Of a DNA stretch of 64,000 bases, positions 1-64,000 are shown one piece after another (position 1 is the first letter of the stretch; the number at the start of each line of letters is the position of its first letter). Source of the DNA: Pelagibacterales bacterium SAG-MED22 (GTDB taxonomy: Bacteria > Pseudomonadota > Alphaproteobacteria > Pelagibacterales > Pelagibacteraceae); the NCBI GenBank assembly GCA_014653985.1, contig JACWDT010000002.1, forward strand, positions 62,001 to 126,000, in the 5' to 3' direction. Under the pieces are notes generated by a model. That model worked only from the letters and a program-made list of their open reading frames with translations, did not search any database and was not told where the DNA came from. The position numbers were made by a program, and so were the translations under genes.

Positions 1-403
1 CATGATCATCATGTCCATGATCATCGTGATCATCAAAAATATTTCTTTCTCTAAACTTTAAAACTTGAAGTCCCTTTATTTGCATTAATTCAATTTTTTC
101 TGCTTTTTTAGCAATTGATCCTAATGGCTTTTCTAGAAAATTTTCCACATCTTCACCAACCCAAAAAATTAAATCAGCATTTTGTAACATCTTTGCATGA
201 GATGGCTTCATCGCAAATCCGTGTGGAGATGCATATCCATCTACGATTAAGTCAGGTTTAGCCACTCCGTTCATAAGGTAACTAGCTAACGAATGTATTG
301 GTTTAATTGAGGCAACTACTTTAATATCAGCATTAGCTGGTACAAAAAAAGTAAATAAAGATAAAATGGATATTATTATTGGGAGTTTGTTTAAAATTTT
401 CAT
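1..403 (-). CDS. znuA: Zinc ABC transporter substrate-binding protein (ZnuA-like), N-terminal part, cut by window edge
   Basis: Minus-strand ORF from ATG (cat at 401-403) running off the left edge; encodes a His/Asp-rich segment at 1-40; divergent from znuCB-zur. Confidence 0.8.
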   Translation of the reverse strand, partial: MKILNKLPIIISILSLFTFFVPANADIKVVASIKPIHSLASYLMNGVAKPDLIVDGYASPHGFAMKPSHAKMLQNADLIFWVGEDVENFLEKPLGSIAKKAEKIELMQIKGLQVLKFRERNIFDDHDDHGHDDH

Positions 404-422
404 CAATACACTATTAATTGGT

Positions 423-461
423 TGTTATAACATAACACTATGTAATAATATAACATTTACA
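423..461. promoter_or_regulatory. Candidate Zur operator(s) in znuA/znuCB divergent promoter
   Basis: Perfect palindrome TGTTATAACA (423-432) and TGTAA-TAATATAACAT-TTACA (441-461), resembling the Zur-type TATAACATTTC half-site. Confidence 0.6.
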
Positions 462-474
462 AGTCAAGGGTTAA

Positions 475-1221
475 ATGAATTCTAATAATAATATTTTAGT
501 TAAATTAAATAATGCTGGTTTTCGTCAAAGCGAAAAATGGTTAGTGGAAGGTGTTTCTCTTACGGTTGAAAAAGGTAAAATTGTAACTCTCATCGGACCA
601 AATGGTTCTGGTAAAAGTACCACTGCTAAAATCGCTTTAGGAATTTATAAAAATATTGAGGGGACTGTTGAAAAATATACAACCAAAGTTGGTTATGTTC
701 CCCAAAAAATTTCAATTGATTGGACTTTACCTATTAGAGTTTATGATTTTATGCTTTTAACAGAAACTATAGAAGATAGTGCTATTGATGAAGCACTATC
801 ATTAACAGGCGTAATTCATCTTAAAAACAAAAATTTAGGTAGTTTATCAGGTGGAGAATTTCAAAGAGTTTTAATTGCAAGAGCAATTTCTAAAAAACCA
901 GAATTATTAGTGTTAGATGAACCAGTGCAGGGAGTTGATTATACAGGTGAGATTGATTTGTATAAATTAATTAAAAAAATATCTGATACTTTAAATTGTG
1001 GAATATTATTAATCTCTCATGATCTGCACATGGTGATGAAAGCAACTGATCACGTAGTTTGTTTAAATGGTCATGTTTGTTGTTCAGGCTCACCAATAGA
1101 TGTAGCAAAAAATAATGAATATAAAGCTTTGTTTGGTGAAAAAGCTTCTCAAATTTTAACAACATACGAACATAAGCATGATCATGTTCATTCTGATGAG
1201 GGGGAAATCAAGAAAAATTAA
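475..1221 (+). CDS. znuC: Zinc ABC transporter ATP-binding protein
   Basis: Walker A GPNGSGKST, LSGGE signature, LLVLDEP Walker B; His-rich C-terminus; upstream of permease. Confidence 0.92.
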   Translation: MNSNNNILVKLNNAGFRQSEKWLVEGVSLTVEKGKIVTLIGPNGSGKSTTAKIALGIYKNIEGTVEKYTTKVGYVPQKISIDWTLPIRVYDFMLLTETIEDSAIDEALSLTGVIHLKNKNLGSLSGGEFQRVLIARAISKKPELLVLDEPVQGVDYTGEIDLYKLIKKISDTLNCGILLISHDLHMVMKATDHVVCLNGHVCCSGSPIDVAKNNEYKALFGEKASQILTTYEHKHDHVHSDEGEIKKN

Positions 1222-2024
1222 TGTTTGATGATTTTTTTATAAGAGCACTAATTGCAGGTATTGGAATAGCATTTGTAACTGGTCCACTTGGATGTTTTGT
1301 TGTGTGGAGAAGATTGTCTTATTTTGGAGATACGCTTTCTCACTCAGCTCTTCTTGGAGTTACAATGGCTTACACATTTGATTTAAACATCGCTATTTCA
1401 GTATTTTTAATTTCATCAGTTATTGCACTAATATTAATTCAGCTTCAGAAAAAAACTAATCTTCCAGGTGATGCATTGCTAGGTCTTTTAGCTCATTCAT
1501 CATTAGCCGTTGGATTAGTAGTTATTGGTTTCTTAACATTTATAAGATTTGATATTATGGGTTTATTATTTGGTGATATTTTAGCGGTAACGACCGATGA
1601 TTTACTTGTAATTTGGACAGGCGGAGCATTAATTTTAATTGTACTTAAATTAATTTGGAAACCTTTGCTTGCATCAACTGTTAATTATGAATTAGCTGAG
1701 GCAGAGGGATTAAACCCTGATAGAGCAAAGGCTATTTTCACAATATTAATGGCAGCGGTAATTGCTATTTCTATCAAAATGGTTGGATTATTATTGATTA
1801 CAGGAATGTTAATTATCCCTGCTGCAATGGCTAGAAATATCTCTGATAGTCCTCAGAAAATGGTTCTATTTTCTATAATTGGGGGCCTATTATCTGTTAT
1901 CTTAGGACTATATTCTTCATTAGAATTTAATACATCTTCCGGACCTTCAATTATTGCAGCGGCGTTGATATTGTTCATATTATCTTTGTTTAAAATTAAA
2001 CAATCGATTAAATTAAAAAACTAA
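1221..2024 (+). CDS. znuB: Zinc ABC transporter permease
   Basis: ABC-3 family polytopic permease, overlaps znuC stop. Confidence 0.92.
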   Translation: MFDDFFIRALIAGIGIAFVTGPLGCFVVWRRLSYFGDTLSHSALLGVTMAYTFDLNIAISVFLISSVIALILIQLQKKTNLPGDALLGLLAHSSLAVGLVVIGFLTFIRFDIMGLLFGDILAVTTDDLLVIWTGGALILIVLKLIWKPLLASTVNYELAEAEGLNPDRAKAIFTILMAAVIAISIKMVGLLLITGMLIIPAAMARNISDSPQKMVLFSIIGGLLSVILGLYSSLEFNTSSGPSIIAAALILFILSLFKIKQSIKLKN

Positions 2025-2037
2025 GTAGAAATTTAAA

Positions 2038-2439
2038 ATGGAAAAACAACATAATCTTTCAAAAAACCAAAAAATTATTTTTGATTTAATTGATAAATCT
2101 CATGAGCCGTTAAAAGCATATTCAATTCTTTTTAATGTACAGAAAAAAGGTATCAATGCGCCTCTACAAGTTTATAGAGCATTAGATAAATTAGTTGAAA
2201 TAGGTAAAATCCACAAAATTGAAAGTAGAAATGCATTCATCGCATGTCAGAATTCTAGTTGCCAAATTTCTAAGGCTACAGCATTTTCAATTTGTGAAAG
2301 TTGTGAAAAAGTTTCTGAAATAAGTAACACTAAACTATCAAAATATTTATCAAACTTTACTGATGAAGCAGGGATGAAATACAGTAAATACAATTTAGAA
2401 TTTTTTGGTTTATGTAAGAAATGTAAATCAAAAGAATGA
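2038..2439 (+). CDS. zur: Fur-family regulator, probably Zur
   Basis: Fur-like winged helix and CxxC pairs (CESCEK, CKKCK); znu context. Confidence 0.88.
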   Translation: MEKQHNLSKNQKIIFDLIDKSHEPLKAYSILFNVQKKGINAPLQVYRALDKLVEIGKIHKIESRNAFIACQNSSCQISKATAFSICESCEKVSEISNTKLSKYLSNFTDEAGMKYSKYNLEFFGLCKKCKSKE

Positions 2440-3434
2440 ACACTGTTTCATTAACCCTAGACGAAATTAATAATTTAGCGAAAAAAACTCTCTTAGCAAA
2501 TGGATGTGATGAAGATACAGCATCAATACTTTCAGAATTAATTACAAATGCAGAAAGAGATGGTTCGCTTTCTCATGGTTTATTTAGATTACCAGCTTAT
2601 GTTTCGGGATTAAAAAGTGGAAAAATAAATGGTAAAGGAAAACCTGAAATTAAAAAAATGTCACCATCTGTAATTAAAGTTGCAGGAAATAATTGTTTAG
2701 CTCCAGTGGTATTAAATAAAAGTTTACCAGAATTAAGTAAAGCTGCTAAAGAAAATGGTGTTGCTGTCTTAGCAATAAATAATTCACATCATATGGCTGC
2801 TATGTGGCCTGAAACTGAAAAATTAGCTGAAGATGGTTTAGTTGCTTTTGCATGCACTTCTTATAAGCCTGCCGTTGCACCTGCTGGTGCAATTAAACCT
2901 CTTTTTGGAACAAACCCAATTTCATTTGCTTGGCCTAGACCTGGAAAGACACCTGTAATTTATGATATGGCAACTGCTTCAATGGCTATGGGGGAAGTAC
3001 AAGTTGCTAAAAGAGAAGGGCACAAAGTTCCATTAGGAACAGGACTTACGAAAGATGGTAAAGAAACTACTGATCCAGGACAAATAGCTGATGGTGGAGT
3101 GTTGCTTCCTTTTGGTGGCTACAAAGGTTCTGCAATTGCTATGATGGTAGAATTATTAGCTGGTGCTCTCGTTGGTGATAATTTTAGTTTTGAAACAGCT
3201 GCTAAAGATAACAATGATGGTGGTCCTCCAAGTGGGGGTGAATTTATTTTAGCAATTAGTCCAGATAAAACATCAGGAACAGACTGGCAAAAACATGCAG
3301 ATGAGTTTTTTGATAAAATGAAGTCTATGGGTGAAGTAAGACTTCCAGGTGAGAGAAGACATAAAAATAGATTAGACAAAAGTCCAAGAAATATTAACGA
3401 GGAATTGGTTAATAAAATTAAATCTTTAAGCTAA
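2436..3434 (+). CDS. Ldh2-family (malate/L-lactate dehydrogenase-like) oxidoreductase
   Basis: Ldh2 motifs SHGLFRLPAY, FGTNPISFAWPRP, FGGYKGSAIAMMVELLAG. Confidence 0.88.
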   Translation: MNTVSLTLDEINNLAKKTLLANGCDEDTASILSELITNAERDGSLSHGLFRLPAYVSGLKSGKINGKGKPEIKKMSPSVIKVAGNNCLAPVVLNKSLPELSKAAKENGVAVLAINNSHHMAAMWPETEKLAEDGLVAFACTSYKPAVAPAGAIKPLFGTNPISFAWPRPGKTPVIYDMATASMAMGEVQVAKREGHKVPLGTGLTKDGKETTDPGQIADGGVLLPFGGYKGSAIAMMVELLAGALVGDNFSFETAAKDNNDGGPPSGGEFILAISPDKTSGTDWQKHADEFFDKMKSMGEVRLPGERRHKNRLDKSPRNINEELVNKIKSLS

Positions 3435-4202
3435 GTTAATCTCAATTGGAGTGTGATCCGAAGGTTTTTCTCTTCCACGAGGATCTTTATTTATATTAAT
3501 ACCTTTAATATTATCAATTATTGAGCTTGATACTAAAAAGTGATCAATTCTCATTCCATTATTTTTTTGCCATGCACCTCTCATATAATCCCAAAAGGTA
3601 TAGCCTTCTTTATCTTCATTAAAATGTCGGTAAACATCACTAAATCCAAGATTTAACATTTCTCTAAATTTTTTTCTTATTTCAAGTCGATACAAAGCAT
3701 CATCTTCAAAACTTTTCACATTATAAACATCCTCTGCAGCAGGAATAACATTAAAATCTCCAGCAAGTATTATTTTAGAATTTTTCTTTGATAAGGATTT
3801 TAATTGTTTAATTAATTGATCCATCCAATTTTTTTTATAATCATATTTTTCTGAATCAACCGGATTTCCATTTGGAGTATAAATGTTTATTAATTGAATA
3901 GCTTTTTTTTTATATTCAACTTCAGCAGAAATAATTCTCGATTGTTTTAATTTATCCTTAATTAAATCTGTTCTAATATTAGTTAGTTTTTTTTTTGAAA
4001 TAATTGCTACACCATTATAGCTTTTTTGACCAAATACATGACTTTCATAATCCATTGATGAAAAGTCATCATAAGGGAAATTAATATCCTCAGTTTTTAT
4101 TTCCTGCATCATTAAAATATCTGGTTTATATTTTAGAAGATAGCTTTTGATATTTTCTATTCTCGCTCTAACAGAATTAACATTCCACGATGAGATGAGC
4201 AT
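3426..4202 (-). CDS. xthA: Exodeoxyribonuclease III (xth family)
   Basis: SWNVNSVRAR, MQEIKTED, GDFNVIP, RIDHFLVS, SDHTPIEI; start taken at the internal Met (MLISSWNV). Confidence 0.92.
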   Translation of the reverse strand: MLISSWNVNSVRARIENIKSYLLKYKPDILMMQEIKTEDINFPYDDFSSMDYESHVFGQKSYNGVAIISKKKLTNIRTDLIKDKLKQSRIISAEVEYKKKAIQLINIYTPNGNPVDSEKYDYKKNWMDQLIKQLKSLSKKNSKIILAGDFNVIPAAEDVYNVKSFEDDALYRLEIRKKFREMLNLGFSDVYRHFNEDKEGYTFWDYMRGAWQKNNGMRIDHFLVSSSIIDNIKGININKDPRGREKPSDHTPIEINLA

Positions 4203-4519
4203 TAAAGAGAGAATGAAACTCCACACCCACAAGAAGATTTTGTTTGAGGGTTTGAAATTTTAAAAGACTCACCAATTAATTCAGATACATAATCAACTTC
4301 AGATCCTTTTAATAAGTCAGCAGATGCCTTATCAATTAAAATATTTTGATAATTAAGATCATCAGCTTGCTTTGATTTATCGAAAGTAAATTCATATTGA
4401 AAACCAGAACAACCACCACCTTTAATAGCGATTCTAAAAAAAGAACCTTCGTCTTTTTTTGACAATAAATTTTCTATTTGTTTTAAAGCTTTATCCGTAA
4501 ATTTAATTTCTTTAATCAT
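4202..4519 (-). CDS. erpA: Iron-sulfur cluster insertion protein (ErpA/IscA family)
   Basis: GGGCSGFQY and C-terminal SCGCGVSF cysteines. Confidence 0.88.
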   Translation of the reverse strand: MIKEIKFTDKALKQIENLLSKKDEGSFFRIAIKGGGCSGFQYEFTFDKSKQADDLNYQNILIDKASADLLKGSEVDYVSELIGESFKISNPQTKSSCGCGVSFSL

Positions 4520-4569
4520 GACTGAACACTGGTATTACTAATATAATACTTAATTATTTAAATTAAAGG

Positions 4570-5688
4570 ATGAAAAAAGACACTTTGTTGGGCGTATTTA
4601 AAAGTAAAGGTAGACTTAATAAAGAAGCTAGCTCTAAGTATCGATCACCTTTTCAAAGAGACAGAGACAGAATTATCCATAGTGCGTCGTTTCGAAGACT
4701 AAAGCATAAGACGCAAGTTTTTGTAAATACTGAAGGTGATCATTTTAGAACCAGAATAACTCATTCAATTGAAGTTGCCCAAATAGCAAGATCGATCTCA
4801 AAATATTTGGACCTAAATGAGGATTTGGCGGAAACTTTAAGCCTTGCTCATGACTTAGGCCATACACCGTTTGGACATGCTGGAGAGGATGCATTGCATG
4901 AATGTATGGATAATCATGGTGGTTTTGATCACAACCTACAAACTTTAAGAATTGTTATGTTTTTAGAGAACAAATATTTAAAATTTAAAGGTTTGAATCT
5001 CACAATTGAAACCTTAGAGGGACTTTTAAAACATAATGGACCAATTAATGAATTGACCACAATAAATAAACTTATTGGATCAAAAGTTTTTAAAAATAAA
5101 ATTAAATTTAATACTTTTCCCTCATTAGAAGCGCAAATTTCAGCTATTTCAGACGATATAGCTTACAATAATCATGATATTCAAGATGGAATTAAAGCAA
5201 ATCTTTTTAAATTAGAAGAGCTATGTGAGATTAACTTTCTTAAAAATATTTATGTAAATTATAAAAAAAAGATAAATAAAAAAAATTATAAAATAGCAAT
5301 TAATCAAATAGTAAGAGACTCAATTGATCTAATGATAAAAGACCTAATCACTAATACACAAAAAAATTTAAAGAGATTAAAAATAAAATCTCTTAAAGAT
5401 ATTGCAAAATCAAAAGAATTAATAGTTTGTTTCTCTAAAAATATTCAAAGTTCAGAGAAAGAAATTAAATCATTTTTAAGATCTAACATGTATGATAATA
5501 AATCTGTTTTAAGAAAAAACCAAAGAGGTAAAAAAATTATAAAAAAATTATTCAATATAATTCAATCTTCACCTAGAAAGTTTCTTACAAAAGAACAATT
5601 GACTAAAGATAAATATAGAGCTATCTCAGATTTTATTTCTGGTATGACTGATCGTTATGCTATCAACCTTTATAATGCAAATAAATGA
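4570..5688 (+). CDS. dgt: Deoxyguanosinetriphosphate triphosphohydrolase-like protein
   Basis: HD-domain motifs FRRLKHKTQVF, RITHSIEVAQIAR, HDLGHTPFGHAGE. Confidence 0.92.
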   Translation: MKKDTLLGVFKSKGRLNKEASSKYRSPFQRDRDRIIHSASFRRLKHKTQVFVNTEGDHFRTRITHSIEVAQIARSISKYLDLNEDLAETLSLAHDLGHTPFGHAGEDALHECMDNHGGFDHNLQTLRIVMFLENKYLKFKGLNLTIETLEGLLKHNGPINELTTINKLIGSKVFKNKIKFNTFPSLEAQISAISDDIAYNNHDIQDGIKANLFKLEELCEINFLKNIYVNYKKKINKKNYKIAINQIVRDSIDLMIKDLITNTQKNLKRLKIKSLKDIAKSKELIVCFSKNIQSSEKEIKSFLRSNMYDNKSVLRKNQRGKKIIKKLFNIIQSSPRKFLTKEQLTKDKYRAISDFISGMTDRYAINLYNANK

Positions 5689-7415
5689 ACATTTTTGAAA
5701 TTTATCTAGAAAAAATCAAATCTATAATTAGTGAACTTCAAAAAGATAATAAAATAATTGTTCCCGATAATTTTAATAGAATAAATGCTGAAATTCCTCC
5801 ACCTAAATTTAATTGCGACATCTCAACTAATGTTGCAATGGTTTTATCTAAAATTAATAGCAAATCACCTATTGATCTAGCAGAACAACTTGCACCTATA
5901 ATAAAAGATAAAGATAAACTAATTGAAACAATAACTATAGCAAAGCCTGGTTTTATTAACATAAAGTTTAAGAAATCTTTCTGGGCAAATTTTACTAAAG
6001 AAATCAGTGAAAATTCTGAAACTTTTGGAATTAATTTAAAAGAAAAAAAGAATAATTATCTTGTAGAATTTGTGTCTGCAAACCCAACAGGTCCATTACA
6101 CGTTGGTCATTGTCGTGGTGCAATACTTGGTGACGTAATTTCAAACATATTAACTTTCAACAATCATAAAGTTACTAAAGAATACTATGTAAATGACTAT
6201 GGTAATCAAATCATTAATTTTACTAAATCAGTATATTTTCGAATACGTGAAATAACTCATAAAGAACCTTTTCCATCTGATAATGCTGATTTATATCCTG
6301 GTGATTATTTAAAAGATTTTGCCAATAATATATCTTCTAACTCGAATTTGAATTTTGATAATTATGATGAAATTAGTGAGAATTTAACTGAACTATCAAT
6401 AGAACAAGCATTACTGTTAATTAAAAACAATCTTAATAGTCTTGGTATAAATCACGACAATTTTGTAAGTGAAAAAAAAATTGTTTTAGATAAAGAAGTT
6501 GAAAATGTTGTTCAGTTTTTAGAAAAAAATAAGTTTGTTTATAAAGGTAAAATCAAAGCACCAGAAGGTGAGGACAATAATAATTGGGTAGAACGTGAGC
6601 AATTGCTGTTTAAATCCACAGATTTTGGTGATGATAAAGATCGTGCTCTCCAGAAATCAGACGGATCATGGACATATTTTGCAAGCGATGTTGCTTATCA
6701 TAAAAACAAAGTTGATAGAAAATTTGATTATCTGATTAATATACTTGGCGCAGATCATGCTGGATATATAAAAAGAATTTCATCATCAGTCGAAGCACTT
6801 TCAGGAGAGAAAGATAAATTAATTTGTAAAATTAGTCAGTTAGTAAAACTTATAAAAGACAATAAACCTTTTAAAATGTCTAAAAGAAAAGGAGACTATA
6901 TTACTGTTGATGATCTTATAGAAGAAGTTGGCAAAGATGCCACTCGATTTATAATGTTGAACAGAAGTAGTGATGCAGAACTCGATTTTGATTTTGATGC
7001 AGTAAAAGAAAAGTCAAAAGATAATCCATTATATTATGTACAATATTGTTATGCACGAATTTCATCTGTATTCAGACACATTAATAAAGATTTAAATAAA
7101 AAAATTGATATTAATAATTTTAATTTTGAATATTCTGAAGATGAAATTAAAATTTTAAAAAAATTATCTGAATGGCCAAAGTGTATTGATATATCAAGTG
7201 CAAAACTTGAGCCACATAGAATTCCTGTTTATCTATATGAGTTAGCCTCAGAATTTCACTCATATTGGAATCTTGGAAAACAACAACCAGAAAAACGATT
7301 TATAAATGAACAAAAAGAAGTTCCTTTAGACAAGTTGGTATTTTTAAAAGTTATTTCTAATGTAATAAAATCTGGAATGGATATTGTTGGTGTTGATACT
7401 CCATCCAAAATGTAA
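5685..7415 (+). CDS. argS: Arginyl-tRNA synthetase
   Basis: SANPTGPLHVGHCRGA, KMSKRKGD. Confidence 0.96.
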   Translation: MNIFEIYLEKIKSIISELQKDNKIIVPDNFNRINAEIPPPKFNCDISTNVAMVLSKINSKSPIDLAEQLAPIIKDKDKLIETITIAKPGFINIKFKKSFWANFTKEISENSETFGINLKEKKNNYLVEFVSANPTGPLHVGHCRGAILGDVISNILTFNNHKVTKEYYVNDYGNQIINFTKSVYFRIREITHKEPFPSDNADLYPGDYLKDFANNISSNSNLNFDNYDEISENLTELSIEQALLLIKNNLNSLGINHDNFVSEKKIVLDKEVENVVQFLEKNKFVYKGKIKAPEGEDNNNWVEREQLLFKSTDFGDDKDRALQKSDGSWTYFASDVAYHKNKVDRKFDYLINILGADHAGYIKRISSSVEALSGEKDKLICKISQLVKLIKDNKPFKMSKRKGDYITVDDLIEEVGKDATRFIMLNRSSDAELDFDFDAVKEKSKDNPLYYVQYCYARISSVFRHINKDLNKKIDINNFNFEYSEDEIKILKKLSEWPKCIDISSAKLEPHRIPVYLYELASEFHSYWNLGKQQPEKRFINEQKEVPLDKLVFLKVISNVIKSGMDIVGVDTPSKM

Positions 7416-7678
7416 TGTTAAAAGAAGTTAAATATTTAATTTTTATAATAGTTATTTTGGTATTTATTTTTTTTACTGGTAGATACTATTTTTCTGATGA
7501 AAATTTAAAAAATTCGTATCGTTCCTATAAAAATAATGATGAGAAGATAAAACTGTATTCAGAAAAATTACCCATATTAGAAAATGATACTCAAGACATC
7601 ATCGAGTATGTAAAACAAACAAATAAAGATAAGAAAAAAAAGTTTAATTTTTGGAAACTTTTAGAAAATGATAAGTAA
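7415..7678 (+). CDS. Small single-TM protein of unknown function
   Basis: 87 aa with N-terminal TM helix and charged C-terminus, between argS and nagZ with overlapping ends. Confidence 0.7.
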   Translation: MLKEVKYLIFIIVILVFIFFTGRYYFSDENLKNSYRSYKNNDEKIKLYSEKLPILENDTQDIIEYVKQTNKDKKKKFNFWKLLENDK

Positions 7679-8618
7679 AAGAAAAGCCTTTATTACTGGT
7701 ATTAAATCACTGAAATTAACAACAAGTGAAGTAAAATTTTTAAAAAAACAAAAACCTTGGGGAATAATATTATTTTCAAGAAATATTAAATCTATAAACC
7801 AGACCAAACTATTAACAAATAGCATCAGAAAGCTATTCAAAGATCCCCATTATCCTATTTTGATTGATCAAGAGGGAGGTAGAGTGAACAGGTTAAAAAA
7901 TATTATAACTTTTGATAATTTGACAGGTGAATATTTTGGAAAATTATATGTCCAGGATAAAAGAAAATTTAATATTATTTATAAATTATTTATTGATAAG
8001 TCTTCATATCTTCTAAAACAAATAGGTGTAAATATTAATACACTACCTATACTGGATCTTAGAATTAAAGGGGCGAGTAATATTATTGGCGACAGATCGT
8101 TTTCAGAAAATAAGAAAATTGTTTCAAAGGTAGGTGATATTTGTATTGATTTATTTAACCAAAACTCAATAGGCACAGTAATCAAGCATATACCAGGTCA
8201 TGGACTTGCAAAGGTGGATAGTCATAATTTTACACCAATTGTTGATAAGAACATTAATTACCTTATTAAAAATGATTTCTTTCCTTTTAAAAATAAAGAC
8301 AGTTTATTCGCCATGACTGCCCATATTATTTATAAAAAAATTGACCCACTTAACACTGCAACGCATTCCAAAAAAATTATAAATATTATTCGTAAAAAAA
8401 TACGGTTTAAAAATGTTTTGATTTCTGATGACTTATCGATGAAGAGTTTAAAATATGATTTAAGCACTAATACAATTAAAAGTTTTGAAGCTGGATGCAA
8501 CCTAGCATTACATTGTAATGGTAATTTCAATGAAATGAAGGTTGTTGCTGAAAATTCACCTCTAGTAAATAATTTTATTATAAAAAAAACATCACTATTT
8601 TATAAGAATTTAAGTTAA
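7668..8618 (+). CDS. nagZ: Beta-N-acetylhexosaminidase
   Basis: IDQEGGRVNRL, KHIPGHGLAKVDSH, SDDLSM. Confidence 0.92.
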   Translation: MISKRKAFITGIKSLKLTTSEVKFLKKQKPWGIILFSRNIKSINQTKLLTNSIRKLFKDPHYPILIDQEGGRVNRLKNIITFDNLTGEYFGKLYVQDKRKFNIIYKLFIDKSSYLLKQIGVNINTLPILDLRIKGASNIIGDRSFSENKKIVSKVGDICIDLFNQNSIGTVIKHIPGHGLAKVDSHNFTPIVDKNINYLIKNDFFPFKNKDSLFAMTAHIIYKKIDPLNTATHSKKIINIIRKKIRFKNVLISDDLSMKSLKYDLSTNTIKSFEAGCNLALHCNGNFNEMKVVAENSPLVNNFIIKKTSLFYKNLS

Positions 8619-8627
8619 TATCTCATC

Positions 8628-9371
8628 ATGTCCGAGTCTGATTCTGCTTTGTTTAATGTTGATATAAATAACTATAACGGTCCATTAGATGTTCTTTTAG
8701 ATTTAGCAAAAGCTCAAAAAGTTGATCTTGAAGAAATATCAATAACAAAGCTGGCAGATCAATTTCATGAATATATTACAAAAGAAAAAGACTTAAATTT
8801 AGAAATAGCTTCTGAGTATTTATTAATGGCAACATGGCTTGCTTATTTAAAATCTAAGTTATTGCTACCAGGAACTCCAGAGGAAGAGTTTAAAGTTCAA
8901 GAAGTGGCAGAAAAATTAAAGTTACAACTAAAAAAATTAGAACTTATTCGTTTACTTTCTGAACAAATGCTTAAAAGAAAAAGATTAGGTCGTGAAATAA
9001 GAACAAGAGGGATGAAGGGAAATATCAGATCTATTTATAGCACTGAATATAATTTAAGTTTATTTGAACTTTTAAAAACCTATTCAACTATTATTATGAC
9101 TAAAGATTTTCAAAGGGTGAACATTCCAAAATTGCCAGTTTTTACTACTGAGGATGGAATTAAAACTATTAAAGATTTTTTTGGAAAACTAGCTGACTGG
9201 AAAAAACTCGATGAATTAATACCTGCAAATTTTAAATCTGGTTCAAGATATAAAAGAACTGGTAAAGCAGGAATTTTTGCTGGGTCCCTTGAGCTTGCTA
9301 AAGAGGGAAATCTATCAATTAAACAGGAAAAACTATTTGATGATATCTATGTAAAGGAATTAAGTGATTAA
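8628..9371 (+). CDS. scpA: Segregation and condensation protein A
   Basis: YNGPLDVLLDLAKAQKVDL N-terminus; followed by scpB. Confidence 0.92.
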   Translation: MSESDSALFNVDINNYNGPLDVLLDLAKAQKVDLEEISITKLADQFHEYITKEKDLNLEIASEYLLMATWLAYLKSKLLLPGTPEEEFKVQEVAEKLKLQLKKLELIRLLSEQMLKRKRLGREIRTRGMKGNIRSIYSTEYNLSLFELLKTYSTIIMTKDFQRVNIPKLPVFTTEDGIKTIKDFFGKLADWKKLDELIPANFKSGSRYKRTGKAGIFAGSLELAKEGNLSIKQEKLFDDIYVKELSD

Positions 9372-10065
9372 AAAACAAAAAATAAATAAAGATAATGTAG
9401 TCAAGTTTCCCTCAAAATTAACTGAAATTGAGAAAGAAATAGAGGGTGTAATTTTTGCTGCTGCTGAACCACTTGATGTTGATACTATTGAAAGCAAACT
9501 TTCAAAAAAATTAAATGTTTTAAAATCACTAGAAAAATTACAACAAGAGTACTCAAATCGAGGAATAAATTTAGTATGCATTAAGAATAAATGGTCTTTT
9601 AGAACATCTCCAAAATTAGCAAACCTTATGTCTCAAGAGAGAACTGTTGAAAAAAAATTATCTAGAGCTGCTGTCGAAACTTTAGCTATAATTGTTTATC
9701 ACCAACCTGTAACAAGAGCTGAAATTGAGGAGATAAGAGGTGTAGCTTTTGGAACAAATACACTTGATATTCTAATGGAGCTTAATTGGGTTAAACCTGG
9801 TGGAAGAAAAGATGTGCCTGGAAGACCTATTCAATATGTAACTACAGATGATTTTTTAAGTCACTTTAATATCCAAAAACTATCAGATCTTCCAAATATA
9901 GATGAATTAGGTGCAGCAGGTATGATTGATAGCTCTAGCGTTGATAGCGCTATTTTTGGAACAGGTAACTTTTATAAAGAAAAGCAGGAAGAAAAAAAAG
10001 AAGATATTTATTCTAATATTGATGAGATGCTGAATAGTACTCTTGATAGTGAAGAGAAAGAGTAA
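9364..10065 (+). CDS. scpB: Segregation and condensation protein B
   Basis: AVETLAIIVYHQPVTRAEIEEIRGV, GRPIQYVTT; GTG start. Confidence 0.92.
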   Translation: MIKKQKINKDNVVKFPSKLTEIEKEIEGVIFAAAEPLDVDTIESKLSKKLNVLKSLEKLQQEYSNRGINLVCIKNKWSFRTSPKLANLMSQERTVEKKLSRAAVETLAIIVYHQPVTRAEIEEIRGVAFGTNTLDILMELNWVKPGGRKDVPGRPIQYVTTDDFLSHFNIQKLSDLPNIDELGAAGMIDSSSVDSAIFGTGNFYKEKQEEKKEDIYSNIDEMLNSTLDSEEKE

Positions 10066-10111
10066 CAAAAAAGTAACTTTTAAATTTATAATAAAAAGGT
10101 TATAAGTTTCT

Positions 10112-10312
10112 ATGAGCATAGGAATTTGGCAAATAGCAGTTGTTGTAATATTGGTAGTCTTATTATTTGGACGAGGTAAAATCTCTAGTTTAATGGGAGA
10201 TGTTGCCAAAGGTATTAAAAGCTTTAAAAAAGGTATGGCGTCAGATGTAACTGACGATACGGAGCCAAAAAATATTTCCGACGAAAATAAAGACTCCAAT
10301 AACAAAGAATAA
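10112..10312 (+). CDS. tatA: Sec-independent translocase TatA
   Basis: N-terminal [26 protein letters not shown]. Confidence 0.93.
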
Positions 10313-10317
10313 CTCAC

Positions 10318-10536
10318 ATGCCTACTATTGGTTGGTTTGAGATATTGATAGTTGTTGCTATCGCTATAGTTGTTCTTGGTCCAAAAGATTTTCCAATTAT
10401 GTTAAAAAAAGCAGGTTCATGGATTGGCACTGCAAAAAGATATGTCAGCAATATTCAAAACGAGGTTTCTAATTTAGAAATCGATGATGAAAAAACTAAT
10501 AACGAAGTAAAAAAAGAAATAAAAAAAGATGAATAA
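10318..10536 (+). CDS. tatB: Sec-independent translocase TatB
   Basis: GWFEILIVVAIAIVVLGPKDFP; tatABC order. Confidence 0.9.
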   Translation: MPTIGWFEILIVVAIAIVVLGPKDFPIMLKKAGSWIGTAKRYVSNIQNEVSNLEIDDEKTNNEVKKEIKKDE

Positions 10537-11299
10537 TGAGGAAAAAGACAGTGGCTTTGTTAGTCATTTAACTGAATTAAGAAAAAGGCTTATACATAGT
10601 TTTATTTTTTTATTTATATTTTTTATTTTCTGCTATTTTTTTGCTGAATATATTTATGGTTTTCTAGTAGACCCATTTGCACAAGCTGTAAAAGATGATG
10701 GTTCAGATAGAAGATTAATCTTTACTGCACTTCAAGAGACCTTTCTAACTTATTTAAAAGTATCTTTTTTTACAGCATTTTTTGTAACTTGCCCTTTTAT
10801 ATTAATGCAAATATGGAAGTTTATTGCGCCAGGTTTATATAAACATGAAAAAATTGCAATTTTACCTTACTTAATACTTACCCCAATACTTTTTTTTCTA
10901 GGTGGTATGTTGGTTTATTATTTGATCATGCCATTAGCAATTAAGTTCTTTTTATCTTTTGAGAGCACCGGTTTATCAACGAGCCTACCAATACAATTGG
11001 AAGCAAAAGTAAATGAATACTTGTCTTTAGTAATGAAATTAATTTTTGCCTTTGGAATTAGTTTTCAATTACCTGTTGTGTTAAGTCTTCTTGCAAGAAT
11101 AGGTGTTGTAGATAGCCAGTTTTTAAAAGACAGAAGAAAGTATGTTGTGGTAATAATTTTTGCTGCTGCAGCTTTGTTAACTCCTCCAGATCCAATTACA
11201 CAAATAGGATTAGCAATACCATTGTTAATTTTATATGAATTATCAATATTTTCAGTAAAATTTATAGAAAACAAAAATTTAGAAAAAACTGATGCATAA
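10529..11299 (+). CDS. tatC: Sec-independent translocase TatC
   Basis: HLTELRKRLIHS, multi-TM, LTPPDPITQ. Confidence 0.95.
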   Translation: MNNEEKDSGFVSHLTELRKRLIHSFIFLFIFFIFCYFFAEYIYGFLVDPFAQAVKDDGSDRRLIFTALQETFLTYLKVSFFTAFFVTCPFILMQIWKFIAPGLYKHEKIAILPYLILTPILFFLGGMLVYYLIMPLAIKFFLSFESTGLSTSLPIQLEAKVNEYLSLVMKLIFAFGISFQLPVVLSLLARIGVVDSQFLKDRRKYVVVIIFAAAALLTPPDPITQIGLAIPLLILYELSIFSVKFIENKNLEKTDA

Positions 11300-12551
11300 T
11301 TTAAAGGAAATTAGAAAAGATTTCCCTGGTTTTGAAAAAGCTCTAGAAAAAAGATCTATTAAAATTGATTTTAAAAAATTACAAAATTTGGACGAAGAAA
11401 ATCGAGATTTAATTCAAAAAAAAGAAGCTATTGAAAAAGAAAAAAAAGATATTTCAAAATCTAAAGACGAAACTTTATTCAAAAAATCTAAAGAGCTCAG
11501 TTTGGAATTAGATAAATTATCTGATTTACAAAAAAAAATTAAAAAAGAGTTAGATAGTTTACTCTCTAATATACCCAATATTCCTCATGCTGATGTCCCT
11601 AGCGGTAAAGATGAAAATGATAATGTAGAGATATTAAAATCAGGAAATATACCAAAATTTGATTTTAAACCTAAATCTCACTATGAGCTTGGTGAAAACC
11701 TTGGAATGTTAGATTTTGACTTAGCAACTAAAACAACAGGATCTAGATTTGTTTTTGTAAAAAACCATTTAGCATTGCTAGAACGAGCCTTATCTAACTT
11801 TATGTTGGATACACATATAAATAAAAATGGATATCAAGAAATATCACCACCTTTAATTGCATCAGATAACACAATGTATGGAACCGGACAGTTACCTAAA
11901 TTTGAAAATGATCAGTTTGAAATTAAATTCGATGAAGGATCAGATAGAAAATTTTTAATTCCTACAGCTGAAGTAATTTTAACAAACATCGTGAAAGACA
12001 AAATAGTTGATCAAAATCATCTCCCAATGAGATTTGTAGCATCAACTCCTTGCTTTAGAAAAGAAGCAGGAAGTTATGGTAAAGATACAAAAGGTATGAT
12101 TAGACAGCATCAGTTTTATAAAGTTGAACTAGTAAGCATTGTCGAAAAAGAAAATTGTTTAGAAGAGTTAGAAAGAATGACAAATTGTGCAACTGACATT
12201 CTTGATAAATTGGAACTTCCTTACAGAAAAGTTATTTTATGTTCTGGTGATATGGGTTTTAGTGCTGAAAAAACCTATGATATTGAAGTTTGGCTGCCAT
12301 CAGAAAACAAGTTTCGTGAAATTTCATCATGCTCATCTTGTTCAACATTTCAGGCTCAAAGAATGAAAACTAGATATAAAAACAAAAATAAAGAAACAGT
12401 CTTTGTTGGAACTTTAAATGGAAGCGGTCTTGCCATTGGTAGGACTTTAATAGCAGTATTAGAAAATTATCAGCAAAAAGATGGTTCGATCGTTGTTCCT
12501 AAAGTTCTTAGAGAATATATGAATAATTTAGAATTAATTTCACAGAAATAA
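11292..12551 (+). CDS. serS: Seryl-tRNA synthetase
   Basis: Class II motifs; CFRKEAGSYGKDTKGMIRQHQF, REISSCSSCSTFQAQRM. Confidence 0.96.
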   Translation: MHNLKEIRKDFPGFEKALEKRSIKIDFKKLQNLDEENRDLIQKKEAIEKEKKDISKSKDETLFKKSKELSLELDKLSDLQKKIKKELDSLLSNIPNIPHADVPSGKDENDNVEILKSGNIPKFDFKPKSHYELGENLGMLDFDLATKTTGSRFVFVKNHLALLERALSNFMLDTHINKNGYQEISPPLIASDNTMYGTGQLPKFENDQFEIKFDEGSDRKFLIPTAEVILTNIVKDKIVDQNHLPMRFVASTPCFRKEAGSYGKDTKGMIRQHQFYKVELVSIVEKENCLEELERMTNCATDILDKLELPYRKVILCSGDMGFSAEKTYDIEVWLPSENKFREISSCSSCSTFQAQRMKTRYKNKNKETVFVGTLNGSGLAIGRTLIAVLENYQQKDGSIVVPKVLREYMNNLELISQK

Positions 12552-12606
12552 AGTTGTTTTAGAGATACAGATAGTATAAATATTCACCATACTTAAAAGG
12601 AGAATT

Positions 12607-12894
12607 ATGGAAGGTTCAGGAATAGGACAATTTATACCGTTAATTTTAATATTTGTTATTTTTTATTTTTTCTTAATTAGACCTCAACAAAAAAAAGTAA
12701 AAGAACATAAAGCTATGGTTGAAAACCTTAAAAGAGGCGACAAAGTTATTACCTCAGGTGGTATCACTGGTACGGTTGAGAGACTTATAGATAATGACAA
12801 GGTAGAAGTAGAAATAGCTGAAAATATTAAAGTTGAAGTTGTAAAAGCTACTGGTATTCAAAGTCTTCAAAATACTCAAGAAGTTAAAAAATAA
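12607..12894 (+). CDS. yajC: Preprotein translocase subunit YajC
   Basis: FYFFLIRPQQKKVKEHK, GDKVITSGGITG. Confidence 0.95.
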   Translation: MEGSGIGQFIPLILIFVIFYFFLIRPQQKKVKEHKAMVENLKRGDKVITSGGITGTVERLIDNDKVEVEIAENIKVEVVKATGIQSLQNTQEVKK

Positions 12895-12908
12895 ACAATT
12901 TTAGATAA

Positions 12909-14462
12909 GTGCTTTATTTTTCTAAGTTAAGAATTGTTTTTATAACTATTTTTTCTTTATTATTTGTTCTAATCGCTTCATCAAATTTGTTTAAGTTTGA
13001 TGATAGTTTTTTTGATAAGAAAATAAATTTAGGTTTAGATCTTCAGGGTGGCTCTTACTTATTACTTGAAATTGATAACGAGCCCGTAATAGAACAAAAA
13101 TTACAAAATTTAACAACTACAATTAGAAATTTTTTCAAAGACAAAGACATTAGAATAAATAATATAAAAATAGATAAACAAAATATTTTTTTTAATGTTT
13201 CAGACGAAAATAAGCAACAAGTCATAGAAATTTTTGAAGATGAAAATAGTGAAATTAATCCTTATTATCCAAGATTTAAATCACATCAGTTAGAAATTGA
13301 AGATACTGGCCTCAACTTAAAGATTAATTTTTCGCGACAAGGTCTTATAAATCTAAAAACCTCTTCTCAAGATCAAGCTATTGAAATTGTAAGAAGAAGA
13401 GTTGATGAAGTGGGAACTAATGAACCTAATATTCTCAAAAGAGGTAACAGCCGGATTTTGGTAGAACTTCCGGGTTTAGACGATCCTATGAGAGTTAAAT
13501 CTCTTTTAGGTAAAACTGCAAATCTCACATTTAGATTTGTTACGCAAAACGAGGACGACAGATTTGGTGTTGAAAAATTAGAATTTGAGGATGGAACTCA
13601 AGAAGCAGTAGTTAGTAAGAGGATTATAATTAGCGGTGAAAACCTACTTGATGCACAGCCCAAGATGGATACACAAAATAATCAAACAATTGTTTCTTTT
13701 ACTTTAGACAGAGTAGGAGCCAAAAGATTTGGTAAAGCAACCTCAACAGGTATAGGAAAACAATTAGCTATAGTCTTAGATGGAAAAATAATAAGTGCTC
13801 CAGTAGTAAGAGATACTATTGCAAGTGGTGCTGGACAAATTAGTGGAGGATTTACTTTTCAATCAGCAACTGATCTAGCTTTATTGTTAAGATCAGGTGC
13901 ATTACCAGCTCCTTTAGAAATAATTGAAGAAAGAACAGTTGGTCCTGACCTTGGTCAAGACTCAATAAATGCTGGTATGATTGCTTTATCAATTGGTTTT
14001 TTGTTAGTGATTATCTTTATGTTTGTTAAGTACAGATTTTTTGGTTTAATAACAAACGTTACTCTAATAATAAATTTATTTATACTTTTAGGTGTGCTTA
14101 CTCTATTTGAAGCAACCTTAACCTTACCAGGTATTGCAGGAATAATTTTGACTGTTGGTATGGCTGTTGATGCAAATGTTTTGATTTTTGAAAGAATTAA
14201 AGAAGAGCTTAAAGACGAAACTAATAATATTTTAGCATTTGATGGTGGCTATACTAAATCTAGAACTGCAATAATTGATGCCAATATTACAACTTTATTA
14301 GCTGCAGTAATTCTGTTTTTTATGGGATCAGGACCAGTTAAAGGTTTTGCTGTAACTTTAGGTGTTGGAATATTTACAACACTATTTTCAGTCTATTTTA
14401 TCGCCAGATTATTCACCAGTCTTTATGTGACTAAAAACAAAAATAGTGGGAAGTTGATCTAA
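12909..14462 (+). CDS. secD: Protein translocase subunit SecD
   Basis: LGLDLQGGSYLLLE, GMAVDANVLIFERIKEE; GTG start. Confidence 0.96.
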   Translation: MLYFSKLRIVFITIFSLLFVLIASSNLFKFDDSFFDKKINLGLDLQGGSYLLLEIDNEPVIEQKLQNLTTTIRNFFKDKDIRINNIKIDKQNIFFNVSDENKQQVIEIFEDENSEINPYYPRFKSHQLEIEDTGLNLKINFSRQGLINLKTSSQDQAIEIVRRRVDEVGTNEPNILKRGNSRILVELPGLDDPMRVKSLLGKTANLTFRFVTQNEDDRFGVEKLEFEDGTQEAVVSKRIIISGENLLDAQPKMDTQNNQTIVSFTLDRVGAKRFGKATSTGIGKQLAIVLDGKIISAPVVRDTIASGAGQISGGFTFQSATDLALLLRSGALPAPLEIIEERTVGPDLGQDSINAGMIALSIGFLLVIIFMFVKYRFFGLITNVTLIINLFILLGVLTLFEATLTLPGIAGIILTVGMAVDANVLIFERIKEELKDETNNILAFDGGYTKSRTAIIDANITTLLAAVILFFMGSGPVKGFAVTLGVGIFTTLFSVYFIARLFTSLYVTKNKNSGKLI

Positions 14463-15352
14463 TGATTGCATTTAACAAATATTATAATCATTTTAATGTC
14501 TTATCTGGTGCCTTAATTATTATTTCGTTACTGTTACTTATATTTAAGGGTCTTAATTTTGGTATTGATTTTAAAGGTGGAACGTTAATCGAATTAAGAT
14601 CTAACGATACAAAAATAAATGTAAGCTCACTTCGTGATAAATTTAGTCAAATGAACCTAGGTGATGTCTCAGTTAAAAAATTTGGATCTGATAATGATTT
14701 TTTAATTAAATTTGAAAATAAAGATAATAAGAAAAATATAATTGAGGAGATAAAGGTAAATCTTGATAAGTCATTTGGTAATAGCTATGATTTTAGAAGA
14801 GTTGAAAATGTAGGACCAAAAGTAAGTGCCGAATTATTAAAATCTGGTGTAATAGCGATTTCTTTATCACTTGCAATAATGCTTATTTATATTTGGGTTA
14901 GATTTGAATGGCAGTTTAGTCTTGGAGCTATTTTAGCTCTATTTCATGACGTTATTGTTACGCTTGGTGTATTTTCATTATTTAGTCTAGAGATCAACTT
15001 ATCAATTATTGCTGCGGTGTTGACTATTGTAGGTTATTCAATGAATGACACTGTTGTAATATTTGATCGTGTAAGAGAAAATTTAAGAAAATATTCAGAT
15101 ATTAAGATATTTGAACTAACTAATATTTCAATTAATGAAACTTTATCTAGAACAATAATTACTTCTGCAACAACTTTACTTGCATTACTTGCAATTTATT
15201 TTTTTGGTGGTGAAATCTTAAAAGGATTTTCACTAGCTATGATTTTAGGAGTTGTTTTTGGAACTTATTCATCAATTTACATAGCCAATACTGTATTGGT
15301 AAGATTAAGAGTTTCTCAAAAAACTGTCTTAAGAGAAGACGATAGTAAATAA
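14462..15352 (+). CDS. secF: Protein translocase subunit SecF
   Basis: GIDFKGGTLIELR, GYSMNDTVVIFDRVREN. Confidence 0.96.
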   Translation: MIAFNKYYNHFNVLSGALIIISLLLLIFKGLNFGIDFKGGTLIELRSNDTKINVSSLRDKFSQMNLGDVSVKKFGSDNDFLIKFENKDNKKNIIEEIKVNLDKSFGNSYDFRRVENVGPKVSAELLKSGVIAISLSLAIMLIYIWVRFEWQFSLGAILALFHDVIVTLGVFSLFSLEINLSIIAAVLTIVGYSMNDTVVIFDRVRENLRKYSDIKIFELTNISINETLSRTIITSATTLLALLAIYFFGGEILKGFSLAMILGVVFGTYSSIYIANTVLVRLRVSQKTVLREDDSK

Positions 15353-15353
15353 A

Positions 15354-15956
15354 TTAATAAATATTTTGTGCAGCTACCATCGTAAGTAACATTGGTAGAG
15401 AAAGAAGAGTATTTGTTCTAGAGAACAGCATTGCTGTTTTTGCAGATTTTGCTTTTGTTTCAGGATCGGTCTCAACAATTCCTAAGGCTCTCTTTTGATT
15501 TGGCCATATTACAAACCAAACGTTAAAAGCCATTATTATACCTAACCACATGCCAATTCCTATTGCAGTATGTTTTGGTATCCCAGAGCCAATACTAAAA
15601 GTCATTGCATCATGCAGATAACCATTTAACCAAGCTAGAATTAAACCTGATAAAACAGTAAAAGCTGCAGCCCATCTAAAATAAAATAAAGCTGCTGGAG
15701 CAATTACTTTTCCAATTGCTGGCTTTTGTTCATCTGGAATTTTAGTCATGTTTGGAATTTGAACAAAATTGAAATACCAAAGTAATCCAATCCACATTAT
15801 TGCAACAAGGACATGTATATATCTAAATAACCAACTCCAAAACAATGTATCAAAAGCAATACCTTCATTTTGGAAGAACATTCCAACAAACAAAATTATA
15901 GCTAAAGCTAAAGACGCATGAACTGTTTTTGATAAAGAAGATAATAAATTACTCAT
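15354..15956 (-). CDS. PuuD/urate hydroxylase-like membrane protein (no cytochrome c tail)
   Basis: Multi-TM protein, YIHVLVAIMWIGLLWYFNFVQIP...NVWFVIWPNQK pattern; ends without a CxxCH domain. Confidence 0.65.
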   Translation of the reverse strand: MSNLLSSLSKTVHASLALAIILFVGMFFQNEGIAFDTLFWSWLFRYIHVLVAIMWIGLLWYFNFVQIPNMTKIPDEQKPAIGKVIAPAALFYFRWAAAFTVLSGLILAWLNGYLHDAMTFSIGSGIPKHTAIGIGMWLGIIMAFNVWFVIWPNQKRALGIVETDPETKAKSAKTAMLFSRTNTLLSLPMLLTMVAAQNIY

Positions 15957-16005
15957 GATTCTTAAAACTATACACTAAAATTAGATTATTTTTAAGTTTT
16001 TATAT

Positions 16006-18858
16006 TTAATTTAATAAGGGTTTTAAAAATTGACCAGTATAACTCTCTTTAATTTTGGTAACTTCTTCAGGTTTACCCTCTGCGATAATTTTTCCTCCCT
16101 TTACACCACCTTCAGGACCCATATCAACAATATAATCAGCTGTTTTTATAACATCTAAATTATGTTCAATTACAATAACTGTGTTACCAAGTTTTACAAA
16201 TGTGTGAAGAATTTCTAAAAGTTTTTTAATATCATGTTGATGTAAACCAGTTGTTGGTTCATCTAAAATATACATTGTTCGTCCTGTAGATCTTTTTGAT
16301 AACTCTTTAGCAAGTTTAATTCTTTGAGCCTCACCACCCGAAAGGGTTGTTGCTTGCTGACCAATTTTTATATAGCCCAATCCAACTTTTTTTAATGTTA
16401 ATAATTTTGTTTTAATATTTGATATATTTTCAAAATATTCGCAACCTTCATCAACAGACATATCCAAAACATCAGCAATACTTTTACCTTTAAATTTTAT
16501 CTCTAAAGTTTCTCTATTATATCTCGTACCTTTACATTCATCACATTGAATATAAACATCTGGTAAAAAGTGCATTTCATAAGTAATCACACCATCACCC
16601 TCACAAGCCTCACATCTACCACCTTTAACATTAAACGAAAAACGCCCTGGTTTATAACCTCGAGTTTTAGATTCTGGCAAACTTGTAAACCAATCTCTTA
16701 TTGGACCAAATGCACCTGTATATGTAGCAGGATTAGATCTTGGTGTTCTTCCAATGGGTGATTGGTCTATATCAATAATTTTATCAATTAATTCAACACC
16801 TTTGTAACCTTTAAAAGCTTTTGGAGCTTTTTTAGCCTTATTATTAAGCGTTAAATTCAAAGCATGGAATAGTGTTTGTAATATTAGTGTAGATTTTCCA
16901 CTTCCCGATACACCAGTAACGCAAGTGAAAGTTCCTGTAGGAATTTTAAGATTAACATTGTTTAAATTATTTCCTGTTGCACCATTGATTTCAACAAACC
17001 TTCCATTTTTAGCTAAACGTCTTGTATTTGGAATGTCAATTTTCTTTTTATTTGCAAGATATTGTCCAGTGATACTATTCTTATCTTTTTTAATCTCATC
17101 ATATGTGCCCTGGGACGATATTTGACCACCATTAGTACCTGCCTCTGGACCTAAGTCTATAATATGATCTGCATTCTCCATAGTCTCAGTATCGTGCTCA
17201 ACTACTATTACAGTATTTCCAAGATCTCTTAATCTTTTAAGTGCATTGATAAGTTTAACATTATCTTTTTGATGCAAACCAATCGATGGTTCGTCCAACA
17301 CATAAAGAACACCAGTTAAACCAGAACCTATTTGAGAGGCTAATCTTATTCGTTGAGCCTCACCACCAGATAATGTTCCAGACTCTCTAGATAGGGTTAA
17401 ATAATCCAAGCCTACATTTAATAAAAAATTTAATCTTTCATTTATTTCCTTTAATACATGCTCAGCAATTTTAAATTGTCTTTTGTCTATATGATTTACT
17501 AAATCTTTAAACCACTCAGCAGCATCAAATATTGATTTCTTTGTCACTTCGCTAATATTTAGATTGTTAATTTTTACACATAATGCCTCTTCCTTTAAAC
17601 GATCTCCATTACATGCTTCGCAGGCAGTATCAGATTGATACTCTGCAATAGCTTCTCTTTTCCATTCACTATCAGACTCTAAAAATCTTCTTTCAAGGTT
17701 GTTAATGACACCTTCAAACGTTTTTTTATAAGAATATTTTTCGTAACCATCGTCATAATTAAACTTAATTTCATCCTCGTCTGATCCATAAAGAACAATA
17801 TCTTTTATTTTTTTTGGTAGTTTTTTCCATTTTTCATCTAAAGAAAAACCATAATGTTTAGCTAGTGATGATAGTGTTTGAGCATAATATAAAGTTGTAG
17901 ATTTTGACCAAGGTTCAATAGCACCATCAGCAAGACTTTTTCTTTCATCTGGTACAACAAGATTAGGATCCACATTTAACTTCATACCAATACCTTCACA
18001 CTCTTCACAGGCTCCGTAAGGACTATTAAATGAGAATAATCTTGGTTCTATTTCTTCAATTGTAAATCCACTTTCTGGACACGCAAATTTTGTTGAATAA
18101 ATTAATTTCTCTACTTTTCTGTGTTTTTGAGGCAAAGTCTCATCTTCATATTCAACAAAAACTAATCCGTTTGCAAGATTAACAGCTGTTTCAATACTTT
18201 CGGCTAGTCTATTTCCTAGCTTTGAGTTTAAAACAATTCTATCAACCAAAACTGAAATATCGTGTTTAAGTTTTTTGTCTAAATTTGGAGATTTTTCTAT
18301 ATCGTATAAGACATTATCAATCTTAATTTTTCTAAAACCTCTTCTTTTGTAACTTAAAATATCTTTTCTATATTCACCTTTACGACCTCTAACTACAGGA
18401 GCGTATATGTAAATTGTAGATTTTTTAGGTAGTTTTTTAATTAAATCAACTATTTGAGTTATCGTTTGTGAAGTTATTGGTTTACCAGTAAATGGTGAAT
18501 AGGGAATACCAGCTCTTGCATAGAGTACCCTCATGTAATCATAAATTTCAGTAACTGTTGCAACCGTAGATCTTGGGTTTTTTGAAGTATTTTTTTGTTC
18601 AATTGCAATCGCTGGACTTAATCCTTCAATAAGATCAACATTTGGCTTTTTCATTTTATCCAAAAACTGTCTTGCATATGCAGATAAACTTTCAACGTAT
18701 CTTCGTTGTCCCTCGGCATAAATAGTATCGAATGCTAAAGATGATTTTCCTGAACCAGAGAGACCTGTAATTACCACAAATTTATCTTTAGGAATCTCTA
18801 CAGAAACATTCTTCAAATTATGTTCTTTAGCACCCTTAATAACTATCTTTTTCATCAT
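16006..18858 (-). CDS. uvrA: Excinuclease ABC subunit A
   Basis: Two ABC domains ([25 protein letters not shown]), zinc-binding CxxC pairs. Confidence 0.97.
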
Positions 18859-18947
18859 AATTTTTGTTGCTTTGAATTAATAAAATTAATATTCAGAAGA
18901 ATTGTGGTATAAATCTAATTAATTAAATAAACAAATATAAAAATATT

Positions 18948-19397
18948 ATGGCTGGAAGTTTAAATAAAGTGTTATTAATTGGTCGTTTGGGCGCAGATCC
19001 AGAAATTAAACAAATGGTAAATGGCAAGAGTGTAGCTAGATTAAGCCTAGCAACAAGTCAATCTTGGAAAGATAAAAATACTGGAGAAAAAAAAGAAAAA
19101 ACTGAATGGCACCGTATAGTTGTATTTAATGAAGGTTTAGTAAATGTTGTTCAACAGTATCTTAAGAAAGGTGCTCAAATTTATGTTGAGGGTCAAATAA
19201 CAACAAGAAAATGGAAAGATGAACAATCTGGTCAGGATAAATATTCTACTGAAGTTGTTATTCAAGGATATAATTCTTCGTTAACAATGTTGGGTGGTGG
19301 TAATGGGGGTGGCATTCAAAATGATCCTAATCCACAAAATAATATAGAGGACTCTTCTCAAATATCTAACGACATGGATGATGAAATTCCCTTTTAG
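18948..19397 (+). CDS. ssb: Single-stranded DNA-binding protein
   Basis: OB-fold N-terminus, acidic DDEIPF tail. Confidence 0.96.
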
Positions 19398-19402
19398 TTT
19401 CT

Positions 19403-21982
19403 ATGCAAAAATCTGAAGAGACAAAAGATAATAATATTAAACTAATCTCAATGCATGATGAGATGAGCTCATCATATCTTTCTTATGCAATGAGCGTAAT
19501 AGTTAGCCGTGCTCTACCAGATATTAGAGATGGCCTTAAACCTGTTCATCGTAGAATTTTATATGCGATGTATAAAGGTGGTTATGATTGGTCAAAACAA
19601 TTTAGAAAATCTGCAAGAATAGTTGGAGATGTTATTGGTAAATATCATCCTCATGGAGATCAATCTGTTTATGATGCTCTTGTTAGAATGGTACAAGATT
19701 TTTCAATGAGCTTACCTTTGGTTCAGGGTCAAGGAAACTTTGGTTCAATTGATGGAGATCCAGCAGCAGCTATGAGATATACTGAAACACGTCTATCAAA
19801 AGTTTCACAATTTTTAATTGATGATATTGAGAAAAATACCATTTCATTTAAAAGCAACTATGATGAAACCGAAAAAGAGCCAAGTGTTTTACCTGCACAA
19901 TTTCCAAATTTATTAGTAAATGGTGCCGGAGGTATTGCAGTAGGGATGGCCACGAGTATTCCACCTCACAATTTAGGTGAAATAATTGATGGAACTTTAG
20001 CTCTTATAGGAGACAAAGATATTAAAATTAAAGAATTAATGAAACATATACCTGGTCCAGATTTTCCAACAGGAGGTGTAATCATTGGAAAAGATATTAT
20101 TAAACAGGGTTATAATAACGGAAGAGGATCTTTTAAAATTAGAGGTGAAGTATCAATAGAACAACAAAAAAATGGAAGAGAAAGATTAGTTATCACTTCG
20201 ATACCTTATCAAGTAAACAAATCAGTTTTAAATGAAAGAATTGCTCAGCTTGTAAGGGAAAAAAAAATTGAAGGAATTAAAGATATAAGAGACGAGTCTA
20301 ACAGAGAAGGAATAAGAGTAGCAATTGATTTGAGAAATGGCGTTGAGCCAGAAACAATTAAAAGACAACTTTATAAGAATACTCAAATTGAGAGCTCTTT
20401 TGGATTTAACACTCTAGCTATTGTTGAAGGTAAACCTAAAACTTGCACACTTAAAGATTTCTTAGCAAATTTTTTATCTTTTAGAGAAGATGTTGTAATA
20501 AAAAAAACAAAATTTGAATTACAAAAAGCAGAAGAGCGAGCACATATCTTATTGGGGTTATCAGTTTCGGTGGAAAATTTAGATAAAATTATAAAAATAA
20601 TTCGATCCTCAAAAACACCTGATCACGCTAAAGGATCTATATTAAAAACTAAGTGGAAAATTAATAAATCTCAAAAATTAATTTCCTTAGTTGATGGCAA
20701 AAAAAGCAAAAACTTATACTCTTTATCTGAGCCTCAAGTTCTAGCTATTCTAGAATTAAGATTACAAAAATTAACTGCGCTTGGAATAAATGAAATTGAA
20801 GTTGAAATAAAAAAACTAGCAGATCTGATTGCGAACTTTAAAAAAATTATATCTTCAAAAAAAGAATTGCTAAAAGTGATAGGTGAAGAACTTAAAAATA
20901 TTAAAGAAAAATTTGCTGTACCAAGAAGAACTAAAATAATCGATGCAGTTTTAAACTACGATATTGAAGAAACAATTCAAAAACAATCTGTAATCATTAC
21001 AGTGACACTTCAGGGATACATTAAAAGGGGCTCATTGGATGGTGTTAAAAAACAAAAAAGAGGTGGTAAAGGTAAATCAGGAATTACAACTAGAGACCAA
21101 GACTCTGTGATACAAACCTTATCTGTAAATACACATACTTCAGTCTTGTTTTTTTCTACAGAAGGGTTGGTTTACAAGGTAAAAGCTTGGAAAATACCTG
21201 AAGGATCATCTACATCAAAGGGTAAATCTTTATTTAATATTTTACCTTTGAAGAGCCATCAAGCAATCAGTTCAATTATGCCAATGCCCGAAGATGAAAC
21301 AGAATCTAAAAATTATCAAATAATCTTTGCTACAGCTCTTGGTAAAGTTAGAAAAAATAGTTTAGATGATTTTTCATCTATTAATGCCTCTGGGAAAATT
21401 GCGATGAAATTAGATAACAACGACAAGATAGTAGGGGTTAAAATTTGTAAAGATGATCAAGACGTAATTTTAAGTACAAAATTTGGTAAATGTATAAGAT
21501 TTGAAGCAAAAAAATTAAGAGTTTTTAAAGGAAGATCTTCAAAAGGTATTAAGGGAATTGAATTAGCACCCGATGATCAAATAGTTTCTTTATCTGTTAT
21601 TGATAGTGACAAAATTAAGAAAAATGGAAAAAAAACCAAAGATGAAAAATCTGAATTAAATGCAAAAGAGAAGTTTGTTTTATCAATAAGTGAAAATGGA
21701 TTTGGTAAAAAAACCTCTCATTTTGACTACAGAGCTACAAACAGGGGAGGTAAGGGTATTATTGGCATTGTTAATTCACCAAGAAATGGAAACATTACAT
21801 CCTCATTCCCTGTTAATGAGGGTGATGAAATTTTGATATCAACTAACAAAGGTAGAGTTATACGGGTTGCTGTTAAAGAAATTAGAACTGCTGGTAGAAA
21901 CACACAAGGTGTTAGGATTATTAAATTATCTGGTGAGGAAAAAGTTGTGTCTGCTATTAAAATAGATGATAACTTAATTTAA
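19403..21982 (+). CDS. gyrA: DNA gyrase subunit A
   Basis: [46 protein letters not shown], GyrA C-terminal repeats. Confidence 0.96.
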
Positions 21983-21986
21983 TATA

Positions 21987-22481
21987 ATGAGTAAAATAGC
22001 TATATACCCTGGCACATTTGATCCAATCACCTATGGGCACATAGATGTAATAAAAAAAGCCTTAAAATTAGTTGATAAGATTGTTGTTGGAGTATCTGAT
22101 GTAAGTAGTAAAAATTATCTTTTTAGTTCTGAGGAGAGAATTGAGATTCTCAACAAAGCTTTATTTAAAGATTTAAAACTTAATAAAAAAAAAATTATAG
22201 TTGTATCTTTTAGTTCATTAACCACAGATTTGTGTAAAAAATATAAATCAAACATTATCTTAAGGGGATTAAGAGCTGTGTCAGATTTTGAGTATGAATT
22301 CCAATTAGCTGGAATGAATAGAAAATTAAATCAGAATATCGAAACAATCTTTTTAATGTCAGATGTTGAAAATCAAATAATCTCTTCTAGATTTGTTAAA
22401 GAGATTGTTAAATTAAACGGTGATATTAAGAAATTTACTACTAAAAGTACTATCAAATCTTTAAAAGAAAAATATGAATAA
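21987..22481 (+). CDS. coaD: Phosphopantetheine adenylyltransferase
   Basis: YPGTFDPITYGHIDVI, RGLRAVSDFEYEFQLAGMN. Confidence 0.95.
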   Translation: MSKIAIYPGTFDPITYGHIDVIKKALKLVDKIVVGVSDVSSKNYLFSSEERIEILNKALFKDLKLNKKKIIVVSFSSLTTDLCKKYKSNIILRGLRAVSDFEYEFQLAGMNRKLNQNIETIFLMSDVENQIISSRFVKEIVKLNGDIKKFTTKSTIKSLKEKYE

Positions 22482-23034
22482 AATCTTAATTAATTTATTT
22501 ATCTTATTTTTTTTTATTACTAATCAATCAACAGCTGAGGAGAACATAATGATTTTAAAATTAAAAGATGGAGATGTAAAAATAGAGTTATTTGAAGATA
22601 TAGCTCCAAATCACGTAAAAAGAATTAAAGAACTAGCAAACGATGGCAAATACGATAACGTTGTTTTTCACAGAGTTATTGATGGCTTTATGGCTCAAAC
22701 TGGTGATGTTAAGTTTGGGAATTCAGAGTCTAAAGATTTTGATTTAAGAAGAGCTGGAATGGGAGGTTCTGATTTGCCAGATTTAAAGCAAGAATTTAGT
22801 AGTTTGCCCCATGATAGGGGAACTTTATCAATGGCTAGATCTTCGGATCCAAATAGTGCAAATAGTCAATTTTTTATATGCTTTAAACCAGCACCTTTTT
22901 TAGACAGACAATATACTGTTTTTGGTAAAGTAATTGACGGAATGGATTTAGTAGACAAAATAAAAAGAGGTGATGAAAGCAATAACGGATCTGTATCTGA
23001 TCCAGATAAGATCATTAGCTTTAAATCGCAATAA
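22474..23034 (+). CDS. Cyclophilin-type peptidyl-prolyl cis-trans isomerase, exported
   Basis: Signal peptide; FHRVIDGFMAQTGD, NSQFFICF, YTVFGKVIDGMD. Confidence 0.93.
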   Translation: MNKILINLFILFFFITNQSTAEENIMILKLKDGDVKIELFEDIAPNHVKRIKELANDGKYDNVVFHRVIDGFMAQTGDVKFGNSESKDFDLRRAGMGGSDLPDLKQEFSSLPHDRGTLSMARSSDPNSANSQFFICFKPAPFLDRQYTVFGKVIDGMDLVDKIKRGDESNNGSVSDPDKIISFKSQ

Positions 23035-23042
23035 TCTATTGG

Positions 23043-24155
23043 ATGGCATCAAAAAATTTTGCCTTTAAAGTTCTAAAAAAAAATAAGTTTGCTAGATCAG
23101 GTGTTATAGAAACACATCGTGGAAGAATAAATACCCCAGCTTTTATGCCAGTTGGTACACAGGCAACTGTTAAAGCTTGTAAAATTGAAGACATAAAAAA
23201 AACTGGTTCTCAAATAATTTTGTCTAACACTTACCATTTAATGATTAGACCAGGTGTTGAACGAATTAAATCTGCTGGTGGCCTACATAAATTTATGAAT
23301 TGTGATTTACCAATTTTAACAGACTCTGGTGGCTTTCAAGTAATGTCTCTTTCTAAATTAAATAAAATTGATCGTGAAAAAGGAGCTATATTTAATTCAC
23401 ATGTAGATGGTAAAAAATTTTACTTAAGCCCTGAAGAAAGTATAAGAATTCAACTAGGGTTAAATTCTGATATCGTTATGATTATGGATGAGTGTCCAAA
23501 AAAAACAAAAGATTATGATTTAATAAAAAAATCTATGGATTTATCTTTGTATTGGGCAGAAAGGTCAAAAAAGGCATTTGGTATAAATCCACATAAAGCT
23601 TTATTTGGTATTGTGCAAGGAGGGTTATTCAAGGATTTGCGAATTAAGTCATTAAATGAATTAATGAATATAGGTTTTGACGGTTATGCATTAGGGGGAC
23701 TTGCCGTTGGTGAAACTCAACAAGAAATGTTTGCAGTTTTAGATGATGTAAAAGAACATCTGCCTGATGAAAAACCTCATTATTTGATGGGTGTTGGTAC
23801 ACCCTCCGATATTCTTGGAGCTGTCAAACGTGGTATTGATATGTTTGATTGTGTTCTGCCTACTAGATCTGGAAGAACTGGACTTGCCTTTACTTGGGAA
23901 GGAAGAATAAATATAAAAAATAATAAATATCAAAACGATAATACACCTTTGGATTCTAATTGTGATAATTTAAGCCTCAATAAATATTCTAAAAATTATC
24001 TAAACCATCTTTTTAATACAAATGAAATACTGGCTTCAATGCTATTGACACTACACAATATCAACTTTTATCAAGAATTAATGTCTTCTATTAGAGACAA
24101 TATTGAGGCAGGTACGTTTGATAAATTTCATGATAAATACATAGATAAGTTGTAG
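23043..24155 (+). CDS. tgt: Queuine tRNA-ribosyltransferase
   Basis: TPAFMPVGTQATVKA, LTDSGGFQVMSL, MGVGTPSDILGAV, FDCVLPTRSGRTG. Confidence 0.95.
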   Translation: MASKNFAFKVLKKNKFARSGVIETHRGRINTPAFMPVGTQATVKACKIEDIKKTGSQIILSNTYHLMIRPGVERIKSAGGLHKFMNCDLPILTDSGGFQVMSLSKLNKIDREKGAIFNSHVDGKKFYLSPEESIRIQLGLNSDIVMIMDECPKKTKDYDLIKKSMDLSLYWAERSKKAFGINPHKALFGIVQGGLFKDLRIKSLNELMNIGFDGYALGGLAVGETQQEMFAVLDDVKEHLPDEKPHYLMGVGTPSDILGAVKRGIDMFDCVLPTRSGRTGLAFTWEGRINIKNNKYQNDNTPLDSNCDNLSLNKYSKNYLNHLFNTNEILASMLLTLHNINFYQELMSSIRDNIEAGTFDKFHDKYIDKL

Positions 24156-24238
24156 TAGAATTTAATATTTGCCTAAATTGACATTTGAAAAAATAAAATA
24201 AATCTGTATATAACAATCATTCAGTTTGAATAAATTGG

Positions 24239-24314
<76 letters not shown>

Positions 24315-24322
24315 TAATTCTT

Positions 24323-25150
24323 CTAAACTGTCTTAATTGGCGGATAATCTAAAATCACTTGGTTCATTTTTTCATTTAAATCTTTGATTCTATTATCAGA
24401 AGAAGGGTGGGTGCTCATAAATTCATGGGGTTCTTTTCCTTTATTAAGTTTTTTCATTCTCTCCCAAATTTTTACTGTCTCTCTTATATCATAACCAGAT
24501 AGAGATGAAAATATCATACCTAAATAGTCTGCTTCGCTTTCTTGTTTTCTGTTAAAAGGATTTAAAATTCCCAATTGAGCCAATAAACCAACAGTGTTCA
24601 TGCCTGTTGTTCTGTTGATATCTGAAAGCACTCCACCTGAGGCAATATCAATTATCTTTGTTCCAACATTTAATAAAGTTCCTCTGCTAGCTCTTTCAAC
24701 TGAATGTTTTGCAACAGCATGGGCAATTTCATGTCCCATAACAGCAGCTAAACCATCGGTATTTTTTGTTGCTTCAAGAATACCTGTGTATACAGCAATC
24801 TTTCCACCCGGCATACACCAAGCGTTTCTAACTTTTTTTTTATCTATTAAAATATATTCCCAATCAAAATTAGCAGTAGGATCGTTTAAACCTTCTCGAT
24901 CAAAATATTCAGATATAGAATTTTCCATTTTTCTTCCAATCTGTTTAATTTCATTAAGAGTTTTTTTATCATCACTCATGTTTTCTTTTTCTTTAACTTT
25001 TTCATAAATTTGTGCTGCTTGAGCATTTAGCTTAGCTTCAGAAACAATTTTTAATTGTTTTCTCTCAGTAATCGGTGCGGTAGTACAAGAGGGCAAGAAA
25101 TATCCACAACAACTACAACCAACATAAGATAAAAATTTTCTTCTATTCAT
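24323..25150 (-). CDS. M48-family metalloprotease, lipoprotein
   Basis: HEIAH zinc motif (MGHEIAHAVAKH), lipobox-like CSCCGYFLPSC, ESEADYLG. Confidence 0.9.
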   Translation of the reverse strand: MNRRKFLSYVGCSCCGYFLPSCTTAPITERKQLKIVSEAKLNAQAAQIYEKVKEKENMSDDKKTLNEIKQIGRKMENSISEYFDREGLNDPTANFDWEYILIDKKKVRNAWCMPGGKIAVYTGILEATKNTDGLAAVMGHEIAHAVAKHSVERASRGTLLNVGTKIIDIASGGVLSDINRTTGMNTVGLLAQLGILNPFNRKQESEADYLGMIFSSLSGYDIRETVKIWERMKKLNKGKEPHEFMSTHPSSDNRIKDLNEKMNQVILDYPPIKTV

Positions 25151-25180
25151 AAGTGTATAAATTGATAATATTACAATATC

Positions 25181-25258
25181 ATGAATCTTAATAATAAAAT
25201 TTTAATTGTTTTGTTTATCATTGCAATTATTTTTGTTATTTATTCAAGTTATAATTAG
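25181..25258 (+). CDS. Putative 25-aa single-TM micropeptide
   Basis: ATG...TAG: MNLNNKILIVLFIIAIIFVIYSSYN; ends 4 bp before the DUF502 start; not in ORF track. Confidence 0.35.
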   Translation: MNLNNKILIVLFIIAIIFVIYSSYN

Positions 25259-25262
25259 ACCT

Positions 25263-25877
25263 ATGGCTAAAAAAAATTCAAAAAAATCATTATCTTTAAC
25301 ATTAAGAAACTATTTTATAGCAGGTGTAGTTGTTTTAATACCAATTGGTTTTACCCTGTATCTTAGTAAAATTCTTATTGGTATTTCATCAAATTTAATA
25401 CCAGCAAATATTAATCCTAATAGTTATTTGCCCTTTAATATACCTGGTGTTGAAATAATTATTTCAATCATATTTATTACTTTTGTTGGTGGTTTGTCAC
25501 TTTCTTTTTTTGGAAGAAGAATTTTAAAATTAATTGATGATCTATTTAAAAGAATTCCTTTTTTAAGAACTGTTTATTCGGCAATAGTTCAAATGACTGA
25601 AACATTTTCTAAAAAAGATAACGGTCAAAAAAGTGTTGTGTTAATCGAATATCCTAGAAAAGGGGTTTGGGCTGTTGGTTTTGCAACTAAAGAAAATACT
25701 GGAGAGATGGCTCAAAAAACTAATATGAAACTAGTAAATGTTTTTGTTCCCACAACCCCAAATCCTACAAGTGGATTTTTACTAATGTTTCCTGTTGAAG
25801 ATGTTATCTATTTAAATATGTCATTTGAAGAGGCCTCTAAATTTATAGTGTCTGCAGGAACGTCATCAAAGACCTAA
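25263..25877 (+). CDS. DUF502-family membrane protein
   Basis: Two TM helices, FKRIPFLRTVYSAIVQ, PTTPNPTSGFLLMFP; start at internal Met (MAKKNSKK). Confidence 0.88.
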   Translation: MAKKNSKKSLSLTLRNYFIAGVVVLIPIGFTLYLSKILIGISSNLIPANINPNSYLPFNIPGVEIIISIIFITFVGGLSLSFFGRRILKLIDDLFKRIPFLRTVYSAIVQMTETFSKKDNGQKSVVLIEYPRKGVWAVGFATKENTGEMAQKTNMKLVNVFVPTTPNPTSGFLLMFPVEDVIYLNMSFEEASKFIVSAGTSSKT

Positions 25878-27925
25878 GCAATATCATTGATAATATCTGC
25901 TCTATCGTAAAGCTTAATAAGTGGCTTAAACTTACTAATATCTTCATTAGTGTTTTCGATTCTTTTTATTTCTTTTTCAGCAAGTAAAAAAAGATCACTA
26001 TTATGAATAGGGTCAGCTAATTTAAAATTTTTAATACCACTCTGTTTAAAGCCAAGTAGGTCTCCAAAACCTCTAATTTTCATATCTTCTTCAGATATAA
26101 AAAAACCATCATTACTTTGTTTTAATATATTAATTCTTTTTTTTGCATTTTCAGATAAATTTGACTTGAACATTAATATACATGTTGACTCTTTATCTCC
26201 TCGACCAACACGACCTCTTAGCTGGTGTAGCTGTGATAAACCAAACTTGTTTGCATTTTCAATAATTATTACATTTGCATTAGGAAAGTCAATTCCAACT
26301 TCAATAATTGTTGTTGAAACAAGAATTTTAAATTTATTTTTTTGAAAATTATTTAATATTTTTTCTTTTTCATTTATTTCAGTTTTTCCATGTAATAGTA
26401 AAACTTGATTTGGAAATAATTTTTTTAAAAATTCAAATTTATTAACGGCGGAAGTATGATCTAATTTTTTAGACTCTTCTATTAAAGGACATACCCAAAA
26501 AATTTGATTTCCTGAATTTATCTCTTTTTTAATAAATTTAAGTACATCGTCAATTTTGCTCTCTAATTTACTGTATGTTTTAATTGGTTTTCTAGATTTA
26601 GGTTTTTCCTTTATTATTGATAAATCCATATCACCATAAATTGTCATGGTTAAAGTTCGCGGTATTGGTGTAGCTGTCATCAACAAAATATCACAATCAT
26701 CACCACCTTTATCAGATAGTTTTTTTCTTTGATTAACTCCAAACTTGTGTTGTTCATCGATAATAATTAATCCAAGTTTTTTATAGCTGACTTTTTTTTG
26801 AAATATTGCGTGAGTTCCAATTATTATATCTATTTTATTATTTTTTAATTTCTCTAAAATTACTTTTTTATTTTTATAATCAGATTTTCCTGAAATTAAT
26901 TCAATTTTTTTACTAGCGGGAAAAATTTCTCTCGCTAAATTATAATGCTGACGTGCTAATATTTCTGTAGGAGCCATAAAGGCAACTTGGTATCCTGCAT
27001 TTATAGTGTTGTAGGCTGAAAGAAGTGCAATAATTGTTTTACCACTTCCAACATCACCTTGTAAAAGTCTAAACATTTTAGTCGATGTACTTAAATCTTT
27101 ATTAATTTCTTTTAGGGAATTTACTTGGTCATTTGTTAAAGAAAAACTTAACTTATTTATTAAATCATTTTGTAAATTAAAATTAATTTTTTTTTTCCTT
27201 TTTTTAATTTTTTTAATTTTTTTTCTTATTTCTGAATTTACTAAAAAAGTTGAAAATATTTCGTCATAAGCAAGTCTCTGATAAAAATTATCTCTATATT
27301 TCCCAATATTCTCTGGTTTGTGAAGTTCCACAATGGAATTATTCCAACTTAAATTTCCAAATTTTTTAATAATTTGTTTAGAATGCCACTCATCTAACGA
27401 AGGTAATTTACTAATAATTTGGTTAATAATTTTATTATAAACTTTTTCAGATATACCTTCTGTTAAAGAGTAGTGATTATACACTTGTTTTATTAGAGAA
27501 GAGTCTTCAGATATATATTTTGGGTTTGTTAATTGATGTTTGTTTTTAAAATAACTAATTTTTCCACTTATAGTTATTTCCTTACCCAGTGGGAGAATTT
27601 TTTTTACATATCCCTCGTAACTATTAAAAAAAACACAATCTAATTTTCCAGAGTCATCTGAACAAATAACTCTATTGGGTAAATTTCTTATTCTAGGAAA
27701 TAAATATTTTTGAGGTGTAACTGTAACAGTTTGATTCTCACCAATTTTAAGATCTTTTATTTTCGACGATAAACTTCTATCCGTATAAGATTTTGGAAGC
27801 TTCCACAAAATATCAAATAAATTATTAATATTTTTTTTTTTAAGTAAATTTGTTGTTTTAACTCCGACACCTTTTAATGCTGTTAAATCTGATAATAAAT
27901 ATTTATAATTACTTTTAATATCCAT
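25874..27925 (-). CDS. recG: ATP-dependent DNA helicase RecG
   Basis: RLLQGDVGSGKT, DEQHKFGV, MTATPIPRTL, LHQLRGRVGRG. Confidence 0.96.
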   Translation of the reverse strand: MDIKSNYKYLLSDLTALKGVGVKTTNLLKKKNINNLFDILWKLPKSYTDRSLSSKIKDLKIGENQTVTVTPQKYLFPRIRNLPNRVICSDDSGKLDCVFFNSYEGYVKKILPLGKEITISGKISYFKNKHQLTNPKYISEDSSLIKQVYNHYSLTEGISEKVYNKIINQIISKLPSLDEWHSKQIIKKFGNLSWNNSIVELHKPENIGKYRDNFYQRLAYDEIFSTFLVNSEIRKKIKKIKKRKKKINFNLQNDLINKLSFSLTNDQVNSLKEINKDLSTSTKMFRLLQGDVGSGKTIIALLSAYNTINAGYQVAFMAPTEILARQHYNLAREIFPASKKIELISGKSDYKNKKVILEKLKNNKIDIIIGTHAIFQKKVSYKKLGLIIIDEQHKFGVNQRKKLSDKGGDDCDILLMTATPIPRTLTMTIYGDMDLSIIKEKPKSRKPIKTYSKLESKIDDVLKFIKKEINSGNQIFWVCPLIEESKKLDHTSAVNKFEFLKKLFPNQVLLLHGKTEINEKEKILNNFQKNKFKILVSTTIIEVGIDFPNANVIIIENANKFGLSQLHQLRGRVGRGDKESTCILMFKSNLSENAKKRINILKQSNDGFFISEEDMKIRGFGDLLGFKQSGIKNFKLADPIHNSDLFLLAEKEIKRIENTNEDISKFKPLIKLYDRADIINDIA

Positions 27926-27947
27926 ATTAAATTAATATATTCTAATA

Positions 27948-28205
27948 ATGACTATCAATATAGATGAATTAAAAAAAAAAATTATTTATAGATCTAATTA
28001 TCGTGGTACGAAAGAAATGGATAAACTTTTGGGCACATTTACAAAAAAAAATATTAATTATTTGAATTATGAAGATTTAATTGATTTAGAAAAATTACTC
28101 AATATTGACGATACAAATTTGTATAATTTTTATATCGGTGCTGAAACTGATTTTGAAATAGAAAATAATAAGGTAAATTTACTTTTTAAAAATTTTAAAT
28201 ATTAA
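27948..28205 (+). CDS. sdhE: Succinate dehydrogenase assembly factor SdhE-like
   Basis: 85 aa with YRGTKEMDKLLG motif; adjacent to recG. Confidence 0.85.
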   Translation: MTINIDELKKKIIYRSNYRGTKEMDKLLGTFTKKNINYLNYEDLIDLEKLLNIDDTNLYNFYIGAETDFEIENNKVNLLFKNFKY

Positions 28206-28209
28206 ATAA

Positions 28210-28299
28210 TGGCGGAGAGACTGGGATTCGAACCCAGGAAAGAGTTGCCCCTTTGCCGGTTTTCAAGACCGGTGCTTTCAACCGCTCAGCCATCTCTCC
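28210..28299 (-). tRNA. tRNA-Ser(TGA), CCA encoded
   Basis: 90 nt, acceptor ggagaga/tctctcc, loop cTTGAaa, long variable arm. Confidence 0.95.
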
Positions 28300-28386
28300 G
28301 TTCGCAAGGTTTTATAATTATAATTATTTAATTCAACCTTAAAATAGTCTATTAAAAACTAATAAAGACTAATTCCATTAAATCTT

Positions 28387-29265
28387 ATGAACAAAGAATT
28401 CAATAAGGGGTTACTACTCGCTGGTTCTGGCTCATTTTGGTGGGGGTTTATAGGTGTTATTTATTTTAAATCCATCACTTATATTGGTCATATAGAACTT
28501 GTTGTTCATAGATGTCTTTGGTCAACTGTAACATTAATAATAACTACCTTTTTTTTTTCTAAATGGCATATTTTTTTCGAAATTATAAAAAATAAAAAAA
28601 ATATAATTTATCTTTTTTTTTCAGGTAGCTTGATTTTTATAAATTGGGCAGCTTGGATTTATGCAATAGCAACAAATAGAATTATTGATGCTAGCTTTGG
28701 CTATTTTATAATGCCAATTCTTAGTGTGATGCTAGGGTATATTTTTTTTAAGGAAGTTCTTAACAAGAAGAGAATTTTTTCAATTATATTGGTTATATTA
28801 TCTATTCTTTACTTAATTATAATGAGTTATAAATCTTTACCCTGGTTAGGTTTGATCGTAGCGTTCAGTTGGGGTTTTTATAATCTTTTTAGAAAAAAAA
28901 TTAATGTTGATACTGATGTTGGTTTACTAATAGAGAGCTTATTTATATTGCCATTTGCTGTTGCTGCATTCTATTTAATATCAATTAATGGATTTAACGA
29001 TTTTAAAATTGAAGACCCCTCAATGATGCTTTTAATTTTTTTGGCAGGACCAATGACTGTAATACCTCTTTTTTTATATGTAAGGGGTGTAGAGTTGTGT
29101 GGGCTAGGTCCAACAGGTATGATTTTTTATATAACTCCAACTTTACAATTTTTACTAGGTTTTTTTTACTATGACGAGGTTTTTTCATTTAATAAATTAG
29201 TTAGTTTTATTTTTATTTGGATTGCTGTAATTGTATATTTGAAAGATTTACATGAAAATAACTAA
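28387..29265 (+). CDS. rarD: RarD-type EamA transporter
   Basis: About 10 TM; N-terminal RarD pattern (WGFIGVIYFK...E...HR..WS). Confidence 0.88.
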   Translation: MNKEFNKGLLLAGSGSFWWGFIGVIYFKSITYIGHIELVVHRCLWSTVTLIITTFFFSKWHIFFEIIKNKKNIIYLFFSGSLIFINWAAWIYAIATNRIIDASFGYFIMPILSVMLGYIFFKEVLNKKRIFSIILVILSILYLIIMSYKSLPWLGLIVAFSWGFYNLFRKKINVDTDVGLLIESLFILPFAVAAFYLISINGFNDFKIEDPSMMLLIFLAGPMTVIPLFLYVRGVELCGLGPTGMIFYITPTLQFLLGFFYYDEVFSFNKLVSFIFIWIAVIVYLKDLHENN

Positions 29266-30256
29266 GTATTTATTTATCATCCTACTCACTTTTAACGCAA
29301 ATGTTTATGCTGATATTAATACAGAGTTCGAAAATTGGAAAAAAAATTTTAAAAAAATAGCGCTTGCAAATAATATTTCCGAAAAAACTTTTGATAAAGT
29401 TATGTCTAATACAAAATTTCTTCCTAACGTAATTAAATATGATAGGTTTCAACCTGAGTTTTATGAGGATACAAAAACTTATATTTCAAAAAGAACTTCT
29501 GACAAGAAGGTTTCTAAAGGATTATCATTTTATAAAAAAAATTCAAATCTAGTCAAATCAGTAGAAAATAAATTTAATGTAGAACAAGAATTGCTAATAT
29601 CATTAATGGGTATTGAAACAAATTTTGGAACTTATGTTGGAAAAATGGATATTTTATCATCTCTTGCTACATTAAGTTTTGATCAAAGAAGGTCAGAGTT
29701 TTTCTCAAATGAACTATTAATACTTTTAAATCTGATTGAAAAACAGCAGGTTAACTATGAAACACTCTTTGGATCCTGGGCTGGTGCATTTGGTTTTTTT
29801 CAATTTATGCCTTCTACGATGAAAAACTATGCAATAGATTATGATAACAATGGTTCAATTGATTTAAAAAATAACAAAGATGCATATGCGTCAGCTGGAA
29901 ACTACTTAAATCAAATTGGTTGGAAAGCTGGTCAACCTTGTTTTTTAAGAGTTAATTTATCTAATGATATACCAAAAAAATATTTAAATGTTTCAGCAAA
30001 GAAACTGCATAATAAACAAAAATTAAAATCGTTTGGTAAATTTATTACAAATTTTGACGATATTGAAAATAAATATGAAAATCTTCAAGTAGCTATAATT
30101 ACACCCGATAAAGATATAATACCTGATGCTGACACATTAAATCCAGCATTTATTGTTTTTGATAATTATGAAATTATACTACAATGGAACAGATCATTAA
30201 GATTTGCGTTAGCTGTTTGTACTTTAAAAGATAAATTTAAAAATGAACTTCAATAA
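29252..30256 (+). CDS. mltB: Lytic murein transglycosylase (MltB family)
   Basis: Signal peptide; GIETNFG, WAGAFGFFQFMPST. Confidence 0.92.
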   Translation: MKITKYLFIILLTFNANVYADINTEFENWKKNFKKIALANNISEKTFDKVMSNTKFLPNVIKYDRFQPEFYEDTKTYISKRTSDKKVSKGLSFYKKNSNLVKSVENKFNVEQELLISLMGIETNFGTYVGKMDILSSLATLSFDQRRSEFFSNELLILLNLIEKQQVNYETLFGSWAGAFGFFQFMPSTMKNYAIDYDNNGSIDLKNNKDAYASAGNYLNQIGWKAGQPCFLRVNLSNDIPKKYLNVSAKKLHNKQKLKSFGKFITNFDDIENKYENLQVAIITPDKDIIPDADTLNPAFIVFDNYEIILQWNRSLRFALAVCTLKDKFKNELQ

Positions 30257-31004
30257 AATTTTAACTATATTTTTAATTTTTTTTTTAACAGCTTGTCAAC
30301 AATTTGATGATGAAAAGAAAGTAATAAATTACTCCAATTTTCTAAAATATAGTAACACAGGATTTACTTTAATTTATGACGAACAGCTTAAAAAAGATAA
30401 TAAAATATCAAAAAAAATTGATGATAGAGCTTTAGTTATTTTTCATAAAAAAATTAAAAAAAATTCTTTTGTAAAAATTACCAATCCAGTAAATAATAAA
30501 TCTATTATTGCTAAAGTTATTTCAAATAACGCTCAATTTTCTGACTTTTATAATTCAGTAATAACATCAAGAATTGCTAATGAGCTATCTATTGATTTAG
30601 ACGAGCCTTTTGTTGATCTTGTTCTCATTTCTGAAAATTCCACATTTATTGCCAAAAAAGCAAAAACATTTGATGAAGAAAAAAAAGTAGCTGAAAAGGC
30701 ACCTGTTGATGGCATTATTATTGACAATCTGGGTGCTGACTTAAATAAAAAAAATAAAGTAAAAAAACATAAATTTTTATATTCAATAAAGATTGCTGAT
30801 TTTTATTATAAAGACTCAGCAGAAAATATGATCTTAAGAATTAAAAAAGAGACAAATTTGAAAAATCCATTAATAAAAAAACTTTCGAAGACTAAATATA
30901 GGGTATTATTAGGACCATTTAGTGATATAAAAAAACTTGAAGAGTCATTTGATAAAATAAAATTATTAGAATTTGAAAACTTAGAAATATTAAAAGATGC
31001 TTAA
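30243..31004 (+). CDS. Lipoprotein with degenerate RlpA-like domain and C-terminal SPOR-like domain
   Basis: Lipobox FFLTAC; DPBB-like FVKITNPVNNKSIIAKV; C-terminal YRVLLGPFSDIKKLEE SPOR pattern; between mltB and dacA. Confidence 0.7.
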   Translation: MNFNKILTIFLIFFLTACQQFDDEKKVINYSNFLKYSNTGFTLIYDEQLKKDNKISKKIDDRALVIFHKKIKKNSFVKITNPVNNKSIIAKVISNNAQFSDFYNSVITSRIANELSIDLDEPFVDLVLISENSTFIAKKAKTFDEEKKVAEKAPVDGIIIDNLGADLNKKNKVKKHKFLYSIKIADFYYKDSAENMILRIKKETNLKNPLIKKLSKTKYRVLLGPFSDIKKLEESFDKIKLLEFENLEILKDA

Positions 31005-32148
31005 TAAAATATTATTTTATATTTTTCTTAATTCATTTTTCTTCTCAATTTCTCATGCTAATTTTGACGTAAAAGCAAGAACTGCAATATTACAGGATTA
31101 TTATTCAGGAGAAATTTTGTATGAAAAAGAACCAGATAGATCTATTTATCCTGCTTCAATGACTAAAATCATGACTTCAATAATCGCTTTTGACTTAATC
31201 AAATCAGGTGATTTAAGTTTTGATGAAAAATTTATTATTTCAGAAAAGGCTTGGAGATTGTCCACTGCTGGTTATTCCTCTATGTTTATTATGGTTGGAG
31301 ATCAAGTTTCAGTTGAAAATTTGCTTAAAGGTATAATTATTGCCTCAGGTAATGACGCATGTATAGCTTTAGCAGAGGGTATAGCTGGTACAGAAGAAGA
31401 ATTTGCTTTGTTAATGACAGCAAAAGCAAGAGAAATAGGAATGGAAAATACGAATTTTACAAATTCTTCAGGGATTAATGATCCTGATAACTATTCTACC
31501 GTGAGAGATATAATGATTATGTCTAGATATTTAATTGAAAAACACCCTGAGTTTTACAAAATGTTTGCCGAAAAAGAATTTACTTGGGATCGCACCGGTG
31601 GTGATCCAATTACACAAGGTAACAGAAACCCTCTCTTATATAAAAACCTTGGAGCAGATGGGATTAAAACCGGATATCTTGCTGTTGAAAAATATTCTTT
31701 AGCCTCATCTATAGAGCGAAACGGTAGAAGACTGATAGCAGTAGGCAGTGGTTTTAATACAAAAAATGCAAGATCCAAAGAAAGCACAAAGCTTTTAACA
31801 TACGGCTTAACTAACTATGATTTGGTTGAAATAGCAAAAACAAATAAGCCTTTTCAAAAAATTAATGTCTGGCTTGGTAAACAAGATTCAGTAGATGCTT
31901 ACACTGATCAAGATATTTATAAAACTATCAAAAAAGCTAAAAAAAAATTATTGAAAGTTTCTGTCAAATATGAAGGACCAGTAGAGGCTCCAATTCAAAA
32001 AGATCAGAAAATAGCAACATTAAGAGTAGTATACGACCAAGAATTAGTTGGTGAATATGATCTTTTGTCGTCAAAAGACGTTAAAAAAGTAAATTTTATA
32101 TCCAGATTAATTAAATCAATAAACTATTTAATCTGGGGTGATGTCTAA
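30997..32148 (+). CDS. dacA: D-alanyl-D-alanine carboxypeptidase
   Basis: SxxK (SMTKIMTS), SGN (ASGNDA), KTG motifs. Confidence 0.94.
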   Translation: MLNKILFYIFLNSFFFSISHANFDVKARTAILQDYYSGEILYEKEPDRSIYPASMTKIMTSIIAFDLIKSGDLSFDEKFIISEKAWRLSTAGYSSMFIMVGDQVSVENLLKGIIIASGNDACIALAEGIAGTEEEFALLMTAKAREIGMENTNFTNSSGINDPDNYSTVRDIMIMSRYLIEKHPEFYKMFAEKEFTWDRTGGDPITQGNRNPLLYKNLGADGIKTGYLAVEKYSLASSIERNGRRLIAVGSGFNTKNARSKESTKLLTYGLTNYDLVEIAKTNKPFQKINVWLGKQDSVDAYTDQDIYKTIKKAKKKLLKVSVKYEGPVEAPIQKDQKIATLRVVYDQELVGEYDLLSSKDVKKVNFISRLIKSINYLIWGDV

Positions 32149-32752
32149 AAAACCTATAATTGTTTTTGAGGGAATTGAGGGTAGTGGAAAAAGTTTCCAT
32201 TTAGCTTCTGTTGCAAGATATTTAAAGCAAAAAAAAATCAGCTTTATTAAAATACGAGAACCTGGTGGCAGTCTTAATTCTGAAAAGATCAGGAAACTAA
32301 TGTTAAATAATAAATCAAATTTTAATAAGAATACAGATCTATTGTTATTTTTATCATCAAGAAGCGAGAATATAAGTTTAATAAAAAAAAATTATAATAA
32401 AAAAATTATTCTTATTGATAGGTTTAGAGACTCAACTATTGCATATCAACATTATGGTATGGGTGTTAATTTGAAATTAATCAATTTATTAAATAATTAT
32501 TTACTTAAAAATATCAAAATAAATTTTACTTTCTTAAATATAGTAAATAATAAAAACTTATTTTTAAGACTTAAAAAAAGAAAATCTCTTAATAGGTATG
32601 ATAAATTTGACTCAGCGTTTTATAGTAAAGTGCAAAAAGGTTTTATTAAATTAGCTAACTCAAAAAAAAATTCATATATGATAATTAATTCAAATTTAGA
32701 AATTGAGAAAAATCGAAAATCAATATTAGATAAAATAAAAAAATTAATTTAG
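32138..32752 (+). CDS. tmk: Thymidylate kinase
   Basis: FEGIEGSGKSFHL, REPGGS, DRFRDSTIAYQ. Confidence 0.93.
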   Translation: MMSKKPIIVFEGIEGSGKSFHLASVARYLKQKKISFIKIREPGGSLNSEKIRKLMLNNKSNFNKNTDLLLFLSSRSENISLIKKNYNKKIILIDRFRDSTIAYQHYGMGVNLKLINLLNNYLLKNIKINFTFLNIVNNKNLFLRLKKRKSLNRYDKFDSAFYSKVQKGFIKLANSKKNSYMIINSNLEIEKNRKSILDKIKKLI

Positions 32753-32757
32753 TATAT

Positions 32758-33681
32758 ATGGAATCTTCATTTCAACAAAGTTTATTTGGACATTATGAAA
32801 TTTTTGACAAATTCAAAAATTTATATTTAAGCAAAAAGTTTCCTAATAAAATAATTTTATCGGGTGAGAAGGGTATAGGTAAATGTACCTTAGCTTATCA
32901 TTTAATTAATTATACTTTATCCCTAAATGAAGATCATAGTTATGATACGAAAAATTATAAAATTAATAGTGAAAATAAATCTTTTAAGTTAATTAAGAAT
33001 AAATCAAATCCTAATTTTAATCACATTGATGTTGAGGAAGGAAAAAAAAATATTGATATTAATCAAATCAGAGATCTAATTTCCAATTTAAACAAAACAT
33101 CATTTAACAAAAACCAAAGGTTTGTCTTGATTGATAATATTAATTTACTTAACCTCAATTCTGTTAATGCGTTACTCAAAATAATTGAAGAACCAAATGA
33201 TAATATAAACTTTATCTTAATAAATAATAATAAACGAGTACTTCCTACCTTAAAATCGAGATGTATAAATTTTAAAATCTCTCTTTCTCGAAATCAAACT
33301 ATTCAAATAGCTAAAAAGATTATAAATCAAGATATTTACGATGTATTCAATGAAGAATTAATTAATTATTATACTACACCTGGACAATTATTAAAAATTT
33401 TAAAAGTTTCAGAAGAGTTTAAAATAGATGTAAAAAATTTGTCATTAAAAAATTTTTTATCATTAATAATTAAAAATAAACTTTACAAAAAAGATAAAAG
33501 ATTGATCGAATTAACCTACTCATTTATTGAAAATTACTTTAGGAGTAAAGTTAATATTAAAAATGTTGAAATATTAAATTTTTATAACCTTTTTTTAAAA
33601 AAAATTTTAAATACTAAAATTTATAATTTAGACGAAGAAACTCTTTTTATGGAATTTGAAGATCGAATATTAAATGGATAA
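32758..33681 (+). CDS. holB: DNA polymerase III subunit delta'
   Basis: SGEKGIGKCTLAYHL, NALLKIIEEPNDN, LPTLKSRC. Confidence 0.9.
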   Translation: MESSFQQSLFGHYEIFDKFKNLYLSKKFPNKIILSGEKGIGKCTLAYHLINYTLSLNEDHSYDTKNYKINSENKSFKLIKNKSNPNFNHIDVEEGKKNIDINQIRDLISNLNKTSFNKNQRFVLIDNINLLNLNSVNALLKIIEEPNDNINFILINNNKRVLPTLKSRCINFKISLSRNQTIQIAKKIINQDIYDVFNEELINYYTTPGQLLKILKVSEEFKIDVKNLSLKNFLSLIIKNKLYKKDKRLIELTYSFIENYFRSKVNIKNVEILNFYNLFLKKILNTKIYNLDEETLFMEFEDRILNG

Positions 33682-35215
33682 AAATTTTTATATCACAACA
33701 CCAATATACTACCCTTCTGCAAGACCTCACATGGGACATGCTTATTCAAGTATTATTGCTGATTTTTTTTCACGATTTAAAACTATTGATGGGTACAAAG
33801 TTTATTTCCTAACTGGAACTGACGAACATGGACTTAAAATACAAAGATCAGCAGAAAAAGAAGGTCTAAATCCTCTTAAATTCTGCGATCAAATTAGTAA
33901 GACCTTTAGAGATTTATCCAAAATTTTAAATTTAACCAATACAGATTTTATACGAACTACTGAAGATCGACATAAAAAAACAGTTCAACATTTATGGAGA
34001 GAACTAGAGAAGAATAATGATATTTATCTATCTAATTATTCAGGATGGTACTCTGTTTCAGATGAAGCTTTTTATAATGAAGATGAAATAGAAGAAGTAG
34101 AAGGTAAAAAAATTTCAATTAGTTCTAAATCATCTGTTGAATGGATAGAGGAAGAGTCATATTTTTTTAGACTTTCCAAGTGGGAAAAGCCCTTGTTAGA
34201 TTTTTATGAAAAAAACCCTAATTTTATCTCACCTGCATCAAGAAAAAACGAGGTAATAAGTTTTGTTAAAAGTGGACTTAAAGATCTTTCAGTAAGCAGA
34301 AAATCTTTTTCATGGGGTATTAAAGTACCCGGAAATGATAACCATGTTATCTATGTTTGGCTTGATGCACTTACCAACTATATAAGTGCTTTAAATTACC
34401 CCAACAAAGAAGATGAATTGTTTAAAAAATTTTGGCCTGCCTCAATACATTTAATTGGTAAAGATATTTTAAGATTTCATGCTGTATATTGGCCAGCTTT
34501 TTTATTAGCTGCTAAAATTGAATTACCAAAAAAAGTTTATGGTCACGGATGGATACTTTCTGGAGATCAAAAAATGTCTAAATCAAAAGGCAATATTTTA
34601 GATCCTTTGCAAATTATCGATGAATATGGCTTAGATCCATTAAGGTATTATTTAATAAAAGAAGTTTCTTTTGGCAATGACGGAAATATATCCCAAGATA
34701 GATTAGAGGACTGTATAAATAGTGATTTAGCAAATAATTATGGAAATCTATGTCAACGCGTTACTGCTTTTGCAATAAAGCATTGTGATGGAAAAATACC
34801 AGAGAAAATAAAATTTGAAGAAGATGATTTAAATATTCTAAATAAATTTAGAGATAATTTAGAAAATATTAGATCTAAAATAGACAAACAAAATTTAAAT
34901 TTTTATATTGATTATATAGTCAACTCACTCTTTGAGGCCAATAAATATTTTAATGACCAAGAACCGTGGAAAAAGAAAGACCATATTATTAGATTAAATA
35001 CTATTGTATTTACCGCCTTGGAAATTATTAGAAAAATAAGTTTTTTACTCTATCCAATAATCCCAGGGTCAGTATTAAAGGCTTTAAAAATATTTAATCT
35101 TGGTGAAAATGACATTAAATTAGAAGACATATCTAAAAATGAATTTTTAATTAAAGGAAATAGTATAAATAAAATAGATATACTTTTTAAAAAAATAGAA
35201 AAAGATAATGATTGA
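33674..35215 (+). CDS. metG: Methionyl-tRNA synthetase
   Basis: TTPIYYPSARPHMGHAYSSI, KMSKSKGN. Confidence 0.96.
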   Translation: MDKNFYITTPIYYPSARPHMGHAYSSIIADFFSRFKTIDGYKVYFLTGTDEHGLKIQRSAEKEGLNPLKFCDQISKTFRDLSKILNLTNTDFIRTTEDRHKKTVQHLWRELEKNNDIYLSNYSGWYSVSDEAFYNEDEIEEVEGKKISISSKSSVEWIEEESYFFRLSKWEKPLLDFYEKNPNFISPASRKNEVISFVKSGLKDLSVSRKSFSWGIKVPGNDNHVIYVWLDALTNYISALNYPNKEDELFKKFWPASIHLIGKDILRFHAVYWPAFLLAAKIELPKKVYGHGWILSGDQKMSKSKGNILDPLQIIDEYGLDPLRYYLIKEVSFGNDGNISQDRLEDCINSDLANNYGNLCQRVTAFAIKHCDGKIPEKIKFEEDDLNILNKFRDNLENIRSKIDKQNLNFYIDYIVNSLFEANKYFNDQEPWKKKDHIIRLNTIVFTALEIIRKISFLLYPIIPGSVLKALKIFNLGENDIKLEDISKNEFLIKGNSINKIDILFKKIEKDND

Positions 35216-35969
35216 TTCACACTGTCATCTTGATCATGAACCATTAATAAGTGATCTTAATAATGTAATACAAAGATCAAAAGATGTTGGCATTAAAAAA
35301 TTGCTAACCATATCAACATCAATAGATAGTTTTTCTAAAATTAAACAATTGATCCATAAAGACGACATTATTTATGGTACAGTTGGTATTCATCCACACG
35401 AAAGTGATAAAAATGTTTTAACTTCCTCTCAATTAGTTCAGAAATTTAAAGAAAATGATAAGATTATTGGCATAGGTGAAACTGGACTAGATTTTTATTA
35501 TAATAATAGTGATCGCAGCAAACAAATATCGAGTTTTAAAGAACATATAGAAGCTTCAATTGAGACCAAGTCACCATTAATTGTTCATTCAAGAAACGCA
35601 GAAGATGAAACATATGAAATACTTAATTCATATAAAAATAATAACCTTAAAATTTTAATGCATTGTTTTACAGGGTCTAAAGAATTTTCAAAAAAACTTT
35701 TACTATTGAACTCGTATTTTTCAGCAAGTGGTATTATTACATTTAAAAACTCCTTAGATTTGCAAGATACCTTTAAGTCCTTACCTCTAGAAAAAGTATT
35801 GATTTAAACCGACAGTCCCTTTTTAGCACCTGTACCAAATAGGGGTAAAAAAAATGAACCATCATTTATTGATTTTACAGCTGTTAAACTTGCAGAAATC
35901 AAAGAAATACCAAAGTCAAAACTTATTGAAATAACTACAAATAATTTTAATCAACTGTTCTTTAACTAA
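35208..35969 (+). pseudogene. tatD: TatD-family metal-dependent hydrolase with in-frame TAA at 35805-35807
   Basis: MIDSHCHLDHE, GIHPHE, GETGLDFYY, LIVHSRNA, MHCFTGS; after the TAA the same frame continues TDSPFLAPVPNRGKKNEPSFIDFTAVKLAEIKEIPKSKLIEITTNNFNQLFFN*. Confidence 0.85.
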
Positions 35970-35974
35970 TAGTT

Positions 35975-36745
35975 ATGAAATTTATTATATTAGGTTGTGG
36001 TAGTTCAATGGGTGTTCCAAGACCAGATGGTTTTTATGGTAATTGTGATCCAAGTAATAAAAAAAACTATAGAACAAGATGCTCAGCATTATTTCAAACT
36101 TCCGATGAAAATATTTTGATAGATACTTCACCAGACCTTAGACAGCAACTATTGAGACATAAAATTAAAAAGATAAATAAAGTACTTTATTCACATATGC
36201 ACGGTGATCAAACCCATGGTATTAATGATTTAAGATCTTTCTTTATTAATAGTAGAAAACCTATTGATGTTTATGCTGATAAATTTACCTCAAATTATCT
36301 TTTAAAAACTTTTTCTTATATTTTTAAAAGCTATACGAAAGAATATCCTGCAACATTAAACTTAAAAAAATTAAAAAATAATTTCTTCACATCCAATAAA
36401 AACAGAAAAGTAAAAATTAAATCTGTTGAAGTAGAGCATGGTAGAGTAAAATCAAATTGCTTTATAATAGATAAGAAATTAGCCTATATAAGTGACGTAA
36501 GTAAAATATATAATAAAGACTATAAATATTTCAAAAATTTAAGATTTTTAGTAATTGATTGCTTATGGTATAATTTTCACCCATCCCACTTCAATCTAGA
36601 AAATTCTTTATTAATGATTAAAAAATTCAAACCTAAAAATGCTATTCTAACAAATTTATCACCCGTATTAGATTACAATGTTTTAAAAAAACTTTTACCT
36701 AAAAATGTAATCCCAGCACATGATGGTTTGACAATAAAACTATAG
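35975..36745 (+). CDS. MBL-fold metal-dependent hydrolase (PhnP-like)
   Basis: LGCGSSMGVPRPDG, SHMHGDQTHGINDLR; holB-metG-tatD-MBL order. Confidence 0.9.
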   Translation: MKFIILGCGSSMGVPRPDGFYGNCDPSNKKNYRTRCSALFQTSDENILIDTSPDLRQQLLRHKIKKINKVLYSHMHGDQTHGINDLRSFFINSRKPIDVYADKFTSNYLLKTFSYIFKSYTKEYPATLNLKKLKNNFFTSNKNRKVKIKSVEVEHGRVKSNCFIIDKKLAYISDVSKIYNKDYKYFKNLRFLVIDCLWYNFHPSHFNLENSLLMIKKFKPKNAILTNLSPVLDYNVLKKLLPKNVIPAHDGLTIKL

Positions 36746-37285
36746 TATACTTTCAATTTTTTTTATTAATTTGCTAGACATAGGTTTAGTAAATGATGCG
36801 AAAGTATCTTCAATTTTGCCTTCCCTATTAATCAATATTTTATAAAAATTCCATTTTGGAACTGCTGATTTTCCATAGTTTTTTTTTGCCCATTTATATA
36901 TTTCATGTGCATTATCACCTTTTACTTCTGTAATAGCAGATAAAGGAAAGTTTATATTAAAATTTACCTCACAAAACTTTTTAACTTCATCATTAGCTTT
37001 TTTTTCTTGATTAAACGTATTTGAGGGTATGCCTAAAACTACTAAGTCCTTTGATTTATAAGTTTCCCATAGTTCTTGTAGCTCTTCATATTGATTAGTA
37101 AAACCACAATAACTTGCTGTATTAACCACTAAGATAGGTTTGTTTTCATATTTTTTAAAATTTATTATATCTCCAGTTATGCTTTCTATGTTTAAATCAT
37201 AAAAGGTTTTTTCATACTCAGCTTTAACTAGATTATTAAAAAAAAACATAATTATTAATATACTACTTAAAAATATTTTGTTCAT
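36740..37285 (-). CDS. Glutathione peroxidase-family protein
   Basis: NTASYCGFTNQYEELQEL, KWNFYKILINREG; signal peptide. Confidence 0.92.
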   Translation of the reverse strand: MNKIFLSSILIIMFFFNNLVKAEYEKTFYDLNIESITGDIINFKKYENKPILVVNTASYCGFTNQYEELQELWETYKSKDLVVLGIPSNTFNQEKKANDEVKKFCEVNFNINFPLSAITEVKGDNAHEIYKWAKKNYGKSAVPKWNFYKILINREGKIEDTFASFTKPMSSKLIKKIESIL

Positions 37286-37294
37286 GTATTGTAA

Positions 37295-38476
37295 TTACTT
37301 TTTAGGTTTATTGGGTGTAAGGAGTATTAAGAAATATCCAAATAAAGTGGACAATAATGACCCAGTCAATACACCGATTTTAACTCCATCCATATACTCA
37401 ATATTCTCTGCAAAAGCTAAATTTCCTACAAAAAGACTCATTGTGAAACCAATACCAGTTAGTACACCGACACCATAAAAATTATACCAGCTCGTATCAC
37501 TAGGCATTTGTGCTATTTTTGTTTTAATAGAAATATAAGAGAAAATAAAAACACCAAGTTGTTTACCAACAAATAATCCTAATAAAATTCCTAATGGTAC
37601 TTTATTTAATAAAGACCCAAAAGTTAAACCCTCTAAAGACACACCTGCATTAGCGAAGGCAAATAATGGCATTATACCAAAGGCAACATAAGGACTAATA
37701 GCGTGTTCAATTTTGATTAATAATGAAAAATCTTTCTCTTTTTTTCTATGTGGTATTGTCATAGCTAGCAGAACACCGGCAATGGTTGCGTGCACCCCCG
37801 AGTTATGAGTAAAATCCCATAGAAACAATCCGACAATCAAGTAGGGTAGAAATTTTTTGACATTAAATTTGTTGATCAGTAATAAAATGATAAATGCCGC
37901 CAGCATCAATATTAAATATTTTATATTTAAGTCACCTGAGTAAAAAAGAGCTATAATAACTATCGCTCCTAAGTCATCTATAATAGCTAGTGCAGTTAAA
38001 AAGACTTTTAAAGATAAAGGCACTCTTTTTCCAAGTAGTGATAAAACACCTAGTGAAAAAGCTATATCTGTAGCTGAAGGTATAGCCCATCCCTTCAAAG
38101 TTTCACTGTCACCAAAATTTATAAAAACATAAAACAATGCAGGTACTAACATTCCACCCACTGCTGCAATTATTGGAAGTAAGGCTTGCTTAATATTTGA
38201 AAGTTCTCCCTGTAAAAATTCTCTTTTTATCTCAAGTGTTACAAAAAAGAAAAATATTGCCATTAAGGCATCATTAATCCAATGAATTACAGATAGTTTT
38301 AATCCAAAATTATTAATACCAATGAATAGATATTTATTTAATGTTGAAAAGTATAAATCTGATAGGTTTGAATTACTTATAAATAAAGCAATGATAGCAG
38401 CAAATAACAAAACTAATCCACTAGCTGCTTCTAATTTAAAGAACCATTTAAAAGGCTTTGATATATAATTAATCAT
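37295..38476 (-). CDS. nhaA: Na+/H+ antiporter NhaA
   Basis: WAIPSATDIAFSLGVL, IIDDLGAIVIIALFY, GVHATIAGV. Confidence 0.96.
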   Translation of the reverse strand: MINYISKPFKWFFKLEAASGLVLLFAAIIALFISNSNLSDLYFSTLNKYLFIGINNFGLKLSVIHWINDALMAIFFFFVTLEIKREFLQGELSNIKQALLPIIAAVGGMLVPALFYVFINFGDSETLKGWAIPSATDIAFSLGVLSLLGKRVPLSLKVFLTALAIIDDLGAIVIIALFYSGDLNIKYLILMLAAFIILLLINKFNVKKFLPYLIVGLFLWDFTHNSGVHATIAGVLLAMTIPHRKKEKDFSLLIKIEHAISPYVAFGIMPLFAFANAGVSLEGLTFGSLLNKVPLGILLGLFVGKQLGVFIFSYISIKTKIAQMPSDTSWYNFYGVGVLTGIGFTMSLFVGNLAFAENIEYMDGVKIGVLTGSLLSTLFGYFLILLTPNKPKK

Positions 38477-38480
38477 AGAA

Positions 38481-38972
38481 TTATGAAAGGTCTATAATAA
38501 ATAGTTTAATATCTTTCAATGTTTCATATAGGTTGAAAAGTAACACTTCTAATCCTGGAAATATGTTTATTAATGGTGTTTTTAGAGTGTCCAGTAAAAT
38601 AATTAGTGCTCCTAATGAAATTATAAATACAGTTAAATATGAAAAAAACTTACTACTTTTAGTTTTATCAATTACTTCAGATTTACTTTTGGTTTCCTTA
38701 ATAACTGATAATTCAGATTTTTCTTTTTTATTCTCTTCAACTATTTGTTTTATTAATTGATCTTTAGATTTATCATCATTTAATTTGGCAATATCTTCTT
38801 TTTTTTTAACGGCAATATCCTCATTTATCTGTAAAGGTTCTGAAATTGGTTCTTGTTTTTTGTAAAACCAAATATGTTCACATGATCCACACTGTAAATC
38901 ACGACCTTCAGATGGAATTAAGTTAATATCTATATTAAATTTTTTTTTGCACGATGGGCAAATAATAATCAT
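38481..38972 (-). CDS. Zinc-ribbon (MJ0042-type) single-TM protein
   Basis: IICPSCKKKFNI...LQCGSCEHIWFYKK; C-terminal TM. Confidence 0.85.
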   Translation of the reverse strand: MIIICPSCKKKFNIDINLIPSEGRDLQCGSCEHIWFYKKQEPISEPLQINEDIAVKKKEDIAKLNDDKSKDQLIKQIVEENKKEKSELSVIKETKSKSEVIDKTKSSKFFSYLTVFIISLGALIILLDTLKTPLINIFPGLEVLLFNLYETLKDIKLFIIDLS

Positions 38973-39065
38973 GAATTCCTATATATCAGAAATTTATTAA
39001 AATTCTTTTAATTTCGAAGCTTTAATCGTTGAAAATATCAATATCTAATGTATTAGTAATGCTCT

Positions 39066-39142
<77 letters not shown>

Positions 39143-39147
39143 TCATT

Positions 39148-39429
39148 ATGAAAAAAGCAATAATTTATATTCCTAACAAAAGTCCAATGCAATCAGGTCT
39201 TGCAAAAGCAAATAAGTGGATACTAGAATTTAAAACAAAAGACCCGACAAAAAATCCTTTAATGGGATGGGAAAGTTCTGATGATACTTTGACTGAGTTG
39301 AAATTAGAATTTTCATCTAAAGAACTAGCAATAAATTATGCCAAAAAGAAAAAAATAGAATTTGAGCTAATTGAACCAAGAAAAAGAAAAACTGTAAAAA
39401 AATCTTATGCGGATAATTTTTTAAAGTAA
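39148..39429 (+). CDS. NDUFS4-like NADH dehydrogenase accessory subunit
   Basis: SGLAKANKWILEF...NPLMGWESSDDT...FSSKELAINYAKK. Confidence 0.88.
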   Translation: MKKAIIYIPNKSPMQSGLAKANKWILEFKTKDPTKNPLMGWESSDDTLTELKLEFSSKELAINYAKKKKIEFELIEPRKRKTVKKSYADNFLK

Positions 39430-39432
39430 ATT

Positions 39433-40425
39433 ATGTTTAGATTTTTTACTGAAAGAAATTGGTATTTGTGGTCCTGGCTAGGATCTTTTATAATTCTTTC
39501 AACACTTTGGATACAAGTAAAAATTGATGTAAAAATAAATGAGTGGTTTGGTGAATTTTATGACATGATCCAAAAAGCACTTGGAGCTCCAAATGCAATA
39601 ACTATAGAGGAATATTGGTCGAGTTTACTTTCATTTATAATTTTAGCAGCAATGTACGTTGGTGTTGCAGTATTAGTTAGTTTTTTTACATCACACTATT
39701 TGTTTAGGTGGAGAGCTGCTATGGTTGAATGGTACCACTCTGTTTATGACAAGGCTCGTAGAATTGAAGGTGCCGCTCAAAGAGTTCAAGAAGACACTAT
39801 AAAATTTTCAAGAATAATGGAGTCTTTAGGAACAAGTTTAATTGAAGCTTTAATGATTTTAATTGAATTTATGCCAATTCTATTTGGTCTAAGTATAGGT
39901 ATACCTATTTTCTTTTTTGGTGATTGGGATTATGGATTAATTGTTGGTGCTCTTATTTGGTCAATTGGTGGAACTATTTTTCTAGTAATTTTAGGACTAA
40001 TTTTAAGATTGGTTGGTGTTGAATATGATTTACAAAAAAAGGAAGCAGCATACAGAAAAATATTAGTTATAGCTGAGGATGATGGAACAATAAGACCAAA
40101 AACTATAGACGAATTATTTGAAGATGTAAGAAGTATTCATTATTTAAGTTATCTAAGATATTTATATTTTAACATTGGTAGAATTGCTTACTTGCAGGCC
40201 AATGTATTATCAGCATATGTTTTTTTAGCTCCAGCAATAGTGGCAGGAGCAGTAACCCTTGGCGTAATGCAGCAAATCATAAGAGCTTTTGGTAGAGTTG
40301 AGGGTTCAATGCAATATATTTTAAAAGCGTGGCCTACAATAATTGAGCTAGCAAGTGTGTATAAACGTTTAAGGGAGTTTGAATATAAAATAAGACAAGA
40401 TGAATTTGTTGATGAAAAAATTTAA
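39433..40425 (+). CDS. SbmA/BacA-like transporter
   Basis: Multi-TM; TSHYLFRWRAAMVEWYHSVYDKARRIEGAAQRVQED. Confidence 0.88.
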   Translation: MFRFFTERNWYLWSWLGSFIILSTLWIQVKIDVKINEWFGEFYDMIQKALGAPNAITIEEYWSSLLSFIILAAMYVGVAVLVSFFTSHYLFRWRAAMVEWYHSVYDKARRIEGAAQRVQEDTIKFSRIMESLGTSLIEALMILIEFMPILFGLSIGIPIFFFGDWDYGLIVGALIWSIGGTIFLVILGLILRLVGVEYDLQKKEAAYRKILVIAEDDGTIRPKTIDELFEDVRSIHYLSYLRYLYFNIGRIAYLQANVLSAYVFLAPAIVAGAVTLGVMQQIIRAFGRVEGSMQYILKAWPTIIELASVYKRLREFEYKIRQDEFVDEKI

Positions 40426-41366
40426 TGGCAATTGAACAAAAATTTATAGATCAATTTGTTAGCGTAACATCAAGAGCAGCTGTTGCTTCATATAACTTTA
40501 TAGGGAAAAAAGATAAAATTGCTGCTGATAAAGCTGCTGTTGACTCGATGAGAAATGATTTAAACCAGCTAAATATTAAAGGTAAAATAGTTATTGGTGA
40601 GGGAGAACTAGATGAAGCACCGATGTTATATATAGGTGAAAAAGTAGGTACTACTAAAGGTCCTGAAATAGATATAGCTGTTGATCCATTAGAGGGTACT
40701 AATTTTGCTGCATACAATCTTCCAGGTGCTTTATCGGTAATTGCAATTGCTGAAAAAAACAATCTTTTCCATGCTCCTGAAACATACATGGAAAAAATAT
40801 CCACCAAAGTAAATGAGAAAGGTGTTGTTGATTTAGATTATTCCACTAAAGAAAATATTTTTAATTTGTGTGAGTATTTGAATAAAAAACCAGAGAGTAT
40901 AACGGCCTGTATTATGGATAGACCTAGACATAAAGACATTATAGATGAATTAGATATATTAGGAGTTAAAATAAAATTAATTACTGATGGTGATGTATCA
41001 GGTGCCCTATTAGTAACTGATGATAAATATGGAGTAGATATTTTTCTAGGTATAGGGGGGGGGCCAGAAGGTGTTCTTGCTTCAGCAGCCCTTGACACTT
41101 TTGAGTGCAGTTTTCAGGGAAGATTCTTATTTCATACTGAGGATGACAGAAGAAGAGCTAAAAAAATGGGTATTAAAGATTTAACAAAAAAATATCAATT
41201 GAAAGAGATTATTAAAGGTGACACAATTTTTTGTGCGACAGGTATTACATCAGGGGATTTAGTATCAGGGATAAGAACGGAAAATAATGAATTTATTACT
41301 GAAACATTAGTCACACATAAAAGTACAGGTTTAAAAAAAATAATTAAAAAAGTTGAAAATAGATAA
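40425..41366 (+). CDS. glpX: Fructose-1,6-bisphosphatase class II
   Basis: KIVIGEGELDEAPMLYIGE, AVDPLEGTN, ALLVTDDKYGVDIFLGIGGGPEGVL. Confidence 0.95.
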   Translation: MAIEQKFIDQFVSVTSRAAVASYNFIGKKDKIAADKAAVDSMRNDLNQLNIKGKIVIGEGELDEAPMLYIGEKVGTTKGPEIDIAVDPLEGTNFAAYNLPGALSVIAIAEKNNLFHAPETYMEKISTKVNEKGVVDLDYSTKENIFNLCEYLNKKPESITACIMDRPRHKDIIDELDILGVKIKLITDGDVSGALLVTDDKYGVDIFLGIGGGPEGVLASAALDTFECSFQGRFLFHTEDDRRRAKKMGIKDLTKKYQLKEIIKGDTIFCATGITSGDLVSGIRTENNEFITETLVTHKSTGLKKIIKKVENR

Positions 41367-41435
41367 TAATGACAACTACCATAAATCTAATAAAGCTTGA
41401 TTAATATACTTTTTTACAATAAAAAACAGCAATTC

Positions 41436-41510
41436 GGTCCCTTCGTCTATCGGTTAGGACACGTGGTTTTCATCCTCGAAAGAGGGGTTCGATTCCCCTA
41501 GGGACCGCCA
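41436..41510 (+). tRNA. tRNA-Glu(TTC), CCA encoded
   Basis: 75-nt cloverleaf: acceptor ggtccct/agggacc, loop tTTTCat, T arm aggggttcgattcccct. Confidence 0.94.
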
Positions 41511-41529
41511 GATTATTCATAAACTTTTT

Positions 41530-41796
41530 ATGGTTTATTACGTATATTTAATAAAAACACTAGATGGTCACAAAAACAAATCATATGTTGGATATACTAA
41601 TAATATAATTGCTAGAATTAATAAGCATAATTCAAATATTGGCGCAAAATCTACAAAAGGTTATAAATGGGAACTGGTTTATAAAAAAAGATTTTACTTA
41701 AAGAAAAAAGCTCTTTCTTTTGAATATAAACTTAAAAAAAATAGAAAAGAAAGATTAAAGTTAATTTATGATTTTAAAGAAAAATCAAAAACTTAA
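41530..41796 (+). CDS. GIY-YIG nuclease domain protein (UPF0213-like)
   Basis: YYVYLIKTLDG...SYVGYTNNIIARINKHN. Confidence 0.9.
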   Translation: MVYYVYLIKTLDGHKNKSYVGYTNNIIARINKHNSNIGAKSTKGYKWELVYKKRFYLKKKALSFEYKLKKNRKERLKLIYDFKEKSKT

Positions 41797-43891
41797 AATT
41801 GCAACTATATTACCTTATAAAGAAAACTATACAGTAGATAAAGCTTCAGCTGCATCATTATGGGTGTCTGAATTTTATAAGAATTCAAAATTTAAAAAAT
41901 ACAACTTCATATATGGCCATACAAAATATAAAAAATATTTAACCAAAAATTATATAAATATAAATTTAAAAAGTTTGAATTCTATAATGACAAGCACAAC
42001 AAATGAGTATGCTAATAAATTAATTAAGGATTTAAATTATAAAAATTTCAATATTGTTGAAATACACAACAGACCTCAACTCTTAGATAAATTATTAAAT
42101 AAGATTAAAAGTAGATTTATTTTTTATTTCCATAATGATCCATTATCAATGAAAGGATCAAAAAAAAAAAGTGAAAGATTGAAAATATTAGATTCAGTAG
42201 ATAAATTAATTTTTGTAAGTGAATGGGTAAGAAATAGATTTTTTATAGATTTAGATAAAAAATTAAAGACAAAAACGCAGGTCATATATCCAAGTGTAAA
42301 TGAGCAAAAACCTGTTAAAATGAAAAAAAATATTATCTTTGTTGGTAGATTGAATCATTCTAAAGGTTATGATTTATTTAAAGAAGCCATAATCAAAATT
42401 CTTGATGAGTTTCCTCTGTGGAATTCTTATTCTCTTGGCGATGAAGACAGAAGGGCAATATACATATCACATCCTAGACATAAAGAATTAGGATTTGTTA
42501 ATCATAAAAATACACTTAAGATACTTAATGAGTCAGAAATAGCTGTTGTCCCTTCAAGGTGGGATGAACCATTCGGCAGAACAGCTTTAGAAGCGTCTTC
42601 AAGCGGATGTGCAACAATCATAAGTAACAAAGGTGGATTACCAGAAACGACAGATAATGCTTTAATTCTAAAAAAACTTGATGCTAGAAATCTACATAAA
42701 GAAATAAGAAAGCTTATTAACTCTCCAAAAAAAAGAAAAAAAATTCAAATGCTTAGTAGAAAAAATATTAAACATTTAGTTAAAAAAAATACAATATTGA
42801 TAGATCAAATTCGCGAAAATTGTTTTCCAACATTTAATGTAAATTATATCAAAAATAAACTCAAAATTATCAATATATATAATCAAGGACAAAAACTTAA
42901 TCATAGATTGTTTAATATTTCCTTAGGTAAAAAATTTACTAATGGTTTTGTTAGAAATGGACATGACGTTTTAGAAATAAGTGACAGAGATTACTTGAAA
43001 AATAATAAATCTTTTAGTTTGATACCTAGTAAAAATATTTTTCAAAAATTTCTAATTGAAAGCTTTAAAAATTATAATCCAGATATAGTATTTTTTGGTC
43101 ATACTAAAAATTTACACTTAGAAACAATAGATAAATTAAAATCAATAAATAAAAATCTAATTATTTCACAATGGAATGAGGATCCAGTTATGTATGGTTT
43201 AGATTATTCAAAGCAAAATATATCTAATATCAATCATTATGCTGATTTTGTTGATCACAATTTTATTACCACACATCCTTCAGTAATTAAAAATAAAGTT
43301 AATAATAAAAATTTTCATTTTTTTTTTGTACCTGTTGATAAAAATATAGAAAGATATGATGTTTATAAACTACGACCTAAAAACGATTTATTTTATGCAA
43401 TGAGTCATGGTGTTAATCGTGCAACATTAAAAGAAGATATTGAAGATAATAGGATAAATTTTTTAAACAAATTAGTAAAAAAAATACCAAATATAAAATA
43501 TGATTTTTATGGCTTTGCAAATAAACAACCAATTTGGGGAAACGATTTTAATAATGCTTTAATTAATTCAAAAATGGCTCTTAATTTAAGTAGAGGCAAG
43601 CCTACCAAATATTACTCAAGCAATAGGATAGCTTCTGTAATGGGTAATGGTTTACTTACTTTTATAGATAAAAAAGTTTATTTGTCTGATTTTTTTAATA
43701 AAAATGAGATTGTGTTTTATTCAAACATAAATGAGCTCTCGGATAAAATTAAGTTTTACTCTATGAACGATAAAATTAGATCAAAAATTGCACAAAATGG
43801 TAAAAACAAATATTTCAAACTTTTTAATGAAAGAAAAATCTCTAAATATATAATTGATGTTTCACTAGGTAATAAATCTACTTTATTTTAA
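41768..43891 (+). CDS. Two-domain glycosyltransferase: GT4-like N-half plus CgeB-like C-half
   Basis: N-half IIFVGRLNHSKGYDLF...VVPSRWDEPFGRTALEASSSGCA; C-half GHDVLEISDRDYL...NLSRGKPTKYYSSNRIASVMGNGLL. Confidence 0.85.
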   Translation: MILKKNQKLKIATILPYKENYTVDKASAASLWVSEFYKNSKFKKYNFIYGHTKYKKYLTKNYININLKSLNSIMTSTTNEYANKLIKDLNYKNFNIVEIHNRPQLLDKLLNKIKSRFIFYFHNDPLSMKGSKKKSERLKILDSVDKLIFVSEWVRNRFFIDLDKKLKTKTQVIYPSVNEQKPVKMKKNIIFVGRLNHSKGYDLFKEAIIKILDEFPLWNSYSLGDEDRRAIYISHPRHKELGFVNHKNTLKILNESEIAVVPSRWDEPFGRTALEASSSGCATIISNKGGLPETTDNALILKKLDARNLHKEIRKLINSPKKRKKIQMLSRKNIKHLVKKNTILIDQIRENCFPTFNVNYIKNKLKIINIYNQGQKLNHRLFNISLGKKFTNGFVRNGHDVLEISDRDYLKNNKSFSLIPSKNIFQKFLIESFKNYNPDIVFFGHTKNLHLETIDKLKSINKNLIISQWNEDPVMYGLDYSKQNISNINHYADFVDHNFITTHPSVIKNKVNNKNFHFFFVPVDKNIERYDVYKLRPKNDLFYAMSHGVNRATLKEDIEDNRINFLNKLVKKIPNIKYDFYGFANKQPIWGNDFNNALINSKMALNLSRGKPTKYYSSNRIASVMGNGLLTFIDKKVYLSDFFNKNEIVFYSNINELSDKIKFYSMNDKIRSKIAQNGKNKYFKLFNERKISKYIIDVSLGNKSTLF

Positions 43892-44135
43892 TTTGTGACA
43901 AAATATTTTAAAAATAGGTTCATATGAAGACTGTAGCACTATATTTTTAAAAAAATTTCAGAATTGTAATATCAAATTCTTGGGTAGTTCTATATAAAGG
44001 TGGTTACTTAATTTTATGTTATTATATGTGGTTGTATTACAAAGATTTAAAAAAATCTCTCTATATAAATTAATAAGTTTATAACTTATAATATAAATGA
44101 AATTAGTTATTTCAAAATATGGCACTAGATAATTA

Positions 44136-44170
44136 TTAAATAAAACTCTCTATAGTTTAATTTTATTTAA
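44136..44170. repeat. Inverted repeat at integrase 3' end
   Basis: TTAAATAAAA (44136-44145) / TTTTATTTAA (44161-44170), 15-nt spacer. Confidence 0.4.
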
Positions 44171-45106
44171 AGCATTATTTTTAAACAAATTTGCTTCTTT
44201 AATATATCTTCTGACCATTTCTGTAGATTTATGTCCTGTCATAGCCATTATGCTCCTTTCTTCTGCTCCTGATTCTGCAGCTGATGTGGCAAAACCTGAT
44301 CTTAAACTATGACCAGAATAATTTCTGCTTTCAATGCCTGCTAGTTTTAAATAATCTTTTATAAGTAAAGCAACTGATTGGTCAGTTAATCTATTATCTG
44401 ATAGTTTTGATCCTTTGGTAAATCTTCTAAAGATTGGTCCTGAGCTAATTTTCGATATTTCAATCCATTTTTTTATTGAAATTACTGGGCAATATTGTGA
44501 ATTGTCAAAGTAGGGCAGTCCTTTTATAGAACCCTCACCAAATTGATCTGTTTTAGACCTTTTAAGGCTAATCTTAAGACCCTCTTGAACGAATTCAAGA
44601 TCATCGTAGTTAAGTGAAACTATCTCATTTCTTCTAAATCCACCTGAGAATCCAATTAATATAATTGACCTGTCTCTGAGTTTTTTTATTTCCTCATTTT
44701 TTTCTTTATCTATTACATTTATAAGTGTTTTTAAATGATTGATTAATAATGGTTTTTTTCCTTTTTGAATGCTACCTTTTCTTCTTTTAATCCCCAATAT
44801 ATTTTCAATTATTGATGGGTGCTTTGTATCAAGATAGTGACCTTTAAGTTTATGTATGACGCCTATTGAAACCAATCTTCTCTTTAATGTACTCATTTTA
44901 ATATCTTTAGTTGATAAATGTGTTAAATATAATGATACAATTTTTGGTTCTGATGGAAGAGATTTAAATCCATTTTGTGTACAGAACAATCCAAAATCAT
45001 TAAAGTCTGATTTATAAGCTCTAACTGTATTGTTTGCCTTTGAACTTTGAAGATTTAATAAAGTCTCTTGCTGCAATGCTTTAATGTCAGTTATTATTTC
45101 ACTCAT
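44150..45106 (-). CDS. Tyrosine recombinase / phage-type integrase
   Basis: SGGFRRNEIVSLNYDDL (Arg I), HSLRSGFATSAA (HxxR), TGHKSTEMVRRYI (GH...Tyr). Confidence 0.93.
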   Translation of the reverse strand: MSEIITDIKALQQETLLNLQSSKANNTVRAYKSDFNDFGLFCTQNGFKSLPSEPKIVSLYLTHLSTKDIKMSTLKRRLVSIGVIHKLKGHYLDTKHPSIIENILGIKRRKGSIQKGKKPLLINHLKTLINVIDKEKNEEIKKLRDRSIILIGFSGGFRRNEIVSLNYDDLEFVQEGLKISLKRSKTDQFGEGSIKGLPYFDNSQYCPVISIKKWIEISKISSGPIFRRFTKGSKLSDNRLTDQSVALLIKDYLKLAGIESRNYSGHSLRSGFATSAAESGAEERSIMAMTGHKSTEMVRRYIKEANLFKNNALNKIKL

Positions 45107-45149
45107 ATATATTACTATTGATAACCATTAATTATCATTAGTAATATAT
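45107..45149. repeat. 18-bp inverted repeat, 7-bp spacer, abutting integrase start
   Basis: ATATATTACTATTGATAA (45107-45124) / TTATCATTAGTAATATAT (45132-45149); arms match 17/18, spacer CCATTAA. Confidence 0.8.
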
Positions 45150-45242
45150 CAAGAGTTTTCAGATGTCAAATAAAATAATTAATCATTTTTAAGGACAATT
45201 AATGATGTTGCGAGCTCAGTAATGATGAAATATAATTAAAAA

Positions 45243-45413
45243 ATGGGCATAGACGGAGTAATTGAACCAATATATTTTCTAATCACTTCTATTGGTTTTG
45301 TAATTTTGAGCTTTATTCAGTATAAAAAAACAGGAAAATCCTTAGAAACGATCTATCTATTTATTTTAGCTGTTTTTTTTATAGTTTGCTTTATTATTTT
45401 AAATTTTTATTAA
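45243..45413 (+). CDS. 56-aa membrane micro-ORF upstream of MGMT-like gene
   Basis: MGIDGVIEPIYFLITSIGFVILSFIQYKKTGKSLETIYLFILAVFFIVCFIILNFY; two predicted TM segments; TAATG stop/start overlap; below ORF-track cutoff. Confidence 0.6.
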   Translation: MGIDGVIEPIYFLITSIGFVILSFIQYKKTGKSLETIYLFILAVFFIVCFIILNFY

Positions 45414-45682
45414 TGAAAGGTACTAAATTTCAATTAAAAGTCTGGAAATACCTTAAAACTATACCAAAAGGTACTGTAAAAACCTATAAAGAGGTAGCAA
45501 TTGCTATAAAAAGACCTAAATCATCCCGTGCTGTAGCTAATGCATGTGGAAAAAACCTATATTCTCCCAAAATACCGTGTCATAGAGTAATTCGATCTGA
45601 TGGAGGACTAGGTGGATACTCTGGCAGAGGTGGAATTAAGACAAAGCTACGTTTATTGAGATCTGAAAAAGTTGATATTTAG
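45413..45682 (+). CDS. Methylated-DNA-cysteine methyltransferase domain protein (Ogt/MGMT-like)
   Basis: KGTVKTYKEVAIAIKRPKSSRAVANACGKN, IPCHRVIRSDGGLGGYSGR; start at internal Met coupled to the micro-ORF. Confidence 0.92.
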   Translation: MKGTKFQLKVWKYLKTIPKGTVKTYKEVAIAIKRPKSSRAVANACGKNLYSPKIPCHRVIRSDGGLGGYSGRGGIKTKLRLLRSEKVDI

Positions 45683-46214
45683 TGTCATTTTAGGCCTATT
45701 TTATGGTCAAAAAAACCAATAAAATCAATAATTTTTTGCTATTTAAGCCTATTTTAGTATAAATAGTTTTTTGCACCCTTCAGTTGTACTACATATTGAG
45801 ATAAACCAAAATAAAGGTCCTCTATGGCCGTTTAAAACATATATTCTATAACTGCATTGCTCTACTATTTAATGATATCAAGGCTCATTTAAGAGTAAAA
45901 TTTCAAAGAATTTTTTATGAATTTTTTAGCCCTACTCACTTATCCGAATATAAAATTTGAATTTTTGATTAATAAGCTTAAAAAACCATTGGTATTAAAC
46001 AATTTTTACTAATATTAATTTTTCTAAAAATTTTTCCAATTTTGTCTTTATTTTTTTTCAAATAATAGTTATTTAATTTTTAATTTTCTAGGATAAATTG
46101 ACTAACATAAACCAATTTATCAATATATACAAAATATAATAATATAACAATTACAGTAATTTAAACATATATATTAAAGTAATACATAATATATTAGTTA
46201 ATATTTGTTTACTA

Positions 46215-47066
46215 TTAACTAGAACCTCTTAGCAAAAATTCCCTTCTAGAGATATATAGTCCACTAAGAACGATAATAAATAAACCTAAATAAGTCCAAT
46301 TATCAGGTAATTCATGGAAGAAATAGTAACTAATTAGTATATTTGTAATTATCTCAGTATAGCCCAAAGGAGCTAATTTAGATGCATCAGCGTATTTGAG
46401 TGATAATATGAGGAAAAGATGCGCTACAGAGGCTATAAGGCCTATTAAAGCCATTAAAATCCATTGATTTGACGTAGGATTAATCCAAACTGAGGGCATA
46501 AACAGGCTAATTATTATAGTTCCTATCAAACCAGAAAGTAAAAGTGTTAAAAGAGGATTATCAGAGGTGCTCAGCTTCCTGGTGATAATAAGATAAAACC
46601 CATAGCAAATTCCATTACCTAAAGCAGCCATAGTAGCCAAGTTAAGCTCAATAAAACCAGGTCTTATTACAATTAATGTTCCAATAAATCCTAAAGACAC
46701 AGCGGTCCACCTTTTAACCCCTACTTTCTCATTTAAAAAAAATGGAGATAAGGCTGTAACACAAATTGGAGCAACAAAAGCTAAAGTTAAAGCTTTAGGA
46801 AGTGAAATTTCTGATATTGCATAAAAGAATAAATAAGTAGAAAAAACAAAAATTAATCCTCTAATTAATTGAAGGGCTGGTTTTTTGGTCCAAACTAATG
46901 AATGCCTATAAAAGATAAGCATTAAGGATAATGTAAAGACTACAGTAAAAAAATATCTTGCCCAAGTTATCTGTAAAACATCCATAGATGAGCTCAAATA
47001 TTTAGCAAAAGCATCCATGACAGGAACAATCATCCAAGCAGATGCATTTAAAATTATTGCCTTCAT
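46215..47066 (-). CDS. EamA/DMT-family transporter
   Basis: About 10 TM with EamA repeat pattern. Confidence 0.88.
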   Translation of the reverse strand: MKAIILNASAWMIVPVMDAFAKYLSSSMDVLQITWARYFFTVVFTLSLMLIFYRHSLVWTKKPALQLIRGLIFVFSTYLFFYAISEISLPKALTLAFVAPICVTALSPFFLNEKVGVKRWTAVSLGFIGTLIVIRPGFIELNLATMAALGNGICYGFYLIITRKLSTSDNPLLTLLLSGLIGTIIISLFMPSVWINPTSNQWILMALIGLIASVAHLFLILSLKYADASKLAPLGYTEIITNILISYYFFHELPDNWTYLGLFIIVLSGLYISRREFLLRGSS

Positions 47067-47082
47067 AAAAGAAGGATATAGT

Positions 47083-47982
47083 TTAATAGAAGTATTTTAA
47101 AGCAAAGAATACAACAATTGGTAACGTAATAAATGACATAATTGTTGAAACTACGATCATACTTGCAATACTATCAACGATTTTTTTAGGTGAATACATT
47201 GAGCCAATTAAATAAGTCAAAACTGCACTTGGCATAGCACATTGAATTAAAAATACACCTGCTGCAAAACCAGATAAATTAAACATTTTTATAATACCTA
47301 GTCCAATTAATGGACCAATAAAAACTCTACATATTGAAGAGATAAAAGCTGATTTAAATGAAAAAACTTTTAATCTTGTAAGAGCTATACCTAAAGACAT
47401 CAATATTAAAAATATTGCTGTATAAGCAGTAATCATAGTTGTATTCACTAAAAAAACTGGAGTTTCAATTTCATAATATATAAAGATAATTGAAATTATT
47501 ATTGCATATACAGGTGGACTTTGAAGTAAAAGCTTAAAACTAAATTTTTTACTAGCCAAAAAAACATTTATTGTAAAATGAAAAAATATAACTAATGAAG
47601 AAATAGTGGCTGCAATACCTAATCCTAAATCACCATAAGCAAATAAACAAATCGGTAATCCCATGTTACCAACATTAGGTAAAACAAATGGAGGGAGTTC
47701 TCGTATTATTTCTTTTTTTAAAAAAACTAAAAAAATTACACCTACTATAGCAAAGGAAAATATTGCAATTAATGAATACCAAAAATACTCAATAAACATT
47801 GAGAATGTTACACCAGTAGTAGTGATAGCGTAAAAAACCATCGCAGGGCTTCCAACATTAGCAGCAAAATTTGTGATAAAAGAAGTATCTAATTTAGGAT
47901 TTTTTTTACCAATAAAGTAACCAATACCCACCATAAAAAAAACAGGAAATAAAACTTCAAAAAGTTTAAAATAAATATCCAT
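47083..47982 (-). CDS. AEC-family (auxin efflux carrier-type) transporter
   Basis: Multi-TM; LPNVGNMGLPICLFAYGDLGLGIA; CAMPSAVLTYLIG. Confidence 0.9.
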   Translation of the reverse strand: MDIYFKLFEVLFPVFFMVGIGYFIGKKNPKLDTSFITNFAANVGSPAMVFYAITTTGVTFSMFIEYFWYSLIAIFSFAIVGVIFLVFLKKEIIRELPPFVLPNVGNMGLPICLFAYGDLGLGIAATISSLVIFFHFTINVFLASKKFSFKLLLQSPPVYAIIISIIFIYYEIETPVFLVNTTMITAYTAIFLILMSLGIALTRLKVFSFKSAFISSICRVFIGPLIGLGIIKMFNLSGFAAGVFLIQCAMPSAVLTYLIGSMYSPKKIVDSIASMIVVSTIMSFITLPIVVFFALKYFY

Positions 47983-49274
47983 TAACCAAGCACTCTAATA
48001 AGTGTTGGTGTTTTTAAAATATTTTTATTTTTATTGAATACAGATAAACAATTCATGCAATTTATCTCAGAAGTTTTGTGAGTTATAATTACTATTGTTG
48101 CTTTATTTGTTTTTTTATCAGGTGTTTGGATAAGTCTTTTTACAGATATTTTATAATTAGCTAAACGATTGGTAATTTGTGATAAAACACCTGGACGATC
48201 TCTTACTTCAAATCTTAAATATAGTGAATTTGTATAATTATTTATATTATAAGATTTTAGAACTTTTAGTTGCCCAAAAGGGATTCCAAAAGGTTTTTTA
48301 ATATTTCCTCTAAGTATGGACAATAAGTCCGAAAGTAGAGAAGATGAAGTAGGACCAGGACCTGCACCTTCACCTTGTAAAATACTTTCACCGACTGGTT
48401 TTCCTTCAAGAATTACTGCATTCATTACTCCATTAACGTTACCGATATAAGATTTTTTATTAACTAAACATGGGTGAACTGTTTCAAAAAGTTGATTATT
48501 TTTTAATTCTGTTATGCCAAGAAGTTTTATTCTTAAATCTAATTGATTAGCAATTTTTATATCTTTTAACTCAATTTTTTCTATCCCCTCCATTAAACAT
48601 TTGTGGTGTGAGATTTTACTATTAAATGCAAGTGCAGATAAAATTCTTACCTTTGCAAAAGCATCAAAACCATTTAAATCTAATTTAGGATTACCTGGTT
48701 CAGCATAGCCAAGTTTTTGTGCTTTAATAAGAACATCATTAAATTTTTGATTGGAATTTTCCATTTCAGATAAGATATAATTTGAAGTACCATTTAATAT
48801 TCCATAAATCTTTGAGATCTTGTTTGTTGCTAATCCTTCCTTAATTGATCTTAAGATAGGGATGCCTCCTGCTACAGAAGCTTCAAACTCTAAGTTAACA
48901 TTATTTTTTTCAGCTAATTTTGCTAGATAATTTCCATGTTTAGAAATTAAAGCTTTATTAGGTGTAATGACGTGAACCTTACTTTTTAGAGCTTTCTCTA
49001 CAATTTTTTTAGATGCACCGTCAGATAATCCTATTGCTTCAAATAAAATATCTACTTTATGTTTTTTGAGTATATCAAGAGGGTTTTTATAAAAAATTTT
49101 CTTATTAATTTTAAATTTTCTTTTTTTTTTAATATTTTTTGCTGATATCGCGACTACATTAATTTTTGTTCCTGTTTTTATTTCAATATTTTTTTTTTTA
49201 GTATTTAACTCATTAAGTAAATAAATACCAACCTGTCCTAAACCAACTACTGCAATATTATATATTTTTTTCAT
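47982..49274 (-). CDS. hom: Homoserine dehydrogenase
   Basis: VVGLGQVGIYLL, ITPNKALISKHG, GILNGTSNYILSEM, C-terminal ACT domain. Confidence 0.95.
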   Translation of the reverse strand: MKKIYNIAVVGLGQVGIYLLNELNTKKKNIEIKTGTKINVVAISAKNIKKKRKFKINKKIFYKNPLDILKKHKVDILFEAIGLSDGASKKIVEKALKSKVHVITPNKALISKHGNYLAKLAEKNNVNLEFEASVAGGIPILRSIKEGLATNKISKIYGILNGTSNYILSEMENSNQKFNDVLIKAQKLGYAEPGNPKLDLNGFDAFAKVRILSALAFNSKISHHKCLMEGIEKIELKDIKIANQLDLRIKLLGITELKNNQLFETVHPCLVNKKSYIGNVNGVMNAVILEGKPVGESILQGEGAGPGPTSSSLLSDLLSILRGNIKKPFGIPFGQLKVLKSYNINNYTNSLYLRFEVRDRPGVLSQITNRLANYKISVKRLIQTPDKKTNKATIVIITHKTSEINCMNCLSVFNKNKNILKTPTLIRVLG

Positions 49275-49498
49275 TTACTAATATCAGGATATTTACTTTT
49301 TTTTGTGTAGTCTTCTATATATAATTTATATTCATCTACAGTCATAGACGTTATATCTTTTGATTTTTTTAATATTTTTGAAAATTTTTTTTGCTCATTT
49401 TTTTTTTTAATAGTATCTTCAGTCCAATATTGAGAATCTTTATTTAAAGAACAGTTGCTAATAAATAATAGTATAAAAAAACAAAATATTAATCTCAT
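49271..49498 (-). CDS. Small lipoprotein of unknown function
   Basis: Lipobox LLFISNC; overlaps both neighbours by a few bp. Confidence 0.75.
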   Translation of the reverse strand: MRLIFCFFILLFISNCSLNKDSQYWTEDTIKKKNEQKKFSKILKKSKDITSMTVDEYKLYIEDYTKKSKYPDISK

Positions 49499-50517
49499 AT
49501 TAATCCAGTTGTTTCTGGATAGTTAAATCTATTGTTTAGACTTTGCACTGCTTGCCCTGCTCCACCTTTTATTAAATTATCTATAGCTGAGAGTATAATA
49601 ATTTTATTATTAAATTTTGACTTGCAGACTGAAATTAGACAATTATTAGTATTAATAACATCATTTGTACTTATAAGGGTATTTGATTTGGAAATTTTCA
49701 CAAATTTTTCTCTCTTATAAAATTTTGATAGTAAACCTAAAACCTTTGTCATATTTACATTTCTATTCAAATCTAAATATATAGTACTTAAAATTCCTTT
49801 AAACATTGGTGATAAATGTGGTGTAAAACTTACTTCAATTTTCTTCTTAGAAAATTTTTTTAACATCTGGTCAATTTCTGAATTATGACGATGATTTCCA
49901 ACACCATAAGCACTTAAAGAGTCATATAAATTTTTATTTTTATATTTTTTGTGAACACCTCTTCCAGCACCAGAATAACCTGATTTGGAGTCTACTATAA
50001 TATTTGAAACTTTAATTAAATTTTTATTAATCAAAGGTATTAATGGCAAAAGTATAGATGTTGGATAACAACCTGGACTTGAGATAATATTATACTTTTT
50101 AAGTTCTTTTCTATTAATTTCAGGTAGTGAATAGATACTTTTTTTTATAAGTTTAATTGCCCGATGCTTCTGTTTGTACCATTTTTTATATTCTGAAGCT
50201 TTTTCAAGTCTAAAATCTGCAGCTAAATCAATTAATATATTTTTTTTATTTAAATATTTAGATATATCTTGAGCTTCTCCATTAGGTAAAGCTGTAAAAA
50301 TTATATCAACATTATCTAATATATTTTTATTAAATTTTCTTATTTTAGGTAATTTATATTTTGATAATGACTTTTCATAAAATGAAATACTCTTACCTAC
50401 TGACGAATTACCACATAGATATTTTATGTTTATATATTTGTGCTTAACTAATATCTTAATTAATTGAGTACCAATATATCCAGTTGATCCAGCGACTAAC
50501 GCGTTAAGCTTAGGCAT
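49495..50517 (-). CDS. argC: N-acetyl-gamma-glutamyl-phosphate reductase
   Basis: AGSTGYIGTQLIKIL, SSPGCYPTSILLPLIPL, SKSGYSGAGR. Confidence 0.94.
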   Translation of the reverse strand: MPKLNALVAGSTGYIGTQLIKILVKHKYINIKYLCGNSSVGKSISFYEKSLSKYKLPKIRKFNKNILDNVDIIFTALPNGEAQDISKYLNKKNILIDLAADFRLEKASEYKKWYKQKHRAIKLIKKSIYSLPEINRKELKKYNIISSPGCYPTSILLPLIPLINKNLIKVSNIIVDSKSGYSGAGRGVHKKYKNKNLYDSLSAYGVGNHRHNSEIDQMLKKFSKKKIEVSFTPHLSPMFKGILSTIYLDLNRNVNMTKVLGLLSKFYKREKFVKISKSNTLISTNDVINTNNCLISVCKSKFNNKIIILSAIDNLIKGGAGQAVQSLNNRFNYPETTGLI

Positions 50518-50550
50518 TTTATATTATAACAGTTAAATATTAAAAAAAAA

Positions 50551-50988
50551 TTATCTTTTAGAGAATTGAAAGCTTCTTCTAGCTTTTCTTCTACCAGGTT
50601 TTTTCCTCTCAACTGCTCGAGAATCTCTGGTGGTAAGTTTTTCGGTTTTTAATGTACCTTTTAAATTTTCATCAAATAAAACTAATGCTTTAGATATTCC
50701 ATGAACCATTGCACCAGCTTGGCCTGTCGGTCCGCCACCTTTGACACTACATCTAACGTCATAATCTGTAGACTGATTTATAATCTCAAAAGGTCTTGTA
50801 ATTTGCATTTTATGTGTTACATCCGCAAAATAATCACTAAATAATTTGCCATTAACATATATTTTACCTGAACCTTTTTTTAACCAAACTTTAGCAATTG
50901 AAGTTTTTCTTCTACCAGTTGCATATTTACTGTCTTTAAAATCCAATTTAAGTTTAGGAGATTTTGGAGATGTTTGAGTGTTTTCCAT
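50551..50988 (-). CDS. rpsI: 30S ribosomal protein S9
   Basis: ATGRRKTSIAKVWLKKGSGKIYVNGK, C-terminal RRKARRSFQFSKR. Confidence 0.97.
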   Translation of the reverse strand: MENTQTSPKSPKLKLDFKDSKYATGRRKTSIAKVWLKKGSGKIYVNGKLFSDYFADVTHKMQITRPFEIINQSTDYDVRCSVKGGGPTGQAGAMVHGISKALVLFDENLKGTLKTEKLTTRDSRAVERKKPGRRKARRSFQFSKR

Positions 50989-50989
50989 A

Positions 50990-51448
50990 TTAATTTCTAG
51001 CTAAATTTTTACTATTCAATTTATTTAATTCGATGACCGTAGGATTTTGAGCTGAATGCGGATGTGCATTGCCTGAATAAATTTTTAATTTAGTCAATTG
51101 TTTTCGACCCAAAACACCACCAGGTAACATTCTCTTAACAGCGAGTTTTAGAGTTTCTCCAGGTTTTTTTTCATGGAGTTTTTCTGGTGTAGTAATTTTA
51201 ATACCACCTGGATGGCCAGTGTGTCTGTAATATTTTTTATCTTGAAATTTGTTTCCTGTAAATTTTGCTTGTTCAATATTTTTAACCACAACAAAATCAC
51301 CATCATCCATGTGTGGAGTGTAGGTTGTTTTATTTTTTCCTCTTATAATATTTGAAACAACTGTAGCTAATCTTCCAACAACAGCATTAGTTGCATCAAT
51401 TTCAAACCAAGATGATGTTATTTGATCTTTTTTAAGGAATTTTGTCAT
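50990..51448 (-). CDS. rplM: 50S ribosomal protein L13
   Basis: WFEIDATNAVVGRLATVVSNIIRGKNK, KMLPGGVLGR-like motif. Confidence 0.97.
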   Translation of the reverse strand: MTKFLKKDQITSSWFEIDATNAVVGRLATVVSNIIRGKNKTTYTPHMDDGDFVVVKNIEQAKFTGNKFQDKKYYRHTGHPGGIKITTPEKLHEKKPGETLKLAVKRMLPGGVLGRKQLTKLKIYSGNAHPHSAQNPTVIELNKLNSKNLARN

Positions 51449-51530
51449 TGTGCGAGGATTAATACTATTATTAAAATCAATGTCAATTTTATATTTACCT
51501 TGAAAATAGCTCTTATTTTGATAAAAAGAT

Positions 51531-51574
51531 AATGCCGATTTGATCCTATTGCGGGCTTTAAACTGCTAAAAAGG
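51531..51574 (+). promoter_or_regulatory. SAM-II-like riboswitch aptamer
   Basis: GAUUUGAUCCUAUUGCGGGC...UUUAAACUGCUAAAAAGG aligns with the SAM-II core (GAUUU..A.C.UAUUGC..GC...AUAAA....GCUAAAAAGG); short P1 GCC/GGC. Confidence 0.75.
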
Positions 51575-51594
51575 AATTTTCTAAAATTATCGGT

Positions 51595-51650
51595 AGGCAT
51601 TTGAACTATATTGTGCGCCTTACATTAAGTTAAAGCACTAAAAAAGGAGC
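51595..51650 (+). promoter_or_regulatory. SAM-V-like riboswitch aptamer overlapping the metY ribosome-binding site
   Basis: AGGCAUUUG...AUUGUGC-GCCU...AAGUUAAAGCACUAAAAAAGGAG; P1 AGGC/GCCU, pseudoknot P2 GUGC/GCAC; AAAGGAG just upstream of ATG 51656. Confidence 0.78.
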
Positions 51651-51655
51651 AAACT

Positions 51656-52984
51656 ATGAGTACTAAAAGAAACAACCCTGAAACTATTGCAATCCATGGT
51701 GGAGATTACAGAAGTGATCCTGCAACAAATGCAGTTGCTGTACCTATATATAGAACTACATCATATGAGTTTAACAGTACAGAGCATGCAGCTAATTTGT
51801 TTTCACTAAAAGAGTTTGGGAATATTTATACCAGAATAATGAATCCAACAAATGATGTATTAGAAAAAAGGATTGCTGCACTTGAAGGTGGTTTGTCTTG
51901 TGTAACGGTTTCATCAGGTCAAACAGCATCAACTTTTGCAGTATTAAATGTAGCTCAAGCGGGAGATAACATCGTAAGTTCCACTGATCTATATGGAGGC
52001 ACTGTATCATTATTTAATAACACGCTTAGTAAACTTGGAATAGAAATACGATATGCAGATCCAAGTGATCCTAAAAATTTTGAAAAACTAATTGATGATA
52101 ATACCCGCGCCTTTTACGGTGAAACTCTGCCTAACCCATATTTAAGAGTTTTCCCTATTAAAGAAGTATCTGATATTGGAAGAAAATATAATATTCCTCT
52201 AATAATGGATAATACCGCTGCCCCTATTATTTGTAAGCCTATAGAGCATGGCGCTGCTGTAGTTATTCATTCATTGACAAAATATATCGGTGGACATGGA
52301 ACTGCAATTGCTGGCAGTATTGTTGATAGTGGAAATTTCGATTGGACAACTGATCCCAAAAGACAACCATTATTCAATGAACCTGATGCAAGTTATAATA
52401 ATGTAATATGGGGAAAAGCAGTACCTGAAATGACAGGAGCCAACGTTCCTTTTTCTGTACGCGCTAGAGTTTGTTTGTTAAGGGATCTTGGTTCAGCCTG
52501 TCCTCCAGATAATGCTTTTGCAATCATACAAGGACTTGAGACTGTTGCTTTGAGAATGAAACAGCATTGTGAAAATGCTCAAAAGGTTGTTAATTTTTTG
52601 AAAAAACATAAAGAAGTAACCAAAGTAATTTATTCAACTGAACATGATAAACATATCTCAGATAGAGCGAAACAATACTTAAAAGGTGGAAACGGACCAA
52701 TGGTTGGCATCGAGCTTAAGGGTGGAATTGATGCTGGTAAGAGATTTATTGAGTCCTTAAAAATGTTTTATCATGTTGCTAATATTGGTGATGCTAGAAG
52801 TTTAGCTATACATCCAGCTAGTACAACTCACAGCCAATTAAATGAAAAAGAGCTAGCCGCATCTGGTGTAACTCAAAGTTATGTTAGACTATGCATAGGT
52901 ATAGAACATATTGATGATATTATTGAAGATTTAGATCAAGCTCTAAATAAATCTTCAAAGAGGAAACTTAAAGCAGTTAGTTAG
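51656..52984 (+). CDS. metY: O-acetylhomoserine aminocarboxypropyltransferase / sulfhydrylase
   Basis: PLP Cys/Met metabolism family: TVSSGQTASTFAV, VIHSLTKYIGGHGTAIAG, HPASTTHSQL. Confidence 0.94.
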   Translation: MSTKRNNPETIAIHGGDYRSDPATNAVAVPIYRTTSYEFNSTEHAANLFSLKEFGNIYTRIMNPTNDVLEKRIAALEGGLSCVTVSSGQTASTFAVLNVAQAGDNIVSSTDLYGGTVSLFNNTLSKLGIEIRYADPSDPKNFEKLIDDNTRAFYGETLPNPYLRVFPIKEVSDIGRKYNIPLIMDNTAAPIICKPIEHGAAVVIHSLTKYIGGHGTAIAGSIVDSGNFDWTTDPKRQPLFNEPDASYNNVIWGKAVPEMTGANVPFSVRARVCLLRDLGSACPPDNAFAIIQGLETVALRMKQHCENAQKVVNFLKKHKEVTKVIYSTEHDKHISDRAKQYLKGGNGPMVGIELKGGIDAGKRFIESLKMFYHVANIGDARSLAIHPASTTHSQLNEKELAASGVTQSYVRLCIGIEHIDDIIEDLDQALNKSSKRKLKAVS

Positions 52985-53993
52985 TTCTTGTATTTATAAA
53001 GAAAAAATAAATAGAAGAGGTTACTAAAAAAATTGAGCTTACTTGGTGCGCAGCAGCAATATAAATTTGTGCACCAAGTAAAATAGTAAAAATTCCTAAA
53101 ATAATCTGCAAGATTATAAATAATCCTAAAATATTAACTGATCTATACAATTTATTTATTTTATTTTTATAGACTTTAAAAAATATCAATACATAAAAAA
53201 ATCCAATTACATACGCTAGGTTTCTATGGATAAATTGAACTAATGATGGGTCACTAAAAACAGAAAATTTAAATAAATTTTCGATTTTGTTGTCATTTGG
53301 AAAATAGGTGCTTCCCATAAAAGGCCAAGAATTATAAATTTTGCCTGCATCCATTCCAGATACAAACGCACCGATCACAATTTGAATTAAAATTAAAACC
53401 AAAAATATCAATGGTATTATTGAATTTATTCCCCCTGAAATATATTTATAATTTTGGTATTTTAAATAATTCCAAAAAATTAATGATAAAATCAAAAAAG
53501 CAACTAATAGATGAATAGATAATCTAAAGTGACTAACGTCTACCCTATCAACCAAACCACTGCTAACCATATACCAACCTATAAAGCCCTGAAAACAAAT
53601 AAGAAAAAATATAAAATATAAATTTAATATTTTTAAGATTTTTACTTTGAAGGAGAAATATATAAGTGGGATTAAATAGCACAAACCTATTAATCTCCCT
53701 AAAAATCTGTGAGCCCATTCCCACCAAAAAATTACTTTAAATTCTTGTAATGTCATGTTGAAATTTTGTAACTTAAACTCAGGTATTTCTTTGTATAAAT
53801 TGAAATACAATATCCAATCATTTTGGTTCAGAGGAGGAAGTAATCCAGAAAATAATTGCCATTCTGTTATTGAAAGACCAGAGTCAGTTAGTCTTGTTAA
53901 ACCACCGACCACAATCATAATAGAAATGATAATAAACATTGCAATCAACCAAATCGACAATTGATTGTTAATTTTTGGATTAATTGTGTACAT
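52977..53993 (-). CDS. ctaA: Heme A synthase (CtaA/COX15)
   Basis: GGLTRLTDSGLSITEW, EWAHRFLGRLIG, FIHRNLAY, AAAHQVSS. Confidence 0.94.
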   Translation of the reverse strand: MYTINPKINNQLSIWLIAMFIIISIMIVVGGLTRLTDSGLSITEWQLFSGLLPPLNQNDWILYFNLYKEIPEFKLQNFNMTLQEFKVIFWWEWAHRFLGRLIGLCYLIPLIYFSFKVKILKILNLYFIFFLICFQGFIGWYMVSSGLVDRVDVSHFRLSIHLLVAFLILSLIFWNYLKYQNYKYISGGINSIIPLIFLVLILIQIVIGAFVSGMDAGKIYNSWPFMGSTYFPNDNKIENLFKFSVFSDPSLVQFIHRNLAYVIGFFYVLIFFKVYKNKINKLYRSVNILGLFIILQIILGIFTILLGAQIYIAAAHQVSSIFLVTSSIYFFFINTRTN

Positions 53994-54036
53994 AGGCGCT
54001 TAAATATAATATTTTTTTGATAATCCAAATATATAA

Positions 54037-54327
54037 ATGTCGCCTTTAAAAAGAAAAAAATTAGGTAAAATTAGAATTGAATTAGATAAACTTGATAATT
54101 CTCTCTTAAAATTAATAAAAAGAAGAACAAATCTTGTCAAAAAGGTTTTGGAATTAAAAGATAAAAAAAACCAAATTATTGATCAGAAAAGAATAAATAT
54201 TATTTTAAGAAATATTAAGAAAAAATCAGTTAAAAATAAAATAGATCCAAAAATTACAAATAGAATCTGGAAGAATATGATTTGGGCTTATATTGAGTAT
54301 GAGAAAAGAAACTTTAAAAAAAAATAG
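54037..54327 (+). CDS. Chorismate mutase (AroQ class)
   Basis: Small all-helical protein: LGKIRIELDKLDNSLLKLIKRRTNLVKKVLELK. Confidence 0.85.
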   Translation: MSPLKRKKLGKIRIELDKLDNSLLKLIKRRTNLVKKVLELKDKKNQIIDQKRINIILRNIKKKSVKNKIDPKITNRIWKNMIWAYIEYEKRNFKKK

Positions 54328-54519
54328 TTATTTACTGTGTGGAGGCAATTTCTTCTCTACAAACATTTCATGTTTTCTTGTATCAGGATTATATTTTTTA
54401 GCTGAAAGTTTCACTTTAGCTTTTTCTCCTCCAGCTGGTTTTTTTACATAATAAAAGAATGAGCTATCAGGCTTAGCCTCAGGAACTAATCTTACTTTAA
54501 CATGTGTTTTTTTTGCCAT
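54328..54519 (-). CDS. rpmG: 50S ribosomal protein L33
   Basis: FFYYVKKPAGGEKAKVKLSAKKYNPDTRKHEMFVEKKLP. Confidence 0.93.
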   Translation of the reverse strand: MAKKTHVKVRLVPEAKPDSSFFYYVKKPAGGEKAKVKLSAKKYNPDTRKHEMFVEKKLPPHSK

Positions 54520-54520
54520 A

Positions 54521-54883
54521 TTATTTTAACTTTTTTATTATTTTAGAAATTTTAACTAATTTATTTTTTAAATTCTCAGCTTTTATAGATTTATCTGCAA
54601 TTTCGTCAAGCTTTAAAGAAACTTCATTATTTAGGATCTTTTTTACACCATTAATTGTCATACCTTGGTCCTTTAAAAGAAACTTAACTTTCTTTAAAAG
54701 ATTAATTGTTTTTTCATCATAATATCTTCTGTTTGAGTTTAATATTTTGGGTTTAATTTGCTTAAATTGTGTTTCCCAAAATCTAATTATATGGGTTGGA
54801 AGAATGCCCTTTTTATTTACTTGTAATTTTAATATTTTTGCAACTTCTCCAATAGTTTTGTAAGCACTTTCTGATTTATCCAT
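54521..54883 (-). CDS. MerR-family transcriptional regulator
   Basis: YKTIGEVAKIL...IRFWETQFKQIKPKILNSNRRYYDEKTINLLKKVKFLL. Confidence 0.9.
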   Translation of the reverse strand: MDKSESAYKTIGEVAKILKLQVNKKGILPTHIIRFWETQFKQIKPKILNSNRRYYDEKTINLLKKVKFLLKDQGMTINGVKKILNNEVSLKLDEIADKSIKAENLKNKLVKISKIIKKLK

Positions 54884-55175
54884 TTTCTTTAATATTGATA
54901 AATTCTTTAAATTCTTTTGACGGCTTAAATAAAACGACTTCTCTACTTGATATTACTTTTATCTCTTTAGTTTTGGGGTTTCTGCCTATTCTTGATTTTT
55001 TCTGTCTTATAGAAAAAGTACCAAATTTTGATAATTTTAATTTTTTTTCAGATTTAATATTTTTTAATATTGTTGATAGAAAATCATCAATTAAGTTTTC
55101 TGAAATTTGCTTAGAGAAACCAAGCTGCATATATACTAAATTAACTAAGTCTTTTTTAGTTAAATTTATTCTCAT
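54876..55175 (-). CDS. ihfA: Integration host factor alpha / HU-family protein
   Basis: LTKKDLVNLVY...LKLSKFGTFSIRQKKSRIGRNPKTKEIKVISSREVVLFKPSKEFK. Confidence 0.9.
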   Translation of the reverse strand: MRINLTKKDLVNLVYMQLGFSKQISENLIDDFLSTILKNIKSEKKLKLSKFGTFSIRQKKSRIGRNPKTKEIKVISSREVVLFKPSKEFKEFINIKENG

Positions 55176-55176
55176 C

Positions 55177-56178
55177 TTAAATATTATGCTTGATTTTTTC
55201 TATCAAATTACCTTTGACAATTCTATGACAAACATCAAGTGAGTTTGAAAAGCCTATAAAATCAGTTCCACCATGACTTTTAACTACTGGTGAGTCTAGC
55301 CCAATAAAAATTGCACCATTGTACAATCTGGGATCAAGTCTTTTCTTGAATTTCTTTAAATTTGATATGTTTAATAATGATGAAATTTTACCCATAATAT
55401 TTTCAGTCATTGTTTTCTTTAATTCACTGGTAATAAAATTTGCAGTTCCTTCAGCAGTTTTTAATGCAACATTTCCTGTAAAGCCATCTGAAACAATGAC
55501 ATTTACATTACCATCCATAAGATGGTTACCTTCAATATATCCTGCAAAGTTATAATTAACAGAATTTTTTTCATTTAAAATCTTATATGTTTCTTTTATT
55601 GTTTCATTTCCTTTTAGTTCTTCAGATCCAATATTTAATAACGCTACATTAGGTTTTTCATCAGGATATAGTGAGGTGTATAAAGAAGCACCCATTATAG
55701 AAAAATCTAACAAATTTTTTGAACTACATTCAATATTTGCACCTAAATCTAATACTACACTCATACCTTTTTTATTTGGCCAAAGTGCTGACAAAGCTGG
55801 TTTGTCAATATTTTCAATCATTTTTAAATTTAGTTTAGCAACCACTAATAAAGCCCCCGTGTTACCAGCTGATATAATTATATCAGCCTTCTTTTCTTTA
55901 ACACTCTGAATTGCAAGCCACATACTAGTTTCTTTACCCCTCTTTGCTCCTTCTAAAGGACTATCGGTGCTTTTGATTACTTTATCGGTATGAATAATTT
56001 CATAAAATTTACTATCAATTTTATTTTTAATTAATTCTGAGATTTGATTTTGGTCACCAAAAATTTTATAAAAAACATTTTTATTCGATTTATTATTTAA
56101 AATAATTCCATCGATAATTTTTTTTGGTGAATCATCACCTCCCATTGCATCAACTGCAATTTTAATCGAATCTGACAT
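55177..56178 (-). CDS. plsX: Phosphate acyltransferase PlsX
   Basis: IAVDAMGGDDSPKKIIDG, SAGNTGALL, LDLGANIECS, VSDGFTGNVALKTAEG. Confidence 0.95.
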   Translation of the reverse strand: MSDSIKIAVDAMGGDDSPKKIIDGIILNNKSNKNVFYKIFGDQNQISELIKNKIDSKFYEIIHTDKVIKSTDSPLEGAKRGKETSMWLAIQSVKEKKADIIISAGNTGALLVVAKLNLKMIENIDKPALSALWPNKKGMSVVLDLGANIECSSKNLLDFSIMGASLYTSLYPDEKPNVALLNIGSEELKGNETIKETYKILNEKNSVNYNFAGYIEGNHLMDGNVNVIVSDGFTGNVALKTAEGTANFITSELKKTMTENIMGKISSLLNISNLKKFKKRLDPRLYNGAIFIGLDSPVVKSHGGTDFIGFSNSLDVCHRIVKGNLIEKIKHNI

Positions 56179-56195
56179 TTTATTGGAATATTATA

Positions 56196-56378
56196 CTATT
56201 CTTTTGGGTCTAAAACTTTTCTTCCCTTATACATGCCAGTTTTTAAATCTAGATGATGAGATAATCTATATTCACCAGATTTTTTATCTTCGACTATGTT
56301 TTTAGTTGAATATTTCATAGTTTGAGCCCTTCTCATCCCAGTTCGGGAAGGGGTTTGTTTTCGTTTTGGTACAGCCAT
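56196..56378 (-). CDS. rpmF: 50S ribosomal protein L32
   Basis: [19 protein letters not shown]. Confidence 0.95.
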
Positions 56379-56380
56379 AA

Positions 56381-56848
56381 TTAGAGGTTACTTACACTTT
56401 TTAAATAAGAATTCAAAGTTTTTTTTGACAAATCATCATTAAAATTTTCAAAATAATCAAGTAAATATTCAATATTTCCAAAATCACTTAAAAAAATTGA
56501 AATTTTTTTTAATTTATCAGATTTGGACAAATCCTCCCAAAAATGTATCTCAGAAACCATTGAGTGGAATAAATTTATATAATCTTTCATTTTTTTATTA
56601 ATAGATTGGTCACCATAACCAATTTCTCTAATACTCAGCTCAAGTTGACGAAAATTAAAATCATAAATTTCCTGTAAGACAGTCTTATTTTCATTATTTT
56701 TGTAATTTTTTAGAAAAAAAGAAAAATGAAGTAAAAATAAGGTTAATCGATCAGAAAAGTTATCCTCTCTATTTAAATTTTTATACAACTCTTTATTTCT
56801 AGTGAAATTTATAAAATTGTTATAAATATGAATATAATTATTTTTCAT
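56381..56848 (-). CDS. Ubiquinol-cytochrome c chaperone (CBP3)-like protein
   Basis: [18 protein letters not shown]...[16 protein letters not shown]...[16 protein letters not shown]. Confidence 0.75.
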
Positions 56849-57332
56849 GATAAATATATTATATATAATTATTTTTTCATTAATAGTTGCTAATTGCTCT
56901 CTTAAACCTGTGGTAAAACATCATGGAGTTCCTTTTTTGGAAAAAAAACAAGCATCTTTAATTTTAAATGAAAGCAATGCCAATGATATAAGAAAAATTT
57001 TGGGTAACCCATCTACTCAAAGCAAGTTTGATAATGATGTTTGGATTTATATTGAAAGAAGACAAACACAATCTGAATTAAAAAAATTTGGTAAAATGAA
57101 AATAAACAAAAACGATATTTTAGTACTTGAAATTGATAGCTATGGGATTTTAAAAAAAAAACAATTTTATAATTTAAATGATATGGAAAATATTAAAGTT
57201 GTCAAAAATACTACAGATGATAAGTTTGAGACAAACTCATTTATATATGATTTTCTATCTAGTATGCGACAAAAAGTTAATGACCCACTTGGACAGAGGG
57301 CCAAAAAACGTAGAGAAATTAGCCAGCGATAA
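56847..57332 (+). CDS. bamE: Outer membrane assembly lipoprotein BamE/SmpA-like
   Basis: Lipobox [34 protein letters not shown]. Confidence 0.88.
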
Positions 57333-59424
57333 CAGCTAGCAATAACAAAGCTACTATATTTGTAATCTTAATCATTGGATTAACAGCAGGTCCAGCAGTA
57401 TCTTTGTAAGGATCACCAACTGTATCTCCTGTTACTGCAGCTTTATGAGCTTCAGAACCCTTTCCACCATGATTACCATCTTCAATATATTTTTTAGCAT
57501 TGTCCCATGCTCCACCACCCGCAGTCATCGAAACTGCAACAAACAAACCAGTAATAATAACACCCAACAACATTGCACCTACAGCAGCTAATGCTGCAAC
57601 TTGTCCACCAATGGATAGAATTATGAAATATAATACAACTGGTGAAAGCACTGGCAATAAAGATGGAATAATCATTTCTTTAATTGCTGCAACTGTCAAT
57701 AAATCTACTAATTTGGCATAGTCAGGTTTTTGTTTTCTTTTCATTATACCTGGGTATTTTTTAAATTGTCTTCTTACTTCAACAACTACAGCACCACCTG
57801 CTCTACCAACTGCTTGCATTCCCATAGAACCAAATAAATAAGGTAACATTCCACCAAATAACAGACCAACTACCACATACGGATTTGATAAATCAAAAGT
57901 AACAACTATACCCTCGAGTGCTGACCCAGCTTCTTTTGAGAAATGTTTTATATCTTCAGTATAAGCAGCAAATAAAACTAAAGCTCCCAAGCCTGCTGAT
58001 CCAATGGCATATCCTTTTGTTACAGCCTTTGTAGTATTTCCAACAGCATCTAATGCATCAGTAGTTTTTCTAACTTTTTTATCTAGGTTAGACATTTCTG
58101 CAATACCCCCAGCATTATCGGTAACTGGTCCATATGCATCTAAAGCAACTACCATACCAGCTAATGCGAGCATCGTAGTAACCGCAATAGCTATACCAAA
58201 AAGACCAGCTATAGCGTTGGTAATTAAAATACCAGCAACAATTATCAAAGCTGGTATTGCAGTAGCTTCCATTGATACAGCTAATCCTTGAATTACATTG
58301 GTTCCGTGTCCTGTAGTTGAAGATAAAGCTACAGATTTAACTGGTCTGTAGTTTGTTCCTGTATAATATTCTGTTATCCAAATTAATAAACCTGTAATTA
58401 CTAATCCAACAACACCACAATAATATAAATTCATACCGTTAAAAGTTTTACCATTTACTGTATATTCATTTGTAAAACCAATTACATAATCTGTAACAGG
58501 CCATAAAATAACTAATGAAGTAACAGCTGATACTATAAAGCCTTTATACAAAGCGTTCATTACGTTTTTACCTTTGCCTAATTTAACAAAAAAAGTACCA
58601 AGTATTGACGTTAATATACACGCACCACCAATACTAAGTGGATAAATCATCATATTTAAATCACCAACAAAAAAAATTGAGGACAACACCATTGTAGCAA
58701 CAATAGTTACTGCATATGTTTCGAATAGGTCGGCTGCCATACCTGCGCAATCACCGACGTTATCTCCAACATTGTCTGCTATAACTGCTGGGTTTCTTGG
58801 GTCATCTTCAGGGATACCTGCCTCTACTTTTCCAACTAAATCGGCACCTACATCAGCGCCTTTAGTAAAAATTCCACCACCTAATCTTGCAAAAATTGAA
58901 ATTAAAGATGCTCCAAATCCTAATGCAACAAGAGCATTAACTATTTCTCTTTCATCAACATTAAATTTTAACAATAAAAAGTAATAAACGGCAATAGCTA
59001 ATAATGCCAAACCTGCAACTAACATACCAGTTACGGCACCTGATTTAAAAGCAACAGAAAGTCCTTGAGCTAGACCTTTTCTTGAAGCTTCTGCTGTTCT
59101 AACATTAGCTTCAACTGAAACTAACATACCAACGTATCCTGCAATGCCTGATAAAGCAGCACCAATTAAATACCCTAAACCAACCAAAGGACTAAAAGCT
59201 ATACTAACAATTACCAAAACAACCACACCAACAATTGCTATTGTTTTATATTGTCTTGCCAAATATGCTTTTGCACCAATTTGAATAGCAGATGCAATTT
59301 CCTGCATCTTTTTGTTTCCAGCACTTTGATCAAGAATATTTTTTCCTGTAAAATATCCATAGATGATTGATAAAAAACCAGCTGCTATTGTGTATAATAA
59401 AATCGTTTCGACTGTTGCGCTCAT
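57319..59424 (-). CDS. hppA: Membrane-bound proton-translocating pyrophosphatase
   Basis: [74 protein letters not shown]. Confidence 0.96.
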
Positions 59425-59502
59425 GAAAACCTTAATGTTGTTGGTTGTTAAATTTTAAGCCCGCACAATACAAAAAAAGCTAAAAAAGACAATAATTAAC
59501 TT

Positions 59503-60462
59503 TTAGAATTGATGAACATAACCTTTGTTTTTAAGTACTATTTCCTTACCTTTTTCATCAATAATTACTGATCTTTTTTTATTAGAACAAATTTCACCGA
59601 TTTTAGAAATTTTAATACCAAGATTTTTAGATGTTCGAGCTATGATTCTAGATTTATCTTTGCATGCAGTAAACAAAATTTGATAATCATCACCATTTGA
59701 TACCAGTGTAATCTTTCTCATGTTCTTCATTTTTATTATTTTTAACAAATTCTTTGAAATTGGGATTTTATTAACATTCAAGGAAAATGATAAATTTTGA
59801 TTGTTTATCATTTTGCTCAAATCATCAATCAGACCATCAGACAAATCAATCGAGGAATTTGCAAAGTTTAATAACTTTTTAGTTAATTTTATTCGTATAT
59901 TAGGTAAGTAGTATTTTTGAGCAAAATAGTTTCTTAATTTTTTAGAGACTTTAATTTTATTTTTCAATATTTGTAAGCCCATAAAGCTGTCACCCAAATT
60001 ACCTGTTACATAAATATCGTCATTTACCAAAGCTTTATTTCTGTAAATAATTTTTTTTGAATAACCTAGCGATGTAAAAGTAAAACTAAGTTTATTAGAA
60101 AATGTGGTATCACCTCCGCATAGAGAAATATTATATTTATTTTGTTCTTCTTTTAAGGATGTTGAAATTAAAGATAAGTTTTTTTTTGTAAAAGTCTTAC
60201 TATTACCTGAGCCAGCTATAAAATAAAATTTTGGCAACACACCTTTACAAATTAGATCTGAGATGGAAGATCTCAAGATTTTCTTAATAACTAAAGCAGG
60301 GTTTTTAAAGTCAATAAAATGATAACCTAAATTGTATGTATCAATAGAAATAACTATGCCCTTTTTCTTATCAAAAAATACATCATCATTTAAATTTAGG
60401 GCAGATTTATTTTTTTTTGAGATCTTTGAAAAATAATTTTTAATTAATTCAAATTCATGCAT
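59503..60462 (-). CDS. thiL: Thiamine-monophosphate kinase
   Basis: LNDDVFF, SSISDLICKGVLPKFY, SIDLSDGLIDDLSKM. Confidence 0.92.
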   Translation of the reverse strand: MHEFELIKNYFSKISKKNKSALNLNDDVFFDKKKGIVISIDTYNLGYHFIDFKNPALVIKKILRSSISDLICKGVLPKFYFIAGSGNSKTFTKKNLSLISTSLKEEQNKYNISLCGGDTTFSNKLSFTFTSLGYSKKIIYRNKALVNDDIYVTGNLGDSFMGLQILKNKIKVSKKLRNYFAQKYYLPNIRIKLTKKLLNFANSSIDLSDGLIDDLSKMINNQNLSFSLNVNKIPISKNLLKIIKMKNMRKITLVSNGDDYQILFTACKDKSRIIARTSKNLGIKISKIGEICSNKKRSVIIDEKGKEIVLKNKGYVHQF

Positions 60463-60859
60463 TTTTAGATCTCAATTTTTTTCCAACATTATCTAGTAAG
60501 GCATTTAGATATTTTGTCTGAGAATTTTCTAAAAAAAAATTAGATGAATTTAAATATTCCTTGATGATAATATTTAGTGACAATTGTGGCTTGTACATAA
60601 ATTCATAGGTTGCAGCTTTAAGAATAGTTTGAAAAACTTTATCAAGATTTTCAAATACAAAATCATCACCTAGTTTTGTGTTTAATTCATCTAATATAAG
60701 ATCATTTCTTTCTATAGTACCTGTTACTATATCTTTAATAAATTTTTTAAATTGGTGTTTTGGGAAATCTAAATTAACATCTTCATTATAGAATTTACCA
60801 TATAATTTTTGAATAATTATGACTCTTGGATTATTTTTAGGGTTAAAATGAGTTCTCAT
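60455..60859 (-). CDS. nusB: Transcription antitermination protein NusB
   Basis: Helical protein with LNIIIKEYLN; rib-nusB-thiL order. Confidence 0.85.
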   Translation of the reverse strand: MRTHFNPKNNPRVIIIQKLYGKFYNEDVNLDFPKHQFKKFIKDIVTGTIERNDLILDELNTKLGDDFVFENLDKVFQTILKAATYEFMYKPQLSLNIIIKEYLNSSNFFLENSQTKYLNALLDNVGKKLRSKNA

Positions 60860-61245
60860 TTTTGAGATAAAATAGAAATTACAGCTTTAGCAGCCTCAGC
60901 ACCTTTTTGTTTTCTTTGTTTAGCTTGTTTCATATTAAGACATGTAATTATGCCGTTACCAACAGGTTTTTTATTATTTACAGATATGTCCATAATTGCA
61001 TTGGTTGATGCCTGAGAAATAAAATCAAAATGAGGAGTTTGTCCTTTGATAACACATCCGAGTGCTAAAAATGCATCATACTTTTTAATATTTTTTGAGA
61101 TTGTAACTGGTATTTCAAATACCCCTGGAACAGTTATAATTTTAATTATATTTGATTTTGGGATTAACCTAAGTGCACTGTTAAGTAATCCTTTCGATAT
61201 ATCTTTATAATAATCTGCAATAACAATTAAATATTTCTTTTTCAT
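60856..61245 (-). CDS. ribH: 6,7-dimethyl-8-ribityllumazine synthase
   Basis: VPGVFEIPVTISKNIKKYDAFLALGCVIKGQTPHFDFIS, GNGIITCLNMKQA. Confidence 0.94.
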   Translation of the reverse strand: MKKKYLIVIADYYKDISKGLLNSALRLIPKSNIIKIITVPGVFEIPVTISKNIKKYDAFLALGCVIKGQTPHFDFISQASTNAIMDISVNNKKPVGNGIITCLNMKQAKQRKQKGAEAAKAVISILSQK

Positions 61246-62345
61246 TAAATTAATTCCTGTTTAGTAATCTTTATATCATATCCTTCTAAACCAATAACCT
61301 TTTTCGGTGATTTAGTGATCAATATCATATTTTTAATTTTTAAATCTTTTATTATTTGAGCACCTATTCCATAATTTCTTATAAGTTTATCATTACCTCT
61401 TTTATAAAATTCTTTGTTTTTATAATCTTTTAAAGTTTGTGTAACAGATCGTAGATTAGAATCTTTTATAAAAACCAAAACACAACAAGAGTATTTTTTA
61501 AAATAATTTAAAGTTTTATTAAATGAATTTGGTAATTGTTGACTAATTAAATAATTTTGAACTACATTTGATGAAATTACCCTAACTCTAGGTGTGACAC
61601 CTTTTTTAATATTTCCTTTTATTAATGCAAAATGCTCCGCACCATCTAATAAATTTTCATATATTCTTATTTTATATTTTTGATCTTTTACCTCAATATT
61701 ACTTTGCTTTTTTAAGCGTATTAATTTTTCTTTTTTTAGTCTGTAAGCAATTAGATCTTCAATTTTCCCAATTTTAAGTTTATGTTTTTTTGCAAAATTA
61801 AAAAGATTGTCACCTTTTGCCATTGTCCCATCTTCATTCATAATTTCACATATAACCGCTGAATTATTTTTTTTAGCTAATCTAGATATATCTACTGATG
61901 CCTCAGTATGTCCTGCTCTAACTAATACTCCACCATCTTTAGCTATAATTGGAAAAATATGACCTGGGGAAACAATGTCATTTTTATTAGCATTTTTTTT
62001 TGAAGCAATTTTAATTGTTTTAGATCTATCTTTTGCAGAAATTCCTGTGGTTATTCCTTTTTTTGCCTCTATTGAAATTGTAAATGCAGTTTTGTTTCTC
62101 GATTGATTGATAGGTGACATTAAACTTAAATTTAATTTTTTTGCCTGTACGCTATCTAAAGCAAGACAAATTAATCCACGGCCATATTTTGCCATAAAAT
62201 TTATATTTTTTGCATTAGTGTCAGAAGTTGAAATAACTAAATCTCCTTCATTCTCTCTCTTTTCATCATCTACGAGGATGAACATGCCCCCCTTTTTGGC
62301 TATATTGATTATTTGTTCAATTTTAGCAAAATTATTTTTTTTCAT
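61245..62345 (-). CDS. ribB: 3,4-dihydroxy-2-butanone 4-phosphate synthase with degenerate GTP cyclohydrolase II-like C-half
   Basis: FILVDDEKRENEGDLV, GRGLICLALD, SPGHIFPIIAKDGGVLVRAGHTEASVD; C-half lacks the GCHII Cys triad. Confidence 0.92.
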   Translation of the reverse strand: MKKNNFAKIEQIINIAKKGGMFILVDDEKRENEGDLVISTSDTNAKNINFMAKYGRGLICLALDSVQAKKLNLSLMSPINQSRNKTAFTISIEAKKGITTGISAKDRSKTIKIASKKNANKNDIVSPGHIFPIIAKDGGVLVRAGHTEASVDISRLAKKNNSAVICEIMNEDGTMAKGDNLFNFAKKHKLKIGKIEDLIAYRLKKEKLIRLKKQSNIEVKDQKYKIRIYENLLDGAEHFALIKGNIKKGVTPRVRVISSNVVQNYLISQQLPNSFNKTLNYFKKYSCCVLVFIKDSNLRSVTQTLKDYKNKEFYKRGNDKLIRNYGIGAQIIKDLKIKNMILITKSPKKVIGLEGYDIKITKQELI

Positions 62346-62925
62346 TAAAATAATTTCTAACGTATTTAGATAAGATATCTATCTCAATATTAACTAAGCC
62401 TGATTTCTTTAAAGTAGATAAATTTGTTTCTTTATACGTGTGTGGGATAATCCAAATTTGGAATCCATTTTTTGTAACTTTTGAAATAGTAAGGGATATA
62501 CCATTTACACTAATAGATGCTTTTTCTATTAAATGTTTTCTTTCCTTCTTGGGGATTTCGAATTCAAAAACATATGACTTATCAACTTTTGAGATTCTAA
62601 GTACTTTACCAACAGTGTCTACATGACCCTGACATATATGTCCTGAAATTTTAGTCCCATATTTTAAGGGTAATTCTAAGTTTATAATATCTCTAGGTTT
62701 TAAAAATTTAAACTTTGATCGTTTGATTGTTTCATTTGAAAGATAAAATTCCATATTTTTTTTTTTAAAAGAAATCAATGTTAGGCACACGCCATCACAA
62801 GCTACTGATAAACCCATGTCTTTACTTGAAACTTTAAGGTTACTTTTTACAAAAATATTAAACCCCTTATCTCTCTTTACTATTTTAGAAATAGACCCTT
62901 GATTATAAATAATTCCGTTAAACAT
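62332..62925 (-). CDS. ribE: Riboflavin synthase alpha chain
   Basis: MFNGII, VACDGVCLTL, GHICQGHVDTVG, SISVNGISLTI. Confidence 0.94.
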   Translation of the reverse strand: MFNGIIYNQGSISKIVKRDKGFNIFVKSNLKVSSKDMGLSVACDGVCLTLISFKKKNMEFYLSNETIKRSKFKFLKPRDIINLELPLKYGTKISGHICQGHVDTVGKVLRISKVDKSYVFEFEIPKKERKHLIEKASISVNGISLTISKVTKNGFQIWIIPHTYKETNLSTLKKSGLVNIEIDILSKYVRNYFNEKK

Positions 62926-62926
62926 A

Positions 62927-64000
62927 TTATTTGTTATAATGAGTTATTATATCTTTTCCATAGGTAGAATTAAGATTTTGTCTAAATGTATATTTTTTAT
63001 TTAAGACATTTAATCCATTAAATTTAACAAAATCTGAATTTGTTGGAAGTTTTTTTTGACTTTTGAATAAATAAAATTCATTAAATATTTTATTCTTTAA
63101 TAAGTTTGTTGTTAGAAGATCGCCTCCTTCCACTAAAGTATTTCTAAAACCTAAAGAATAAAGTTTTTTCAGAATTGATTTTAAATCTAAGTACTTACTG
63201 TTATTTAGTTTTGCTTTAATTAGTTCTATTTTCATTTTTTTAAACATAGAAATTCTTGACTTATTTGCTCTATTATAAAAAACGATAGTATTTTTTTTAT
63301 TAGCTGACTTAAAAATATAAGTATTTTTGTTTAAACTTAAATTGTTGTCTAAGATAATTCTTACTGGAGAAAATTTTTCAAAACCTTTTATTCTGCAATT
63401 TAATTTAGGGTTATCAATATTTGCAGTTTTACTTGATGTTATTATCGAGTCGTTTTTGTACCTTAATAATTGAGTAAATTTATCAGAATATTTGTTAGTT
63501 ATTTTTGTTTTAAATTTACTATAAATAAGTTTGTTTTTTGAAATAGCTATTTTGCCTGTCACAAAAGGCTTTCTATTTTTTCTATTAAAAAAATATGGAG
63601 TATAAAATTTTTTTACTTTTTCTTTTAAAAGACCTATCGAAACATCAATATTATGAGATTTTAAAATTTTAAAACTTTTTTTTCTTACTCTTTTATCAGT
63701 ATCTTCTAGTGCATAAACTACTTCAGATATTTTTGATTTAATTATTTCATTTGTACATGGTGGGGTTTCACCATAATGGCTACATGGTTCCAATGTAACA
63801 TACATTTTTGCACCACTGAGTTTCTCATTACAATTTTTAATTGCATTAAATTCTGCATGAGGTCTACCATTATAAGAAGTGTTACCAATTGAAATAATAT
63901 TATCGTTTTTAACTATTACACATCCAACAGATGGATTTACTCCTGTTAAACCTTCTCGAGATCTTGCCAAGTCTAAGGCAATCTCCATAAATAATTTATC
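62927..64000 (-). CDS. ribD: Riboflavin biosynthesis deaminase/reductase RibD, start probably beyond right edge
   Basis: NPSVGCVIV, GRPHAEFNAIKNC, YVTLEPCSHYGETPPCT; frame stays open to the window edge upstream of Met 63988 (DKLFMEIALDLA). Confidence 0.92.
   Translation of the reverse strand, partial: DKLFMEIALDLARSREGLTGVNPSVGCVIVKNDNIISIGNTSYNGRPHAEFNAIKNCNEKLSGAKMYVTLEPCSHYGETPPCTNEIIKSKISEVVYALEDTDKRVRKKSFKILKSHNIDVSIGLLKEKVKKFYTPYFFNRKNRKPFVTGKIAISKNKLIYSKFKTKITNKYSDKFTQLLRYKNDSIITSSKTANIDNPKLNCRIKGFEKFSPVRIILDNNLSLNKNTYIFKSANKKNTIVFYNRANKSRISMFKKMKIELIKAKLNNSKYLDLKSILKKLYSLGFRNTLVEGGDLLTTNLLKNKIFNEFYLFKSQKKLPTNSDFVKFNGLNVLNKKYTFRQNLNSTYGKDIITHYNK

Follow-up and report, generated by a model that had tools for sequence, protein, structure and literature searches.

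The stretch of DNA analysed here (the window, 64 kb, within one contig of a genome that is 96.6% complete) carries on its minus strand a gene for a single tyrosine recombinase, hereafter Int. An inverted repeat at 45107-45149 adjoins the ATG of this 318-aa integrase gene (45106). An earlier note on this DNA had reported an 18-bp inverted repeat with a 7-bp spacer at the integrase start codon, and we recovered it at that place, with arms at 45107-45124 and 45132-45149 that are complementary at 17 of 18 positions. The 64-kb window holds no other repeat of equal size and quality, and 100 first-order shuffles of the window gave a mean of 0.01 such repeats (maximum 1). In the whole genome the pattern is present in a single copy, even with up to 3 mismatches allowed.

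Int combines a Pfam Phage_integrase domain (2.8e-21) with a SAM-like N-terminal domain. Its catalytic set is intact and common to plasmid relatives and XerC/XerD homologues (Table 1). A structure prediction of Int had a mean pLDDT of 40 and was discarded.

Table 1. Features of the int locus in the window
Feature	Position	Strand	Remarks
Single tyrosine recombinase Int, 318 aa	44150..45106	-	catalytic R158, K185, H266, R269, H292, Y301
Putative dif-like core site, type I	45112..45144	-	TTACTAATGATAA-TTAATGG-TTATCAATAGTAA (13-7-13); in 81/81 orthologous loci
Left arm, gene-distal	45132..45144	-	TTACTAATGATAA; free variation within the arm confined to columns 7-8
Asymmetric 7-bp spacer, putative strand-exchange overlap	45125..45131	-	TTAATGG; conserved across loci
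Right arm, gene-proximal	45112..45124	-	TTATCAATAGTAA; nearly invariant
-10-like element	45141..45146	-	TATTAC; 17 bp from the -35-like element, overlaps the first site bases; assigned from spacing
-35-like element	45164..45169	-	TTGACA; near-fixed distance from the site across loci; assigned by consensus match only

A 33-bp core site is conserved in front of int

We compared the window with the loci of the best 80 integrase relatives, all of which come from SAR11 (Pelagibacter) genomes. Their alignment reduces the conserved unit from the full 43 bp to the inner 33 bp, as the outermost repeat bases on the ATG side vary among relatives. This core site precedes int in every one of the 81 loci, with 0-2 mismatches to a degenerate type I consensus (minus strand: TTACTAAYGATAA, spacer TTAATKG, TTATCAATAGTAA) that 65 copies match in full, 15 with one mismatch and 1 with two. 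The conservation beside orthologous integrases on which the earlier note had made its reading depend is therefore borne out throughout this set. The 3' end of the site lies about 5 bp from the int ATG in most loci and 1-13 bp from it across type I loci.

Mean pairwise identity in the 81 loci is 95% over the site vs 50% at third codon positions of int. Free variation is limited to arm columns 7 and 8 and to spacer column 6, the spacer being TTAATTG in 41 loci, TTAATGG in 36 and another sequence in 4. Such an asymmetric, almost invariant spacer fits a strand-exchange overlap rather than the spacer of a repressor site.

A hairpin in the RNA leader of int, acting in translational control or as a terminator, would be well served by the window copy with its 17/18 complementary positions. 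In most loci, however, arm positions 7-8 are unpaired and no compensatory change is seen, and only 10-12 of the 13 arm positions are complementary in 77 of the 81 loci. The primary sequence hardly varies, and the orphan copies in phages (see below) adjoin another gene. We consider this explanation very improbable.

The site overlaps a promoter-like element

The disposition of the core site suggests that it also covers a putative int promoter, TTGACA-N17-TATTAC (Table 1). This agrees with the proposal of the earlier note that the position of the repeat at the integrase ATG also fits an autoregulatory operator. Since the site overlaps this element and reaches to about 5 bp from the ATG, binding of Int to the site would be predicted to repress int as well.

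The same arrangement, with a conserved promoter-like element and a site ending so close to the ATG in most loci, is what would be expected if the repeat were an autoregulatory operator and nothing else, bound by Int or by a separate repressor, with no recombination taking place there. A repressor has no need of a conserved asymmetric spacer, however, and the arms occur in about 100 pelagiphage-like contigs that lack an int gene to be regulated. An operator would also leave unexplained why the site lies at the terminus and why XerCD is absent, both described below. We regard an operator-only function as unlikely, even if it is the least unlikely of the alternatives considered here.

Int is a fixed neighbour of a variable island

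The genes upstream of the site, coding for an AEC transporter, an EamA transporter and a methyltransferase-like protein, are constant in nearly all loci long enough to include them; those just after the int stop vary by species and are, by reading of their sequences, mostly glycosyltransferases and methyltransferases. In the window this variable island runs from 44150 down to 41768, and in it, as in the other loci (L002-L081), glycosyltransferase, methyltransferase and sugar-modifying genes are found. In many loci a 700-aa glycosyltransferase and a GIY-YIG protein mark its far boundary, to which the window adds a tRNA-Glu and a GlpX-like gene. On the other side, small divergent ORFs (45243-45413 on the plus strand in the window; also in L002-L081) occupy the interval from the methyltransferase-like gene to the int promoter. 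They encode 54-157 aa and belong to several families, some membrane-protein-like. As these ORFs differ between species, the region on that side of the site varies too.

The species-specific genes directly after the int stop raise the possibility that the site is an attL belonging to an integrated mobile element or to this hypervariable island, which Int would insert and excise. Such an element should have a second core copy at its far end, but the 80 loci searched show none up to about 11 kb away. The order and family genomes scanned have one site each (in two apparent exceptions a single place had been counted on both strands). Moreover, a phage- or plasmid-type integrase gene would be expected on a mobile element, and here the position of int and its chromosomal upstream neighbours are constant in nearly all loci, which implies that the gene does not move. 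We thus hold the attL explanation to be improbable, more so than an operator. Its genomic context marks Int as an orthologue of fixed position that borders a variable island, and not as part of a mobile element. Of the earlier account, the core site and its operator-like placement at the start of int stand; a role in inversion or excision does not, as a second copy of the site was found neither in the genome nor in the relatives scanned.

The site lies at the replication terminus

The core site is located at the replication terminus. Cumulative GC skew in the window peaks at 42-46 kb. In the one genome for which the full skew was computed (G002, complete, 1,343,202 bp, 99.8% read), the GC-skew maximum falls at 615,774, 1.8 kb from the site (617,602), and the TA skew is lowest at 620,847. 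The GC-skew minimum, at 1,290,841, is about half a chromosome away from the site. Two further genomes (G113 and G006), sampled in 20-kb pieces, show changes of skew sign around the site. In G186, which carries the second site type described below, the skew is positive approaching the site at 1,013,357 (sampled up to 970 kb). A KOPS-like motif, GAGNAGGG, which was picked post hoc, is polar towards the site with a ratio of 34:7 overall and 7:0 within 100 kb.

Int is the only tyrosine recombinase of the cell

Int is the only PF00589 protein of its own genome. Among seven single-contig genomes of the genus, five have one tyrosine recombinase (G001, G002, G005, G006 and G113). The same search found matches in 14/14 control genomes. 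PF00589 was absent from 11 of 114 genus genomes, and drafts lacking Int or the site probably reflect assembly gaps.

Int falls far under every NCBIfam Xer cut-off: it scores 77.7 bits on the XerD model TIGR02225 and 69.7 bits on the XerC model TIGR02224 (cut-offs about 330), and its 49.6 bits on the XerS model NF003462 (cut-off 267) place it outside the XerS family. XerC and XerD are both absent from its own genome and from the five single-contig genus genomes with one recombinase. In a sister family of the same order, each of the best five genomes checked has two recombinases; two examples were scanned and gave an XerD homologue of 314 bits and an XerC of 284 bits (read from an internal start). 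FtsK is retained in SAR11 with its gamma domain. The position at the terminus, next to the gene for the only recombinase of the cell, makes chromosome dimer resolution, the role of dif, the likely job of the site.

Two site types and plasmid-type relatives

Other Pelagibacteraceae carry a second site type at the equivalent position, TTCCGATAA-TTAATGG-TTATCGGAA, in which both arms are changed alike and the spacer is kept. The Int proteins of these type II genomes are shorter (about 304-308 aa). Type I was found in 155/297 order genomes and type II in 65/298 family genomes, and type I is absent from all 47 type II genomes common to both scans. In a tree of Int, the type I proteins form one clade of 99 plus one deep branch (G118), and type II is basal and paraphyletic. 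This change of the arms together with the type of recombinase, and the conserved asymmetric spacer, strengthen the case for the core-site geometry of tyrosine recombinases that the earlier note had recognised in the repeat. The deep-branching Int of G118 (L233/L257) has a type I-like site although its relatives have type II; either a second origin of these arms or an exchange of the module may account for this.

The closest relatives of Int that we found outside SAR11 are plasmid integrases, with 45% identity to that of Alicyclobacillus pAACI01 and 41-42% to those of Paenibacillus and Protochlamydia plasmids; phage matches reach at most 29%. A GATAA-N6/7-TTATC palindrome lies upstream of 4 of 7 plasmid recombinase genes checked. 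That of pPNK, TAACGTTCGATAA-TGTGTTC-TTATCGAACGTTA, is perfect over 13 bp. When viral contigs were searched with the type II arms alone, at least 14 had an Int-family gene nearby, and for nine viral Int-family genes with a located start codon the site lies 28-235 bp upstream. Because the arms led to Int-family genes in this search, and plasmid genes have such palindromes, Int-family recombinases and these arms belong together. The SAR11 module probably descends from plasmid-type recombinase/site modules and replaced XerCD-dif in Pelagibacteraceae.

With plasmid genes as the nearest relatives outside SAR11, one could also see in the locus a functionless conserved relic of plasmid or phage integration at the terminus. 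All six catalytic residues are kept, however, the site is far better conserved than third codon positions, and both are retained in streamlined genomes across the family. This makes a relic the most improbable explanation of all.

Phages carry orphan copies of the site

The exact type I site occurs in 3 viral contigs and the type II site with spacer TTAATNG in 26, with no Int near the site in any of these 29. In most of them there are terminase, portal or capsid genes resembling those of the pelagiphages HTVC106P or HTVC010P. We considered whether these matches were misfiled host DNA and rejected this, given the phage genes in most of them and the lack of Int in all 29. A search with a free spacer of 5-9 bp retrieved at least 176 viral contigs. 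At least 100 site-bearing contigs are pelagiphage-like and Int-less; in these the median distance between site and TerL is 345 bp. Arms are also present in at least 62 viral contigs (among L273-L298 and L333-L479) that match neither Int-family genes nor the pelagiphage proteins tested; these may in part be other phages or chance matches.

At least 13 viral contigs pair a perfect type I site with an adjacent, equally perfect type II site (L335, L344, L358, L383, L395, L398, L403, L404, L429, L435, L436, L475 and L283). These tandem pairs match two site types that are mutually exclusive in hosts. Among phage isolates, where 0.017 site matches are expected per shuffled genome, HTVC106P, HTVC100P and HTVC035P carry degenerate site pairs, and Greip, HTVC024P, HTVC034P and Skadi single or weaker sites. 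At the threshold used, no site was found in HTVC010P, nor in the stretches read of HTVC028P, HTVC203P, HTVC204P and Lederberg. Of 12 phage isolates scanned, HTVC028P alone has a PF00589 protein. Its tyrosine recombinase gene (W12:8992-9585; L097) accompanies a terminase-region stretch in which no site was read.

Viral type II spacers are mostly TTAATCG, TTAAACG, TTAAATG or TTAATTG, whereas those of hosts are TTAATGG or TTAATTG. Viral type I spacers are varied, TTTATGA being the commonest. That phage spacers mostly differ from host spacers favours recombination among phage genomes over recombination with the host dif. The host enzyme would then resolve phage multimers or circularise phage DNA, and insertion into the host dif would be less likely for the same reason. 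The type I and type II copies in tandem look as if they were there to suit both host types. A terminase search of 300 genus genomes gave matches in one genome and no prophage at the site, so that integration into dif is without direct support. The matching genome (56% complete) has two phage terminase copies in opposite orientation on one contig (G429:C20; L299, L300); this may be a phage contig, or the doubling may be an artefact of amplification.

Many HTVC010P-type phages encode an integrase, and the most abundant pelagiphages have no known integration mechanism (PMC11094077). We put at slightly better than even the chance that a plasmid-derived module replaced XerCD-dif in SAR11 and that its enzyme also processes the orphan sites of Int-less phages of the HTVC010P and HTVC106P kind. 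The phage part is the least certain of all our conclusions.

Discussion

We propose, with a probability of roughly 0.87, that SAR11 resolves its chromosome dimers at this dif-like core site and that the adjoining Int is the single Xer-type recombinase acting there. From the sequences we infer binding and cleavage by Int, dependence on FtsK, dimer resolution and autorepression. Two Int protomers would bind the two 13-bp arms, and the two sites of a chromosome dimer would synapse at the septum, where FtsK probably brings and activates them. Strand exchange across the 7-bp overlap would yield two monomers.

A 2009 survey that looked for the known Xer families found Pelagibacter to be without a dif/Xer system and took its absence to indicate that such machinery can be lost during genome reduction (PMC2731167). 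This is the only statement on a SAR11 dif by name that we found in the literature, and we found none to the contrary. If our proposal is true, the dif/Xer machinery of SAR11, which is among the most abundant marine cell types, was exchanged rather than lost, and a plasmid-type module serves a whole family. The site would then be a precise terminus marker for SAR11 genomes, and the module a new recombination system that uses one protein and comes in two natural site specificities. It would also offer a testable reason why very abundant phages without an integrase carry a host recombination site.

Among known systems, Cre of phage P1 likewise acts as a single recombinase, and the GHSxR motif of Int is Cre-like, but sequence similarity between the two is weak (E about 1e-7). 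Its target loxP has 13-bp arms and an 8-bp spacer. The plasmid tyrosine recombinases of Alicyclobacillus pAACI01 and Protochlamydia pPNK share 40-45% protein identity with Int, and pPNK has its upstream palindrome; they differ in being plasmid-borne and in their outer arms and spacers. With XerCD/dif, the SAR11 module has in common the tyrosine recombinase catalytic set, a palindromic site at the GC-skew switch and FtsK gamma. XerCD/dif, however, uses two recombinases and a distant site, and SAR11 is without both genes whereas its sister family has both.

Several traits of single-recombinase Xer/dif systems are found in SAR11: one recombinase with no XerC/XerD, a palindrome at the terminus and a gene-linked site that is AT-rich and intergenic, as in XerS/difSL and XerH/difH. 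Their six-base centre is not among them, since dif, difSL and difH have 6-bp spacers and that of SAR11, assuming 13-bp arms, is 7 bp. The arms of difSL are unrelated in sequence to those of the SAR11 site, and Int lies far from XerS on the XerS model (49.6 against 267 bits). XerS/difSL of streptococci and lactococci is alike in having one recombinase and a gene-linked site at the replication terminus (PMC2731167). XerH/difH of Helicobacter and Campylobacter is alike in its single recombinase and usually linked, intergenic site of low G+C at the terminus; it differs in its hexanucleotide centre and in that XerH, compared here by description only, is described as a separate lineage (PMC2731167). 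Judging from sequence, we conclude that the SAR11 module is a single-recombinase Xer/dif-like system comparable with XerS/difSL and XerH/difH, but built on a plasmid-type recombinase.
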